A DNA stretch of 64,000 bases from the NCBI RefSeq assembly GCF_025398175.1, contig NZ_CP099734.1, positions 2,356,001-2,420,000 of the forward strand, read 5' to 3'. The stretch is from Photobacterium sp. TY1-4. GTDB taxonomy: Bacteria > Pseudomonadota > Gammaproteobacteria > Enterobacterales > Vibrionaceae. The position numbers were made by a program, and so were the translations under genes. A model generated the notes under the pieces. It did no database searches. It worked only from the letters and a program-made list of their open reading frames with translations, and was not told the origin of the DNA. Below are positions 1 to 64,000 of the stretch, piece by piece (positions within the stretch are counted from its first letter, which is position 1; each line of letters begins with the position of its first letter).

Positions 1-830
1 CTGGTGCCTTCCAGTATCTCGGCCAGACCCTGACCTCCGCCCGACGCCTAAACGAAATTATCCAGGCCGAGCCGGACACGCCGTTTGATCCTAACGGTCA
101 TTCGAAGCGCGCCCGGGGTGATATCCGTCTCGACAAGGTTAGCTACACCTATTACGGCAGCGATCAACCGGTGCTGCGGGATGTCTCGCTAGAACTCAAG
201 CAGGGTGAAAAACTGGCGCTGCTGGGACGGACCGGCTGCGGTAAATCGACGCTGCTCCAACTGCTGACCCGGAACTGGGATCCGCAGCAAGGCAGCATTA
301 GCATTGACGGCATCGCCCTGCCAACCTGGCAGGAAAAGGCGCTGCGTGAGTCCATTACCGTCGTCAGCCAGCGCGTTGATGTGTTCAATGGTCCGCTGCG
401 TGAAAACCTGCTGCTGGCCAAACCGGACGGCACGGACGATGAATTCAAAGCGGTGCTGAATCAGGTTGGTCTGAGTACCCTGCTGGATGGCCAGGGGCTT
501 GACACCTGGTTGGGTGACGGGGGTCGTCAGATTTCCGGTGGTGAGCGTCGCCGGATCGGGATTGCCCGTGCCCTGCTGCACGATGCGCCGATCTTGTTGA
601 TGGATGAGCCGACCGAAGGGCTTGACCGCCGGACCGAACAGCAGATTATCAACCTACTGCTCGAGCACGCCAAAGAGAAAACCGTGCTGTTTATTACCCA
701 CCGCTTGGTGGGGCTGGAGCAAATGGATCAAATCTGCCTGATGGACGAAGGGGAGATCATCGAACGTGGCCAACATGCCACACTGCTGGCCCAAGGTGGC
801 CGGTACGCTGAGTTATGTAAGCGGATTTAA
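1..830 (+). CDS. cydC: CydC, ABC exporter subunit (3' part only)
   Basis: C-terminal ~275 residues of the CydC half of the CydDC heterodimeric ABC exporter, which sends cysteine and glutathione to the periplasm and is needed for cytochrome bd and c-type cytochrome assembly. The reading frame is open from the window edge, so the membrane domain is mostly missing. The first residues (AFQYLGQTLTSARRLNEI) match the end of the CydC transmembrane domain. The nucleotide-binding domain shows Walker A (GRTGCGKST), the signature (SGGERRR), Walker B followed by DEPTEGLD, and an H-loop (FITHRL). The order cydC-aat-infA-clpA is the gammaproteobacterial arrangement. A strong hairpin follows the stop codon. 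Confidence 0.93.
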   Translation, partial: GAFQYLGQTLTSARRLNEIIQAEPDTPFDPNGHSKRARGDIRLDKVSYTYYGSDQPVLRDVSLELKQGEKLALLGRTGCGKSTLLQLLTRNWDPQQGSISIDGIALPTWQEKALRESITVVSQRVDVFNGPLRENLLLAKPDGTDDEFKAVLNQVGLSTLLDGQGLDTWLGDGGRQISGGERRRIGIARALLHDAPILLMDEPTEGLDRRTEQQIINLLLEHAKEKTVLFITHRLVGLEQMDQICLMDEGEIIERGQHATLLAQGGRYAELCKRI

Positions 831-853
831 CCACGCTCATCGCACACCCACTG

Positions 854-884
854 AAAAAGCGAAAGGCCCGGCCTTTCGCTTTTT
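854..884. terminator. Bidirectional terminator between cydC and the glycine-zipper gene
   Basis: Perfect 14-bp inverted repeat AAAAAGCGAAAGGC (854-867) / GCCTTTCGCTTTTT (871-884) with a 3-nt loop. The A tract and T tract let it work for convergent transcription from both sides. Confidence 0.9.
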
Positions 885-959
885 TCATGCTTTCGGCCTT
901 CACCGGAGGCTGCAAACCAACCGATGCCGCAGGCCCCCAGCGCCCTTGCCTCCAAAAAT

Positions 960-1433
960 TCAGAACGTTTTATCGACCCGGACCCCATCGCGAAAATACA
1001 AGATTCGGATTGGATCACCGCGTTGGAACAGCATCTGCAGATCAACATCCTGGATCACATCAATCAGCCGTCCGCCTTCGGTTTGGATCAACAACTCAAC
1101 CAGCTGGCTGTGCACCATGATCTGCCGAGCCTGTCTATGATGGGCCACAGAAGCGCCAGCAACAGCACCCACTGCAGTTGCCACCTCCCGCCCGGTACCG
1201 CTGCCGAACTGGCTCCCGACCAAGCCACCAATCACCCCACCAAGCAACGTCTTCCAACCATCCCGCTCGGATGCCCGTATCTCCTGCTGGGTAATGTAAC
1301 GGACGGATTCAACCTCCCCAAAGACCACCTGCTCGACCGGACGCGCCTGGTTGCGCGGATACGGTGCTGCGCTCGCCAGTGAAGGAAACCAGATCAGGGG
1401 CAATAACAGTAACAATAATATTTTTCTCATCAT
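960..1433 (-). CDS. Exported glycine-zipper (2TM) envelope protein
   Basis: 157 residues. An N-terminal signal peptide (MMRKILLLLLLPLIWFPSLASA) ends in a plain signal peptidase I site with no lipobox cysteine. Residues ~62-97 hold a glycine-zipper stretch (GGVIGGLVGSQFGSGTG followed by AVGAVAGA) as in the SlyB/Pcp and 17-kDa antigen families, which associate with the outer membrane. Unlike SlyB it is not an obvious lipoprotein. Two adjacent ATGs (1433 and 1430) follow a GGGGAAA ribosome site, so either may be used. It is convergent with cydC and divergent from aat. The precise function is unknown. Confidence 0.75.
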   Translation of the reverse strand: MMRKILLLLLLPLIWFPSLASAAPYPRNQARPVEQVVFGEVESVRYITQQEIRASERDGWKTLLGGVIGGLVGSQFGSGTGREVATAVGAVAGASVAHHRQARQIMVHSQLVELLIQTEGGRLIDVIQDVDLQMLFQRGDPIRILYFRDGVRVDKTF

Positions 1434-1492
1434 ATAATTTCCCCAGTACGTCTTTTTCTTATTTCGTCTCGTACCCTTGCGACAACAGTATT

Positions 1493-2218
1493 ATGGCTAT
1501 TTATCTACCGGAGCTGGATCCGGCAACCACACATTTTCCCGTCATTGAAACTGCACTGGATGAGCCCAACGGCTTACTGGCCTTTGGCGGTGATTTGCGA
1601 CCAGAGCGCTTGGTTGCCGCATATCGCCAGGGGATTTTTCCCTGGTACTCCGAAGGTGAACCCATCTTATGGTGGAGCCCGGCACCTCGGGCGGTGTTCG
1701 TGCCGGCACAGTTTCAACCCAGTAAAAGCCTGCGTAAGTTTCTGCGCAAGTCAGGGTATCGGATCACCCTGAACCATGCCTGTCCGGAAGTGATCCGGCT
1801 GTGCGGCGACAGCCGGGGACCAGACCAAACCTGGATCACCCGCGACATGATGCAGGCTTACCAGCAATTACATCACCTCGGTTACTGCCATTCAGTTGAA
1901 GTATGGCAGGCTGATCAGCTCATCGGCGGACTGTATGGCGTCCAGGTCGGCACGGTGTTCTGCGGCGAGTCGATGTTCTCCCTAGCAGACAATGCGTCGA
2001 AAATTGCCTTATGGTTGTTTTGCGAGCATTTTACCGCCCACGGCGGCACGCTGGTTGACTGCCAAATGATGAACGATCACCTGGCCTCGCTGGGCGCGGA
2101 AGAACTCGAGCGTTCACCATTTATGCAACATTTACACACGCAAAGAGATGCCATACTCAAAGAAGGCTGTTACCAACCTCAGGTATTACATCAGATAACC
2201 TATGACCAGCTATCGTAA
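1493..2218 (+). CDS. aat: Leucyl/phenylalanyl-tRNA--protein transferase
   Basis: 241 residues. Transfers Leu or Phe from aminoacyl-tRNA to N-terminal Lys or Arg of proteins, making N-degrons for ClpS/ClpAP. The open frame extends upstream to 1364, but homology begins at the ATG at 1493 (MAIYLPELDPATTHFP), which is taken as the start. Typical family blocks are seen: NGLLAFGGDL, RQGIFPWY, ILWWSPAPRAVF and GGLYGVQVGTVFCGESMFS. Its 3' end overlaps bpt by 17 bases, so the two transferases are translationally linked. The recognition machinery, clpS-clpA, lies 1.2 kb downstream on the other strand, so the N-end-rule pathway is clustered here. Confidence 0.96.
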   Translation: MAIYLPELDPATTHFPVIETALDEPNGLLAFGGDLRPERLVAAYRQGIFPWYSEGEPILWWSPAPRAVFVPAQFQPSKSLRKFLRKSGYRITLNHACPEVIRLCGDSRGPDQTWITRDMMQAYQQLHHLGYCHSVEVWQADQLIGGLYGVQVGTVFCGESMFSLADNASKIALWLFCEHFTAHGGTLVDCQMMNDHLASLGAEELERSPFMQHLHTQRDAILKEGCYQPQVLHQITYDQLS

Positions 2219-2900
2219 TTTATCCCTTCGCATTGGGCTGACCCCGATCTCAAACTGTAACTATTTGCCCGAGGCACAAGAGCAGCTCGGAGTCGTGATG
2301 GATCATCACTGGTTAACTCCGGAAGGTTACGGACTATTAGTCGCTGCCGGGTACCGTCGCAGCGGCAGCGCCATCTACCGTCCGATGTGCCGCCTGTGTC
2401 AGGCGTGCACGCCTCTGCGGATTGACTGCCGGAACTTTCAGCCCTCCAAGAGCCAGAAGCGCCAGCTAAGCCAGATGAAGCAATTGCACTGGGAGTTCAA
2501 AGAGACCCTGGATGAAAACTGGTTTGTCCTGTACGAGAAATACATCCGGCTGCGCCATGCCGGCGGGAGTATGTATCCGGCCAATAAAGAGCAGTTTTTT
2601 GATTTTTGTACGGCTGCCTGGATGGATACACTTTTTTTGCACGTATATGAGCAGGATCAACTGGTCGCCGTGGCCGTCACCGATATGTTTGATGATGCCC
2701 TCAGCGCGGTGTACAGCTTCTTTGACCCGGACGCCACGCTGTCTCTGGGCACCTTGTGTGTGCTATACCAAATTCAGTACGCCCGCCAAACCGGTCGGGC
2801 TTGGCTGTACCCCGGTTATCAAATTGATGCTTGTAACGCCATGAACTATAAAGTGCGGTTTAAGCCATATCAAAAATTACGCGATGGGCACTGGGAATAG
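2202..2900 (+). CDS. bpt: Aspartate/glutamate leucyltransferase Bpt
   Basis: 232 residues. Leucyl-tRNA-protein transferase of the ATE1-like family that adds Leu to N-terminal Asp or Glu, converting secondary destabilising residues to ClpS substrates. The N-terminal cysteine cluster (C19, the CRLC pair and nearby C) and the GYRRSGSAIYRPMC block are characteristic, as are the C-terminal blocks YPGYQIDACNAMNYK and RFKPYQKL. The start lies inside aat (17-base overlap). E. coli lacks Bpt, while many Vibrionaceae carry aat-bpt in tandem. Confidence 0.94.
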   Translation: MTSYRNLSLRIGLTPISNCNYLPEAQEQLGVVMDHHWLTPEGYGLLVAAGYRRSGSAIYRPMCRLCQACTPLRIDCRNFQPSKSQKRQLSQMKQLHWEFKETLDENWFVLYEKYIRLRHAGGSMYPANKEQFFDFCTAAWMDTLFLHVYEQDQLVAVAVTDMFDDALSAVYSFFDPDATLSLGTLCVLYQIQYARQTGRAWLYPGYQIDACNAMNYKVRFKPYQKLRDGHWE

Positions 2901-2950
2901 CCCATCGCCATCACGATACGCGATTTATGGGAGAAAATACCGAACAGTAG

Positions 2951-2979
2951 CTGACAAAGCCCGGAAGCAAGGGTAAAAT
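2951..2979 (+). promoter_or_regulatory. infA sigma70-type promoter
   Basis: CTGACA at 2951-2956, a 17-bp spacer and TAAAAT at 2974-2979, located 84 bp before infA. A second weaker TTTACA-like element follows at about 2992. Confidence 0.6.
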
Positions 2980-3053
2980 TGCGGCCTAAACTTTACACTT
3001 AAACAGTTTCAAGGCATCATCCGGCCCGATCAGAAGCATGGCTGGTAGCCTAA

Positions 3054-3281
<228 letters not shown>

Positions 3282-3310
3282 TCTTATAACAAGATTAAAG
3301 AATACAAATA

Positions 3311-3338
3311 AAACCCGGCTCAGGCCGGGTTTTATTTA
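3311..3338 (+). terminator. infA terminator
   Basis: AAACCCGGC (3311-3319) pairs with GCCGGGTTT (3324-3332), followed by TTATTTATT. Confidence 0.85.
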
Positions 3339-3349
3339 TTCAACGCCCG

Positions 3350-3382
3350 AAAAATAAACAGCCGCCTCATTGGGCGGCTGTT
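3350..3382 (-). terminator. clpA terminator
   Basis: AACAGCCGCC (3357-3366) pairs with GGCGGCTGTT (3373-3382). Read on the minus strand the hairpin is followed by TTATTTTT, 40 bases after the clpA stop. Confidence 0.8.
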
Positions 3383-3424
3383 GTCCATCGCATATTCATG
3401 CAAATTAGCGACAAGAACAAACGG

Positions 3425-5689
3425 TTAGTGCGCCGGCTCCATTTCGCTGCTGAACTGAAAATCGAGCTTATCATCGATCAGGTCCACTCGGACCGAACCA
3501 CCGTTGATTAAGCTGCCAAACAACAACTCATTCGCCATCGGTTTTTTCAGGTTGTCCTGAATCACTCGGGCCATCGGACGCGCGCCCATCGATTTGTCGT
3601 AGCCTTTATTGGCCAGCCATTCACGCGCCGCAGAAGAGACTTCCATGGATACACCGCGTGCATCCAATTGCGCCTGCAATTCGACAATAAACTTGTCGAC
3701 CACCTGTGTGATGACAACTTTATCCAGGTGATTAAACCAGATAATGCCGTCCAGACGGTTGCGGAATTCTGGCGTGAAGACACGCTTGATCTCACCCATA
3801 GCGTCGGTGCTGTTATCCTGTTGAACCAAACCGATCGACTTACGAACCGTTTCTGTCACACCGGCATTAGTCGTCATCACCAGGATCACATTGCGGAAAT
3901 CAGCTTTGCGACCGTTGTTATCAGTCAATGTCCCATTGTCCATCACCTGCAGCAGCAGATTAAACACATCCGGGTGAGCTTTCTCGATTTCATCCAGCAA
4001 GACGACCGAGTGCGGATTCTTAATCACGGCATCCGTCAGCAGGCCACCCTGGTCATATCCGACATAACCCGGAGGTGCACCAATCAGGCGACTGACCGTG
4101 TGGCGCTCCATGTATTCGGACATATCAAAACGCAGCAGCTCAATCCCCAGGGTGCGTGCCAGTTGCACCGTCACCTCGGTTTTACCAACCCCGGTCGGAC
4201 CGGCAAACAGGAACGAACCCACAGGTTTATTCTCTGCACCCAGCCCGGCACGGCTCAACTTGATGGCTTCAGTCAACACATCAATGGCCGGATCCTGACC
4301 AAATACCAGCATTTTCAGCTTGCTGTCGAGTTTCTGCAACACATCCCGATCACTGGAAGATACGGATTTTTCCGGAATACGGGCCATTTTGGCGATCATC
4401 GCCTCAATATCACTGACATTAACCGTTTTCTTCCGCTTGCTGGCAGGGGCCAGACGGCAACGGGCACCGGCCTCATCAATCACATCAATGGCCTTATCCG
4501 GTAAGTGACGTTCATTGATATATTTGGCCGACAACTCAACCGCCGCACGGATCGCTTTATTGGTAAAGCGGACTTCGTGGTGCGCTTCGTATTTCGGTTT
4601 CAGACCCATCAGGATCTTGGTGGTATCATCCAGTGACGGCTCGATAATATCGATTTTCTGGAAGCGACGGGATAAGGCCCGCTCTTTATCGAAAATATTG
4701 CTGTATTCCTGATAGGTGGTCGAACCCATACAGCGGATCTTCCCGCTACTGAGCAACGGCTTAATCAGGTTGGCAGCATCCACCTGACCACCCGATGCCG
4801 CGCCGGCACCGATGATGGTGTGGATTTCATCGATAAACAGGATCGCGTGATCTTCTTTTTCCAACTGCTTCAAAATACCTTTGAAGCGTTTTTCAAAATC
4901 GCCCCGGTATTTGGTTCCGGCCAGCAACGAGCCGATATCCAGCGAATAAATCACACAGTCTTTGATGATGTCCGGTACCTGGCCTTCCACAATGCGCCAG
5001 GCCAGCCCCTCGGCAATCGCCGTTTTACCGACCCCGGCTTCCCCCACCAGCAGCGGGTTATTCTTACGGCGGCGGCACAGGACCTGAACGGTACGCTCCA
5101 ACTCCAAATCACGACCAATCAGCGGGTCTATTCCCCCTGCGCGGGCCAGTTGGTTCAGGTTGATTGCAAAGTTTTCCAGCTTGTCTTCGCTGTTTTGCTC
5201 CGCACGCGCCTCATCACCACCGACATCGGAGCCGTGCAAATCATCATTGTCGCTGTCTTTGACCGTACCATGGGAAATAAAGTTAACCACATCAAGGCGG
5301 CTGATATCACTTTTCTTCAGCAGGTAGGCGGCATGTGATTCCTGCTCGCTGAAAATTGCGACCAGAACATTGGCCCCGGTCACTTCACTGCGACCAGAGG
5401 ATTGGACGTGGAATACGGCACGTTGCAGCACCCGCTGAAAGCTCAGGGTTGGCTGAGTTTCCCGACTCTCATCATCGACCGGGATCAACGGCGTGGTCTG
5501 CTCAATAAAAGAGTCCAACTCTTTGCGTAACGTATCGAGATCGGCACGACAAGCAAGCAGTGCCTCTTGAGCCGCGGCATTTTCCAATAACGCCAGCAGC
5601 AAGTGCTCTACGGTCATAAATTCATGGCGCTTTTCTCGCGCCCTGGCGAATGCACCGTTCAAGCTCGCTTCAAGTTCTTTGTTTAGCAT
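3425..5689 (-). CDS. clpA: ClpA, ATPase/unfoldase of the ClpAP protease
   Basis: 754 residues, full length. Hexameric AAA+ unfoldase that feeds ClpP and takes N-degron substrates from ClpS. An N-terminal Clp-N repeat domain (~1-145) and an acidic linker (~150-175) are followed by D1 with Walker [10 protein letters not shown] and D2 with Walker [10 protein letters not shown] and arginine-finger blocks. The ClpP-docking IGL tripeptide is present in D2 (SIGLVQQD, near residue 610). It lies 45 bases after clpS on the same strand, the usual clpS-clpA operon. GGGGAGGTGCC provides a strong ribosome site. Confidence 0.98.
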
Positions 5690-5734
5690 AAGGCACCTCC
5701 CCTAAATACCACTCATAATGGTGTGCCGGAAAAA

Positions 5735-6055
5735 TTAAGCTTTTTCCATCGTACACAGTAGCGGATGTTCATGCTCCCTCGCATACATCATCACTTGTGC
5801 CACCTTCGTCTCGGCGACTTCAGCGGTAAAGGTTCCACAGATTGCTTTCCCTTCATAATGCACAGTAAGCATCAACTGTGTTGCTTTCTCCAGGTCCATG
5901 GAGAAGAACTTCTGTAACACTTCTATCACAAAATCCATCGGTGTGTAATCATCATTGTTCAGAATTACTTTATACATCGATGGCGGTTTTACCTGAGTGG
6001 CTTCCTCTTCCTGTACGTCAGACTCAGGTATAATCCATTCATATAGCTTGCTCAT
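5735..6055 (-). CDS. clpS: ClpS, N-recognin adaptor for ClpAP
   Basis: 106 residues. Binds primary N-degrons (Leu, Phe, Trp, Tyr) and delivers them to the ClpA N-domain. The core motif [20 protein letters not shown] and the downstream [13 protein letters not shown] block with AEVAETKV form the hydrophobic pocket region. The acidic N-terminal extension (ESDVQEEEA) is the part engaged by ClpA. It is first in the clpS-clpA unit and divergent from cspD. Confidence 0.97.
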
Positions 6056-6280
6056 AGTTTCATCTTAGCCATTTGTTTACGTGCTTGCTACAACATCTTC
6101 TATACAAACCGAGTTTTTATGAAAATGTTACAATATGCACTTGACTGTCTAGCTCTTTTTACTAAAGTGTAACCTGTAGTAGATATAATCTGCATCAAAT
6201 TAGCATTAGTATTCAAGTCATGATAAAACTGCCTGATACTGATGCAAAATGGAACTTGAATGCAAAGAGGGATGTATAGC

Positions 6281-6502
6281 ATGGCAACAGGTACAGTTAA
6301 ATGGTTCAATAACGCCAAAGGTTTCGGTTTCATCTGCCCGGAAGAGGGCGAAGGCGATATCTTTGCACACTATTCAACTATCCAAATGGATGGATACCGC
6401 ACTCTCAAAGCTGGCCAACAAGTCAACTACACTGTTGAGACGGGTCCAAAAGGTTTCCATGCCAAAGAGATAGTCCCTGTCCAAAGCGATGCGGCGAAAT
6501 AA
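6281..6502 (+). CDS. cspD: CspD-type cold-shock-like protein
   Basis: 73 residues. Single OB-fold nucleic-acid-binding protein; CspD of E. coli is induced in stationary phase and inhibits replication. RNP1 (KGFGFI) and RNP2-like (IFAHYS) motifs are visible. The frame is open to 6260, but ATG 6281 is preferred: AGAGGG at 6266-6271 is spaced 9 bases from it and MATGTVKWFNNAKGFGF is the family N terminus. It is placed divergently from clpS as in enterics, which supports cspD over other csp paralogues. Confidence 0.93.
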   Translation: MATGTVKWFNNAKGFGFICPEEGEGDIFAHYSTIQMDGYRTLKAGQQVNYTVETGPKGFHAKEIVPVQSDAAK

Positions 6503-6534
6503 ACCCCGCCCCGCTTGATCACAGCGAATTGTAA

Positions 6535-6558
6535 GGTGAGCCGCGCTCACCTTTTTTT
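6535..6558 (+). terminator. cspD terminator
   Basis: GGTGAG (6535-6540), loop CCGCG, CTCACC (6546-6551), then seven T. Confidence 0.88.
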
Positions 6559-6816
6559 GACCGCTGCGACGGCTGCATCTTACCTCACCCGCTCTGGCAC
6601 TCAATCCTGTCAGCTACCATGCAATCCGGTCTCGGCTGCCGGCCTTTTTCACGCTCTGCTTCAACGTTTCTACGCTTGATTGCAACGTCCCAGAACTTTA
6701 CTGCAACGCCTCTACAATGATAAGCCAAAACGGCACAGGTGCATATCTGTCACACCATAAAGGGTGAACGCCATCGCTGCAAATTCATTCTGTCGGAAAA
6801 CGCCGGGCCACAGATA

Positions 6817-6846
6817 TAAAAAAGGCCCAGCCAGTGGCTGAGCCTT
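6817..6846 (-). terminator. icd terminator
   Basis: On the minus strand AAGGCTCAGCC / GGCTGGGCCTT with a short loop, followed by TTTTTATA, 20 bases after the icd stop. Confidence 0.85.
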
Positions 6847-6867
6847 CATCTTCATTCACAACGTGAA

Positions 6868-8121
6868 TTACTTCATTTGCTCGATCATGTCATCAGCAAA
6901 CTCAGAACACTTACGTAGCGTCGCGCCATCCATCTGACGTTCGAAGTCGTAAGTCACGGTCTTGTTGCGAATCGCACCTTCCATCGCAGCGATGATCAGG
7001 TCAGCCGATTCTGTCCAACCCATGTGGCGCAACATCATTTCAGCAGACAGGATCAGAGAGCCAGGGTTTACTTTGTCCTGACCGGCATACTTAGGCGCAG
7101 TCCCGTGTGTAGCTTCGAACAACGCAACGCCGTCACCGATGTTGGCCCCCGGAGCAATACCGATACCACCAACCTGTGCCGCCAAGGCATCAGAGATATA
7201 GTCACCGTTCAGGTTCATGGTGGCAATGACATCGTACTCCGCAGGGCGCAGCAGAATTTGCTGCAGGAATGCGTCAGCGATGCTGTCTTTGATGATGATT
7301 TCTTTGCCGGTGTTCGGATTCTTCAGCGTCATCCATGGACCACCGTCCAGCAACTCTGCACCGAACTCAGCCGCCACTTCGTAACCCCAGTCTTTGAAGG
7401 CACCTTCGGTGAACTTCATGATGTTACCTTTGTGAACGATAGTCAGTGAGTCACGATCGTTGTCAATGGTGTACTGAAGCGCAGCGCGAACCAGGCGCTT
7501 CGTGCCTTCTTCAGAAATTGGCTTGATCCCGATACCGCACTGCTGAGGGAAACGGATCTTCGTGGCACCCATTTCGTCTTGCAGGAATTTGATGACTTTA
7601 TCGGCTTCTGCAGTCCCGGCCTGGAACTCAACACCAGCATAGATATCTTCCGAGTTTTCACGGTAGATCACCATGTCCGTCAGTTCAGGCTGCTTCAGCG
7701 GGCTTGGTACGCCTTCAAAGTAACGGACCGGGCGGGCACAGATATACAGATCAAGCTCTTGACGCAGCGCAACGTTGAGAGAACGGATACCGCCACCGAC
7801 TGGCGTCGTCAATGGACCTTTGATAGCGACTTTGTATTCACGGATAAAGTCCAGGGTCTCTTGCGGTAGCCAGGCATCTTCACCGTAAACCTGAGTTGAT
7901 TTCTCACCGGTGTAGATTTCCATCCACTCAATCTTACGGTCACCGCCGTAAGCTTTCTCGACAGCCGCATCAACCACTTTGATCATTGCAGGGCTTACAT
8001 CAACACCAATCCCGTCCCCTTCAATGTAAGGGATGATCGGGTGATTAGGAACGACCAGTTTACCTTCTGCATCAACAGAAATTTTTTGACCTTCAACTGG
8101 TACTACTACTTTACTATCCAT
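6868..8121 (-). CDS. icd: NADP-dependent isocitrate dehydrogenase
   Basis: 417 residues. Oxidative decarboxylation of isocitrate to 2-oxoglutarate in the TCA cycle. The dimeric E. coli type is indicated by the loop [14 protein letters not shown], with S114 as the equivalent of the serine phosphorylated by AceK, and by the family signature [27 protein letters not shown]. Full length. Convergent with cspD and divergent from rluE, a conserved arrangement. AGGAG lies before the ATG on the minus strand. Confidence 0.98.
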
Positions 8122-8216
8122 TTAAATCTCCTAGCGTCCATTTGTTATCTTTTTGTAAGATGCGCGCAAATCATACTTGAAATTTTGTCGATACGCCAAT
8201 CGGGTTCATTTTCGCG

Positions 8217-8222
8217 TATAAT
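8217..8222 (+). promoter_or_regulatory. rluE -10 element
   Basis: TATAAT at 8217-8222 with no good -35 hexamer. It places the transcript start near 8229, which argues against start codons at 8221 and 8233 for rluE. Confidence 0.5.
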
Positions 8223-8262
8223 GGGCAGTTCAATGTCACTATCCGCACTAAGCACGCTATTT

Positions 8263-8907
8263 ATGAAGCCAAACACCGCTGCCCGTCAACCGAAACGTGT
8301 TCAGAATGAGCGTCGGTCGTCAAGAAAACTAAATCAACCCAAACGCCCGCGCGAACCGAGGAAGATCATTTTATTTAACAAACCTTATAACGTTTTGACC
8401 CAGTTCAGCGGAGAACCGGGGGATAAAACACTGGCTGATTTCATCCCCGTCAAAGACGTTTATCCGGCAGGACGGCTGGACAAAGACAGTGAAGGATTAC
8501 TGGTGTTGACCAACGACGGTATCTTGCAGGCCCGGCTGACCCAACCGAAATCCAAACAACCCAAAACTTACTGGGTCCAGGTCGAAGGAGCCCCGGACGA
8601 AGCCGATTTGGCGCTCCTTCGCCACGGGGTGGCACTTAAAGACGGCCCGACCCTACCCGCCGAGGTGGAAGTGATCGCCGCGCCAGACGTGTGGGAACGA
8701 AATCCACCGATCCGGGAGCGTAAGAACATCCCGACCACTTGGCTGGCAATTACCTTAAAAGAAGGCCGCAACCGCCAGGTGCGCCGAATGACCGCCCATA
8801 TCGGCTTTCCGACCCTGCGCCTGATCCGCTATCAAATGGCCGACTGGCGCGTTGACGGCCTGGCCCCGGGCGAATGGCGCGAGGTCACCCTGACCGAGAC
8901 GTCATAA
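8263..8907 (+). CDS. rluE: 23S rRNA pseudouridine(2457) synthase RluE
   Basis: 214 residues. Isomerises U2457 of 23S rRNA in the peptidyl-transferase region. The RsuA/RluB/E/F family catalytic motif [17 protein letters not shown] (the first Asp is the catalytic one) follows [11 protein letters not shown], and the C-terminal block [21 protein letters not shown] is typical. The frame is open upstream to 8041, but the TATAAT at 8217-8222 implies the ATG at 8263 ([14 protein letters not shown]) as start. The basic N-terminal tail matches RluE orthologues. Divergent from icd as in E. coli. Confidence 0.93.
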
Positions 8908-10366
<1,459 letters not shown>

Positions 10367-10390
10367 AGGGATAAAAGGGAGTTGTCACTC

Positions 10391-11008
10391 GTGGCACATA
10401 GTGTATATGACCGTACCATTGCGTTTGCCGGGATCTGCCAGGCCGTAAAACTTGTCCAGAACGTTGCCCGTGACGGTCAGTGCGACCGTGATGCACTGGA
10501 AACCTGCCTCAACAGTATCGTGGTCACTGATCCGGCCAATACCGTTGAGATTTACGGCAATGAAGCCAACCTGCGGCTTGGCCTGGAAACCCTGTCAGCC
10601 GAAATCGACAGTACGCCATCCGGCAACGAGCTGACCCGCTATCTGGTCAGTGTGATGGCGCTGGAGCGCAAACTGTCCGGGCGTCGTGACAGCATGGCGC
10701 AACTGGGGGATCGCATCGAGACCGCCAAGCGCCAGTTGGATCATTTCGAGCTGATGGAAGAGCAGATGATCAGCAATCTGGCGAGCATTTACCTCGATAC
10801 CATCAGCCCGCTTGGCCCGCGAATTCAGGTCACCGGTACGCCCGCGCACCTACAACAGCCAAGCGTACAGCACAAGGTTCGGGCCCTGCTGCTGGCTGCC
10901 GTGCGCAGTGCCGTATTGTGGCGCCAGGTCGGAGGCAAACGCCGCCACTTGATTTTTGGCCGTAAACAAATGATGGAGCAGGCAAAAATATTGCTCGCCC
11001 GAAACTAA
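10391..11008 (+). CDS. hflD: HflD, high-frequency lysogenisation protein homologue
   Basis: 205 residues. A mostly helical, peripherally membrane-associated protein; E. coli HflD binds phage lambda CII, and its cellular role is not settled. GTG at 10391 ([23 protein letters not shown]) is chosen over TTG at 10382 because AGGGAG at 10376-10381 is 9 bases from the GTG but abuts the TTG. Family block [12 protein letters not shown] is present. Co-transcribed with mnmA, and purB follows after 120 bases. Confidence 0.93.
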
Positions 11009-11113
11009 GTACATCCCAGGTGCCGCCCGGTTATCCGCGGCACCTGATACAGCCGCCGTCCATTCAGAGATGAAGCCTGACGGCGACAACAGATATTGAC
11101 TAACCCCTTTTAA

Positions 11114-12496
<1,383 letters not shown>

Positions 12497-12516
12497 GCAC
12501 TCGCACACAGACCATC

Positions 12517-12541
12517 AAGGCCAGCACTGCTGGCCTTTTTC
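12517..12541 (+). terminator. purB terminator
   Basis: AAGGCCAGCA (12517-12526) pairs with TGCTGGCCTT (12528-12537), followed by TTT. Confidence 0.9.
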
Positions 12542-12611
12542 ATATCTCCCCTTTTTAAAATCAATTTTATTTTCTTTATAATCAACAAATTGAAATAAAC
12601 ATATATTTTTA

Positions 12612-12631
12612 ATGCAACTTTAAACTTGCAT
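12612..12631. promoter_or_regulatory. Second inverted repeat in the norV promoter
   Basis: ATGCAA (12612-12617), 8-nt spacer CTTTAAAC, TTGCAT (12626-12631). It lies 18 bp upstream of the NsrR-like site. The regulator is unknown; an adjoining ATCAA (12630-12634) is only half an FNR site. Confidence 0.35.
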
Positions 12632-12645
12632 CAAACCACCCCCGC

Positions 12646-12676
12646 GATTAACATGCATTGAAAATACATGTTAATC
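12646..12676. promoter_or_regulatory. NsrR-type operator upstream of norVW
   Basis: The 11-1-11 inverted repeat AACATGCATTG (12650-12660), A, AAATACATGTT (12662-12672) fits the known NsrR consensus (ATGCATTT-n-AAATGCAT). Outer flanks GATTAACATG and CATGTTAATC extend the palindrome to 31 bp. It ends 19 bp before the norV ATG, a repressor-like position. No NorR-type sigma54 promoter is seen. Confidence 0.7.
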
Positions 12677-12695
12677 GTTATCTTAGGTAGGTTGT

Positions 12696-14177
12696 ATGTC
12701 TATTCACGTTAAAAGCAATATTCACTGGGTTGGTCAACGCGACTGGGAGATCCGTGACTTCCACGGAACGGAGTACAAGACGCTGAAAGGGACCAGCTAC
12801 AACAGTTACCTTATCCGTGAAGGTAAAAACGTGCTGATTGACACGGTCGATCATAAATTCAGTTACGACTTCGTCCAGAAACTCGAGCAAGAGATTGACC
12901 TGAAAGAAATCGATCTGATCGTCATTAACCATGCTGAAGAGGACCACGCCGGCGCGCTATCGCTGCTGATGTCCAAGATCCCTGAAACCCCGATTTACTG
13001 TACCGAAAATGCTGTCGACTCGATTACCGGGCACCACCACCATCCTGAATGGAATTTCAATACTGTGAAAACCGGGGACAGCATAGACATCGGCAACGGC
13101 AGGTCACTCGTGTTCATCGAAACCCCAATGCTGCACTGGCCGGACAGCATGATGACCTACCTGACCGAAGATGCCGTCCTGTTCAGTAATGATGCCTTCG
13201 GCCAGCACTATTGTGACGAGCGTCTTTTCAATGATGAAGTTGAGTACAACGAGCTAATGGAGCAATGTCTGCGCTATTACTCCAACATACTGACGCCTTT
13301 TAGCCCCTTAGTTACAGCCAAGATCCACGAGGTACTGGCCTTTAACCTTCCGGTCGAGATGATTGCGACGTCCCATGGCGTGATCTGGCGTGATAACCCA
13401 GTCCAAATTATTGAAAAATACCTTGAATGGGCCGATGAATACAAGGAAGACAAAATCACTCTCTTCTATGATTCCATGTCCAACAATACCCGCATGATGG
13501 CCGATGCGATTGCCCAGGGCATTACTGAAACCGATCCCCGGGTAGCGGTGAAAATCTTCAACGTCGCTCGCCATGATAAAAACGAAATACTGGCCAATGT
13601 CTTCTGTTCCAAAGGGGTTCTAGTCGGGTCTTCAACCATGAACAACGTGATGATGCCGAAAGTTGCCGGTATGCTGGAAGAAATCACCGGCCTGCGCTTC
13701 AAAGGTAAGAAGGCCGGGGCTTTTGGTAGTTTTGGTTGGAATGGCGGCGCCGTTGATCGTATTCATGCCCGCCTCACAGATGCCGGATTCTTTACCACCG
13801 TCGGCATCAAAGTGAAATGGCGCCCGGATGGTAACGCCCTTGCAGCGTGCCGAGAGCATGGCCGAAAAATCGCACGCGAGTGGGCACTGCAGCCGATAGA
13901 AGCTCAGACAACGCCTGTCGAAGAACGTTGTGAAAGTCCGGCGCAATCCCAGCCAGCAAATCTGGCAACCCAAGCTGGTTCACCAACGAAACCAACTTGT
14001 TCCTCGGCCAACCCAACACAGAAGCAAATTTGTACGGTCTGTCAGTGGGTTTATGACCCTGAGCGAGGCGAGCCCAATCAGGACGTTATGCCCGGAACCT
14101 CATGGGAAGCTGTCCCTGACTCTTTCCTTTGCCCGGACTGCGGGATTGGTAAAAACGTCTTTGAACCATTGGCTTAG
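12696..14177 (+). CDS. norV: Anaerobic nitric oxide reductase flavorubredoxin
   Basis: 493 residues. Cytoplasmic enzyme that reduces NO to N2O under low oxygen using electrons from NorW. The metallo-beta-lactamase-like domain carries diiron ligands in H79-A-E81-E-D83-H84 and a later His in MLHWPDSM. A flavodoxin domain (~254-395, with [12 protein letters not shown]) follows. After a Pro/Ser/Thr/Gln-rich linker (~400-438), a C-terminal rubredoxin domain has paired CTVC and CPDCG motifs. norW begins 10 bases after the stop. No norR is adjacent, unlike E. coli, and the operator suggests NsrR control. Confidence 0.96.
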
Positions 14178-14187
14178 GAGGCTGGAC

Positions 14188-15333
14188 ATGGATAAGCATA
14201 TCATAATTATTGGAAGCGGCTTTGCCGCTTACCAACTGGTGAAATCACTGCGAAAACTTGATAACGCAGCACCCATAACAGTCATTACTGCTGATAGTGG
14301 GGATGACTATTCCAAGCCAGAACTGAGCCATGTTTTTTCCCGCAGGCAGACAGCTGGTGATTTAATCAAACAGACGGCAGATGAATTTAGCGCATCACAA
14401 CAAATCGAGCTGATGAACTACACCAAAGTTCAATCCATTGATATTGAGGCCAAAGTTGTCAAACTGCCAGATCATCAAATCAGCTACTCCAAATTGGTCC
14501 TGGCAACCGGTGCATCATCACTGGTACCGGCTTTTGAAGGCAACGCGACGGACGAGATAGCGACGCTCAACAGTTTATCTGAATATGCTAACCGGCAGGA
14601 TCGTCTGGCATCCGCTAAATCCGTTGTCGTGATGGGAGCCGGGCTGATCGGCACTGAGATTGCCATGGATCTCGTCCTTGCAGGCAAACAGGTGACGCTT
14701 TGTGATCGGGCAGATAGACTGATGCCAACCCTACTGCCTTCTTTCCTTGGCGCTGAGTTGTATCAGGTCATGGTAGAACATCAGGTCGGGGTCAAACTCT
14801 CCTCAACGGTTCAGGCTGTCAACCGCCACCACCAGCAACTCATTGTTCAGTTTGACGATCAAAGCTATGTCCAAGCAGATGCCGTAATCGCAGCCATGGG
14901 CCTGAAGCCAAACATCCTGCTAGCAAGCGATGCAGGCCTGGCTGTCAATCAGGGTATTCTCGTTGATGATCAGTTGCGCACTTCCGCTCAGGATGTCTAT
15001 GCCTTAGGAGACTGCGCCGAGTTTGATGGCAAAGTCAGAGCGTTCCTGCAACCGACAATGCTATCGGCGATAGCATTGGCCAAAACACTGTTGGGGACAC
15101 CAACGCCGTTCAAGCTGCCAGCCAGTCTCATCAAAGCTAAAACGCCGTGGTTCCCGCTTAGTCTGTCCGGACAAACAGCAAGCGTGCGAGCACGATGGGA
15201 AGTCACCCGGGATGATGAAGGCTATATCGCCAAAGCCTTTGACAGAGAAACAGAAACACTGATTGGATTTGTCGTCAGTCACGAGCAACAAAAATCTGCG
15301 TTTCCGCTGCTGCGTCAGCTACCGGCCGAATAA
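14188..15333 (+). CDS. norW: NADH:flavorubredoxin reductase
   Basis: 381 residues. FAD enzyme passing electrons from NADH to the rubredoxin domain of NorV. FAD-binding GSGFAAYQLV is near the N terminus, the NADH-binding GAGLIGTEIAMDL is mid-protein and the second FAD motif is YALGDCAEF. The frame is open upstream into norV, but the ATG at 14188 preceded by AGGAG (14176-14180) and starting MDKHIIIIGSGFAAY is clearly the start. Second gene of the norVW operon, ending at a strong terminator. Confidence 0.95.
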   Translation: MDKHIIIIGSGFAAYQLVKSLRKLDNAAPITVITADSGDDYSKPELSHVFSRRQTAGDLIKQTADEFSASQQIELMNYTKVQSIDIEAKVVKLPDHQISYSKLVLATGASSLVPAFEGNATDEIATLNSLSEYANRQDRLASAKSVVVMGAGLIGTEIAMDLVLAGKQVTLCDRADRLMPTLLPSFLGAELYQVMVEHQVGVKLSSTVQAVNRHHQQLIVQFDDQSYVQADAVIAAMGLKPNILLASDAGLAVNQGILVDDQLRTSAQDVYALGDCAEFDGKVRAFLQPTMLSAIALAKTLLGTPTPFKLPASLIKAKTPWFPLSLSGQTASVRARWEVTRDDEGYIAKAFDRETETLIGFVVSHEQQKSAFPLLRQLPAE

Positions 15334-15386
15334 TTTCTTCCAGGCACTACTCCGAGGACGATAGCTACACGAAAAGGACTTCATTT

Positions 15387-15414
15387 GAGAGGCCACCTCA
15401 GCCTCTCTTTTTTT
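15387..15414 (+). terminator. norVW terminator
   Basis: GAGAGGC (15387-15393), 7-nt loop, GCCTCTC (15401-15407) and a run of T. Confidence 0.88.
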
Positions 15415-15497
15415 GCTCTTGCTCACAACGACTTCCCCATCACTCTCATCGCTGAAATGCGCTATACTCGCGGCAAACGCCTAGCAATAGTGATCTT

Positions 15498-16631
15498 ATG
15501 TACCAACTCAGCTTCGCCTTTGATGCCTTTCTGGCGCAATACTGGCAAAAACAACCGACCATCATCAAAGGTGGTTTCCAGAACTTCATTGACCCAATCA
15601 GCCCGGACGAGCTGGCCGGTTTGGCGATGGAGGAAGAAGTCGATTCCCGCTATATCGCCAGACACGGCGAAGACTGGGATGTCCGTCATGGGCCGCTCAG
15701 TTTTGACAACATGCCGGAGGACAACTGGTCTTTCACCGTGCAGGCCGCCAACCACTGGCATGAAGGCGCCGCACGTCTGGTCGCTCCGTTTCGCCAAATG
15801 CCCGGTTGGTTGTTTGATGATTTGATGATCAGCTATTCCACCCCAGGTGGCGGCGTCGGTCCGCATATTGATCAGTACGATGTCTTTATCGTCCAGGGCT
15901 CGGGCAAACGCCGCTGGCGGGTCGGTCCGAAGAAAGAGGACTACGAGGAAGAATTCCGCCACCCTGCCCTGCGCCATATCAAGGACTTTGATCCGATCAT
16001 TGATGAGATCCTCGAGCCGGGCGATATCCTTTATATACCGCCGGGTTTCCCCCATGACGGCTATGCCATCGAGACGGCAATGAGCTTTTCGGTCGGCTTC
16101 CGTTCGCCGAAAAAACAGGAGCTGCTGAGCAGTTTTGCTGATTATGTGATTGCCAATGAAATCGGGGATGTGCATTACCACAACCCCGATTTACCGGCCC
16201 GGAAAAACTATGGCGCGATCCCGGATGCTGAATTTCGCGATCTGGAAAACATGATGCGCAGCCTGCTGGATCACCCGCAGCTTTTGAAAAAGTGGATGGG
16301 GGAGCACCTGAGTGCCAGCCGCCACGAGCTGGATGTCATCACGGCCGAGCCGCCATGGCAGATCAACGAAACTTACCAGTTCCTCGAAGAAGGGGAAACG
16401 GTCAAACGCTTGGGCGGCCTGCGGGCTTTCTACTACCCGGAGCACCCGCATATTCTCTACATTAATGGTGAACGGTTTGAGCTGCCGCCGGAGTGCAGCA
16501 ATGCAGCTACCTATCTGTGCGATCAGGACACCATCAGCCGCGACAGCCTGGGCAAACAGCTCGACCATCCGGCCTTTATGGCGCTCCTCACCCAGCTGAT
16601 TAACTTAGGGTACTGGTACCCGGCTGAATAA
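15498..16631 (+). CDS. roxA: 50S ribosomal protein L16 arginine 3-hydroxylase (JmjC)
   Basis: 377 residues (YcfD/RoxA). Fe(II)/2-oxoglutarate oxygenase that hydroxylates an arginine of ribosomal protein L16. The cupin core shows the HxD iron-binding pair H123-I-D125 in GPHIDQYDVF and the distal His in PPGFPHDGYAIE. The winged-helix C-terminal region is complete. Monocistronic, between the norVW terminator and a GC-rich hairpin. It depends on oxygen, in contrast with the anaerobic norVW operon just upstream. Confidence 0.95.
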   Translation: MYQLSFAFDAFLAQYWQKQPTIIKGGFQNFIDPISPDELAGLAMEEEVDSRYIARHGEDWDVRHGPLSFDNMPEDNWSFTVQAANHWHEGAARLVAPFRQMPGWLFDDLMISYSTPGGGVGPHIDQYDVFIVQGSGKRRWRVGPKKEDYEEEFRHPALRHIKDFDPIIDEILEPGDILYIPPGFPHDGYAIETAMSFSVGFRSPKKQELLSSFADYVIANEIGDVHYHNPDLPARKNYGAIPDAEFRDLENMMRSLLDHPQLLKKWMGEHLSASRHELDVITAEPPWQINETYQFLEEGETVKRLGGLRAFYYPEHPHILYINGERFELPPECSNAATYLCDQDTISRDSLGKQLDHPAFMALLTQLINLGYWYPAE

Positions 16632-16659
16632 CCGCGGACACCATCAATACATACGCGAC

Positions 16660-16691
16660 GGCCGCTGCGTTGACTTCACAACGTAGCGGCC
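16660..16691 (+). terminator. Hairpin after roxA, probable terminator
   Basis: GGCCGCT (16660-16666) with CGTTG pairs with CAACG and AGCGGCC (ending 16691), one mismatch. Only a weak T tract (ATTCTCGTTTT) follows. Confidence 0.55.
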
Positions 16692-16765
16692 ATTCTCGTT
16701 TTGCCCGGAGCCTGTCCCTCGGCGACACCTCGATCCACTCGGCGAAACCTTGGCCTTCTTCTTCG

Positions 16766-18877
16766 CTATACCTTGAACTGTCCGGTCAGGGCCTGCTGGT
16801 GAGTCGACAAGCGGGTCAATCGCTGGCCGATATCTGCTGAGCTTTCGGCCTGATTCAGGATCCCTTCACTCAAATTGCGAATATTCACCACATTGCGGTT
16901 CACTTCGCCTGACACCGCCTGCTGCTCCTGCGCAGCATGCATGATCTGCTCGTTCATCGCCTGAATCGACTTCACGGCATCCGTGATCTGATCCAGACTC
17001 TCGACGGCCTGACTGACCTGCTGCGCGGTTTCTGTCGCCAGCTCACTGCCTTCTTCGATGGCCCCGACAACATCCTGAGTCCCCTGCTGCAACACCTCAA
17101 TCACCGAGCGAATTTGACCGACCGAGTCCTGGGTACGACCGGCCAGTTGGCGTACTTCATCAGCCACCACCGCAAACCCCCGTCCCTGCTCACCGGCACG
17201 CGCCGCCTCAATGGCCGCGTTCAATGCCAGTAGATTCGTTTGCTCTGAAATTGCAGCAATGACTTGCAGGATCTGATTAATATCGTCGCTGTTACTAGCC
17301 AGTGCCCGGGCTGCCGGTACGGCATTCGCCATCCGGGACACCAACGCGGTCATCGCTTCAGCAGAGCGCTCGACCACCTGCTGGCCATCTTCAGCCGATA
17401 TACCGGCCTGGCTGGCAGCCACCACTGCCGTTTCGGTATGGTGGACCACTTGCTCAGCAGTCTGAGCCATTTCTTCAGCGGCCGTCGCCACCATATCCAC
17501 TTCTTTAAATTGTGCCTGGCTGCTGTCCCGGCTACTGCTGGCGACCTGGGCCGCTTCGTTGGCGGTACGACCAACCTCATCGACGGCTTTGACGACCTGA
17601 CTCATAGTGTGTTGCAGTTTGTCCAGGAAACGGTTAAACCACAGCGCCAGCTCACCGACCTCATCCTGCTGAACGACCTCAAGCCGCTGCGTTAAATCGC
17701 CCTCACCGGAGGCGATGTCTTTTAGTCGTTCAGCCACCTGCTTGATTGGGGCCACCAACCGGGCGGCGGAAAACAACACCACCAGCAGTCCCACAACCGC
17801 GATGATGGCGCTGGCTGCGACCTGAACCCAGGTTGATTCTTCACGCTGTTGGGTGATTGCCGAATCCAGGGAAATCGCTTCGGCCAACACCTGGTCCGCC
17901 GGCAACTGGATCACCACCCCCCAAGAGGATTGTCCCAGGGAGACCGGAGTAAACGCCTGCAGCCATTGTTGATCACCGCTCCAGCCGACCACAGTCTGCC
18001 CCTGCGCCAGCCAGCTTGAGATCGCTTCGGGTAAGCCATCACCGCGGTTCAATTTGCTGCCCCGCCGGTTGCTGGCCTGATCCCAGGCGACAATCGTGCC
18101 CTGCTCACTGAGCAAGGAAACCTTTCCGCTGCCACCGAACATGCTCTGGTCAACCTGACTGATCACCGAATGCAGCGTATCAAGCCGGATATCAATCCCC
18201 ATCACCCCGACAGCTACCTCATCAACAACCAACGGAATGGTAATGGTGCTAACCAGTTGCCCTTCTCCCCCATGGGTCGCAAATTTCGGCTCCAGAACAC
18301 ACGGATTAAGGCTGCTTAAGCTACAGCGATACCAGGATGCTTGCTGTGCAGTGAGAGCCGTTTCAGAAAAGACAAACTGGGCTGCATCTTCGGTGCCCGG
18401 TTTGGCCCAGTAGGATGCAAAACGCCCTTGTTCATTGGCACCGACATAGGAAGCACTGTGGTAATTGTTATCTTCGCCATCGAGCGCATCGGGTTCAAAC
18501 ACGGCGAAAGTGCCATAAATATTAGGAAACTCATTGGCGGCGCGGCGGAGCAGCTCATTAATCGAGCCGCGCAGTGCTTCGCTGCCGGTAAAATTCTCTT
18601 CGGCATTGTATTTGAGAAACAGCACACTCTGCGCCAGCATTTCCGCGCGATAGGTAGCTTCATCCAGATACTGCTGCACGCGGATTGCCTGACGTTCAGC
18701 TTGCGCCTGCACGACGCTCTGCGACTTCCCCCGCAACGAGGCAAATGACTGCTCGCTGACCAGCTGCTGGCTTTGCGCCGAAAAGTAAAAAGAGAGACTG
18801 GTTAACACCAGTACTGTCATCAATAGGCCGACCCCTGCCATCAGGGTAATTTTCCATTGCACCGATAATGACCGCAT
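16766..18877 (-). CDS. Methyl-accepting chemotaxis protein with dCache sensor
   Basis: 703 residues. Inner-membrane chemoreceptor signalling to CheA/CheW. TM1 is residues ~8-32, followed by a ~315-residue periplasmic region of dCache type with motifs such as [10 protein letters not shown] and [14 protein letters not shown]2 is ~351-373, HAMP ~373-427, and a long cytoplasmic coiled coil has the conserved hairpin tip [37 protein letters not shown] split around residues 543-580. There is no CheR-docking pentapeptide at the C terminus. The ligand cannot be read from sequence; amino acids or related small molecules are typical for dCache receptors. Monocistronic, beside the opp operon but separated by 175 bases. 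Confidence 0.94.
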
Positions 18878-19002
18878 ATCAACAATCCTTGTTTTTCTTA
18901 AATACGATGTGTGACTGAAACATGCTGTCGAACAACGTAAGAGACGCCGCGACGTTTGTATTTTGACTCCCGGTTTTGATTTCTTGCAAAGGCCCCCAAT
19001 AG

Positions 19003-19031
19003 AAAAAAAGCGCGGCTTTTACACCGCGCTT
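19003..19031 (-). terminator. opp operon terminator
   Basis: AAGCGCGG (19008-19015) and CCGCGCTT (19024-19031) form the stem. On the minus strand it is followed by a run of seven T. Confidence 0.9.
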
Positions 19032-19056
19032 AAAGCCTGTCACAGGCTTGAATTAA
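19003..19056 (-). ncRNA. oppZ: Candidate OppZ-type 3' UTR small RNA of the opp operon
   Basis: From the oppF stop codon (19053-19055) the minus strand gives hairpin 1 (AAGCCTG/CAGGCTT, 19033-19049) and a terminator hairpin (19008-19031), ~54 nt in all. In Vibrio cholerae an sRNA of this size, OppZ, is released from the oppABCDF 3' end by RNase E and represses oppB. Here two 5-nt blocks (19050-19054 and 19041-19045) are complementary to the oppB ribosome-binding region (22926-22930 and 22933-22937). Processing is inferred, not seen. Confidence 0.45.
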
Positions 19057-20048
19057 TGTACGTTTAAACAGGCCACCGCATGGATGTCACCGCCTTCCAG
19101 TTGCGGTTTTTTCTCCGCACATGTTGCGGTCGCCTGCGGGCAGCGGGTCCGGAACACACACCCTGAAGGCGGGTTCATCGGCGACGGCAGCTCCCCTTCC
19201 AGCAACTGGATCTCTTTATTGCGTTCAAGGTCCGGATCCGGGATTGGCACCGCTGACATCAGCGCTTTGGTATAAGGGTGTTTCGGTTCGGCAAACAGTG
19301 CCTCTCCTTCGCCCATTTCCACCGCGTTCCCGAGATACATCACCAGAACGCGGTCGGAGATGTGTTTCACCACCGACAAGTCGTGCGCGATGAAAATCAG
19401 GCTCAGCCCCATTTCCTTCTGCAGAGATTTCAGCAGGTTCACCACCTGCGCCTGAATCGAGACATCGAGCGCTGAGACCGGCTCATCACAGATGATCAAT
19501 TTCGGTTTCAGGATCAGCGCACGGGCAATCCCGATCCGCTGACACTGACCGCCGGAGAATTCGTGCGGGTAGCGGTTGATCACGTTCGGCAACAGGCCGA
19601 CTTTCGTCATCATCGCCTTCACCTGCTGCTTCACATCATCGACACTCATGTTCGGATAAAAAGCCTTCAGCGGCTCGGCAATGATTTCACCAACCGTCAT
19701 GCGCGGGTTCAGTGACGCCAGCGGGTCCTGGAAAATCATCTGGATCTCTTTGCGCTTTTCACGCATCGCCACCTGATCCAACTTGGTCAGATCCTGGCCC
19801 AGCCAAACAACATTGCCTTCAGTCGCTTCAACCAAACCGATCACCGCGCGGGCAAACGTCGACTTTCCACAGCCAGACTCACCCACCACGCCCAGGGTCT
19901 CACCTTCATATAAACGGATCCCGACCCCATCGACCGCTTTCAGTTTGGTCGGCTTGGTCCACGGCCAGGCCGATTTGGCGGCAATGTCAAAGTGAACTTT
20001 GAGATCCTGGATCTCTAACAACAGATTTTTTTGTGCTTCCATTACCAC
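19053..20048 (-). CDS. oppF: Oligopeptide ABC transporter ATPase OppF
   Basis: 331 residues. Second ATPase of the OppABCDF peptide importer. Walker A GESGCGKSTFAR, signature FSGGQCQRIGIARAL and Walker B LIICDEPVSALD are present, with the C-terminal oligopeptide/dipeptide extension (FRTRCPQATATC) holding cysteines typical of the Opp/Dpp family. The first ATG overlaps the oppD stop (ATGGTAATGG); the second ATG, at 20042, is equally plausible. Last gene of the operon, leading into the candidate OppZ region. Confidence 0.95.
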   Translation of the reverse strand: MVMEAQKNLLLEIQDLKVHFDIAAKSAWPWTKPTKLKAVDGVGIRLYEGETLGVVGESGCGKSTFARAVIGLVEATEGNVVWLGQDLTKLDQVAMREKRKEIQMIFQDPLASLNPRMTVGEIIAEPLKAFYPNMSVDDVKQQVKAMMTKVGLLPNVINRYPHEFSGGQCQRIGIARALILKPKLIICDEPVSALDVSIQAQVVNLLKSLQKEMGLSLIFIAHDLSVVKHISDRVLVMYLGNAVEMGEGEALFAEPKHPYTKALMSAVPIPDPDLERNKEIQLLEGELPSPMNPPSGCVFRTRCPQATATCAEKKPQLEGGDIHAVACLNVH

Positions 20049-21007
20049 GTCCCCACATCAGAAAAACACGCACGTAAACGACCTTCCGCAAAGCCCAGCA
20101 GCGCAGGGGCTTCCTGCTTACACTGAGGGGTTGCCCGGTGGCAACGCTCCTGGTAAGGACAGCCTGGTGGCAGACGCAGTAAGTTCGGCGGGTTACCCGG
20201 GATCGTCGGCAGGATTTCTCCTTCAGTATCCAGGCGTGGAATCGCCTTCAACAAACCCTCTGTATACGGGTGTGACGGCTGATAGAAAATTTCGTTGATC
20301 TTGCCGTATTCCATGGTCCGACCGGCATACATCACCAGAACCTTGTCGCAGCTCCCGGCAACCACCCCCAGATCGTGGGTGATCATGATGATCGCGGTGT
20401 TGAAATCACTTTTGAGCTCGTTAAGCAGCTCCATGATCTGTGCCTGAACGGTCACATCCAGTGCCGTGGTCGGCTCATCGGCAATCAGCAGTTTCGGACG
20501 GCACAGCAATGCCATGGCAATCATCACCCGCTGGCGCATCCCGCCGGAAAATTCATGCGGGTACATGGTGATCCGCTTGCGTGCTTCTGGAATTTTCACC
20601 GCTTCCAGCATCCGGACACTTTCTTCAAACGCTTCAGACTTGCCCATGCCCTTGTGCAGCATCAGCACTTCCATCAGCTGATCGCTGACTTTCATGTACG
20701 GGTTCAGCGAGGTCATCGGATCCTGAAAGATCATCGCGATCTGCTCGGCGCGGATCTTGTTGAGCTCCCGCTCCGGCAGATTGAGAATTTCACGACCTTC
20801 AAATTTAGCACTGCCGCTAATCACGCCGTTTTTGGCCAACAGGCCCATAATCGAGAAGACGGTCTGGCTTTTGCCAGAACCGGATTCACCAACAATACCC
20901 AGGGTTTCTCCCTGCTCCAGAGAGAAGTTCAGATCATTAACCGCGGTGACGATCCCGTCTTGTGTTTTAAATTCTACGCGTAGATCTTTGACATCTAATA
21001 AGCTCAT
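20042..21007 (-). CDS. oppD: Oligopeptide ABC transporter ATPase OppD
   Basis: 321 residues. First ATPase of the Opp importer. Walker A GESGSGKSQTV, signature FSGGMRQRVMIAMAL, Walker B LLIADEPTTALD, and the C-terminal extension CPYQERCHRATPQC with the cysteine pattern of the family. It starts 68 bases after oppC and overlaps the start of oppF, giving translational coupling of the two ATPases. Confidence 0.96.
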   Translation of the reverse strand: MSLLDVKDLRVEFKTQDGIVTAVNDLNFSLEQGETLGIVGESGSGKSQTVFSIMGLLAKNGVISGSAKFEGREILNLPERELNKIRAEQIAMIFQDPMTSLNPYMKVSDQLMEVLMLHKGMGKSEAFEESVRMLEAVKIPEARKRITMYPHEFSGGMRQRVMIAMALLCRPKLLIADEPTTALDVTVQAQIMELLNELKSDFNTAIIMITHDLGVVAGSCDKVLVMYAGRTMEYGKINEIFYQPSHPYTEGLLKAIPRLDTEGEILPTIPGNPPNLLRLPPGCPYQERCHRATPQCKQEAPALLGFAEGRLRACFSDVGTW

Positions 21008-21075
21008 AAATACTTCCTTATAACGCCTGTCGCTGGCTGAGCCGGACGACAGCCCAGCCAGGGCAATTCCGATTC

Positions 21076-21990
21076 TTATCTGTCTTTTGGATCCAGTGCG
21101 TCACGCAAACCGTCACCCACATAGTTAAAGCAGAACAAAGTTACGACCATAAATGCTGCAGGGAACATCAGCTGCCAGATGGCCACTTCCATCGTTTGAG
21201 AGCCTTCTTGCAGAAGCGCGCCCCAGCTGGTCATCGGCTCCTGTACCCCAAGGCCCAGAAAGCTAAGGAAGGACTCAGTCAGGATCATTGACGGTACCAG
21301 TAGGGTTGAGTACACGGCAACAATACCTAAAACGTTTGGCACGATATGGCGGGTAATGATCCGCCAGCGGCTGACCCCGGAGACGTAGGCAGCTTCAATA
21401 AACTCTTTGCTACGCAGCGACAGGGTCTGACCCCGAACAATCCGCGCCATATCCAGCCAGGAGATCGCACCGATCGCAACGAAAATCAGCATGATGTTCC
21501 GGCCAAAGAAGGTCACCAGCACGATCACGAAGAACATGAACGGGATGGAGTACAGGATTTCCAGCACCCGCATCATCACGCGGTCAGTCCGGCCGCCAAT
21601 AAAACCGGAAGTCGCGCCGTATAACGTCCCGATCACCACGGCGACCAATGCGCCCAGGATCCCAACCATCAGGGAGATCCGGCCACCAATCAGGGTCCGG
21701 GTATACAGGTCACGGCCCAGGCTGTCAGTTCCGAAAAAGTGACCTTCAGGACCGAAGCTTGGCCCCGCATGCATCGCATACCAATCGGTATCATCAAATG
21801 CATACTGGCTGAACATCGGACCAAAAATCACAGCCAGGGTGATCAAAAACAGGATCCCCAGGCTCACCATCGCCGCTTTATTGCGCATAAAACGAATACG
21901 GGCATCTTGCCACAGGCTACGGCCTTCAATTTCCAGCTGTTCAGAAAACTTCTCAACGGCCTCTACATTTTCTTTTTTTGTAAGCATCAT
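21076..21990 (-). CDS. oppC: Oligopeptide ABC transporter permease OppC
   Basis: 304 residues. Inner-membrane permease with an N-terminal cytoplasmic extension, one TM helix (~39-60) and five further helices. The EAA loop that docks the ATPase is EAAYVSGVSRWRIITRHIVPN. Family block HFFGTDSLGRDLYTR is present. 12 bases after oppB. Confidence 0.96.
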   Translation of the reverse strand: MMLTKKENVEAVEKFSEQLEIEGRSLWQDARIRFMRNKAAMVSLGILFLITLAVIFGPMFSQYAFDDTDWYAMHAGPSFGPEGHFFGTDSLGRDLYTRTLIGGRISLMVGILGALVAVVIGTLYGATSGFIGGRTDRVMMRVLEILYSIPFMFFVIVLVTFFGRNIMLIFVAIGAISWLDMARIVRGQTLSLRSKEFIEAAYVSGVSRWRIITRHIVPNVLGIVAVYSTLLVPSMILTESFLSFLGLGVQEPMTSWGALLQEGSQTMEVAIWQLMFPAAFMVVTLFCFNYVGDGLRDALDPKDR

Positions 21991-22002
21991 GGTGTTGGCC
22001 CC

Positions 22003-22923
22003 CTAGTAACGAATTTTCGGATCAATGTACGCCAAGGCAATATCGACAAGCGCATTGAAGATAATTGTCAGGGTACCGATAAGAATCGTGATACCAAGGA
22101 CCAGTGAATAATCACGGTTAAAGGCAGCGTTCACGAACAATTTGCCGATGCCAGGCAGGCCGAAGATGGTTTCGATGACTACCGAGCCGGTGATAATCCC
22201 GACGAAGGCAGGCCCCATATAGGACACCACAGGCAACAGGGCTGGTTTCAGTGCATGCTTGAGAATAATGTAGGTATAGCTCAGCCCTTTGGCGCGGGCA
22301 GTGCGGATAAAGTTACTGTTCAGTGTCTCGATCATGCTACCACGGGTGATCCGCGCAAACGTCGCAACGTACAACAGCGACATCCCGATCATCGGCAGCA
22401 TCATGTATTGCAGCGAGCCGTCATTCCAGCCGCCGGCTGGCAGCCAACCGAGGTTAATCGAGAAGATATAAATCAGGACCGGCGCCAGGATAAAGGAGGG
22501 CATCACCACCCCGGCCATGGCGGTTGACATGATAGTGTAATCAAGCCAACTATTTTGCTTCAAAGCAGCAATCGTCCCGACGGTGACCCCCATGATGAGT
22601 GCAAAGATAAAGGCAAAGAAACCAATCTTGGCCGAGACCGGCAGCGCTTCGGCCACCAGTTCATTCACCGTAAAGTCTTTATATTTAAATGACGGGCCAA
22701 AATCGCCGTGGAGAATATTTCCAAGGTAGGTCGTGTATTGCTCAAATACCGGCTTATCCAGGCCGTATTTCGCCTCGATATTGGCCATCACCTCCGGCGG
22801 CAGCGGTCGGTCGCTGGAGAAAGGGTTGCCTGGCGCAAAACGCATCAGGAAAAACGAGATTGTAATCAGTACCAACAGGGTCGGTATAGCTTCAAAAATC
22901 CGTTTTGCGATGAATTTAATCAT
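22003..22923 (-). CDS. oppB: Oligopeptide ABC transporter permease OppB
   Basis: 306 residues. Permease partner of OppC with six predicted membrane segments. The EAA-like loop RTARAKGLSYTYIILKHALKPAL and the N-terminal block FAPGNPFSSDRPLPPEV are typical. It lies 110 bases after oppA, behind a stem-loop (22981-23038). Its ribosome-site region GGTGGAATTTT is partly complementary to the operon's own 3' UTR, suggesting OppZ-like feedback. Confidence 0.96.
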   Translation of the reverse strand: MIKFIAKRIFEAIPTLLVLITISFFLMRFAPGNPFSSDRPLPPEVMANIEAKYGLDKPVFEQYTTYLGNILHGDFGPSFKYKDFTVNELVAEALPVSAKIGFFAFIFALIMGVTVGTIAALKQNSWLDYTIMSTAMAGVVMPSFILAPVLIYIFSINLGWLPAGGWNDGSLQYMMLPMIGMSLLYVATFARITRGSMIETLNSNFIRTARAKGLSYTYIILKHALKPALLPVVSYMGPAFVGIITGSVVIETIFGLPGIGKLFVNAAFNRDYSLVLGITILIGTLTIIFNALVDIALAYIDPKIRY

Positions 22924-22980
22924 AAAATTCCACCGTGTCGTTCAGTCTGTGACAGTTAACGTTTGTTCGTAACAAATACG

Positions 22981-23038
22981 AATAAACAGCACTGCCCCAT
23001 TCCTGGAGCAGCGCATATTAGATATCTTGCTGTTTATT
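22981..23038 (-). other. Stem-loop between oppA and oppB
   Basis: AATAAACAGC (22981-22990) pairs with GCTGTTTATT (23029-23038), enclosing a smaller CTG..CCA/TGG..CAG hairpin. The stem includes the oppA stop codon. No T tract follows, so this looks like an mRNA-stabilising or attenuating structure that could raise the OppA to OppBCDF ratio rather than a full terminator. Confidence 0.5.
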
Positions 23039-24668
23039 TGTCAGCAATGATGTAGAGGTCTTTACTGAAGATGTTATCTTCAGGGTTGTGCTCCGGATAG
23101 CCACCCAGGTTCGGATTCACCAGACGCGCATTCACGTAGTGATAAATTGGCAGGATTGGCATGTCCTTGGCCAGGAGTGCTTCAGCTTGTTTGTAAGCCT
23201 GGGCACGATCGGCGTCAGAAGCAGCCGTAAGCGCTTTGTCCAACTGGCTGTCGTAAGACGCGCTTGTATAGCGTGGGTAGTTCTGAGAGTGACCGTCACG
23301 CATGATTGCCAGGAAGGTCGATGCTTCGTTGTAGTCACCACACCAGCCGGCACGGGACACTTCGAAGTTACCCTGACGCTTGCTGTCGAGGTAGCTCTTC
23401 CACTCTTGGTTTTCCAACACGGCGGTGACACCCAGCTGCTTTTTCCACATTGAAGCAATGGCAACCGCCACTTTCTTGTGGTTTTCACTGGTGTTGTACA
23501 GCAGGTCAAATTTCAGCGGATTGCTCGGGCCGTAACCCGCTTCTTCCAACAACGCTTTTGCTTTCGCAACACGCTCTTTCTGGGTCAGCTTGGCGTACTC
23601 AGGCGTCTCCACTTCCAGGCCATTTGTTGCCAGCGGCGTGAAGTTATATGCCGGTGTTTCCCCTTTACCCACGATGAACTTGGCAATGACATCACGATCA
23701 ATCGCGTAAGACAGGGCTTTACGAACTTTCTCGTTATCAAATGGGGCTTTGGTGGTATTAAACTCGTAGTAGTAAGAACACAGGTATGGTGTGACCTTGA
23801 CGTCTTCCGGATACTCTTTCACCAGACGCTTGAAGTGCTCGTTCGGCATTTCATACGTCACGTCAACCTCACCAGCCAGGAAGCGGTTCATTTCTGCAAC
23901 CTGGTTTTCAATCGGCAGGTAAGTGACCTGGTTCAGCACGGTTTTGTCATTGTCCCAGTACTTGGAGTTACGCGTCAGTACGATACGCTCGTTCACTACC
24001 CACTTGTCCAGAACAAACGCGCCGTTACCGACGTAGTTTTCCGGGCTGGTCCACTTGTCACCAAACTTTTCAACCACTTTTTGGTTCACTGGCTTCATAG
24101 AAGTGTGTACGGTCATCGCCACAAAGTATGGTACCGGCTTCTCCAGCGAAACTTTCAGCGTGTGTGCATCAACCGCTTCAACACCCAGAGCGTCCGGGCT
24201 CTTCTTGCCCGAAATGATGTCCACGGCGTTTTTCATCGTGGTCATTTCCAGGTATGACGCATAAGGGGAACCGGTTTTCGGGTCGGCCAAACGCTGCCAT
24301 GCATAAACAAAGTCAGCTGCCGAAACTGGATCGCCGTTTGACCATTTCGCTTCCGGGCGAAGATGGAAGATCCAGGTTTTGTTGTCTTTGGTTTCCCAGG
24401 ATTTAGCGACGCCGCCAACTAGGTTACCGTTGCCGTCCTGGTTTACCAGGCCTTCCATTAGGTCACGAATGACGTTGGATTCTGGAACACCAGAGACTTT
24501 TTGCGGATCAAGAGATTCAACTTCAGTACCGTTACCGCGAACCATTTCTTGTTTTGCGGCCAGCTTGACGCCAGCTGGTACATCGGCTGCCAGGGTGGAA
24601 AAAGAGGTGGCAGCAACAGCCATACCCGCGCTTAGCATAAGCGCCTGAGTAATCTTGTTCTTATTCAT
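23034..24668 (-). CDS. oppA: Periplasmic oligopeptide-binding protein OppA
   Basis: 544 residues. Solute-binding protein (SBP_bac_5) that captures oligopeptides for OppBCDF. Signal peptide MNKNKITQALMLSAGMAVAATSFSTLAA is followed by the mature protein. The family blocks GTEVESLDPQKVSGVPESNV, WSNGDPVSAADFVYAWQRL and the tail WCGDYNEASTFL are the E. coli OppA type. First gene of oppABCDF, with a ~450-base AT-rich upstream region. Confidence 0.96.
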   Translation of the reverse strand: MNKNKITQALMLSAGMAVAATSFSTLAADVPAGVKLAAKQEMVRGNGTEVESLDPQKVSGVPESNVIRDLMEGLVNQDGNGNLVGGVAKSWETKDNKTWIFHLRPEAKWSNGDPVSAADFVYAWQRLADPKTGSPYASYLEMTTMKNAVDIISGKKSPDALGVEAVDAHTLKVSLEKPVPYFVAMTVHTSMKPVNQKVVEKFGDKWTSPENYVGNGAFVLDKWVVNERIVLTRNSKYWDNDKTVLNQVTYLPIENQVAEMNRFLAGEVDVTYEMPNEHFKRLVKEYPEDVKVTPYLCSYYYEFNTTKAPFDNEKVRKALSYAIDRDVIAKFIVGKGETPAYNFTPLATNGLEVETPEYAKLTQKERVAKAKALLEEAGYGPSNPLKFDLLYNTSENHKKVAVAIASMWKKQLGVTAVLENQEWKSYLDSKRQGNFEVSRAGWCGDYNEASTFLAIMRDGHSQNYPRYTSASYDSQLDKALTAASDADRAQAYKQAEALLAKDMPILPIYHYVNARLVNPNLGGYPEHNPEDNIFSKDLYIIADK

Positions 24669-25077
24669 GCATTAGCTCCAATACATTAATCAATACGTCC
24701 TTGACGTTCTTCAGTTGGCTGAGTCGTCAGCAGTGTCTGTCCCGTTAATCCTAAACAATACAGAGCGAACCGAAGAATTGGTCAAAACCTTATCAGGCAT
24801 TGAAGCAATTTGCCACAAATTGATAACAAAAAGCGATATTATCCTCTACAGCAATCCATTACATAGTTATATCCACCACCCTTCAAATGCATGCTAGCGC
24901 TTTCTGTCATGAAACCGTCTCAATAGAGGGAAATCCGCCAAAGGTACCAAAAAAACGCAAAATACGAATAAATAATCACAGATATGAATAAACAATCAGC
25001 ATAAAACACCTGTATATTTAACATTTATTAGCATAGTCAATAACACAGTTGTAAAAACATGACCTAAGGACATAAAA
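24669..25077. other. oppA upstream region
   Basis: About 410 AT-rich bases with no supported gene. Two copies of GAATAAAyAATCA at 24966 and 24986 are spaced exactly 20 bp (two helical turns), a possible regulator site in the oppA promoter. The regulator is not identified. Confidence 0.4.
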
Positions 25078-25099
25078 AAGCGCCTGTCGTCAGGCGCTT
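25078..25099 (-). terminator. Terminator of the small gene 25115-25291
   Basis: AAGCGCCTG (25078-25086), loop TCGT, CAGGCGCTT (25091-25099). On the minus strand a T tract follows, 16 bases after the stop. Confidence 0.85.
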
Positions 25100-25114
25100 C
25101 GGTCAAACTCGGCA

Positions 25115-25291
25115 TTACTTATTTTCACGACCTAAGTCGAAATTTGGCCGTTGCTGCCGATCTGAAGATTGATTGTTATCGATCAAATGATGCTCTCCGT
25201 CACTGTCAATCGAGACGATATGCATCTCATCTGTGTGGAGCTCTTCTAACATTTGCTTAACACGGCGGTTTGATACGCGTCTGTGCTTCAT
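25115..25291 (-). CDS. Small conserved-looking hypothetical protein
   Basis: 58 residues, no family recognised. ATG at 25291 is chosen because GGGGAGGAGAGC directly precedes it; an upstream in-frame ATG (25309) would place the ribosome site inside the gene. The N terminus is basic (MKHRRVSNRRVKQ), the middle acidic (EELHTDEMHIVSIDSDGEHHLID) and the tail polar. No signal peptide or membrane segment. A perfect terminator follows, so it is probably an independently expressed short gene, cytoplasmic and possibly nucleic-acid binding (inference from charge only). Confidence 0.6.
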   Translation of the reverse strand: MKHRRVSNRRVKQMLEELHTDEMHIVSIDSDGEHHLIDNNQSSDRQQRPNFDLGRENK

Positions 25292-25554
25292 GCTCTCCTC
25301 CCCTGTCAACCATTTCCGAGAGCCCTCTGTCGAGAGACCAGTCCCGAGCTATCGGCCCTCGTTGAACGACCTGTAAAGTTGAATTCACAGAATTTACAGG
25401 ATGAATGATAAATATGGCACAGAAGCATAATCCTTGCTTGAAGCACGGAATTAATAACAAAAGCGAATAAAAAAAAGGCTGATAGATTAACTTTTCACAA
25501 ACCCATTTTTTATCATTTTTCAAGTATCTACCCATGCACAATGGCGCTAGTATG

Positions 25555-25793
25555 AACGTGTTGGAGGATGGATTCAGGTTCGCAGGATGAAGTCAGACTT
25601 CAACAATTCGTTTCCGTTCCGTTCTATTTGAGAGTTCATAATGAGACCCAGTGGTTGCAACTCGCGTCCAAGCCCTTCCCGTGTTCGCCACGGTTATGTG
25701 CCACCGGCACATAAAACCAAACGGTGATCACCGGTGTCATTAAAGCCATAAGCTTTCTACCACCAGCCTAGCCCCATCTCAGGGGCTATTTTA
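25555..25793 (+). ncRNA. Candidate structured small RNA (or short mRNA)
   Basis: Plus-strand element: TAGTAT at 25548-25553 as possible -10, hairpin GAAGT/ACTTC (25589-25601), hairpin TTATGTGCC/GGCACATAA (25694-25714, perfect 9 bp), palindrome CGGTGATCACCG (25722-25733) and a terminator AGCCCC/GGGGCT with ATTTTATT (25769-25795). A 28-codon open frame (25641-25727, MRPSGCNSRPSPSRVRHGY...) lies inside and ends in the palindrome. The paired arms favour a noncoding RNA; family not recognised. Confidence 0.4.
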
Positions 25794-25795
25794 TT
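25769..25795 (+). terminator. Terminator of the candidate RNA
   Basis: TAGCCCC (25769-25775), loop ATCTCA, GGGGCTA (25782-25788), then TTTTATT. Confidence 0.7.
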
Positions 25796-25847
25796 GCCTG
25801 AAATCTGAACCCTTGCCGAAACGACGCTGAACGCCAGCGACAAAAAA

Positions 25848-25870
25848 GCCCGGCGCGTCGGCCGGGCAAA
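25848..25870 (-). terminator. Porin gene terminator
   Basis: GCCCGGC (25848-25854), 6-nt loop, GCCGGGC (25861-25867). The minus strand runs into TTTTTTG. Confidence 0.88.
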
Positions 25871-25899
25871 AATAAATAAGACAATGAATGTTGAGTGGC

Positions 25900-26964
25900 T
25901 TACCAGTATACGCGGGCACCAATGGCGTACTGGCTTTCACCGTCAGAGACTGATGGTGAAATTGTGCTGTCGCTCCCTTTATTAGAGAAGCCCAACGTTG
26001 TGCCGTCTTTATAGCCGTACTCAACATAGATACGGGACCACTTGTTGAAGTGGTAGTCGGTACCAATATAAAAGTTCTCGCCGTCGCCATCAGTATTCAA
26101 CGCACCTGATGATTGCTCAACATACTCATAGCCAGCATAAGCTGTCGCATTGTCTGCCCAGCTATAGGTGGCACCCAAGCTGAACGCATCTTCCTCAATG
26201 CTCGCACCTGACGCTTTGGCTTCCAGTTCAGCATTGTAGTAAGTGAAACCGATCAACGCCGGACCGAAAGTATACTCAACAGTCCCTTCATAGTAGGTGT
26301 TTTCCAGATCTGCGTTTACATCAGTCTCTTTGGCTGGATCAGTAACTTTGTCTGTGCCAACTTTATAAGATTTATCGCGGTTTACACCACCACCGATGTG
26401 GAAGTTGAAACCGCCAACACTTGTCGTCACATAAAGCTCAGACAACTCCTGGTTGGTGTCATCTTCAGCCAGGCCGTAGTTGGCAGCCAGCAGAAAGTTT
26501 TCACCTTCAAAGGTGTATTTGATCAGTGAGTCATGACGCGCCCCCGAAAGGGTGCCATAACGCATACCTGAGCCACCGAAGAAGTAAGAATAGTCGGCAC
26601 CGTAGATTTCATCCGAGATAACCCATTGGCGACCAAACGAAATCTTACCGAAATCTGTATCTACACCGGCAAAGTGCAGACGGTTTTTCATGTTGTACTC
26701 GTCCTTCGATTCCTTGAAGGCGATACCAAACTCAACCTTACCAAATACGTCCACTGTATCAGAAAGGGCATATTGAGCTTGTACACCAGCACGAGAAGAG
26801 CCAGCGTTTAGAGTCACGTCTTTGTCTTCGTATTTTTCAACTTGAGTACGTAGTTGACCGTAAAAATCAACCATCGCACCTTCGTCTTTCAGAAGTTCAA
26901 CGGCACTGGCGGCATTGCTGAAAATAATGGCGGGAATTGCTACTGCTAAAAGTGTTTTTTTCAT
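25900..26964 (-). CDS. General porin, OmpU/OmpL type
   Basis: 354 residues. Outer-membrane trimeric beta-barrel for small hydrophilic solutes. Signal peptide MKKTLLAVAIPAIIFSNAASA precedes VELLKDEGAMVDFYGQLRTQVE, the first strand. Alternating strand patterns and the family blocks FAGVDTDFGKISFGRQW and FNFHIGGGVN are present, and the C terminus YAIGARVYW ends in an aromatic residue as required by the BAM machinery. Negative loops (many Asp and Glu) suggest cation preference (inference). Which Vibrionaceae porin name applies cannot be settled here. An AGGTAAG ribosome site precedes the ATG. Confidence 0.9.
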   Translation of the reverse strand: MKKTLLAVAIPAIIFSNAASAVELLKDEGAMVDFYGQLRTQVEKYEDKDVTLNAGSSRAGVQAQYALSDTVDVFGKVEFGIAFKESKDEYNMKNRLHFAGVDTDFGKISFGRQWVISDEIYGADYSYFFGGSGMRYGTLSGARHDSLIKYTFEGENFLLAANYGLAEDDTNQELSELYVTTSVGGFNFHIGGGVNRDKSYKVGTDKVTDPAKETDVNADLENTYYEGTVEYTFGPALIGFTYYNAELEAKASGASIEEDAFSLGATYSWADNATAYAGYEYVEQSSGALNTDGDGENFYIGTDYHFNKWSRIYVEYGYKDGTTLGFSNKGSDSTISPSVSDGESQYAIGARVYW

Positions 26965-27756
26965 TTTTACTTACCTGTAAATTTCTGTAATTTCGACTCA
27001 TCCCAAGTCGAGTTGAAACATATCAGCAACATAAACCCGCCGCAATACGATATAAAACCACAAAATTAGCATTCAACAGCATCATGAACCACATACAAAC
27101 CCGCACATCATGAATAAAACCACACCAATTTTATAAATTAACAGGAATTCATGACGATTTATTCACAAAACCCGCATAGAACACCCCCTTCCATTGATAA
27201 CCAAATGGAATACTAGATAACTAAAAATCACAAAAAAATATAAAAAAGACAAAAAAACACCGACCTAAAGTTGTCAATTCATCTAAAAAACGGGTCAAAT
27301 ATGATAAGAAATACTGCCGCGAATTAAACCCGCCTCGGTCGCATGAATGGAGGATAGATTTATTTTTTATTCACGAAATGACTTGGAGTTACGATATTAA
27401 ACTCGAACTAAAACTGCGACTACAAAATTAAATAATAACTTGGAAATTAAATACAGTAATATAATTCACTATATAATTTATAATTCAGATTATTCATCTA
27501 AAACCCAAACAACGCAGAGATCAGCAGCTATCAGCGAGAAGTATGGCGTCTCGCTGTTTCAGAGAGATCCCCTAAGCGACAAATCTCTGGCAACAAATAA
27601 TCAGGGTCAATCCATCTTTCGACACATCAAAAACTGTTATGTGGTGGAGGTAAAACGGTGGCACTGCGATGGGATAATGATAGTGTTCACTGTTGATTTC
27701 CCGTGAGTACGAGCAGTGACGAGAAGATAGTCGGTAGGGATAAAAGCAGGACAACC
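26965..27756. other. Long AT-rich intergenic region, porin to moaE
   Basis: About 790 bases, very AT-rich in 27050-27500. No gene supported: an 88-codon open frame (27440-27706) has no ribosome site and no recognisable domain. The region should hold the porin promoter and regulator sites (such as OmpR or ToxR), but I cannot name one from sequence. Confidence 0.5.
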
Positions 27757-27791
27757 ACCGACTTGTTGCCAGAATCGGGCAACAAGTCGGT
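27757..27791. other. Long perfect hairpin downstream of moaE
   Basis: ACCGACTTGTTGCC (27757-27770) pairs perfectly with GGCAACAAGTCGGT (27778-27791), 14 bp, 7-nt loop. No T run on either side. AGTCGGT at 27729-27735 can alternatively pair with ACCGACT of the first arm. It may protect the moa mRNA 3' end or act as a weak terminator. Confidence 0.6.
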
Positions 27792-27800
27792 TAACTCAGG

Positions 27801-28253
27801 TCACGAGGACTGCCAACGCTCTGCGGCCGTAGTGTCCGTTTCCCGGGCATCAACCCAGCGCGATTCAGCCGGGGTTTGCTCTTTCTTCCAGAACGGTGCC
27901 CGGGTCTTCAGGTAGTCCATGATAAATTCACACGCCTGAAATGCTGCGCCGCGATGGGCACTGGTCACACCGACAAAGACAATTTGATCGCCCAGCGCCA
28001 AATCGCCAACCCGGTGGATCACCCGGGTTTGCAACAACGGCCAACGCACTTGGGCTTGTTCAACAATTTCCGTCAATGCTTTTTCAGTCATGCCGGGATA
28101 ATGTTCCAGCGACAGTCCGGTCACGTGATCCCCCTGATTGAAATCACGGACTTTACCGACAAACGTGACGACCGCACCGGCATTGTTGCCCTCTGCCAGC
28201 CTGGCGTACTCTTCGGCAACAGAGAAGTCATCAACCTGTACAGAAATCATCAT
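27801..28253 (-). CDS. moaE: Molybdopterin synthase catalytic subunit MoaE
   Basis: 150 residues. With thiocarboxylated MoaD it converts cPMP to molybdopterin. Family blocks GAVVTFVGKVRDFN, LEHYPGMTEKAL, RVGDLALGDQIVFVGVTSAHRGAAFQACEFIMDYLK (read in two parts) and the catalytic lysines in APFWKKE are all present. Its ATG shares one base with the moaD stop (TGATG), coupling translation. Last gene of moaACDE. Confidence 0.97.
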   Translation of the reverse strand: MMISVQVDDFSVAEEYARLAEGNNAGAVVTFVGKVRDFNQGDHVTGLSLEHYPGMTEKALTEIVEQAQVRWPLLQTRVIHRVGDLALGDQIVFVGVTSAHRGAAFQACEFIMDYLKTRAPFWKKEQTPAESRWVDARETDTTAAERWQSS

Positions 28254-28498
28254 CAGCCTCCGGTCACCGGCGGGAAAAACGCAACCTCGTCGCCATCGCT
28301 AAGCGCACTGTCGAGAGCACAAATGGTCTGATTCACCGCAACCAGCAATTTCCCCGGCTCCAGTGCCAGTTGCCACTTATCACCCCGGGTTGCCAGGTGC
28401 GCCCGCAATGCCTCAGCGGTCGTGAATTCAGCGGCAACATCAAGTTGTTCGACGCCCACCAGCTCTTTGACCTGAGCAAAAAAAAGTACCTTAATCAT
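28253..28498 (-). CDS. moaD: Molybdopterin synthase sulfur carrier MoaD
   Basis: 81 residues, ubiquitin-like fold. Ends in the essential Gly-Gly (VTGG) that is adenylated by MoeB and thiocarboxylated. Overlaps moaC by 4 bases and moaE by 1 base, fixing the MoaD:MoaE stoichiometry by coupling. Confidence 0.97.
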
Positions 28499-28974
28499 GC
28501 TTCCACCTTAAAATGTCCGGATTTACCGCCCGTTTTTTCCAGCAAACGAACCTGGCCAATTACCATGTCTTTTTGAACCGCTTTGCACATGTCATAAATG
28601 GTCAGCGCCGCCACCGAGGCAGCCGTCAGCGCTTCCATCTCCACGCCGGTTTTACCGGCCAGTTTACAACACGACTCAATCCGGACGGTATTTTCAGCCG
28701 GAATGGCTTCTAACTGCACTTCAACTTTCGACAGTAGCAGCGGATGGCACAACGGGATCAAGTCCCAGGTTTTCTTTGCAGCTTGGATCCCGGCGATCCG
28801 CGCGGTTGCGAAGACATCCCCTTTATGGTGCTGGCCCGAGACAATCAGCGCCAGCGTCTCTGGCGCCATGTGGACAAACGCTTCAGCACGAGCTTCCCGT
28901 ACCGAATCCACCTTTCCGGAGACATCTACCATGTTGGCTTCGCCGGACGCGTTAATGTGTGTCAATTGTGTCAT
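28495..28974 (-). CDS. moaC: Cyclic pyranopterin monophosphate synthase MoaC
   Basis: 159 residues. Second half of cPMP synthesis, from the MoaA product. ATG 28974 ([21 protein letters not shown]) is chosen over 29001 because GAAGGGAAAA lies just before it and homology begins there. Signature blocks [29 protein letters not shown] and [28 protein letters not shown] (each read in parts) are intact. moaB, present between moaA and moaC in E. coli, is absent. Confidence 0.97.
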
Positions 28975-29069
28975 TGTTTTTCCCTTCAGATGGTCATGCA
29001 ACCAAACCCGGCCTTCTCACCCCGCGACCAAAAGCCGCCTCGATCGCGATAAAGTAAGGCCCGGGGGTG

Positions 29070-30059
29070 TTAACCACCAATCGATGCAAGGTGAGGTGTC
29101 ATGCCGGTATTGCCGTCATCCAGAAAATGACTGACCGCTTTTTCCTGCAAGCCACGTTGAATCCGCTCGATCAGCGCTGCCTGCTGATGGTCATGACTCA
29201 GCAGATCACGCAGATCGACCCCATGATCACCAAACAGGCACAGGTGCAGTTTACCGAGAGCCGAGATCCGCAGTCGGTTACAGCTCTGACAAAAATCTTT
29301 CTCATACGGCATGATCAGACCCACTTCCCCCAGGTAATCCGGGTGGAAGAAAACCTGGGCGGGGCCATCATTGTTGGCCCGGGGCTTGAGCAGCCAGCCA
29401 TTGGCAATCAGATGATTTCGGATACTCACGCCGGAGACATGGTGGCGCTGGAACAGACCGTCCATTTCACCGGTTTGCATCAGCTCGATAAACCGGAGCT
29501 GAATCGGTCGGTCTTTAATCCAGTTCAGGAATTGCGGCAGTTGTTGTGAATTAAGGTCTTTCAGCAAAACCGTGTTGATTTTGACCTGCTCAAATCCGGC
29601 CGAAAAGGCTGCATCAATGCCATCCATGACCTGATGGAACAAGTTCTCGCCAGTGATCTGGAAGAACATCTTCGGATCCAGGCTATCAACACTGACATTC
29701 AAGTGCGTCAAGCCGGCCTGACGCCATTCCCGGACATGCTTGGCCATTCGGTAACCATTGGTGGTGGTCGCCACTTTGCGGATCCCGGGCTGCTCGGCAA
29801 CCGTCCGGATAATGTCGGTGAAGTCCCGTCGCAATGACGGCTCCCCTCCGGTGATCCGGACTTTAGTGGTACCGCAAGACGCAAACGCACCGGTCACCCG
29901 GCGAATTTCATCCAGGGTTAGAAAAGAAGGTTTTTTTCTCTCTGCCGGTCGATAGCCGTCAGGGAGGCAGTAGGTACATTTGAAATTACAAACGTCCGTC
30001 ACTGAAAGCCGCAAGTAGTAAAACTTGCGATGGTATTGATCTTCAAATTGATTCGCCAC
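29070..30059 (-). CDS. moaA: GTP 3',8-cyclase MoaA
   Basis: 329 residues. Radical SAM enzyme starting molybdenum cofactor synthesis from GTP. The SAM cluster cysteines are C24, C28 and C31 (VCNFKCTYC); the C-terminal cluster cysteines are in [18 protein letters not shown], and the tail ends in GG. The frame is open to 30227, but that extension reads through the riboswitch. The GTG at 30059 ([19 protein letters not shown]), placed just after GGAAAGGTG, matches the E. coli N terminus and is the start. First gene of moaACDE. Confidence 0.96.
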
Positions 30060-30389
30060 GAAACACCTTTCCAAATACGGGAGGCCGATGCATTTCTTTA
30101 TCGACCCTGGTGACATAATGTCACGGCTCACGTCACCTATTGCGTCGTTCACGAGGCAACTTAGTGAATAGAGCTCGGAGTTATGGCTGCTTTGTTGAGA
30201 GTCTTTGTTGAGAGTGCGACGATTCACACGACCAACAACAAAGCGGCATAGTCTTTATAACTTATCAGAGAGTTTGACCTAATGACAATTCTCTAAAAAA
30301 GATGTCGGGTATTCTACCGATCGTCAGAAATCGCGACAATACTACTAAAGAGAAGTTATGCAAATTTTCTTACAGTTTGTGGGGGAATT
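30060..30389. other. Divergent region moaA / small gene
   Basis: 330 bases holding the Moco riboswitch (30064-30165) and its upstream leader on the minus strand. TTTGTTGAGAGT occurs twice (30191-30202 and 30204-30215). The rest should contain divergent promoters, not individually identified. Confidence 0.5.
30064..30165 (-). promoter_or_regulatory. Molybdenum cofactor (Moco) riboswitch
   Basis: The minus-strand moaA leader shows the landmarks of the E. coli moaA Moco RNA in the same order: GCCTC (from 30157), GCCGTGACA, CACCAGGG, a GGTCGAT/ATCGGCC stem around AAAGAAATGC, then CCTCCCGTAT and TGGAAAGGTG. The last segment (30064-30072) is also the moaA ribosome site, so ligand binding can block initiation. 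Recognised by remembered similarity, not by a covariance search. Confidence 0.85.
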
Positions 30390-30617
30390 ATGTCCAATAT
30401 CATCGAATCTGCCACTGTAAACGATATTGCGCTCTACTTGCAGCGCGAAGAAGGGCTTGATGCCCGGCACGCTCATGAAGCCGCGGAAGAAGTCATTGCC
30501 GGATTTCACGACATGATGGCCAAAGGCATCATCAAAGGCTGGTACTTCAATGAGCAAAGCCACCTGGAGTTACTCCCCAGCGACAGTGCGCTTAAAATAA
30601 TTGCGAATCAAAAATGA
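30390..30617 (+). CDS. Small hypothetical protein, 75 residues
   Basis: 75 residues, no family recognised. GGGGGA lies 7 bases before the ATG. The composition is soluble and helical (residues ~10-45 amphipathic: LYLQREEGLDARHAHEAAEEVIAGFHDMM in part), with no signal peptide. The stop codon sits in the loop-proximal part of a perfect 12-bp hairpin (30599-30626). It is divergent from the moa operon and upstream of a Lon-N-domain gene on the same strand, but 171 bases apart, so an operon is uncertain. Confidence 0.7.
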   Translation: MSNIIESATVNDIALYLQREEGLDARHAHEAAEEVIAGFHDMMAKGIIKGWYFNEQSHLELLPSDSALKIIANQK

Positions 30618-30626
30618 TTCGCAATT
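30599..30626 (+). other. Hairpin overlapping the stop codon of the 75-residue gene
   Basis: AATTGCGAATCA (30599-30610), loop AAAA, TGATTCGCAATT (30615-30626). TGA of the stop is the first triplet of the 3' arm. Followed by TTGCAACC, so not a classical terminator. Confidence 0.6.
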
Positions 30627-30788
30627 TGCAACCGTTTCACGGATGAATTTCGCAATATGAAAACGAATGCATCAGTGAAAATCAGGAATCCGGCTTAAAT
30701 CAGGCGTTCTGGCCATCAGATGAAATTCCGGCATCACTATTGCAACGTCTAGCATACCAGACATCAAGAACGACAGCCGGAGCCGATT

Positions 30789-31364
30789 ATGAAACAGTCA
30801 TTACCACTACTTTTTCAAAAACGCCATGTCCTGCCCGGTGGAAGAATGCCAATTCGCATTGCACCGGGTCCGCAAATGGAAGCATTTAAAGCGGCGCTAT
30901 TGTCTTCCGAAGGGTTTGGCATCTGTATGTTTGACGAAAATGAGCATGGCCATGAGTTTTTCCATATCGGCACCCGGGTGACCGTTGAAGACTTCGATAC
31001 CTCGGCCATTGACGGCTCATTGATTGTGACCGTGTACGGCCACGAGAACTTCCGTATTCACGCGTTGGAGCAAAGCGAGTCCGGCGCTATCAGCGGCGAG
31101 TGTGAGCTCATTCCGCAGTGGCCGGAAGTCAAAATCCGCAATGAGCAACGTATTTTAGCTGACAAGCTCAAGCAGATGTTCAAAAAACATCCTGAACTCA
31201 ATCAGTTAAACCAGAAGAAACAATTTAATAATCTCAGCTGGCTTTGTCAGCGCTGGCTGGAGATTTTACCGGTGCCTGCCAGCGAAAAGCAGATGCTGCT
31301 TAATACACCAAGCTGCATGGACACCTATGACTATCTGATGAGTATTATGCATAAGCCCCACTAA
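30789..31364 (+). CDS. Stand-alone Lon N-terminal (LON substrate-binding) domain protein
   Basis: 191 residues. Matches the LON-SB domain (the N-terminal domain of Lon) without the ATPase or protease domains. Typical starting block LPLLFQKRHVLPGGRMPIRI and GFGICMFDEN are followed by HIGTRVTVEDFD; the C-terminal half is a helical bundle. Function of such proteins is unknown; by analogy they may bind substrates or partners. CRBN-like or Lon-like activities should not be assumed. It ends before a strong terminator. Confidence 0.8.
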   Translation: MKQSLPLLFQKRHVLPGGRMPIRIAPGPQMEAFKAALLSSEGFGICMFDENEHGHEFFHIGTRVTVEDFDTSAIDGSLIVTVYGHENFRIHALEQSESGAISGECELIPQWPEVKIRNEQRILADKLKQMFKKHPELNQLNQKKQFNNLSWLCQRWLEILPVPASEKQMLLNTPSCMDTYDYLMSIMHKPH

Positions 31365-31408
31365 AACCGGGCTGTAGCAACCAAACACTGTCGTTGTGAT
31401 AACCTTTG

Positions 31409-31438
31409 CCTTCTGCACATGCAGAAGGTTTTTTTTTG
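31409..31438 (+). terminator. Terminator after the LON-domain gene
   Basis: CCTTCTGC (31409-31416), loop ACAT, GCAGAAGG (31421-31428), then ten bases of almost pure T. Confidence 0.93.
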
Positions 31439-31567
31439 CTCTATATCCCGGTAAACTGTGGGCGCCCTCGCATTTCGTGATACTGGCTGCATCCTCTGAC
31501 AAGGGGCTTGGCTTGCCATAGCCAAAATCGATACACTTGCCGATCCGGAATCTTTACAACGGCCTTC

Positions 31568-32467
31568 ATGGCAATGACACAGACGACGACCAATACGAAA
31601 ATAGTGGCCATTGGCGGCGGGCATGGCCTGGGCCGTGTGCTCTCAGCCCTCTCCAGCTATGGCTCTCAGGTGACCGGCATCGTCACCACGACCGATAACG
31701 GCGGGTCGACCGGCCGCATTCGCGCCTGCCAGGGCGGTATCGCCTGGGGCGATACCCGGAATTGCATCAACCAGTTAATTACCGAGCCTTCTGTCGGCTC
31801 GATGATTTTTGAATACCGTTTTCGCGGCAATGGCGAACTCAACGGCCATAACCTGGGCAACCTGATGCTGACTGCGCTGGATAACTTATCGATCCGCCCG
31901 CTGGATGCCATCACCCTGATCCGCGATATGCTCAAAGTCGACACCCAGATTGTGCCGATGTCTGAACATCCGGCCGATCTGACCGCCATGCTGAGAAACG
32001 GTGACATCATTTCCGGTGAAACCAGCGTAGATGAGCTCAATGAAGTGCCATTGCGACTCTATGTCGAGCCAGCCGTACCAGCCACCAAAGAAGCGGTTCA
32101 GGCCATTGAACAGGCTGATCTCGTCCTGCTGGGGCCCGGTAGTTTCCTGACCAGCGTGATGCCCCCGTTACTGTTGAAGGAAATCAAACAGGCACTGAAA
32201 CACTGCCGTGCAAAGATTATCTTTATTACCAATCTGGATAAAGAGAAAGGACCTGCAGGTGCGATGACCCTGGAAACCATGCTGTTTTGGTGCGAACGTG
32301 CCATGGGGGGAAGAGCCGTCGATGGTGTCCTGACAGACCACCATCGAACGGAATTGGCGCCGCGTTATCAACAGATTATCGAAGCACTGGCTTCAGGTAA
32401 TCACGAATGGCGCCATGACCGGGAAAAGCTAAAAGAGGCGATTGATAAGCTCATCATTGCTGGCTAG
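31568..32467 (+). CDS. YvcK/CofD-like protein (gluconeogenesis factor family)
   Basis: 299 residues. Member of the YvcK (E. coli YbhK) family, related to CofD phospholactate transferases; in Bacillus YvcK binds UDP-sugars and affects gluconeogenic growth and cell-wall synthesis. Glycine-rich N terminus IVAIGGGHGLGRVLSAL and TTTDNGGSTGRI are the substrate loop; LGPGSFLTSVMPPLL is a further family block. Homology begins near ATG 31568 or 31574. ybhK is next to moaA in E. coli, and that neighbourhood is kept here. The last 39 bases overlap the convergent luxU gene. Confidence 0.9.
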   Translation: MAMTQTTTNTKIVAIGGGHGLGRVLSALSSYGSQVTGIVTTTDNGGSTGRIRACQGGIAWGDTRNCINQLITEPSVGSMIFEYRFRGNGELNGHNLGNLMLTALDNLSIRPLDAITLIRDMLKVDTQIVPMSEHPADLTAMLRNGDIISGETSVDELNEVPLRLYVEPAVPATKEAVQAIEQADLVLLGPGSFLTSVMPPLLLKEIKQALKHCRAKIIFITNLDKEKGPAGAMTLETMLFWCERAMGGRAVDGVLTDHHRTELAPRYQQIIEALASGNHEWRHDREKLKEAIDKLIIAG

Positions 32468-32788
32468 CTGCTTATACTCCAGCGCCATGCCTTGCACCAT
32501 CTGCCTGAATTCCGGCAGATGGTCATGCATCCAGTCCGCCTGCCCCTGCTTCATCCGGGATTCACATTCCTGAGCCATTTCTGCCAGATCATCGGCACCG
32601 AAACTCGCCGCGCTACTTTTAATCGCGTGGCTGATTTCCCTGACCTGACTGACAGACGGTTGATCGGAAAGTTGCCTCAGATACTGTTCTAACTCATCAC
32701 TGAACACTTTGAGCAACAGTGAAACGGTATCCTGACCAACTTCTTCAGCTAAGCGCTTAATGGTTGATGCGTTAATACTTGTTGTCAT
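32429..32788 (-). CDS. luxU: LuxU, quorum-sensing phosphotransfer protein
   Basis: 119 residues, monomeric HPt four-helix bundle. Receives phosphate from the hybrid sensor kinases (LuxN/LuxQ/CqsS types) and passes it to LuxO. The phospho-accepting histidine is H54 in HAIKSSAASFGA. It starts one base after the luxO stop, with GGGAG inside the luxO tail as ribosome site, so expression is coupled. The 3' end overlaps yvcK on the opposite strand by 39 bases. Confidence 0.95.
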   Translation of the reverse strand: MTTSINASTIKRLAEEVGQDTVSLLLKVFSDELEQYLRQLSDQPSVSQVREISHAIKSSAASFGADDLAEMAQECESRMKQGQADWMHDHLPEFRQMVQGMALEYKQLASNDELINRLF

Positions 32789-34279
32789 TTATTTCGTCTC
32801 CCTGTTACTACCAGCCCCATCCTGCCAGGTCTGCAGTTTTCGATAAATCGTTGATGGACTTACTTCCAGTAAGCCCGCAGCTCGCGGAATGTTTCCATCA
32901 CACGCATCAATCGCCGCTTGAATCGCGCGTTTTTCAACAACCCACAACGGCTCAACTTCCGCACGCTCCGGGATCCGCTGCAACGCAATTTCCGCACGGC
33001 TCCCGGCGCCAGTATCGCCTTCAGGTTGCGAAATCAGACCTGAGGCCTGGTGCAACTCGGTGGGTTGTGGTGCTAAAGATGCAAATTCGGCGCCAGTTCC
33101 TGAGTGGATCGGCGGCGGCACCATTTGTAAGGTCACTTCTTCACCGGAATTGAGCACCACGATATTGCGGATCACGTTCTGCAACTCACGGACATTCCCG
33201 GGCCAAGTGTAACGCTGAAACAAATCAATCACTTCTGCTGAGAAGCGAGAGAACTGTTTATGCTCTTCAACAGACATTAAAGCCAGCAACGCATGGGCGA
33301 TTTCGATCACATCCTCACCGCGCTCACGCAGCGGCGGCAAGGTCACCGGAATCACATGCAATCGGTAATACAAATCTTCCCGGAAACGCCCTTCCTGAAC
33401 TTCCACCCAGGGATTGCGATTGGTCGCACAGACAAACCGGACATCAACCTTGCTGGTTTTAGACGAGCCGACTTTCTGATACGTACCGGTTTGTATAAAG
33501 CGAAGCAATTTGCTTTGCAAATCCAAATCCATCTCACAAAGCTCATCCAGAAAGAGCGTCCCGTAATTGGCTAACTCAACAGCGCCCTTACGCTCTGTCG
33601 ACGCACCGGTGAACGCACCTTTCACATGTCCGAACAATTCGCTTTCAATCAACTCTTTCGGGATGGCCGCACAATTGAGCGCCACAAAAGGCTGACTGCT
33701 TCTCGGGCTTGCCGCATGAACCGCTTCAGCACAGACTTCTTTCCCGGTCCCGCTCTCACCGGTAATAAACACGGTCGCCTTACTGGACGCCGCCGACTCA
33801 ATGACCCGGTAAACCGCCTGCATCGGCAGGCTGTTGCCAATGAAGCCTTGGTATTGTGCACTGCCCTGACCCGGTTGCGTCGTATCCGTCGCATCGGATT
33901 CACCAGCACGCAAAGCGTTATTCACTGTGATCCGCAATCGGTCCGCTTCACAGGGCTTGATCAGAAAATCCTGCGCCCCGTGCCGCATCGCCTCCACCGC
34001 AACATCAATCGAGCCATGCGCGGTCATGATCACGACCGGAATGTTACCGTAATCGCGACGTACAGATTCCAGCACCGCCATCCCGGTCATATCCGGCAAA
34101 CGCAAATCAAGCAGGATCAAATCCGGCGTCGCGGCTTTCATCGCATTGAGGGCTTCCGCCCCGGTCCCGACAATATTGACCGATAAGCCGAGAGGATTCA
34201 GGTAAGATTTGTACAAGGCCGCAACTGACGCGGTATCTTCGACCATTAAGACTTGTCGCTGTGTAGACTTGCTCTCCAT
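32789..34279 (-). CDS. luxO: LuxO, sigma54-dependent quorum-sensing regulator
   Basis: 496 residues. NtrC-family response regulator that, when phosphorylated at low cell density, activates qrr genes with sigma54. Receiver domain 1-~120 with phospho-Asp D58 ([11 protein letters not shown]) and the LuxO-typical stretch [18 protein letters not shown]+ domain (~145-375) with Walker A GESGTGKE and the sigma54-contacting GAFTGA loop; Fis-type HTH at the C terminus ([19 protein letters not shown]). The inter-domain region ~395-430 is longer than in V. harveyi. The qrr target lies 230 bases upstream in the opposite orientation. Confidence 0.96.
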
Positions 34280-34482
34280 TGCCCCTCCAACCCCTATTCC
34301 CTAAAGTAATTGTAATCAATAGGGAAAAAACGTGTTATTACAAATTCCAGTTTTTCTATTTTGCCACAATGAATTGCATAATGATTTGCAAATTGCAAAA
34401 AAACGCGTCGGATCCGCAAGCGACGTCCACAAATTGCTCCGGGAAAGCCATAAAAAAGTACAATGACGCATGACAAAAAAGT

Positions 34483-34497
34483 TGGCACGCAGTCTGC
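34483..34497 (+). promoter_or_regulatory. Sigma54 promoter of qrr
   Basis: TGGCAC at 34483-34488 and TGC at 34495-34497; the GG (34484-34485) and GC (34496-34497) are separated by exactly 10 bases as sigma54 requires. The transcript start is predicted at 34509-34511. Confidence 0.85.
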
Positions 34498-34509
34498 ATT
34501 ATCTATTTC

Positions 34510-34610
34510 GACTCTTTCCTGAGAGTCAACCTAGCCAACTGACGTTGTTTGTGGAATTTTTTCACTTAAACAATGATGCCAACCGAAGTAATTGCGGTTG
34601 GCTTTTTTTT
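34510..34610 (+). ncRNA. qrr1: Qrr quorum-regulatory small RNA (qrr1 position)
   Basis: About 101 nt. Hfq-dependent sRNA that base-pairs with the mRNAs of the LuxR/HapR master regulator, luxO and others. The first stem-loop is GACTC...GAGTC (34510-34527). The invariant Qrr core CCTAGCCAACTGACGTTGTT lies at 34530-34549. The 3' end is the stem GCCAACCG/CGGTTGGC (34578-34585/34595-34602) with eight T. Its location beside luxO is that of qrr1 in other Vibrionaceae. Driven by the sigma54 promoter at 34483-34497 and hence by phospho-LuxO. Confidence 0.95.
34578..34610 (+). terminator. qrr terminator
   Basis: GCCAACCG / CGGTTGGC with a 9-nt loop and a T8 tract; ends 31 bases before the convergent uvrB stop. 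Confidence 0.93.
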
Positions 34611-34640
34611 ATCTACAGTTCACAGGCAGCGTCGAGCAAG

Positions 34641-36662
34641 TTAACTATTGACGATAAACTGCTCTCGCATGGTCTGGATCTTATCCCGAATTTCCGCAGC
34701 CTTCTCAAACTCCAGATTCTGGGCCAAATCATACATTTCAGACTCAAGCTTCTGAATTTCCAACTCCAGTTGCTGCGGTGAAAGCGTGGTATAGGTTCCT
34801 TTCTTCTCCGCGACCTGATGCAACTGCGCCGCTTTGTTCATTCGGCGCTTACCGGGTTTACCAAGCTCCAGAATATCCGCCACCGCTTTATTGAGCGCCT
34901 GCGGCACAATGCCACGCTCTTCATTATACGCTCGCTGCTTTTCACGACGCCGATTGGTTTCATTGATTGCCCGCTCCATCGATCCGGTGATCCGGTCCGC
35001 ATAGAGGATCGCTCTCCCTTCCAGGTTTCGCGCCGCCCGGCCAATCGTCTGGATCAGCGACCGTTCCGAGCGCAGGAATCCTTCTTTATCGGCATCGAGA
35101 ATGGCGACCAGAGATACTTCCGGCATATCCAACCCTTCTCGCAACAGGTTGATCCCCACCAGGACATCAAATTCACCCAAGCGTAAATCGCGGATGATTT
35201 CGACCCGCTCGACCGTATCAATATCCGAGTGCAGGTAACGCACTTTCACCCCGTGCTCATCAAGGTATTCCGTCAAATCCTCGGCCATGCGCTTGGTCAG
35301 GGTGGTCACCAATACGCGTTCGCCCTTGGCTTCACGGATTCTGATTTCCGAAAGCAAATCATCAACCTGGGTTGCCACCGGACGCACTTCAATTTCAGGA
35401 TCCAGCAAGCCGGTTGGCCGTACCACCTGCTCGGCAATCTCTCCGCCGGATTTCTCTACCTCGTAATTGCCCGGGGTTGCCGAGACATACAAGGTCTGCG
35501 GTGCCAGTGCTTCAAACTCTTCAAATTTCAGTGGCCGGTTATCCAGTGCCGACGGCAAACGAAATCCGTATTCCACCAGGTTTTCTTTCCGCGAGCGATC
35601 GCCCCGGTACATGGCTCCGATCTGAGACACAGTGACATGGGACTCGTCAATAATCAGCAGCCCGTCCGGTGGCAGGTAATCAAACAGGGTCGGTGGCGGC
35701 TCGCCTTCCGCCCGTCCGCTGAGATAACGGGAGTAGTTTTCAATCCCGGAGCAGAACCCGAGTTCATTCATCATTTCGATATCAAACTGGGTCCGCTGGG
35801 CAATCCGCTGCTCTTCCACCAATTTGTTATTATCCATCAGTTGCTTGCGGCGACTCGCCAGTTCAACTTTGATGTGTTCCACCGCTTCAAGGATCCGCTC
35901 ACGCGGAGTCACATAGTGCGTTTTCGGATAAATGGTTGCCCGCGGGATATCTTTTTGCAAAATCGCCCCGGTGAGCGGGTCGAACATACTGATGCAATCG
36001 ACCTCCTCGTCGAACAACTCAATCCGAACCGCATCTTTTTCTGATTCCGCCGGGAAGATATCAATCACTTCCCCACGAACCCGGAAGGTGCCGCGCTCAA
36101 ACGCCAGATCATTGCGGGTATATTGCAGCTCCGCCAACCGCCGCAGAATATCGCGTTGATCCAACAGATCACCGCGGCGGACGTGCAACATCATTTTGAG
36201 GTAGGAGTCCGGATCCCCCAGGCCGTAAATCGCCGACACCGACGCAATAATGATCACGTCCCGACGCTCCATCAGCGCTTTGGTGGCAGACAGGCGCATC
36301 TGTTCGATATGGGCATTCACCGAGGCATCTTTCTCGATAAAGGTATCGGTAGTCGGTACGTACGCTTCCGGCTGATAATAGTCATAGTAAGAAACGAAAT
36401 ACTCAACCGCATTGTTCGGAAAGAACTCTTTCATCTCCCCGTAGAGCTGTGCCGCCAAGGTTTTATTCGGCGCCAGTATCAAGGTCGGACGGTTCGCCTG
36501 CGCAATGACATTGGCGACGGTAAAGGTTTTACCGGAGCCGGTTACGCCCAACAGGGTCTGATGCGCCAAGCCGGCATCCAGTCCTTCAAGCAAATGATTG
36601 ATTGCCGTCGGCTGATCGCCGGAAGGCGAAAAGCGGGAAGACAGTTCGAACACTTTATCCAT
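34641..36662 (-). CDS. uvrB: UvrABC system protein B
   Basis: 673 residues, full length. Damage-verifying helicase-like subunit of nucleotide excision repair. Walker A GVTGSGKT (39-46), the beta-hairpin DNA clamp [12 protein letters not shown], helicase motifs DEAD-like DESH ([11 protein letters not shown]) and motif VI (QTIGRAARN), and the C-terminal UVR domain ([26 protein letters not shown], read in parts). I looked for a LexA box upstream and did not find a convincing one. Convergent with qrr. Confidence 0.98.
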
Positions 36663-36853
36663 GCGTAATTTCCGTCAATATCCAGGGGGAAGTACTCTGT
36701 GATCCTTCATTGTCCTACCCTCTCGACACTTGTCAATAAGCGCTCAGATTTCAGCCGCAAGAACAACACATCCAGTACAGATGCTATTCACACCGACTGC
36801 CCGCATGCATAAAAAAATACCAAAAACTCAATATCGGGGATTGATCCAACCTT

Positions 36854-36872
36854 GTGATAAGCGTATTATCAC
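36854..36872. promoter_or_regulatory. Palindromic operator-like site
   Basis: GTGATAA, spacer GCGTA, TTATCAC. Perfect 7-bp arms, about 190 bp upstream of uvrB. The spacing does not fit CRP; regulator unknown. Confidence 0.35.
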
Positions 36873-37188
36873 CGCCCACGAACACGATCATCCTGTTCGG
36901 CTATACTTCAAAGCTGTTCTTCAGCAACCGAAATATCCCTTTTCCCCATTTTTTTGTTTCCGGGATCATCCACAGCTTTTCCATACTTTGATGAAAATCA
37001 ATTCACAATATCAAATACACGTCTCAAAAATTAAAGCTTTTACTCTAACTAGTTCATATCCATTGCGAATTTGCTGCTTATCTCACCAGATAACAACCGT
37101 TTAGTCCCCCAGCTTTCTTTAGAGCAATTATTCACCACATCGGGACATTCCTATCCGTCTTACAGTTTTCCAAGCAGACATCAACATA

Positions 37189-37213
37189 GTTATCCACAGT
37201 TTTCGTGGATAAC
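37189..37213. promoter_or_regulatory. Inverted pair of DnaA boxes
   Basis: GTTATCCAC (37189-37197), 7-nt spacer, GTGGATAAC (37205-37213). The first arm contains consensus TTATCCACA (37190-37198); the second is TTATCCACG on the minus strand. Confidence 0.5.
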
Positions 37214-37424
37214 TTCATTGAAGCCTTGCAATCACAGGCCTCGATAAAATCAAGCAATTTTTTCAGGCAATTTCGAAATTCTGTTTTGCACCACAAAACT
37301 CGCAACGACACTAGAACACTGCTATGTGGTCGCCGCTGACTTGAGACATGTGCAACACCGGATACATCACCAGCAAGCTCAATTGTCAGCGAATCACCTG
37401 CCAATCAGCGGGATTGATACCGTG

Positions 37425-37453
37425 TTGACAGCGGAAAGACAGATGGCTAGTAT
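37425..37453 (+). promoter_or_regulatory. tRNA-Asn promoter
   Basis: Consensus TTGACA (37425-37430), 17-bp spacer and TAGTAT (37448-37453), followed by a GC-rich GGCGC discriminator typical of stringently controlled stable-RNA promoters. Confidence 0.85.
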
Positions 37454-37469
37454 GGCGCTTCATAGCAAT

Positions 37470-37560
37470 TCCCCCTTAGTTCAGTCGGTAGAACGGCGGA
37501 CTGTTAATCCGTATGTCGCTGGCGGGAGGCCGCCCCGTCCAAGTCCAGCAGGGGGAGCCA
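37470..37560 (+). tRNA. tRNA-Asn (GTT) carrying a 15-nt insertion in the T arm
   Basis: Acceptor TCCCCCT/AGGGGGA (37470-37476/37550-37556), D arm GTTC/GAAC (37479-37494), anticodon arm GCGGA-CTGTTAA-TCCGT (37496-37512; anticodon GTT at 37503-37505), variable ATGTC, T stem GCTGG/CCAGC (37518-37522/37545-37549), discriminator G and encoded CCA (37558-37560). Between T-stem strands there are 22 bases instead of 7: a self-complementary CGGG-AGGCCGC-CCCG (37523-37537) plus a loop TCCAAGT in which the invariant T55 is C. Promoter and terminator are intact. It may be an unusual tRNA, one needing processing, or a decayed copy. Confidence 0.85.
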
Positions 37561-37572
37561 CTTTCAAGAAAG

Positions 37573-37597
37573 CCTCGTCAACAGACGAGGTTTTTTT
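37573..37597 (+). terminator. tRNA-Asn terminator
   Basis: CCTCGTC (37573-37579), loop AACA, GACGAGG (37584-37590) and T7. Confidence 0.92.
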
Positions 37598-37684
37598 ATA
37601 CCCGTTGTTCACGCTATGCGCGAAATGTCGCCAAGCCAAATACGTATCTCTTGCTCGTGACGTTTCACTGCCCAGACATACAAA

Positions 37685-37699
37685 TGAGAATCATTATCA
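37685..37699. promoter_or_regulatory. Fur-like box upstream of the rsx operon
   Basis: TGAGAAT-C-ATTATCA fits the 7-1-7 Fur consensus TGATAATnATTATCA with one mismatch. It lies 149 bp before rsxA; the promoter itself is not identified with confidence. Confidence 0.55.
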
Positions 37700-37847
37700 C
37701 ATCATTTATCCCTATCGCAGCGCAAAAGTCCTTGCATTGATTGGTGAAAAGCACATCAAACTTGAAAAACCCTGCTTCAGAGGAGTTGTTATAGGGTACA
37801 CAAAGGAAGATAATATACGGATCTCTAGCATTGATAATTAAGACGGT

Positions 37848-38429
37848 ATGACTGAATACCTACTACTCCTCGTAGGGACAGTGTTGGTTAACAACTTCGT
37901 CCTGGTGAAGTTTTTAGGCCTCTGCCCGTTTATGGGCGTGTCTAAAAAACTGGAAACTGCAATCGGCATGGGCCTGGCAACCACGTTTGTCCTGACCCTG
38001 GCTTCTGTCTGCGCCTACCTGGTTGAAGCCTATATTCTCGAACCGCTGGGTATTCAGTACCTGCGCACCCTCAGCTTTATTCTGGTCATCGCGGTCGTGG
38101 TGCAATTTACCGAAATGGTCGTGCATAAAACCAGCCCGACCCTGTACCGTCTGCTGGGGATCTTCCTGCCGCTGATCACCACCAACTGTGCGGTATTGGG
38201 GGTTGCGCTACTGAATATTAATGAGCGCCATAACTTCATTGAATCGGTGATTTACGGATTTGGCGCTGCCGTCGGTTTCTCACTGGTTCTGGTCCTCTTT
38301 GCATCGATGCGCGAGCGAATCGCCGCAGCTGATGTTCCGACTCCTTTTAAAGGCGCCTCCATCGCGATGATCACCGCTGGCCTGATGTCTCTGGCCTTCC
38401 TCGGCTTTACTGGATTGGTGAAATTGTAA
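37848..38429 (+). CDS. rsxA: RsxA, ion-translocating oxidoreductase subunit A
   Basis: 193 residues, six membrane helices. Subunit of the Rsx/Rnf complex (homologous to NqrE), which couples electron transfer to ion movement and in E. coli reduces SoxR. Typical start [33 protein letters not shown] and the inverted block [16 protein letters not shown] carry the conserved cysteines of the membrane [2Fe-2S] site. First gene of rsxABCDGE-nth; rsxB begins 1 base after the stop. Confidence 0.97.
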
Positions 38430-38430
38430 G

Positions 38431-39012
38431 ATGAGTGGAATTTTAATTGCTGTCATTGCGATCGCAGTGCTTGCTGCGATTTTTGGGTTAGTCCTGGGCT
38501 TTGCTTCCATTCGCTTCAAAGTCGAAGCCGATCCGATCGTCGAACAAATTGATGCCATCCTGCCGCAAACCCAGTGTGGCCAATGTGGCTACCCGGGTTG
38601 CCGCCCGTACGCCGAAGCCATTGCCAATGGCGACGACATCAACAAGTGTCCGCCGGGTGGCCAACAGGCCATTGAAAAACTGGCCGACCTGATGGGCGTT
38701 GACGTTCAGGAGTCTGCTCACGATGAAGAGAAAGGCCTGAAAAAAGTTGCCTTTATTCACGAAGATATGTGTATCGGCTGTACCAAGTGTATTCAGGCCT
38801 GTCCGGTCGACGCCATTGTCGGCGGCACCAAGGCACTGCATACCGTCATTAAAGACGAATGTACCGGCTGCGACCTGTGTGTTGCACCTTGCCCAACCGA
38901 CTGTATTGAGATGGTGCCGGTTGAATCGACGCCCGAAAGCTGGAAGTGGGATCTCGACCAAATCCCGGTGGTCAATATTCCAACGGATGCAACAGTCAAC
39001 AAGGTAAGGTAA
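38431..39012 (+). CDS. rsxB: RsxB, ferredoxin-like subunit B
   Basis: 193 residues. Membrane-anchored (N-terminal helix ~5-25) iron-sulfur protein. A 4Fe-4S domain CGQCGYPGC...CPPGG is followed by two ferredoxin clusters, [12 protein letters not shown] and [12 protein letters not shown]. It takes electrons from the RsxC flavin and passes them on. Two bases separate its stop from rsxC. Confidence 0.97.
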
Positions 39013-39014
39013 CC

Positions 39015-41693
39015 ATGCTGTCAATTATCGAACAAATTAAACAAGGCCAGCTATGGGACTTTCCGGGGGGCATTCATCCGCCGGAGCAGAAAACCCTGTC
39101 GAATCGCACCCCAATTGCCGAAGCCAAGCTGCCACCCAAACTGGTTCTGCCTTTAAAGCAACACCTGGGCGCAATCGGTGATGTGCTGGTCTCGGTCGGT
39201 GACACCGTCAAAAAAGGTCAGATGCTGACCCATACCGATGTCGCGTTGAGCGTGCCGATCCACGCCCCGACTTCCGGCACCATAGTCGCCATTGAACAAC
39301 ACACCATCGCCCACCCTTCCGGCCTCTCCGATCGCTGTATTGTGATTAAACCCGATGGTGAAGAGACCTGGCTGGCCAGAACACCGGTCGCCAATTACCA
39401 CGATGCCGCCCCGGCGGATCTGATTGATCACATCCGCCTGCACGGCATTGCCGGAATGGGCGGCGCGGGCTTCCCTGCCGGTCGTAAACTCCAGAGCGGC
39501 TTGGGCAAAACCGATATTCTGATCATCAATGCTGCCGAGTGTGAGCCTTATATTACTGCCGATGATCGCCTGATGCAGGACTGTGCCCACGAAGTGATCG
39601 AGGGGATCCGGATCCTGCAGCATATTCTGCAACCTAAGCTCACCGTGATTGGCATTGAGGATAACAAGCCAGAAGCCATCACCGCGCTGCAACACCAGCT
39701 CACCGTGCATGACCAAATCGTGATCCGGGTGATCCCGACCAAGTACCCCTCGGGCGGCGAAAAGCAGTTGATCAAAGTGCTGACCGGAAAAGAAGTCCCC
39801 TCCAAAGGTATCCCGGCAGACATTGGTATTATGATGCATAACGTGGGGACCACCCATGCGATCAAGCGCGCCGTCATTGATGGCGAGCCCCTGATCCAAC
39901 GCGTCGTCACGGTCACCGGGCAAACCGTCAAGCAACCGGGCAATACCTGGGCGCTTTTGGGGACGCCAGTACAATTTCTGCTTGAACGCTTTGGTTTTCA
40001 GGCCGATAAAAAACTGTCGCGTGTGATTATGGGCGGCCCGATGATGGGCTTCACCCTGCCACACACCGCCGTGCCGGTGACCAAAATCTCCAACTGTATC
40101 TTGGCGCCGACACGCAAAGAAATCTCACCGGCAAATCAGGAAATGGCTTGTATTCGCTGCACGGCTTGTGCAGAAGCCTGCCCGGTTTCGCTGCTACCGC
40201 AGCAACTGCAATGGTATGCCAAGGATGAAGATTTCGAAAAATGTGAAGAATACAACCTGTTTGACTGTATTGAGTGCGGGGCATGTGCGTACGTCTGCCC
40301 GAGTGAAATTCCGCTGGTGCACTATTACCGCCAGGCCAAAGCTGAAATACGTCACCGCAAACAAGATGAAATCAATGCCGAGCGCGCGAAACTGCGCTTT
40401 GAAGCGAAGAACGCCCGTTTAGAGCGTGATAAGCAAGAGCGCGAGAATCGCTTTAAGAAAGCGGCCGACGACCGACGCAAAGAAATGAAATCCACGGGCG
40501 GTGATGATGCCGTCGCAGCGGCCATTGCCCGAGTGAAGGCCAAACAAGCAGCTGCTGCGACTGATGCAACCGCAGAGAAAAAGCCAGCGGTTGCAGCAGC
40601 CATTGCTCGTGCCAAAGCCAAGCAAGCCGCAGCCCAGGCCGCGCAATCCGACAACGCCGAAGCGTTACCGGATAACACCGAAATGGCCAAGTTGCGTGAA
40701 GAGCGCAAACGTCAGGCCCGTGAGCGAAAAGCCGCGAAGCTGGCAACGGAGGACGTAGCCCCGGATTCAGAGACGCCAGCAAGCTCCGGCGATGCCAAGA
40801 AAGACGCCGTCGCTGCTGCGATTGCCCGAGCTAAAGCCCGCAAAGCTGCCCAGCAAAGCGATACAGACCAAACTGAGGAGTCCGTCGAGGATCCGAAGAA
40901 AGCCGCCGTTGCCGCTGCCATTGCCCGCGCCAAAGCGCGCAAAGCAGCCCAACAGGCTGAGTCTGCAACGCCTGAAAAAGCTGAAGCTGAACAGACAGAT
41001 GCCAAGCCAGCCGACGCGCCAGCAGAAGATCCGAAAAAAGCCGCTGTGGCCGCTGCCATTGCACGCGCAAAAGCCCGCAAAGCAGCCCAACAGGCTGAAT
41101 CTGCAACGCCTGAAACAGCTGACACAGAGCAGGCAGATGCCGAGCCAGCCGACGCGCCTGCCGAAGATCCGAAAAAAGCCGCCGTTGCTGCTGCCATTGC
41201 CCGCGCGAAAGCCCGTAAAGCGGCCCAACAGGCTGAATCTGTAGCGTCAGAACAAGCTGACACTGAGCAGGCGGATACCGAGCCAGCCGACGCGCCTGCA
41301 GAAGATCCGAAGAAAGCCGCTGTTGCTGCTGCCATTGCCCGCGCAAAAGCCCGCAAAGCAGCCCAACAGGCTGAATCTGTAGCGTCAGAACAAGCTGACA
41401 CTGAGCAAGCAGATGCCGAGCCAGCTAACGCGCCTGTTGAGGATCCGAAGAAAGCCGCGGTTGCTGCTGCCATTGCCCGCGCAAAAGCCCGCAAAGCAGC
41501 CCAACAGGCTGAATCTGCTGCACCAGAAAAAGCTGACACAGAGCAGGCAGATGCCGAGGCTGCCGACGCGCCTGTTGAGGATCCGAAGAAAGCCGCCGTT
41601 GCGGCCGCCATTGCCCGTGCCAAAGCACGAAAAGCGGCCAGAGAAGCCGAACAGGCCGGAAAAGATGCACCACAGAATCATGAGGAAAACTAA
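39015..41693 (+). CDS. rsxC: RsxC, NADH-binding subunit C with a long repeat tail
   Basis: 892 residues. Peripheral NADH/FMN subunit (NqrF/complex I 51-kDa-like). Glycine-rich [15 protein letters not shown] binds the nucleotide, and two 4Fe-4S motifs occur at [12 protein letters not shown] and [12 protein letters not shown]. The frame is open to 38946; the ATG at 39015 ([19 protein letters not shown]) is the family start. After ~residue 480 comes a charged, Ala/Lys-rich tail with [10 protein letters not shown] cores, including five 46-residue repeats and a partial sixth (40890 onward). The core is of usual size; the tail length is variable in this family. Confidence 0.96.
40890..41639 (+). 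repeat. 138-bp in-frame tandem repeats in rsxC
   Basis: Units begin at 40890, 41028, 41166, 41304, 41442 and 41580 (partial), each exactly 138 bp and starting [20 protein letters not shown]. The helix-forming 20-residue part is invariant; the acidic linker ([21 protein letters not shown] and variants) varies. Confidence 0.97.
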
Positions 41694-41695
41694 TC

Positions 41696-42745
41696 GTGGC
41701 TTTTAACATTGCCAGTTCACCGCATACCCATAGTCGCCGCAGTACCCGTGACATTATGCGGACAGTCATTCTTTGCACGGCTTTGGGCGTTGCTGCCCAA
41801 TGGTTTTTCTTTGGCTGGGGTGTCCTGATCCAGGTCTTGCTCGCGTCACTGGTCGCGGTTGGCGCGGAAGCCGCCATCCTCAAGCTACGCCGCCGTCCCA
41901 TCATGCCTTACCTGCGAGACAACAGTGCCCTGCTGACCGGGGTATTACTCGGCATTTCGATTCCGCCGTTGTCCCCCTGGTGGCTGACCGTGATTGGCGT
42001 GGTCTTTGCGATTGTGATCGCCAAACATTTATACGGCGGGCTGGGTCAAAACCTGTTTAACCCGGCGATGGTGGCCTATGTCGTGCTGCTGATCTCCTTC
42101 CCGGTCCAGATGACGACCTGGTTGCCGCCATCTTCGTTGATCGCGCACCCCGTCACACTGCCCGACAGCGCGCTCGCAATTTTTACCGGTTTCACTCAGG
42201 ATGGTTTCAGCGTCCACCAACTGCGAATGTCGATTGATGGTGTGACCATGGCCACGCCACTGGATACGCTGAAAACCTCCCTGACCACAGGTCACACAAC
42301 CACAGAAATCCTAGCCGGCCCGGAGTTCGGCACCATTGCCGGTGTTGGCTGGGAGTGGATTAACCTGGGTTTCCTGATCGGCGGATTGGTGATGCTTAAA
42401 ATGCGTATCATCCAGTGGCACGTTCCGGCCGGCATGCTGGGCGCGCTGTTTGTCGCCAGTACCCTGGCCTTTATCGTACACCCGGACGGGACGGCCTCTC
42501 CAATTATGCACCTGTTCTCAGGCGCGACCATGCTGGGGGCATTTTTCATCGCCACCGATCCGGTGTCTGCGTCCACCACCCCCAAAGGGCGGATCATTTT
42601 CGGTGCGCTGATTGGCCTGCTGGTCTTTTTCATTCGTACCTGGGGCGGCTATCCGGATGGCGTCGCGTTTGCGGTCCTGCTGGCCAATATGTGCGTCCCC
42701 CTGATCGACTACTACACCCGTCCCCGGACCTACGGCCATTCATAG
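41696..42745 (+). CDS. rsxD: RsxD, flavin-bearing membrane subunit D
   Basis: 349 residues, ~9-10 membrane helices, homologous to NqrB. Covalent FMN attachment is expected at the threonine in [13 protein letters not shown]. The start is GTG at 41696, two bases after rsxC; no ATG nearby fits homology ([20 protein letters not shown]). GTG initiation may damp its translation relative to rsxC. Confidence 0.96.
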
Positions 42746-42753
42746 GAGTCAGC

Positions 42754-43389
42754 ATGCTCAAAGCAATGAAAAAAAACAGCGGCGTGCTGGCCACGTTCGC
42801 TTTACTCTCCACCCTTCTGGTTTCGGTGACTTACTTACTCACGGCGGACCGGATCCAGGCCCAGCAACAAAAAGATTTGCTGAAGGTACTGAACCAGGTG
42901 ATCCCGGCCGACAGCCATGATAACGAGCTGTCCCAAAGCTGTACGCTGATCACCAGCGCGCAATATTTAGGCACTGACGAGCCGATGCCGGCGTACCTGG
43001 CGACAAAGGACAATGAAATTTCCGGCGTGGCCATCGAAGCCATCGCGCCCGACGGTTACAATGGTGCGATTAAACTGATTGTCGGCCTCGACAAGGCGGG
43101 AACAGTTACTGGGGTCCGGGTGTTAAACCATAATGAAACCCCAGGGCTGGGTGATAAAATTGATACCCGGATCACGAACTGGATTGACGGTTTTACCGGC
43201 AAAAAGCTGCAAGGCGAGAAGGATCCGAACTGGGCCGTGCGCAAAGATGGCGGCAACTTCGATCAGTTTACCGGGGCGACCATTACTCCCCGAGCCGTTG
43301 TCGGCGCGGTGAAACATGTCTCCCTCTATTACCAACGCCACCAGCAGCAACTGTTTAATCAACCGCTGAACTGCCAGGATAAAGCATGA
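42754..43389 (+). CDS. rsxG: RsxG, periplasmic FMN subunit G
   Basis: 211 residues, homologous to NqrC. N-terminal membrane anchor (~10-30) and a periplasmic FMN-binding domain with the flavinylation motif [11 protein letters not shown] (modified Thr). The frame is open upstream but ATG 42754 after AGGAGTC is the homologous start. Overlaps rsxE by 4 bases. Flavin attachment requires an ApbE transferase, not seen in this window. Confidence 0.96.
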
Positions 43390-44084
43390 GTACGAATAAA
43401 GAACTGATGACAAATGGCCTGTGGCACAATAACCCGGCCATCGTTCAACTGCTGGGCCTTTGTCCCCTGCTGGCCGTCTCGGCGACCGTCACCAATGCGC
43501 TGGGTCTGGGGCTGGCCTCAACTATGGTGCTTATCGGCTCGAACCTGATCGTGTCACTGGTCCGGCAGTGGATCCCGTCCGAGGTCCGGATCCCGGTGTT
43601 TGTGATGATCATCGCCGCACTGGTGACGTGTGTACAATTACTGATGAACGCCTTCACCTACGGCCTGTACCAGTCACTCGGAATTTTCATCCCGCTGATT
43701 GTGACCAACTGTATCATCATCGGCCGGGCAGAATCGTTTGCCTCTAAAAATGCGCCGCTGCCGGCGGTGCTGGATGGATTGTGGATGGGCATGGGCCTGA
43801 CTTCGGCGCTGGTCGTGCTGGGGGCAATGCGCGAAATTCTGGGGAACGGGACCCTGTTTGATGGCGCAGATCGCCTGCTGGGTGATTGGGCGGCAGTGCT
43901 GCGGATTGAAATCTTCAGCTTTGACAGCAGTTTTCTGCTGGCGATGTTGCCACCCGGTGCCTTTATCGGGGTCGGTTTTATCATCGCGCTGAAAAATGTC
44001 ATCGATAAACAGCGTGAGAAGAAATCCGCCGCAGCGGAAACGAAACCACAAATCGAACGGGTACGGATCACTTCGGCGAATTAA
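43386..44084 (+). CDS. rsxE: RsxE, membrane subunit E
   Basis: 232 residues, six membrane helices, homologous to NqrD and internally related to RsxA (conserved [20 protein letters not shown] and [15 protein letters not shown] with the cluster cysteines). ATGA overlap with rsxG indicates coupling. The basic C-terminal tail ([22 protein letters not shown]) is cytoplasmic. Confidence 0.96.
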
Positions 44085-44119
44085 CATCGGTACACGTTCA
44101 ACCATCATATAAAAGTAAC

Positions 44120-44187
44120 CCCGCCGCTTGCTGTTTGAGCCGTCCGGAACGGCGCTGGCCCTACACCAGAAAAGAGCAAGCAACGGG
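44120..44187 (+). other. Multi-branched RNA structure between rsxE and nth
   Basis: Closing stem CCCG/CGGG (44120-44123/44184-44187), symmetric 2x2 internal loop, GCTTGCT/AGCAAGC (44126-44132/44175-44181), enclosing two hairpins GCCGT/ACGGC (44139-44153) and CTGG/CCAG (44155-44169). Sits 30 bases before nth. No T tract, so not a simple terminator. Confidence 0.45.
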
Positions 44188-44216
44188 TATCCGCCGCGAG
44201 GCGTCAGGAAGTTAAC

Positions 44217-44858
44217 ATGAACAATGAAAAACGCGTTCAAATCCTTGAACGCCTGAGAGCAGAGAATCCGCATCCGGAAACGGAACTGAACTGGAGCACG
44301 CCTTTTGAGTTGCTCATTGCCGTCTTGTTGTCCGCGCAGGCCACCGATGTCAGCGTCAACAAAGCCACGGACAAGCTCTACCCAGTGGCCAATACCCCGC
44401 AAGCCATGTACGACTTAGGCGTTGATGGTATCAAGGAGTATATCAAGACCATCGGTCTGTTTAACTCCAAAGCCGAAAATGTCATCAAGACCTGTAAAAT
44501 TTTGCTGGAGCAGCATGGCGGTGAAGTACCGGAGAACCGCGAAGCGCTGGAAGCCCTGCCGGGCGTCGGCCGGAAAACTGCCAATGTCGTCCTCAATACG
44601 GCTTTTGGCTGGCCGACGATTGCCGTCGATACCCATATTTTCCGGGTATCCAACCGTACCAAGTTTGCCATGGGCAAAAATGTGGATCAGGTTGAGCAAA
44701 AGTTGCTGAAGGTCGTCCCGAAAGAGTTCAAGGTTGATGTCCATCACTGGCTGATCTTACACGGCCGTTATACCTGCGTTGCCCGCAAACCACGCTGCGG
44801 CAGCTGCATTATTGAAGATCTTTGTGAGTACAAAGACAAAGTCTATCCGGACGAGTGA
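44217..44858 (+). CDS. nth: Endonuclease III
   Basis: 213 residues. Bifunctional DNA glycosylase/AP lyase for oxidised pyrimidines. The helix-hairpin-helix motif [13 protein letters not shown] carries the catalytic lysine, and the catalytic aspartate is in AVDTHIFRV. The C-terminal 4Fe-4S loop is C-x6-C-x2-C-x5-C ([17 protein letters not shown]). It follows rsxE after 132 bases as in E. coli; AGGAAG precedes the ATG. Confidence 0.98.
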
Positions 44859-44908
44859 TCGACGATCGCTCGCCAAACACAACAAATCACTACCCGATTG
44901 GAGGGACT

Positions 44909-45301
44909 ATGGCTAACGGACGCATTCTTCACACCATGTTACGTGTCGGCGATCTGGATCGCGCAATTGAGTTCTACACCGACGTCATGGGCATGAAGCT
45001 GCTTCGCAAACACGATAACGAAGCCTACAAGTACACCCTGGCCTTTGTCGGCTACAGTGATGAATCCGAAGGGGCGGTCATCGAACTGACCTACAACTGG
45101 GGCACTACCGAGTACGATATGGGCAATGCTTTCGGCCACATTGCTATCGGTGTGGAAGATATCTACGCCACTTGTGATGCGATTAAAGCCGCCGGCGGAA
45201 ATATCACACGTGAGCCGGGCCCGGTCAAAGGCGGCACAACCCACATCGCCTTTGTGAAGGATCCGGATGGCTATCAAATTGAGCTGATCCAACGCGGGTA
45301 A
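44909..45301 (+). CDS. gloA: Lactoylglutathione lyase (glyoxalase I)
   Basis: 130 residues. Isomerises the methylglyoxal-glutathione hemithioacetal. Metal ligands expected at H8 (RILHTMLRV), E59 (VIELTYNWG), H77 (GHIAIGV) and E125 (IELIQRG) as in Ni-dependent bacterial GlxI. ATG 44909, preceded by GGAGGG, is chosen over the upstream in-frame ATG inside the nth tail. Confidence 0.97.
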
Positions 45302-45333
45302 CCTCCCGCCCGATAACGCCACTCAAAATCAAA

Positions 45334-45362
45334 CCGGACTGTGGAAACCAGTCCGGCTTTTT
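45334..45362 (+). terminator. gloA terminator
   Basis: CCGGACTG (45334-45341), 7-nt loop, CAGTCCGG (45349-45356), then CTTTTT. Confidence 0.88.
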
Positions 45363-45453
45363 CATCAAACCTATTTTTCGTGAACCCTGTTTTTCATCAA
45401 TCCAGCGGGTTCATGAGCACAGCTAGCCACACGAGACCGTTGAGTACAGCGCG

Positions 45454-45810
45454 TTATTCATCATCCACAGGACTGAAGTATTCGGTCACCGTCGCCCGAA
45501 ATTCGTTGTCTTGAGTCGGGTCATTAAACTCAATGGAATAATACGGCATCTCACGCTCTTTCAACTTTTCGGCAATCAGCAACTCCAGGTTCTCAACACT
45601 CACCGTACTGGACACTTCATAGGTATCAGCGCGATTGAGCCCCATTTCTTCTGCCTGCTCTTCGGTGATCAACTGTGATGACACCTGCTCCGACAACTTC
45701 GCTTCAACCTGCGCCGCATCGCTGCTGACAATCGTATCTTCGTCCGCGACCACAACCCCGGCACCGAGCGTCAGTACCCACAGAAGATTTACCCACAGAA
45801 GCTTTTTCAT
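45454..45810 (-). CDS. Small exported protein, DUF1471-like
   Basis: 118 residues. Signal peptide MKKLLWVNLLWVLTLGAGVVVA followed by a ~95-residue periplasmic domain. ATG 45810 is chosen for its AAGGCGG ribosome site; an upstream ATG (45843) would add residues before the signal. The C-terminal part (VENLELLIAEKLKEREMPYYSIEF then FRATVTEYF) resembles the helix-strand pattern of the YdgH/BhsA/McbA (DUF1471) fold; this is my reading, not a database match. The 118-residue gene at 47207-47563 has the same C-terminal pattern. Confidence 0.65.
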   Translation of the reverse strand: MKKLLWVNLLWVLTLGAGVVVADEDTIVSSDAAQVEAKLSEQVSSQLITEEQAEEMGLNRADTYEVSSTVSVENLELLIAEKLKEREMPYYSIEFNDPTQDNEFRATVTEYFSPVDDE

Positions 45811-45984
45811 AACCACCGCCTTGTTATTCTTGGCTATGCCCAACAGTATTGGCTACACCCACGAATTCACATAAAAGCGTTCTTCACGTGAAAGCATGGA
45901 TGAGGCATAACTTACTTTAGCTCGTTTCGGCGTGACCTCTGCTCCAGAAATAAGAATTCAAATTAGTCGTACAAAAACCATGGT

Positions 45985-46016
45985 TGATAATGATATTGAT
46001 TCTCATTAATATCATT
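45985..46016. promoter_or_regulatory. Overlapping Fur boxes upstream of sodA
   Basis: TGATAATGATATTGATTCTCATTAATATCATT contains overlapping 7-1-7 Fur half sites (for example TGATATT-G-ATTCTCA). It ends 22 bp before the sodA ATG and should overlap its promoter, matching the known Fur repression of Mn-SOD genes. Confidence 0.75.
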
Positions 46017-46038
46017 AAAAAACCAAGAGAGAACGATC

Positions 46039-46650
46039 ATGTCATTTACTTTTCCGGACCTTCCATACGCATACACTGCGCTGGAACCCTATATCGATGC
46101 TAAAACGATGGAGATCCACCACAGCCGCCACCATAAAACTTATTTCGATAAGTTCATGACGGCGATTGCCGGAACCGAGCTGGAACAATGCTCCCTGCAT
46201 GAAATCTTTGCCCGGGTGTCCCACCTGCCCCCTGCCGTTCGCAACCACGGTGGCGGCTATTTCAACCACAACCTGTACTGGCAATGTATGTCTCCCGATG
46301 GCGGCGGTCAGCCCGGCGGCCTGCTTGCCGAAGCGATCAACTGCCATTTCGGCAGTTTTGACGACTTCAAAGCAGCCTTTTCCGAATCAGCCGCCACCCA
46401 TTTCGGCTCGGGTTTTATCTGGCTGTCCGTCAATGAAGGCCGACTGGAGATTTCATCGACCAGCAACCAGGACAATCCGCTGATGGATGTTGTCGCACAA
46501 CGTGGCGAACCGATTCTCGCACTGGATGTCTGGGAACATGCCTATTACATCAGTTACCAGAACAAGCGTCCGGAGTACATTGACGCCTGGTGGCATGTTG
46601 TCGACTGGCAGCAGGTTGAAATGCATTATCTTGAGGCATTACAAGGGTAA
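46039..46650 (+). CDS. sodA: Superoxide dismutase, probably Mn type
   Basis: 203 residues. Disproportionates superoxide in the cytoplasm. Metal ligands H27 (MEIHHSRHH), H77 (FNHNLYW) and the Asp and His of DVWEHAYY are present. Features such as RNHGGGYFNHN, STSNQDNPLM and QNKRPEYIDAWW place it with SodA, and the Fur site upstream fits Mn-SOD regulation. The Fe-type sodB is 10 kb downstream. Metal choice cannot be proved from sequence. DUF2753 gene starts 20 bases later, probably co-transcribed. Confidence 0.92.
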   Translation: MSFTFPDLPYAYTALEPYIDAKTMEIHHSRHHKTYFDKFMTAIAGTELEQCSLHEIFARVSHLPPAVRNHGGGYFNHNLYWQCMSPDGGGQPGGLLAEAINCHFGSFDDFKAAFSESAATHFGSGFIWLSVNEGRLEISSTSNQDNPLMDVVAQRGEPILALDVWEHAYYISYQNKRPEYIDAWWHVVDWQQVEMHYLEALQG

Positions 46651-46670
46651 TCAGGAAGGAACAGAGACCT

Positions 46671-47114
46671 ATGGACGTATCACGCTGGGAGCGACATACC
46701 TTACTGGCAACAGAGGCAGAAAGAGAGCAACGGCCGATGATGTCCGTGATCCACTATCAATTGGCCTTGGCAGAGTCTCAGCAACTCGAGCCGATCCACG
46801 GCACCCGTGATGAGTTGGAAGATTTACTGACAATTAAAGTAATTTCCTGCCACAACCTTGCCGCGTTCTGGCGCCGGGCCGGAGACAACGAGTATGAACT
46901 CAAGTACCTCCAACTGGCCTCCGAGCAGGTGATGGCGTTGATCCCCCAGTGTCCGCGCAAAACGTGCGATGCGTTTATCGATAGCCTGGGCTGCTGCCGT
47001 TCGGCCCTGATTGAGTTTTTGAAACGTCACCCGAACCCGGCGGTGGCCAAGCAAGTCGAACATATCAACCTCAGCAACCAGTGTGAGCTCATCGCCAAGT
47101 TCCGGTTACACTAG
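46671..47114 (+). CDS. DUF2753-type hypothetical protein
   Basis: 147 residues. I recall this Vibrionaceae family as DUF2753; function unknown. All-helical, TPR-like appearance (RWERHTLLATEAEREQR, HYQLALAESQQ, HNLAAFWRRAGDNEYELKYLQLA) with several cysteines in the middle (CPRKTCDAFIDSLGCC). No signal peptide. Its position 20 bases after sodA and before a strong terminator indicates iron-regulated co-expression with SodA. Confidence 0.75.
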   Translation: MDVSRWERHTLLATEAEREQRPMMSVIHYQLALAESQQLEPIHGTRDELEDLLTIKVISCHNLAAFWRRAGDNEYELKYLQLASEQVMALIPQCPRKTCDAFIDSLGCCRSALIEFLKRHPNPAVAKQVEHINLSNQCELIAKFRLH

Positions 47115-47135
47115 GCCAAGAGTCTGTCATAACAA

Positions 47136-47169
47136 AACACCGCGAGCCACTGACATGGCTCGCGGTGTT
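47136..47169. terminator. Strong bidirectional terminator
   Basis: Perfect 14-bp stem AACACCGCGAGCCA (47136-47149) / TGGCTCGCGGTGTT (47156-47169). The T-rich flank is better on the minus strand (TTTTGTTAT). Confidence 0.85.
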
Positions 47170-47206
47170 CTGAGACTGAAGCACCAGGGCGCATAATCGG
47201 TATCAG

Positions 47207-47563
47207 CTATTTCTGCCTGATACTATATTCGGTCACCAGCGCCTGATAAATGTCCCGATCGCGCTGCGGCATAAAATAAACCACCGCGTAGTGGGTGCTG
47301 CTCCCCTGTGCGACGCGCTGGCGAATACGCGCATCCAACGCCGCCAGCCCCGAAGTATCCTCAATAAAGTAATAACCCTTTTGCTGCAAATCCATCGATG
47401 CCGCTTGAGCACGGCTGACTTGCTGTTGCTGTACCAAACCTTGCTGTACCATGCCTTGCTGTGCCGCGCCCTGCGAAAGCTGGCCATTGCTACCCTGCGC
47501 CATCGCCGATCCGCTCAACCCAATCACCAGCGCCATCATGTAGAAACACATCCACCCTTTCAT
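47207..47563 (-). CDS. Small exported protein with Gln-rich segment, DUF1471-like
   Basis: 118 residues. Signal peptide MKGWMCFYMMALVIGLSGSAMA, then a Gln/Gly-rich low-complexity linker (GAAQQGMVQQGLVQQQQV) and a compact C-terminal domain (GLAALDARIRQRVAQGSSTHYAVVYF then YQALVTEYS). ATG 47563, behind AGAGGACAGG, is preferred to the upstream 47620. The C-terminal pattern parallels the gene at 45454-45810, suggesting paralogues of a YdgH-like fold. Function unknown. Confidence 0.65.
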   Translation of the reverse strand: MKGWMCFYMMALVIGLSGSAMAQGSNGQLSQGAAQQGMVQQGLVQQQQVSRAQAASMDLQQKGYYFIEDTSGLAALDARIRQRVAQGSSTHYAVVYFMPQRDRDIYQALVTEYSIRQK

Positions 47564-47665
47564 CGTCGCCTGTCCTCTTGCCACATCCACTTCCTTTGAA
47601 TGTAGCGTCGTGACAGACAAGCAATGCCCCAGTCCTAAGACAATCGGGGGACTGAAATCGCGACG

Positions 47666-48550
47666 TTAGATAATGGTACGCCCCAAAGAGATCACCACCC
47701 GGCGGTTTTTGTTGCGGCCAATCGGCGTTTCATTGTCAGCAATCGGGCGCCGCTTACCGTAGGCCTCCACCTGGATCCGGTTTTTCGGCAACCCCATTTC
47801 CATAAAATAGGTTTCCAGCTTCTTGGCCCGGCGCTCAGACAGCGCCTGATTGACATTTTTACCGCCTTGAGAGTCGGTATACGTTGCCACCAGCACCAGA
47901 TCGACATCATCGCTGTAGCGGACAAAATCAGCGATCTGCGCCAGACGCTGCCGCGAGGCTTTGTTCAGCTCATCACTGTCTTTGTCGTAATGCAACACAG
48001 TAAATGCGATGTCTTCAAAGCTGTAAGGCAACAGGTTGTCCAGGCACTGGCTGAACTGCTGATAGGTCGTCTGAAAAGACACCGCAGACAAGCCCACTTC
48101 AATGCGCTTATCCCGATGCTGCCAGTCCGGATAGCTCAGGGTCGGATAACGCCCGCTTTCCAACTCGGCCAACATCGCCCAGGCCATCTGGCCACCGATG
48201 TAGCCATCAAATTGCTTAAAAAAGGTAATCTTGGTAATTGGTTCAGCAGCATCGCCCGGCATCCAACGCGGCGGCATCGACACCAGGCTGACGTTCCGGG
48301 TTTCCCCCATCGGCCGACGCATTTTCAGCTCAAAGTCGAGGTTAATTTTCTTGCTTGCCCGGGAAATAAACTGCGCTTCCCCGTAATTAGGGATCGCGTG
48401 CAACATCCGGCACTCCAGCGGCGTATCCACAGCCACCTTCCAACTGGACTGAGCCGGCGTGGCCACATATTGTTTGACGGCCCAGGTCGGGGCGCACCAC
48501 AGCGCGCCCAAAAGGGCAGCCAGACAGAAGGACGTTGTGTTGTTAACCAT
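47666..48550 (-). CDS. motY: MotY, sodium-driven flagellar motor T-ring protein
   Basis: 294 residues. Periplasmic protein of the T ring that anchors the PomAB stator of Na+-driven polar flagella. Signal peptide (~1-24, ending APTWA), MotY-specific N-terminal domain (~25-170), and a C-terminal OmpA-like peptidoglycan-binding domain with [27 protein letters not shown] (read in parts) and [12 protein letters not shown]. Length matches Vibrio MotY. Monocistronic and divergent from rnt, the usual Vibrio arrangement. Confidence 0.94.
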
Positions 48551-48783
48551 GTTTCCGTTATCCGCTCAATCACAGTGCTGACTATTGTATCGGATCCTTG
48601 CGAAAAATCTTTATCCTGACTGCGAAATTACCCACGGATGCCCTTACTCCGGCGAGCGCGCCAAGTCATTCAATGGGTTCGATAAAGCGGCCGGGACACC
48701 GGAATTAGGTTTAGCTCCGTACCTGAATCTGACATAATGCCTCCTTTATTTTTCGAGCCGACTTACAGACCAACCGCCCTGTT

Positions 48784-49449
48784 ATGAGCCAAGACAACGA
48801 ATTGAACACCCTGAAAAGTCGCTTTCGCGGCTACTTCCCTGTCGTCATTGACGTCGAAACCGCAGGCTTTAATGCCCAAACAGACGCACTGCTTGAGATC
48901 TGCGCGGTCACTTTGCAGATGGATGAAGACGGTTGGTTAAAACCAGCAACAACCCTGCATTATCATGTCGCGCCTTTTGAAGGTGCCGTGATCCACAAAG
49001 AGGCGCTGGAATTTAACGGGATCCGCGACCCGTTCAGCCCGCTCCGAGGCGCCGTCTCTGAAGCAGAGGCGCTGAAAGAGATCTACAAACAAATTCGCAA
49101 AGAGCAGAAAGCGACCGGCTGTTCACGCGCCATCATGGTGGCGCACAACGCCAACTTTGATCACAGCTTCGTGATGGCCGCCTCTGAACGGGCAAAACTA
49201 AAACGCAATCCGTTCCATCCGTTTGCGACTTTCGACACGGCTGCACTTAGTGGCGTAGCCCTCGGCCAGACCGTTCTGGCCAAAGCTTGTGCGACGGCCG
49301 GTATTCCTTTTGATAACCGAGAAGCACACTCCGCGCTCTACGATACCGAACGGACCGCCGAGTTATTTTGTGAGATTGTTAACAAATGGAAGAAATTAGG
49401 CGGCTGGCCGATTATGGCCTCTCAAACAGAAGAAAACAGCACGTCTTAA
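48784..49449 (+). CDS. rnt: Ribonuclease T
   Basis: 221 residues. DEDDh 3'-5' exonuclease that trims tRNA and other stable RNAs. Catalytic residues D23 and E25 ([10 protein letters not shown]), a distal Asp in HNANFDHSF and the His/Asp pair in [14 protein letters not shown] are all present. Ends at a hairpin terminator (49485-49507). Confidence 0.97.
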
Positions 49450-49883
49450 AAATCAAACATCCTCAAACTCATCAGACCTCTTACAAGCCCAGTCCGGCTG
49501 GGCTTTTAGAGTTCACTTTTCAAACAATCGACCAATTTAAAACACACGTTTTAAACATAATCTTATTGAATCTTCATTAATTGGCCATTTTTAACAAAAA
49601 CAACGTGTTACAATGGGTTAACATTTCGCCATTTCCTCCTTATACTGCCAAGTACTGTTTCATACTCTGTCAGATTGATTCAGTCACGGGTGCAAAACGC
49701 AGCTTAACAGGTCAATGTAACCTCCATATCACATCCTGATTTCAGGTTGACCTGCCTGCAATATCGCCTCCGGCACACCCGCGCTGAGATCACTGAGGTT
49801 TGTTGAAACCGTTACTCATCAAGTTTTTTTTCCTTCACGGAATGAAGAACAAGAAGCAAAGCATCAGAGAGGCAAAAATTATA
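49450..49883. other. Intergenic region rnt / fadL
   Basis: 434 bases: rnt terminator, then an AT-rich stretch and the fadL leader. CAGGTTGACCTG (49743-49754) and a CAGGTC-containing stretch near 49708 loosely resemble FadR half sites, but I do not call an operator. Confidence 0.45.
49485..49507 (+). terminator. rnt terminator
   Basis: AAGCCCAG (49485-49492), loop TCCGG, CTGGGCTT (49498-49505), TT. Confidence 0.8.
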
Positions 49884-51140
49884 ATGTCCAAAAAAATCTC
49901 ATTGACAGCCGTTGCCGTCACCGCTGCACTATTCTCCCTGAATACTCAGGCAGCCGGTTTCCAGGTCAACGAACACTCCGCATCTGGTCTTGGTCGGGCC
50001 TTTGCCGGTGAAACTGCGATTGCCGATAATGCGTCTGTATTGGCCCGCAACCCTGCTGCCATGGCTCGTTTTGAACGTGCCGAAGTGTCCGGCAGCTTGT
50101 CATTCATCGACCCATCCATCGACATTGCTTCTAAAGGCAGCCACAACGCCCCGGTTCAAACCTATGAAGATGTCGCACCGTTTGCCATCGTTCCGGCAGG
50201 TTTCTTTATCCAGCCAATCAACGACCAGTTCGCCTGGGGTGTCGGCGTATTCGCGAACTACGGCTTTGCCACTGAGTATCCTGATGGTGCTTTTTTCGGA
50301 GCGCTCGCCGGGAATACCGATCTGATCACCGTCAACTTTAACCCGAACGTCTCCTGGCGCATTAACGACAACTTTAGTGTTGGCGGTGGTGTCTCTCTGG
50401 TTTATGCCGATGCCGTGCTGACCCGCCATTTTGGTAGCCTCAACCCAGCCAACCCAAGCCAGGAACTGCTGAAACTTGAAGGCGATACCTGGGAATGGGG
50501 CTGGAATGTCGGTGCCTTGTGGGAACTCAACGACGATCACCGTTTTGGTCTGAGCTATCGCTCCCAGGTCGATCTGGAGTTTGCCGGTGACTTTACCGAC
50601 TACAGCGGTACAGGTGTCGCCGGTTCCACCATTGCCGCTCCGAAGAAAGTAGGTGGCGACTTGACGGTTGTTCTGCCGGCCATTGCCGAGTTTGGCGGCT
50701 TCCACCAGTTGAACAACCAGTGGGCCCTTCACTACGGCGTACAGTGGACACAATGGAGCAAATTTGAAGAACTGAAGGCAACCAGTAACGACTGTGTGAA
50801 CGGCGTTTGCCTGCTGAAAGAAGAAGAGTTTGACGATAACTTCCGCTACTCCATCGGCGCAACCTATACCCTCAGCCAGGCCTGGATCCTGCGCGCTGGC
50901 TTTGCCTTTGATGAGCAAGCGGGCAAATCAACCCTGAGTATTCCGGATACCGACCGTTACTGGTATTCCGCTGGTTTAACTTACAACTACAGCGATGATA
51001 TGACCTTTGATTTCGGCCTGACCTACCTCTATGGCCAGAGCAGCGATTTCAACGAGAAATACGTCGACGGCCGCGAATATGCGTTCAGTGGTGAGAACGA
51101 TGCGATTCTGAGTGCTGCTCAGATGAATTACCGTTTCTAA
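49884..51140 (+). CDS. fadL: Long-chain fatty acid outer-membrane transporter FadL
   Basis: 418 residues. Beta-barrel with an N-terminal plug hatch that admits long-chain fatty acids. Signal peptide MSKKISLTAVAVTAALFSLNTQA and the diagnostic mature start AGFQVNEHSASGLGRAFAGETA; NPAAMARF follows. The C terminus ends in Phe (AQMNYRF) as in BAM substrates. The frame is open from 49800, but ATG 49884 gives the proper signal peptide. volA follows after 45 bases, as in V. cholerae. Confidence 0.95.
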   Translation: MSKKISLTAVAVTAALFSLNTQAAGFQVNEHSASGLGRAFAGETAIADNASVLARNPAAMARFERAEVSGSLSFIDPSIDIASKGSHNAPVQTYEDVAPFAIVPAGFFIQPINDQFAWGVGVFANYGFATEYPDGAFFGALAGNTDLITVNFNPNVSWRINDNFSVGGGVSLVYADAVLTRHFGSLNPANPSQELLKLEGDTWEWGWNVGALWELNDDHRFGLSYRSQVDLEFAGDFTDYSGTGVAGSTIAAPKKVGGDLTVVLPAIAEFGGFHQLNNQWALHYGVQWTQWSKFEELKATSNDCVNGVCLLKEEEFDDNFRYSIGATYTLSQAWILRAGFAFDEQAGKSTLSIPDTDRYWYSAGLTYNYSDDMTFDFGLTYLYGQSSDFNEKYVDGREYAFSGENDAILSAAQMNYRF

Positions 51141-51185
51141 GCCCAGTCAGGCCAGTAAGAACAAGAATTTAACAAGGAATACCGC

Positions 51186-53585
51186 ATGAATAAGAAACTC
51201 CTGGCGCTACTGATCGGTGCCAACCTCGCGCTTTACGGCTGTGATGACACCAAAATTTCCGGTGAGCCGACGGTTGATCCAGCGATTGAGCGCAGCCTGC
51301 AAGCAGAAACGAAGATTGCATTTGATTTGTTGGCCGAAGAGCCAACGCTCATCCTGCCGACCTTTATCGCCATGGACAGCACCGATGGTACCCTGGGTTT
51401 AGAAAGCAGCAGTGAAACCGGCTCGTTGATGGATCCGAAAGTGGCCATGGGTAAAACCGATGGCTGGAGTACCACGCAACCGATCTCTATCTCTTTTACC
51501 GGGGCTGAGCTCGACCCGAACACCGCCGCCAGCGCATTTTTCCTGATTAAGTCTGACAGTCCGACAACAACAAAGTCTGTCTCTGCCAAGCAGGTTCTCT
51601 CCCAAGCAGATGGTGATTTCGTCGTCAGTGTTCAGGGCGATACCCTGAATGTCATTCTGATCAAGCCGCTAGATCCGAAATCAGACTACATGTTTGCCTT
51701 AACGGACGATTTGAAAGATAAAAACGGGAACAGTGTCGGGATGTCGCAGTCGTACGCGTACCTGAAAGCAGACACCCCGACACCAAGCCAAAAGCTGGAT
51801 AAGGCACAAGCTTATACCCATCAAATCGAAGCCGCTTTTGCTGCGCAAGGCATCGATAAAGACAAGATCATCTACTCCAGCTGGTTTACCACCGCATCCG
51901 TCGGGGATGTCTTATTCGCCACCAAAGGCGCGATTGCCTCCGCGCTGAGTGCCATCAAACAAGGCGGCACAGCTAACGCGGTCTGGCAAGGCAGCGCGAA
52001 CCCGAATGATGTTGATACGACCGGCCTGTTTACACTCAACACACCAGCAGAGGTTACCGCTATACTCCCGGAACCATATAAATCTGCGCTGGGTAGCAAA
52101 GGAATGAAAACTTATAAGGGCATCCTCAAACTCCCTTATTTTCTGGAATCCTCAGTGACTGATGAGAAATGGAAAAAGACGCCTTGGCAAAGCGGCATGC
52201 CGAGCCTGGCGAAGATCTCAAATGTCCTGAATAACGGTACTGATGCTGATAAAGCCGCGGTGATGGCAAAGCTCACCGAATGGGGAATTACTTCGGAAGA
52301 TCTGGCGAAAGTCAGCTCTGATCAGGCAACTCAGTTGAAGGTGATGACAGCTTTGATCGGCAAGACCCTGTATCTGGCCGACGGAACCCAGTTAGACCCT
52401 GCGCGTGAGATCACCCGCTACAGCCCGATCCCACAGCTGAAATCCGTAGAAGAGATCAACTACCTGCTGGTAATGCCGGATCTGGCCAATTGCGCCGGTG
52501 TCACAACGGGTGTTCCGGTAAACATCTACCAGCATGGTATCACGGCGTATAAAGAGACCCTGCTGGCCCTGGCGCCTGAGGCGATCAACAACAACTGTCA
52601 GGCAATCATTGCCATTGACCATCCGCTACATGGTGAACGTCGGCTTTCAGATGGGACGATTACTGATGAAGATAACCCGGATGTGTTCATGAACCTCTCC
52701 TACCTGACGGTCGGCCGTGACAACTTCCGCCAATCCGTCTCGGATGCCATGGGCCTGCGTGCTTCTCTGGGGATGATATTTGCACGAAACCAAGCTGGTG
52801 ACCCGTCTGTCGGTACACCACTGAATATGCTGTCTCCTGTGAATGGCGCCAGTGTCGGCGTCGGTTATGTGGGCCACTCGCTCGGCGCCCTGACCGGCAT
52901 TGGCTATGCAGCAACCATCAGTAAACCCATCGCGGATGAAGCCACTGAACAAGCGCTGTTTAAAGTCAACCGCGCCCAGTTTGCTAATCCAGGTGCCGGT
53001 ATTCCGTATCTGCTGATGAACTCCGAACGCTTTGGTGGCGTAGTCAAAGACAAACTGCTTACAGCTGCCAGCGAGAAGTACGTTGCATATAAAGCCAAAG
53101 CCTGCCCAGGGCTCGATGGCCCAACTTGCTTCAGTAATTTCTACGCTATGCTGGGCGAGTCAGACAAAGCGAAAGTGAACAGTGACTTGAGCTCCTTTGC
53201 CTATGCCGCACAAACGGTACTGGATACGGTCGATCCGATGAACCACATTGGCACAGTGCTAACAACAACACCATCTTATCTGACCATGGTTCTTGGCGAT
53301 ACCGTGATTCCGAACGGTCTGGATGCCAAACAGCATTCACCATACTCACCGTTTGGCGGGACGTTACCGCTCATTTACAGCGGCTACAACCAGGTCACCA
53401 CAACGGTCGCTAATGCTGAACGTGAAGCGGTGATCTTTACCAGCGGCGACCACGGCTCGCTGCTCGATCCAGCCACTGATGCGGGTGTAACAGGTCACAT
53501 GCAAGGTCAGACATATCACTTTATCAACGCAGGCAGCGTGACCATTACTGCTGGCGCGCCGATCACGACTGTGCCAAAGCCGTAA
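51186..53585 (+). CDS. volA: VolA-type surface lipoprotein lipase (lysophospholipase)
   Basis: 799 residues. Lipobox LYGC with the acylated C19; Vibrio VolA is surface-exposed and hydrolyses lysophosphatidylcholine so that FadL can import the freed fatty acid. The nucleophile is S565 in GHSLG (GYVGHSLGALTG); a C-terminal GDHGSLLDP is a candidate for the catalytic His region. The N-terminal Ig-like part (~90-200, with SDYMFALTDDLKDKNGN) is typical of the Pla-1/cef extracellular lipase family. It is 45 bases after fadL and ends at a terminator, forming a two-gene scavenging operon. Confidence 0.92.
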   Translation: MNKKLLALLIGANLALYGCDDTKISGEPTVDPAIERSLQAETKIAFDLLAEEPTLILPTFIAMDSTDGTLGLESSSETGSLMDPKVAMGKTDGWSTTQPISISFTGAELDPNTAASAFFLIKSDSPTTTKSVSAKQVLSQADGDFVVSVQGDTLNVILIKPLDPKSDYMFALTDDLKDKNGNSVGMSQSYAYLKADTPTPSQKLDKAQAYTHQIEAAFAAQGIDKDKIIYSSWFTTASVGDVLFATKGAIASALSAIKQGGTANAVWQGSANPNDVDTTGLFTLNTPAEVTAILPEPYKSALGSKGMKTYKGILKLPYFLESSVTDEKWKKTPWQSGMPSLAKISNVLNNGTDADKAAVMAKLTEWGITSEDLAKVSSDQATQLKVMTALIGKTLYLADGTQLDPAREITRYSPIPQLKSVEEINYLLVMPDLANCAGVTTGVPVNIYQHGITAYKETLLALAPEAINNNCQAIIAIDHPLHGERRLSDGTITDEDNPDVFMNLSYLTVGRDNFRQSVSDAMGLRASLGMIFARNQAGDPSVGTPLNMLSPVNGASVGVGYVGHSLGALTGIGYAATISKPIADEATEQALFKVNRAQFANPGAGIPYLLMNSERFGGVVKDKLLTAASEKYVAYKAKACPGLDGPTCFSNFYAMLGESDKAKVNSDLSSFAYAAQTVLDTVDPMNHIGTVLTTTPSYLTMVLGDTVIPNGLDAKQHSPYSPFGGTLPLIYSGYNQVTTTVANAEREAVIFTSGDHGSLLDPATDAGVTGHMQGQTYHFINAGSVTITAGAPITTVPKP

Positions 53586-53612
53586 TACAAACCTAGTCCA
53601 AAAGAAAAACCA

Positions 53613-53642
53613 AAAGGCTAGCCACCCGGCTAGCCTTTCTTT
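53613..53642 (+). terminator. fadL-volA terminator
   Basis: AAAGGCTAGCC (53613-53623), loop ACCC, GGCTAGCCTTT (53628-53638), CTTTT. Confidence 0.9.
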
Positions 53643-53693
53643 TATCTCTGAACGAATCGAATTTACATCGACCCGACTCTCAGTGCTGAGCCC

Positions 53694-54299
53694 TTACAGA
53701 TCGTTGGTATGCTCAGATAAGTAACGGGCCACACCCAGCGGAGACGCGTCCATCCCCTGCTTACCTTTCTCCCACTGCGCCGGACACACGTCGCCGTGTT
53801 CTTCATGATGCTGAAGAGCATCAACCATCAGCAGCATTTCATCAATATTGCGACCCAGCGGCAAATCGTTGACAATCTGGTAGCGGACCACACCGTCGTT
53901 ATCAACCAAGAATGAACCCCGAAAAGCAACGCCCGCTTCCGGGAGCTCAACATCATAGGCCTGGCAAATTTCGTGCTTGGTATCCGCCACCAGCGGATAC
54001 TGCACCGGACCGATGCCGCCATCTTCGACCGGGGTATTACGCCAGGCATGATGGGTAAACTGAGAATCAATCGACACCCCGATCACTTCGACCCCTTTGG
54101 CCTGGAAATCGGCAAAACGTTTATCAAACGCGATCAGCTCTGACGGGCAGACGAAGGTAAAATCCAGCGGATAAAAAAACAGCACGGCCGCTTTGCCCTG
54201 AATATGCTGCTTGAGGTTAAACTGCTCGACGATTTCTCCATTGCCCAACACAGCAGCAGCGGTAAAGTCCGGGGCGGGACGTCCTACAAGTACGCTCAT
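53694..54299 (-). CDS. Typical 2-Cys peroxiredoxin (AhpC/TSA)
   Basis: 201 residues. Reduces H2O2 and organic peroxides. Peroxidatic C51 in FYPLDFTFVCPSE and resolving C172 in HGDVCPAQWEKGK; C-terminal YLSEHTNDL resembles the YF-type tail of typical 2-Cys enzymes without the exact motif. The open frame runs to 54581, but ATG 54299 (MSVLVGRPAPDFTA) with GGAG 7 bases upstream is the start. Divergent from the antiporter gene at 54584. Confidence 0.93.
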   Translation of the reverse strand: MSVLVGRPAPDFTAAAVLGNGEIVEQFNLKQHIQGKAAVLFFYPLDFTFVCPSELIAFDKRFADFQAKGVEVIGVSIDSQFTHHAWRNTPVEDGGIGPVQYPLVADTKHEICQAYDVELPEAGVAFRGSFLVDNDGVVRYQIVNDLPLGRNIDEMLLMVDALQHHEEHGDVCPAQWEKGKQGMDASPLGVARYLSEHTNDL

Positions 54300-54440
54300 G
54301 ATCATCTCCACGTAGACATCCCCGCTGACTGTGAGTGACGGGTATGCCGTTGAATCGACGCCGACCGACGGCAGGCGCTTACCTTGATCTTCACCGCTCA
54401 GTATAGACAGGGCTTGGTGGTAAGGGGACATGCCCCCAAA

Positions 54441-54476
54441 AAATAAAAAACTGATCGAAATAAAAAAACTGATCGA
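54441..54476. repeat. 18-bp tandem duplication in the prx/antiporter promoter region
   Basis: AAATAAAAAACTGATCGA at 54441-54458 is repeated at 54458-54476 with one extra A. AT-rich, UP-element-like; regulator unknown. Confidence 0.55.
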
Positions 54477-54583
54477 GTTCAAATTTTTCTCGACATACCG
54501 GAAAAATTCAGCAAACTGGAACGTTTCGGGAAAAACCGCTAAAAATAACAAAATACAGTTTTCCCCATGACATAAACACAACG

Positions 54584-55921
54584 ATGGATCTAAGTTTTAT
54601 GAACCCAGTAGTCATCTCCGTGTGCGTCATGCTTGTCCTTGCATTAATGCGGGTCAACGTCGTCGTCGCACTCACCTTCAGCGCCATTTTAGGCGGCCTT
54701 TTAGGCGGCCTGTCGCTCGCCGATACCGTGTCTGCTTTTGAAAGCGGTTTGGGCGGCGGCGCAACTACAGCCCTCAGCTACGCCATGCTCGGGACCTTTG
54801 CCGTTGCGATTTCCCGCTCCGGGATCACCGATGTCTTGGCCCAAAAAGTCATTAAACGAATTAGCGGTCATGAAAATGCTGCCGCTGCCACCGGCGTAAA
54901 GTATTCTGTTCTCACCATTTTAGTGCTGCTAGCCATCTCTTCTCAGAATGCCATCCCGGTCCATATCGCCTTTATTCCGATCGTGATCCCGCCGCTGCTT
55001 CATGTGTTCGCTAAGTTAAAGCTTGACCGACGCCTGATTGCCTGTGTGCTGACTTTTGGCCTGGTCACACCATATATGGTCTTACCGGTTGGCTTTGGCG
55101 GGATTTTCCTCAACAATATTCTGCTCAAGAACCTGCATGACAACGGACTGGATGTCAGTGCCGGCCAAGTGCCTTATGCCATGATCCTGCCGGCACTAGG
55201 TATGGTCTTCGGTCTATTGCTGGCGGTGTTCTTCAGCTACCGCAAGCCACGCGAATACTCGGAAGAGAAAATTCTGGCGACCGAACCGGAGCATACCCAA
55301 ATCAATATGCAGCATGTTTATATCGCTGTGGCCGCGATTATCGCCGCCCTGGGCGCGCAGCTTTACAGCGGCTCGATGATCATCGGCGGTCTGATCGGCT
55401 TTATGGTGTTTACCTTTGGCGGCGTGATCAAATGGAAAGAAACCCACGATGTCTTCACCAAAGGGGTTCATATGATGGCGATGATCGGCTTCATTATGAT
55501 TGCCGCTGCCGGATTCGCCTCGGTGATGAAATCGACCGGCGGTGTAGAAACCCTGGTCAGCTCACTGGCCGATGCCATTGGTGATAACAAGCCAATGGCG
55601 GCGTTGTTGATGCTGGTGGTTGGCCTGCTGGTCACCATGGGGATCGGCTCCTCCTTCTCGACCATTCCAATCCTGGCCACTATCTATGTTCCACTCTGCC
55701 TGGCCTTTGGTTTCTCGCCGCTGGCAACCGTCGCGCTGGTGGGTACGGCAGCGGCACTGGGTGATGCCGGCTCACCTGCATCTGACTCAACCCTGGGCCC
55801 GACAGCCGGCCTGAATGCCGACGGTCAGCACGAACACGTGTGGGAGACTGTTGTCCCGACCTTTATTCACTATAACCTGCCGTTAATCGCTTTCGGCTGG
55901 CTGGCTGCCATGGTTCTGTAA
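54584..55921 (+). CDS. Na+/H+ antiporter family transporter (YuiF-like)
   Basis: 445 residues, ~11-12 membrane helices. Belongs to the ion transporter group annotated as Na+/H+ antiporter family protein or histidine permease YuiF; true substrate uncertain. Family blocks [39 protein letters not shown] and [36 protein letters not shown] (read in parts). The ribosome site is weak (ACAACG), so the second ATG of MDLSFMNP (54599) could be used. Divergent from the peroxiredoxin. Confidence 0.85.
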
Positions 55922-55944
55922 ACCGGCACGGTTCACCGAATATA

Positions 55945-55972
55945 AAAAAGACCGCAACTGCGGTCTTTTTTT
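55945..55972. terminator. Bidirectional terminator antiporter/grxD
   Basis: AAAAAGACCGCA (55945-55956), loop AC, TGCGGTCTTTTT (55959-55970). Confidence 0.92.
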
Positions 55973-55995
55973 ATGATGAAGCATAACCAGTCGGC

Positions 55996-56331
55996 TTATT
56001 CAGCAGCACCGTCACGGCGCTCAGCCGCTTCTTTGATCAACGGTTGCAGCTCACCTTTCTGGAACATTTCCAGAATGATGTCACAACCGCCAATCAGCTC
56101 ACCTTCCACCCACAGTTGTGGGAATGTCGGCCATTGCGCGTAGGCAGGAAGTTCTGCGCGGATATCCGGGTTTTGCAGAATATCGACATAAGCAAACTTC
56201 TCACCGCATGCCATCAGCGCCTGAGATGCCTGAGATGAAAAACCACAGCTTGGCAGTTTTGGTGAACCTTTCATGTACAACAGAATTGGGTTTTCAGCGA
56301 TCTGTTGTTTAATCTTGTCGATGGTTTCCAT
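55996..56331 (-). CDS. grxD: Monothiol glutaredoxin Grx4
   Basis: 111 residues. CGFS motif at residues 29-32 (KLPSCGFSSQ), WPTFPQLWV and GGCDIILEMF are the family marks. Binds a glutathione-ligated [2Fe-2S] cluster and serves in Fe-S cluster trafficking and iron sensing. AGGAAGCT precedes the ATG. Divergent from sodB. Confidence 0.97.
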   Translation of the reverse strand: METIDKIKQQIAENPILLYMKGSPKLPSCGFSSQASQALMACGEKFAYVDILQNPDIRAELPAYAQWPTFPQLWVEGELIGGCDIILEMFQKGELQPLIKEAAERRDGAAE

Positions 56332-56812
56332 AGCTTCCTCTTACGACACTTCATTTAGTTTCAAACCAATCATTCTACTTGGTCATGCTCAGGAAAAAAA
56401 CGCCTAATATCTATATGGATATTATAAATACATCTTTGCCACCGGTCGAATGCGCCCGTGACCGAGCCAGTTTTGCAGAATATTTCTCTGATCCCCGCAG
56501 CAGAACTCAACCAGAGCTGCTATTTTTAGAGATAGGGCTTTTAATAAAGTAAAAACTTGCTAAAATACTTTTCACCATCACATGAGGCAATACTCTGAGA
56601 CGCAATGTTCTTGAGATGCTGTGCTCTTGAGGGACTATGTTCTTGAGAAACAACGTTCTTGAGGAGCAATCAGCCTGAACGATTGGCTTCATGTGGCTGA
56701 GAAAAATCAGTTTCAAACAGAAATAGTTTCAAACAATAAAGGTAGGCATGAAGTCTACTGGAAGCAATGTCGGCGGGGCCTGGCCCCACAACCCAAAATG
56801 GAGAACCGAGCA
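56332..56812. other. Divergent region grxD / sodB
   Basis: 481 bases, AT-rich near 56390-56580. Contains five degenerate 16-bp tandem repeats (56591-56670). No gene supported; the open frame that enters sodB from 56693 has no homology before 56813. Confidence 0.55.
56591..56670 (+). repeat. Five 16-bp degenerate tandem repeats upstream of sodB
   Basis: Units: TACTCTGAGACGCAAT, GTTCTTGAGATGCTGT, GCTCTTGAGGGACTAT, GTTCTTGAGAAACAAC, GTTCTTGAGGAGCAAT, in strict 16-bp register; core yTCTTGAG. The array ends 142 bp before the sodB ATG. Confidence 0.75.
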
Positions 56813-57397
56813 ATGGCATTTGAACTACCAGCGCTACCCTACGCAATCAACGCACTTGAGCCACACATCTCTCAGGAAACTCTGGAATACCACCACGGTA
56901 AGCACCACAACACTTACGTTGTAAAGCTGAACGGCCTGATTGAAGGGACTGAGCTAGAAAGCAAGTCTCTGGAAGAGATCATCAAGACTTCAACTGGCGG
57001 CGTATTCAACAATGCTGCTCAAATCTGGAACCACACGTTCTACTGGCACTGCCTGAGCCCGAACGGTGGCGGCGAGCCAACAGGTGAAGTTGCTGACGCG
57101 ATTGTAAAAGCTTTCGGCTCTTTCGAAGATTTCAAAGCGAAGTTCACTGACGCTGCAATCAACAACTTCGGTTCTTCTTGGACTTGGCTGGTGAAGAAAG
57201 CTGACGGCTCTCTGGACATCGTCAACACCTCTAACGCAGGTACACCACTGACAGAAGCCGGTGTCACTCCACTGCTGACCGTTGACCTGTGGGAACACGC
57301 TTACTACATCGATTACCGCAACCTGCGCCCAGACTACATGAACGCATTCTGGGCCCTGGTGAACTGGGAATTCGTTGCCAAGAACCTGGCAGCTTAA
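56813..57397 (+). CDS. sodB: Superoxide dismutase, Fe type
   Basis: 194 residues. Fe-SOD marks: [32 protein letters not shown] (read in parts), [51 protein letters not shown]; ligands H27, H74 and the Asp/His of DLWEHAY. The length and FNNAAQ block are SodB-like. GGAG lies 9 bases before ATG 56813, which is preferred over the upstream in-frame ATG at 56693. Known family regulation is positive by iron through RyhB; no site for that is called here. Confidence 0.96.
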
Positions 57398-57420
57398 TTC
57401 GTCTCTATTCTGACGAATAC

Positions 57421-57450
57421 AAAAACGCCTGCATAAATGCAGGCGTTTTT
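57421..57450. terminator. sodB terminator
   Basis: AAAAACGCCTGCAT (57421-57434), loop AA, ATGCAGGCGTTTTT (57437-57450); symmetric, may also serve asd. Confidence 0.92.
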
Positions 57451-57509
57451 TATGGCCCATATTCCAGGGCCATCGAATCGGCGCAATTACACCGATAAAT
57501 TCATGCTCA

Positions 57510-58628
57510 TCAATGCTTTTCTGCCAAGATGATCCGCAGTGTCCGGCGCAGCGGCTCGGCAGCACCCCACAACAGCTGGTCACCGACCGTAAAGGCGTTC
57601 AGGAAGTCATCTCCCATCGCCAGCTTACGCAGGCGGCCAACCGGTACAGACAAGGTTCCGGTCACTTTCGTTGGGCTCAGTTCCTGCATCGTGATATCAC
57701 GCTCATTCGGGATCACTTTCACCCAGTCGTTATGCGCGGCCAGCATTTCTTCGATTTCGTCCAGTGGCACATTTTTCTTCAGTTTCAGCGTCAGTGCCTG
57801 ACTGTGACAACGCATCGCGCCGATCCGCACACAGGTGCCGTCAATGGCGATCGGCTGACTTTCCAGACCCAGGATCTTGTTGGTCTCAACCCCGCCTTTC
57901 CACTCTTCCTTGCTTTGGCCATTGTCACGCTTCACATCAATCCAAGGGATCAACGAGCCTGCCAGTGGCACACCAAATTCTTGTGCCGGGAAGTCCGCAG
58001 AACGCATCACATCCGCTACTTTGCGATCAATATCCAGAATTGAGGTTGCCGGGTTGGCCAGCTCACTGGAAACCGCATCGTTGATCACGCCCATCTGGCT
58101 GATCAGCTCCCGCATATTTTTCGCCCCGGCGCCGGATGCTGCCTGGTAGGTCTGCGACGTCATCCACTCGACCAGACCTTCCTGGAACAAGCCGCCCATA
58201 GCCATCAGCATCAGGCTGACCGTACAGTTACCGCCGGTGAAGGTGTTGGTGCCACGATGGATCCCTTGTTGAATTTGCTCAAGGTTAACCGGATCCAGCG
58301 TAATGATGGAATCCTGATGCATACGCAAAGTCGACGCCGCGTCAATCCAGTAACCTTTCCAGCCAGCCTGACGCAGGGCCGGATAAACTTTCTCGGTGTA
58401 ACTGCCACCCTGACAGGTAATCACCGCATCGAGCTTTTTCAGGCTATCGATGTCAAAGGCATCCTGTAACATGCCGGCATCTTTGCCGAAGTTTGGTGCC
58501 GGGATCCCCACTTGCGAGGTCGAAAAGAAGACCGGCTCAATGACATCGAAATCGCGCTCTTCAACCATACGCTGCATCAGCACGGAACCGACCATGCCAC
58601 GCCAGCCAACTAAACCTACTTTCATCAT
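57510..58628 (-). CDS. asd: Aspartate-semialdehyde dehydrogenase
   Basis: 372 residues. NADPH-dependent reduction of aspartyl phosphate, the branch point to lysine/DAP, threonine and methionine. N-terminal NADP motif [14 protein letters not shown] and the catalytic C135 in [11 protein letters not shown]; the E. coli-type (not archaeal or Gram-positive type) length. Two adjacent ATGs (58628 and 58625). Separated by 21 bases from a small open frame upstream (58650-58751). Confidence 0.97.
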
Positions 58629-58649
58629 TTCACTACACTCCGTCCATGT

Positions 58650-58751
58650 TCAAAATGGTGTCGCCTCGCGACCATAATTATCTGCCCACTTCGCCAAGCT
58701 CAGATAGTTATACCCACAGGCGTAACCCTCATCTATAGAGGTTTCAGTCAT
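58650..58751 (-). CDS. Possible 33-residue leader or small protein upstream of asd
   Basis: ATG 58751 to TGA 58650 encodes MTETSIDEGYACGYNYLSL then AKWADNYGREATPF. Aromatic-rich, no repeated Lys/Thr/Met codons as expected of a classical attenuator. Weak ribosome site (no clear purine run). The DNA also forms two hairpins (GTCGC/GCGAC, 58660-58672; TATCTG/CAGATA, 58679-58706), so it could instead be a structured leader RNA. No family recognised. Confidence 0.3.
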   Translation of the reverse strand: MTETSIDEGYACGYNYLSLAKWADNYGREATPF

Positions 58752-59404
58752 GAAATACAAGAGGAACCCGTCCGGGTAGCGTAAAATCCATCTGATTCTC
58801 GCGCCTGAAGGCCGGCCTGATTTACCTGCCGCCCCCCGCTTCAAGCTGAGGTCACGATAACATGTTTCGTGGGCCAGAACCCACGTAAACTTTCATGCCA
58901 CCCACGCAGAACGATAAAATATCAACCATATTGACCAGTTCTTGAAAAAAACAGCCCAAACACCAGAAATAACACCTTATAAAAACCACCCGGAAAAACA
59001 ACCGAGTTCAAAATACCATGACCACAATAACGACCAGGATAATTCACCAAACAATACAAAAAACATCTCAAACCAGAAACATTTTATAGCAAAACAAACC
59101 ACACCAATCACCCACTCGAAAACAACAAGAAAACACAAACAAAACACACTGGAAACCTTAAATTAACCAAAAAATAAAAAGTTAAGGTGTTTTTTTCCTT
59201 TAAATTTCGCACTGGTTGGATGAGGTCACATAAAAGTGCAATATTTATCGCACTGCATCATTCATTCGGATAGAGTAGCGCGACTTCATGACACGTTCCC
59301 TCATGGAAGGCTCCATCGATCTAACAATGATTTCTCATGGTTATCATGGATGCGAACTCAGGGTCTTTTCGGACTCACTGACTCGAACGAACAAGGTTAG
59401 AACT
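58752..59404. other. Intergenic region asd / nhaC
   Basis: 653 bases. 58930-59170 is A/C-rich and almost G-free on the plus strand (6 G in 59041-59160). An intrinsic-terminator-like ACCTTAA/TTAAGGT hairpin with T7 ends at 59197. Then follows the nhaC leader. A 74-codon TTG-start frame (58942-59166) is low-complexity (Lys, Thr, Asn, Pro) and not supported as a gene. Confidence 0.5.
59155..59197 (+). terminator. Terminator-like hairpin upstream of nhaC
   Basis: ACCTTAA (59155-59161), 20-nt A-rich loop, TTAAGGT (59182-59188), G, then seven T. Weak AT stem. Confidence 0.45.
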
Positions 59405-60850
59405 ATGAACAAACAGAGTGTGAAACTACCTTCGCTAATGCAGGTCGTTGTCGCGTTAGGTATCTTTCTTGCGCTGGCATTTTCTTTCACGGCAAAACTC
59501 GATTTACCGATCCAACTGGCCCTCTACATCGGCTGGTTTGTCATTATGGCACTCGGCATCAAGCTGGGACATGACTACAAATCTCTGGAGCAGGCTGCGA
59601 CCAAAGGGATCTCAAACGGCTTGGGGGCCGTCCTGATCCTGCTGGCTGTCGGTGCCCTGGTCGGTACCTGGATTGCCGGCGGTATTGTCCCAACCATCAT
59701 TTACTATGGCCTCAAAGCCATTCACCCTTCAATCTTCCTGCTGGCAACCATGATCATCTGTTCGCTGACGGCACTGGCAACCGGGACTTCCTGGGGCGCC
59801 GCGGGTACCGCCGGGATCGCGATGATGGGCATTGGCCAGGGATTAGGGATCCCGGCGCCGATGACGGCCGGTGCCGTGCTGTCGGGCTGTTACTTCGGGG
59901 ATAAGATGTCACCACTCTCTGATTCGGTGATCCTGGCTTCTTCCATGTCAAACGTCGAAATCATGGAGCACATCAAAGGCATGCTGCCGATTGCGCTGAT
60001 CAGTTATGTGATCACCGGGATCATGTTCACCGGTGTGGGCTTCCACTATGCCGGCAATGTTGATATGTCCCAGGTTGAAAGCGTGATTGCCGCCATGGAT
60101 CAGCAATTTGTCATTTCGCCGTTCTCTTTTGCCCCTGTGGTCATTGTGCTGGCACTGCTGGCCATGCGCCTGCCATCGTTCCCGGTGATTTCCCTCGGTT
60201 CGCTGCTGGGGATCGTCTGGGCGGTCATGATCCAGGATATGGACCCGCTGATGGCATTCAACACCGCCTGGGCGCCGTTCTCCATCAGCTCCGGAGTCGA
60301 CTTCATTGACGCGATCCTCAACCGTGGCGGCATGTCATCAATGCTGGGCTCCGTGGCTGTGATCGTGTTTGGTTTGGGCTTTGGTGGCTTACTCGATAAA
60401 GTGGGTGTGCTGCAAACTATCGCCAAGCTATTCGAAAAACGCGTCAACTCGGCAGGTAGCCTGTCGGTCTCGACCATTGCCACCGCTTTCCTCGGCAACG
60501 TGTTCGGCTCGGCGATGTACGTCTCCCTGATCCTGACACCAAAAATCTGTGCCAAGAACTATGACCGTCTGGGGTTCCAACGCAAGAACCTGTCGCGTAA
60601 CGCCGAGTTCGGCGGCACCCTGACATCCGGCATGGTGCCGTGGAGTGATAACGGGATCTACATGGCCAGTATTCTGGGTGTGGCGACGTTCTCTTACGCC
60701 CCGTTCATGTGGTTGAGCTTCGTCTGTATTCTGGTCACGATCATCTCATCTTACATGGGCTGGTTCGTCGACCGCTGCCCGCCGTCCGTGGTGGAAGCAT
60801 CTGAAGAGTCCGACCCAACGCAGCCAGGTACAGCGCAACAGACCGCGTAA
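59405..60850 (+). CDS. nhaC: NhaC-type Na+/H+ antiporter
   Basis: 481 residues, ~11-12 membrane helices, NhaC family (some members carry other solutes such as malate/lactate). Family blocks GTSWGAAGTAGIAMMGIG, GAVLSGCYFGDKMSPLSDSVILASS and NRGGMSSMLGSVAVIVFGLGFGGLL (read in parts). The open frame extends to 59288, but the ATG at 59405 after AAGG fits the family. I looked for a lysine riboswitch in the leader and did not find a convincing one. UUCG-loop terminator downstream. Confidence 0.9.
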   Translation: MNKQSVKLPSLMQVVVALGIFLALAFSFTAKLDLPIQLALYIGWFVIMALGIKLGHDYKSLEQAATKGISNGLGAVLILLAVGALVGTWIAGGIVPTIIYYGLKAIHPSIFLLATMIICSLTALATGTSWGAAGTAGIAMMGIGQGLGIPAPMTAGAVLSGCYFGDKMSPLSDSVILASSMSNVEIMEHIKGMLPIALISYVITGIMFTGVGFHYAGNVDMSQVESVIAAMDQQFVISPFSFAPVVIVLALLAMRLPSFPVISLGSLLGIVWAVMIQDMDPLMAFNTAWAPFSISSGVDFIDAILNRGGMSSMLGSVAVIVFGLGFGGLLDKVGVLQTIAKLFEKRVNSAGSLSVSTIATAFLGNVFGSAMYVSLILTPKICAKNYDRLGFQRKNLSRNAEFGGTLTSGMVPWSDNGIYMASILGVATFSYAPFMWLSFVCILVTIISSYMGWFVDRCPPSVVEASEESDPTQPGTAQQTA

Positions 60851-60906
60851 GCGACTTGGCCTCGGTCTTCTATCGGATCAAGTCGACTGACAGCAGTCAC
60901 TCTGAC

Positions 60907-60936
60907 AAAAAAAGCGCCTTCGGGCGCTTTTTTATG
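60907..60936. terminator. nhaC terminator, bidirectional
   Basis: AAAAAAGCGCC, UUCG-type tetraloop, GGCGCTTTTTT centred on 60921. Confidence 0.93.
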
Positions 60937-61014
60937 CTTTAGTCTTCATGGTTAGGTTCGACAGGCAGACAAACCCAGAACACCCCCCGAACACAATCTG
61001 ATCGCTATTCACGC

Positions 61015-61191
61015 TTATCGGTATTCGTTGTCCACAAGACCGATCACCTGGGCGGTCATCGCCTGTTGGGCTGGCTTGGGCTGCTCTCTTTGATACTGCT
61101 TGATAAATTTCGCCCGCACCGTATCCAGATGCCGTTGTGTTTCGTGATTCACGACTTTTCTGTACTGCCTTTCTGTTTTACACACGCTCAT
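61015..61191 (-). CDS. Small basic hypothetical protein, 58 residues
   Basis: MSVCKTERQYRKVVNHETQ and onward; no family recognised. AAGG lies 6 bases before ATG 61191 (an upstream in-frame ATG at 61197 is less well placed). Basic, helical, no signal peptide (RHLDTVRAKFIKQYQREQPKPAQQ). Terminates toward the shared hairpin at 60907-60936. Confidence 0.55.
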   Translation of the reverse strand: MSVCKTERQYRKVVNHETQRHLDTVRAKFIKQYQREQPKPAQQAMTAQVIGLVDNEYR

Positions 61192-61467
61192 AGCCAACCT
61201 TGATCGATGTCCTTATAAGTGCAGCTCACGCTTATCACGCGCCGCTCTATCACTTTACCCACAATTGCATAATCAAACTGTATGATCGCCTCTGCCGACG
61301 GTTAAGCGGCAGCGCCAAAACGAGAGAAGCATATCTTTGCTTTTAAGGTGACTCAACTCCTTTGACAGGATTCTGACAATCCAAAAAGCATATCTTATAA
61401 AGGTCGGAGCTGTGGTCAGCGATGTGTTCTGCAAACAGAACTGTCGGAAGCAGTATCCTTTGACGCC

Positions 61468-61830
61468 CTAACGGCTCGTTTTCAATGGATTATTCCCTGA
61501 CCGGACCATCGACGACAAAGGGTGAAGCCGGTAGCGCAGGGCCCGAAAGGGATGGCGCCAGAAAAAACGCGGCATGGACCAGCGCAGCACATGGCTGAAC
61601 TGCAAACGTCTGGCCGAAGAGAAACACTGCCGCTGGCAGTGCAGACAATGTGGCTTGCCGGACGCTGACGGGCAACGGGACATACGCGCCGTCACATAAA
61701 CAGCAAGTTCCTGACACGCCGGACAGGTTACTGCACCACGATGCAGGATCTGGCAATACCAGCGGATCAGGACTTTCACGGTGTTCAGTTCACGCTGCTT
61801 TTGAACTGCGCCGGGATTTGAAACGTTCAT
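61468..61830 (-). CDS. YgbA-family (nitrous oxide-stimulated promoter) protein
   Basis: 120 residues. Matches the pattern of E. coli YgbA, a nitrosative-stress gene of the NsrR regulon with cysteine-rich sequence: RELNTVKVLIRWYCQ, TCPACQELAVYV, CPSASGKPHCLHCQRQCF, and SHVLRWSMPRFFWRHPFRAL for the VMRYSGPRMLLRHP block. The cysteine pairs suggest a metal or cluster site (inference). Starts at ATG 61830; a -10 GATAAT (61845-61840) and the FNR site predict the transcript start within about 3 bases of the ATG, so the mRNA may be leaderless. Thematically linked to norVW in this window. Confidence 0.8.
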   Translation of the reverse strand: MNVSNPGAVQKQRELNTVKVLIRWYCQILHRGAVTCPACQELAVYVTARMSRCPSASGKPHCLHCQRQCFSSARRLQFSHVLRWSMPRFFWRHPFRALRYRLHPLSSMVRSGNNPLKTSR

Positions 61831-61866
61831 AGGGGCGGTATTATCCTGATCCGCCCCGGCAAACAT

Positions 61867-61880
61867 TTGATAAAGATCAA
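61867..61880. promoter_or_regulatory. Perfect FNR box for the YgbA-family gene
   Basis: TTGAT-AAAG-ATCAA, exact FNR consensus, centred at 61873.5. With the -10 GATAAT at 61845-61840 (minus strand) the predicted start near 61833 puts the box at about -40.5 to -41.5, the class II activator position. Confidence 0.8.
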
Positions 61881-61930
61881 ACCGGGCTCATCAAATGCCG
61901 CAGCTTGCCCTGACCAATCCGTCAATCACA

Positions 61931-62947
61931 TCAATCATTATCGGTCGATAACCGGCGCTGCAGCTGATCTTTCAGGTTTGGCGGCGTGCCTTTAATGGTC
62001 AGCGTATCAGTGTCTGCATCATAGAAAATCCGCTCTCCCAGCAACATACTGTCGAAGTTAATCGTCAAACCGCCACCTGAACCAACGAACTTGGTCAGTT
62101 TACGCATGGTAGTTCGATCCGCCGGAAAGCTCTCTTCCAGTGCATATCCCTGGTTCGAAGCAAACTGATAGAAGTCTGTGCCATCCTCGGCCGCAGGCAG
62201 CTCACCGGACAGCTCTTTGACCGTCACTTCATCCCCGGCCTGAAGCTGGCTGTTGCAGTAGTCGTATACTTGCTTGCGGTACTGTTGCTTTTCTTCTTTG
62301 TCGAGCCGCGAGTCGGCGCAGAAATCTTCCACCGCTTGCATGAGTACCTGGTTCTGGACTTTGGCATCCATGCCCACTTCGGCCTGTAGGAAATCGAGGA
62401 AGAAATCCGCAATTTTTCGACCAACCCGGCCTTTGATGAACGTCAGATAACGGTTCGATTCGGCATCCGTCTCCCAGGACGACAGGTCAATCCGCGCCAC
62501 AATATCCATCTTGCTGACATCGAGATAATCCGTGGCACTGATATCCAGCTGCTCAGTCACTTTCATGCTGTGACAAGTCGGTAGCAAGCCAATCAACAGG
62601 TAGTCTGTCGCCAGTGACTGATACTCCGCCAGCACCAGCGTTCCGGCTTCGGCAAACGGGTATTTACTCAACTCTGCCTGCAGTTTGTTGGCCGACTGGT
62701 TCGAAAACGTCAGGAAATCCAGCTCGCCGCTGCGCACCTGTTTCAGCCAGTGGCAGAATTCACTGTCTTCGGCGAAATGGGCAAAGCCCTTCGCCCCTTT
62801 ACTGCTGTATACCCGATGCAGCTCGGCAACCAACTCTTCTGTAGAAGTGTCGTTATTAAGCGGTTGTTTTCTGAGATGAACGTCAAGCTCATCCTGCTCA
62901 TTTTTTGTCAACTGGTGAAGAATGACATTGGAAAGCGTTAGGCTCAT
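61931..62947 (-). CDS. yejK: Nucleoid-associated protein YejK (NdpA)
   Basis: 338 residues. Nucleoid-associated protein of the 37-kDa family that interacts with topoisomerases. Family blocks LTLSNVILHQL, GTLVLAEYQSLATDYLLIGLL, SSWETDAESNRYLTFIKGRVGRKIADFFLDFL (read in parts) and GGGLTINFDSMLLGERIFYD. Divergent from yejL-yejM, as in E. coli. Confidence 0.96.
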   Translation of the reverse strand: MSLTLSNVILHQLTKNEQDELDVHLRKQPLNNDTSTEELVAELHRVYSSKGAKGFAHFAEDSEFCHWLKQVRSGELDFLTFSNQSANKLQAELSKYPFAEAGTLVLAEYQSLATDYLLIGLLPTCHSMKVTEQLDISATDYLDVSKMDIVARIDLSSWETDAESNRYLTFIKGRVGRKIADFFLDFLQAEVGMDAKVQNQVLMQAVEDFCADSRLDKEEKQQYRKQVYDYCNSQLQAGDEVTVKELSGELPAAEDGTDFYQFASNQGYALEESFPADRTTMRKLTKFVGSGGGLTINFDSMLLGERIFYDADTDTLTIKGTPPNLKDQLQRRLSTDND

Positions 62948-63023
62948 AATGGAAATATTTCAGTAAATCTAAAGTGTAGGTTATTATAAGTCGCTTTCTT
63001 TATAACTTTAAACAAGACTTCCT

Positions 63024-63242
63024 ATGCCAATTACTTCAAAATACTCGAATAAAAAAGTTGAACAAATCATTGATGACGTGTTCGATGTACTAGAGAAGCA
63101 TGAAGCTTCTGCCGAGCTGGCACTGATGATCATGGGCAACATTTCGACCAACATCATCAATGCCGACGTGCCGGCTGCCCAACGGAAAGCCATTGCTGAG
63201 AAATTCTCGCAAGCGCTGCTTTCCTCCATCAAGGAAGATTAA
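63024..63242 (+). CDS. yejL: YejL, DUF1414 protein
   Basis: 72 residues. Small helical dimeric protein, function unknown, always next to yejK/yejM in enterobacteria and vibrios. Blocks [20 protein letters not shown] and [13 protein letters not shown] are typical. yejM starts 46 bases downstream on the same strand. Confidence 0.94.
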
Positions 63243-63288
63243 GCTTGTTGTTCGGCATCGCACATCAGACTGGGAATTTCTGACATCT

Positions 63289-64000
63289 ATGGTCACCAGC
63301 GGTAACAATTATAAAGACAAAGTGTCCCAGCTGATTGGCTGGGGTCATTGGTTCAGCTTTTTCAATATCATCGCCGCCATGCTGCTCGGCACCCGGTATA
63401 TTGAACACTCTGAATGGCCGGAAACCCTTCTCGGACAACTGTATCTCGGACTGAGCTGGGTTGGCCATTTCGGGTTCCTGGTCTTTGGCTTTTACATTCT
63501 GATCCTGTTTCCGGCCAGTTTTCTGATCCCGTCTCAGCGCCTGATGCGGCTGTTTGCCGTGTTGGTCGGTACCGTTGGCCTCACCGCCCTGCTGCTGGAT
63601 ACCCATGCCTACGAGACGCTTGAGCTGCACTTAAGCCCGCTCGTCTGGGATCTGCTGCTCAGTGGTGAAAAAACGGAACTGAATGCCCGTTGGCAATACC
63701 TGTTTATTGCGGTGCCAGCCATTTTCCTGATGCAACTGGTGCTGGCAGAGTGGATTTGGCGCAAACTCAGAAAGCTGACCCGAAAGCATGTCGGGGTACC
63801 GATTGCCATGGTTTTCGGTCTGTGCTTCCTGAGCAGCCACCTGATTTATATCTGGGCCGATGCTAACCTCTATCGCCCGGTGACGGCACAGCGCTCCAAT
63901 TTCCCACTCTCCTATCCGATGACAGCCAAAAGCTTCATGGAGAAACATGGCTGGCTGGATCGCCAGGAATACACCCGCCGTCAGGCAGCACAGGGCATCG
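63289..64000 (+). CDS. yejM: YejM/PbgA inner-membrane sulfatase-fold protein (5' part)
   Basis: 237 codons, open at the window edge (full protein ~590 residues). N-terminal five-helix membrane domain; in E. coli YejM binds LPS and controls LpxC turnover through LapB. The sequence VSQLIGWGHWFSFFNIIAAM, FPASFLIPSQRLMRLFAVL and SSHLIYIWADANLYRPVTAQRSNFPLSYPMTAKSFMEKHG (read in parts) aligns with E. coli YejM. ATG 63289 (MVTSGNNYKDK) matches its MVT start; a TTG at 63247 in frame is less likely. The periplasmic sulfatase-like domain is beyond the window. Confidence 0.95.
   Translation, partial: MVTSGNNYKDKVSQLIGWGHWFSFFNIIAAMLLGTRYIEHSEWPETLLGQLYLGLSWVGHFGFLVFGFYILILFPASFLIPSQRLMRLFAVLVGTVGLTALLLDTHAYETLELHLSPLVWDLLLSGEKTELNARWQYLFIAVPAIFLMQLVLAEWIWRKLRKLTRKHVGVPIAMVFGLCFLSSHLIYIWADANLYRPVTAQRSNFPLSYPMTAKSFMEKHGWLDRQEYTRRQAAQGI

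Follow-up and report, generated by a model that had tools for sequence, protein, structure and literature searches.

A tRNA-Asn gene with an over-long T arm in Photobacterium sp. TY1-4, probably a hybrid with a tRNA tail unit

Introduction

Behind tyrV of Escherichia coli MG1655, the 19 nt that end tRNA-Tyr are repeated three times with a spacing of 178 bp, and one more tRNA-Tyr tail lies between tyrT and tyrV, in a region annotated as rttR and tpr. Each of these tail copies is preceded by GC-rich sequence that does not belong to a tRNA. Giroux, Beaudet and Cedergren reportedly described, in 1988, a tRNA-Pro/His cluster of Photobacterium phosphoreum that holds repeated tRNA-Pro genes together with tRNA-like pseudogenes. 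A different kind of system is found in Bacillus cereus, whose pseudo-tRNA termed tRNA-Other reportedly has no role in translation, while its deletion changed cell-wall and resistance phenotypes (PMC3399842).

We examine here a window of 64,000 nt of Photobacterium sp. TY1-4 (G000 in our genome set), in which a tRNA-Asn gene with a strongly enlarged T loop lies between uvrB and rsxABC. In this genome and in its relatives, truncated copies of the tRNA-Asn and tRNA-Pro tails, which carry the same T-loop module as this gene, sit behind tRNA genes. The units of G064, G003, G004 and G000 share the layout of tyrT/tyrV (rttR, tpr), namely tail copies behind a tRNA gene, although the unit is about 119 bp long in G064 and 178 bp long in E. 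coli. Judged from their sequences, the tail units appear to be the same kind of arrangement as tyrT/rttR, and the window gene would be a fusion product of such an arrangement, not a tandem array. In the E. coli stretch, in contrast, the tRNAs are intact, and a fusion between a full-length tRNA and a unit is not seen. As for tRNA-Other, it is likewise a tRNA-like RNA outside translation, but it comes from a different phylum and has a different origin, and no T-arm extension is named in the accessible part of the report (PMC3399842).

The window gene and its signals

The features of the locus, in window coordinates, are the following:

37425..37453, plus strand: sigma-70-type promoter of the window gene, TTGACA-17 nt-TAGTAT, 10 of 12 consensus bases (promoter scan)
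37470..37560, plus strand: putative hybrid tRNA-Asn(GTT) with encoded CCA, 91 nt (read from the sequence; ARAGORN)
37470..37522, plus strand: 5' part as in normal tRNA-Asn, with the 5' strand of the acceptor, the D arm, the anticodon arm and the 5' strand of the T stem (identical to the normal copies)
37513..37522, plus strand: ATGTCGCTGG, proposed junction, a 10-base homology of tRNA-Asn and some tail units (sequence shown directly)
37523-37537, plus strand: extra 15-mer CGGGAGGCCGCCCCG (read from the sequence)
37523..37540, plus strand: module CGGGAGGCCGCCCCGTCC, which takes the place of the first part of the T loop (15 added bases and T55C; sequence matches)
37538-37544, plus strand: TCCAAGT after the 15-mer (read from the sequence)
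37541..37560, plus strand: remaining T loop, 3' strand of the T stem, 3' strand of the acceptor and GCCA, attributed to a tail unit
37573..37597, plus strand: intrinsic terminator CCTCGTC-AACA-GACGAGG-T7, as in tail units (read from the sequence)
37624..37631, plus strand: AATGTCGC, apparently left over from the beginning of another tail unit (read from the sequence)

The original prediction, which described a 91-nt tRNA-Asn with a 15-mer at 37523-37537 and a T55C change, was borne out on each of these points when the sequence was read again, and ARAGORN agrees with it, since it reports a tRNA-Asn(gtt) of 91 nt. Across the acceptor, D, anticodon and T stems, 21 of the 21 pairs are standard, with one G-U, so that the gene shows the paired stems, the GTT anticodon and the CCA of a functional tRNA-Asn. 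What it is missing is the 7-nt T loop with T54-T55-C56 that makes the contact with the D loop; the loop found instead has 22 nt and carries T55C. An Infernal-type check, which had been proposed along with the prediction, shows that the Rfam tRNA model still accepts the locus, at 31.5 bits for a cut-off of 29, against 71.4 bits for the normal tRNA-Asn copies.

Once the 15-mer is set aside, a single base (T55C) separates the window gene from each of six normal tRNA-Asn genes, all alike, that the genome carries in two operons at 455-466 kb of C1 (locus L031); six of these six copies match the window gene except for the 15-mer and T55C. This number of six is a minimum, as 150 of the 308 tRNA candidates were scored and the count covers the retrieved stretches. 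The 15-mer had also been credited with a self-complementary hairpin. The whole 91-nt RNA folds with a z of -0.79, and 35 of 200 shuffles are equally stable or more so. The internal 4-bp hairpin of the 15-mer is thus weak evidence, being unremarkable by folding energy.

The consensus promoter that had been proposed upstream of the gene holds. The promoter scan gives 3 promoter-like sites for the region, where shuffles give 1.2, and identical promoter hexamers lie upstream of the intact tRNA-Asn in the relative G004. The T7 terminator, also part of the original prediction, is confirmed by reading, but the scan reports the stem of 37573-37597 on the minus strand only.

The module in tRNA tail units

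The module of 37523..37540 recurs in tRNA-Asn and tRNA-Pro tails, beyond what chance would give. The 18-mer CGGRAGGCCGCCCCGTCC, searched with up to 2 mismatches, has 25 sites in 9 of the 52 genus genomes, 12 of which are exact, while a reversed control gives 9 matches. By reading of their contexts, 22 of the 25 sites occupy the T-loop position in tails of tRNA-Asn or tRNA-Pro or in tRNA-like sequences. Eight sites, including that of the window, belong to tRNA-Asn and 14 to tRNA-Pro; the remaining 3 are apparently unrelated (G023, G073 and the second replicon of the own genome, G000). The tRNA-Pro sites are tails, except for two cases in G004 that are nearly complete tRNA-Pro-like sequences. 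Since the contexts are those of both Asn and Pro, two different tRNAs have copies in which the same module opens the T loop. The search with GCTGGCGGGAGGCCGCCCCGTCCAAGTCCAGC (up to 3 mismatches) gives six sites in 2 of 40 genomes, the own one and G004, and none for the reversed control; judged by context, the site of the window is the only one of the six in a full-length tRNA.

It had been suggested that the 15-mer be looked for elsewhere, and both the own genome and G004 indeed have tails that contain it, with the same T55C. As a whole, the window module is found unchanged in the own-genome tail at C1:455289-455306 and in the G004 tails at C1:420483 and 431509. At the junction, ATGTCGCTGG is common to tRNA-Asn, to the own unit at 455 kb and to the rsx units of G004. 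Many of the module-bearing tails are followed by a terminator, and some stand in tandem. The own tRNA clusters also hold tail copies with other T-loop inserts, derived from Phe, Met and Gly.

Several loci met along the way can be described separately. Two loci of the own genome (L131 and L137, around 765 kb and 48 kb of C1) contain tRNA-Pro clusters with tandem Pro tails about 122 bp apart that carry the module of the window, with tRNA-Pro-like fragments between the genes. The Pro pseudogenes of the 1988 P. phosphoreum report may be the same as the Pro tails found here. In G004, two loci (L160 and L162, around 722 and 724 kb of C1) hold tRNA-Pro-like sequences that are almost complete, have an altered anticodon arm and carry a CGGAAGGCCGCCCCGTTC module in the T loop; these are possibly the Pro counterpart of the window hybrid. 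Behind the tRNA-Asn operon at 455 kb (L031, minus strand, about 434-511) lies a tail unit with 6-base AAGTCC repeats in the T-loop region. Directly behind the last tail unit of G004 in L032, an apparent group II intron end (about 2400-3200) and a reverse-transcriptase-like reading frame on the minus strand were noticed by eye.

The rsxA locus in relatives

The surroundings of rsxA were read in 30 of the 52 genus genomes. A tRNA-Asn lies near rsxA in four of these 30 loci: the window (G000), G064, G003 and G046, the last of which has two normal copies in the opposite orientation. In G004, also among the 30, the tRNA lies beyond the retrieved flank and was read separately. G064, G003 and G004 all have an intact 76-nt tRNA-Asn followed by tail units with a T-loop insert. 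There are two such units upstream of rsxA in G064, with a period of 119 bp and the second one truncated, a single degenerate and truncated unit in G003, and two units in G004. The modules at the rsx loci are related to that of the window but not identical to it: each G004 unit has one mismatch in 32 nt, the G003 module has two in 18 nt, and G064 is more divergent.

Between the end of the tRNA and rsxA there are 287 nt in the window, compared with 405 nt in G064 and 290 nt in G003. The 3' flank of the window gene (37561-37643) matches the G004 operon unit at 56 of 65 positions, the own 455-kb operon at 46 of 54 and the G003 rsx locus at 48 of 63, and it fits an operon-type unit better than the rsx-locus flanks of G003, G064 or G004.

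A probable hybrid of tRNA-Asn and a tail unit

The window gene probably combines tRNA-Asn with a tail unit, as a hybrid produced either by the deletion of one unit or by gene conversion. Relatives show the earlier state of the locus, an intact tRNA-Asn with its promoter and terminator, followed by tail units of about 119 bp, each made of a copy of the tRNA 3' end (from the T-stem region to the CCA), a GC-rich T-loop module and a terminator. Recombination would then have swapped the normal 3' half of the window tRNA for such a tail. In the simplest case, the ATGTCGCTGG of the tRNA would have recombined with the ATGTCGCTGG of the first unit, and the repeat period between them would have been lost; alternatively, gene conversion by a unit from another tRNA-Asn locus would give the same product. 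We infer the recombination event itself; what can be seen is that relatives have units at the orthologous locus, that other tails carry the same module and that a leftover unit start persists downstream of the gene.

The spacing fits the loss of one period, because 405 - 119 = 286, against the 287 nt observed, but it fits a conversion in a G003-like array equally well, because G003 has 290 nt with one truncated unit. The spacing was therefore dropped as proof of a local deletion. The 3' flank (56 of 65) and the identity of the module to operon-type units make us lean towards an exchange with another tRNA-Asn locus.

The RNA of the hybrid would be transcribed and perhaps trimmed, and the loss of the G18-psi55 and G19-C56 contacts would make it inert in translation. 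The D-loop/T-loop contacts of the tRNA structure are covered in a review (PMC7609411), and the window RNA is predicted to be unusable in translation because it is devoid of them. Such a loss would be tolerable, because at least six normal tRNA-Asn genes remain. The event would be young, or the gene recently homogenised, because the window gene is otherwise identical to the six of six normal copies.

Taken as a whole, the gene is most likely a recent hybrid pseudo-tRNA, translationally inert, with a layout like that of the E. coli tyrT/rttR tail repeats, as far as comparison of sequences can tell. Among the options of the original prediction, that of a fresh pseudogene is the one best supported. 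That prediction had also named several normal tRNA-Asn copies, in combination with a silent locus, as evidence that would speak against it, and the list of other tRNA-Asn genes holds at least six normal ones. Two findings are counterpoints to a hybrid pseudogene: the 5' half and the promoter are free of decay, as those of a functional RNA would be, and the donor unit is not seen at the window locus.

This suggests a route to non-canonical bacterial tRNA genes, in which recombination occurs with tail copies that already bear a disrupted T loop.

T-extended tRNA-like genes in Vibrionaceae

With an exact pattern, a full-length T-extended tRNA-Asn is found in 1 of the 52 genus genomes, which is the window itself. 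A broader pattern, run over about 85,000 species with one genome each, gave 20 matches, of which 20 of 20 have normal T arms (normal tRNAs with a chance match downstream), in a scan that had no positive control, from whose results the own gene is absent and which may omit the own genome or a very near one. The tRNA-like genes with over-long T arms are nevertheless a recurring, little-described set in these marine Vibrionaceae; among the titles listed by our searches of the open-licence literature, none deals with T-arm-extended tRNA genes of the family.

The own genome contains 91-nt genes that have a tRNA-Gly body, a T arm with 15 additional bases and the anticodons GTT, ATT or GTC. The exact pattern of these T-extended tRNA-Gly genes occurs in 12 of the 52 genus genomes; with a covariance model, the genomes that have such genes number at least 17 of the 52, and with the covariance model and a wider pattern combined, 24 of the 52. 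At the level of the family, the wider pattern matches 50 of 296 genomes in 2 of 13 genera (20 genomes of the genus and 30 of one other), with no match in the 11 other genera sampled and none in 246 of the 296 genomes. An order-level pattern (295 genomes) gave matches in Vibrionaceae only, but it spells the acceptor of the Vibrionaceae tRNA-Gly and is also matched by normal tRNA-Gly; being fitted in this manner, it led us to make no claim of restriction to one family.

These genes have a T arm 14-16 nt longer than normal, end in CCA, lie within tRNA operons and carry an insert of variable sequence. The stretch from CACG to CGTG measures 25-27 nt in 50 of the 50 sequences compared, for an allowed range of 18-34, against 11 in normal tRNA-Gly. 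A conserved hairpin as the function of the extended T arms is unsupported: folding of the inserts (50 sequences with 200 shuffles each) gave a mean z of -0.16, and 9 of 50 reached z <= -1. With the exact pattern, the GCC anticodon is kept in 16 of 16 copies outside the own genome and lost in 5 of 5 copies inside it; with the wider pattern, anticodons besides GCC are also met in other genomes, e.g., GAC in G150 and GTC in G539.

The first 51 nt of the T-extended copies bear a mean of 3.5 changes, against 0.87 for normal tRNA-Gly. Three or more changes in this body are found in 14 of 30 T-extended copies (9 of 23 outside the own genome) and in 2 of 15 normal ones (a tRNA-Gly(CCC) is among these two), in a comparison drawn from loci of 17 of the 52 genomes and in which the search pattern itself bounds the decay. 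Copies that are not translated would be expected to decay in this manner, which speaks for the hybrid pseudo-tRNA reading of the window gene. The acceptor stem is fully paired in 25 of 30 distinct T-extended copies.

T-extended tRNA-Gly genes are the last of their operon in several cases, for example in G062, G069 and G048, and lie inside operons in G016, G023, G075 and G000, so that an operon-end rule was dropped. In G016, G023 and G075, the T-extended copy replaces the normal tRNA-Gly between tRNA-Cys and tRNA-Leu. In the own genome, a tRNA-Gly/Met cluster (L035 and L136, C1 about 3288000-3292000) contains chimeric genes, e.g., with a Gly 5' part and a Met 3' part, as well as several T-extended copies of Gly type in which the D arm is altered and the anticodon is GTT or ATT.

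Both the window gene and the T-extended tRNA-Gly genes are tRNA-like, have a T arm 14-16 nt longer and end in CCA. The window gene is, however, not one of them, as it has an Asn body, an unrelated insert and a distribution of one genome against two genera; the two are analogous only. The Gly set looks like the outcome of tail modules recombining with normal tRNA genes, as for the window. The drift of the anticodon, the changes in the body, the patchy presence and the absence of a conserved fold argue for long-lived pseudogene arrays. By analogy with tRNA-Other, the steady insert length and the persistence in two genera may leave room for a non-translational function.

It had been held that bacterial tRNAs essentially never tolerate such an insertion. 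This has to be nuanced, as T arms 14-16 nt longer are recurrent in Vibrionaceae, but these genes do look untranslated. T-extended tRNA-like genes that recur in one bacterial family can be miscounted as real tRNAs, and ARAGORN mislabels the Gly-bodied copies as Asn or Asp.

Other explanations

A possible, if rather unlikely, proposal is that there is a standing class of T-extended tRNA-like RNAs in the tRNA operons of Vibrionaceae, which would be transcribed and act outside translation, and to which recombination would add members, the window gene being the youngest. This class would comprise Gly forms in two genera and the Asn, Pro, Phe and Met tail forms of the own genome, with the acceptor stem and the CCA kept.

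It is similarly unlikely, in our opinion, that the T-extended tRNA-like genes (Gly in two genera, Asn here) encode a working RNA outside translation, acting as a decoy, a regulator or an amino-acid donor, whose altered T arm would keep it off EF-Tu and the ribosome. The occurrence of T-extended tRNA-Gly in 50 of 296 family genomes and 2 of 13 genera would fit such a role, as would the 25-27 nt stretch that stays steady in 50 of 50 sequences even though 18-34 was searched, the acceptor stem fully paired in 25 of 30 copies and the intact promoter of the window gene. Against it, the inserts fold no better than shuffles (mean z of -0.16), the anticodon drifts (GCC lost in 5 of 5 own copies and kept in 16 of 16 others with the exact pattern, while the wider pattern also meets copies of other genomes that differ), three or more body changes affect 14 of 30 copies, and the presence is patchy, with 246 of the 296 genomes giving no exact-pattern match.

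We find it highly improbable that the window gene arose by a direct 15-nt insertion and a point change in a normal tRNA-Asn, independently of the tail units. The rest of the tRNA is identical to the normal copies, as such an event would leave it, but tails in the own genome and in G004 carry the identical 15-mer together with T55C, and the gene is followed by a leftover unit start. Of the 15-nt insertion put forward originally, the extra bases are thus real while the mechanism is not retained, the 3' half resembling a pre-existing tail unit that holds both the 15-mer and T55C.

Just as little probability is given to the tails and the hybrid being attachment-site scars of an integrase-borne element that uses the tRNA-Asn 3' end. 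The 3' ends of tRNAs are common targets of integrases, and the tail copies span the T arm to the CCA. The gene lies, however, between uvrB and rsxABC, where reading of the translations of 34-41 kb revealed no integrase-like product; the tails of G064 and G004 follow each other at about 120 bp and have nothing but a terminator in between, and the same module is present in tRNA-Pro tails.

Finally, as the module lies inside a tRNA gene, it could recall an intron that is spliced out of a working tRNA, or it could come from an error of assembly, but we give this almost no credence. An extra sequence of only 15 nt is far below the size of group I introns, and the archaeal splicing endonuclease is, to our knowledge, absent from bacteria; the insertion that must be removed, also considered at the outset, is unsupported. 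The presence of the module at further loci and in further genomes argues against an artefact.

Neighbourhood of the gene

On one side, the window gene is flanked by luxO and uvrB; the genes rsxA, rsxB and rsxC follow on the opposite side. A Qrr quorum-sensing RNA (window 34509-34611, plus strand, RF00378, 80.8 bits) adjoins luxO, which is on the minus strand (NF041946). A molybdenum cofactor riboswitch is found at 30048-30192 of the window on the minus strand (RF01055, 98.2 bits). RsxC (window 38946-41693, plus strand) carries a long Ala/Lys-rich repeat extension at its C-terminal end.
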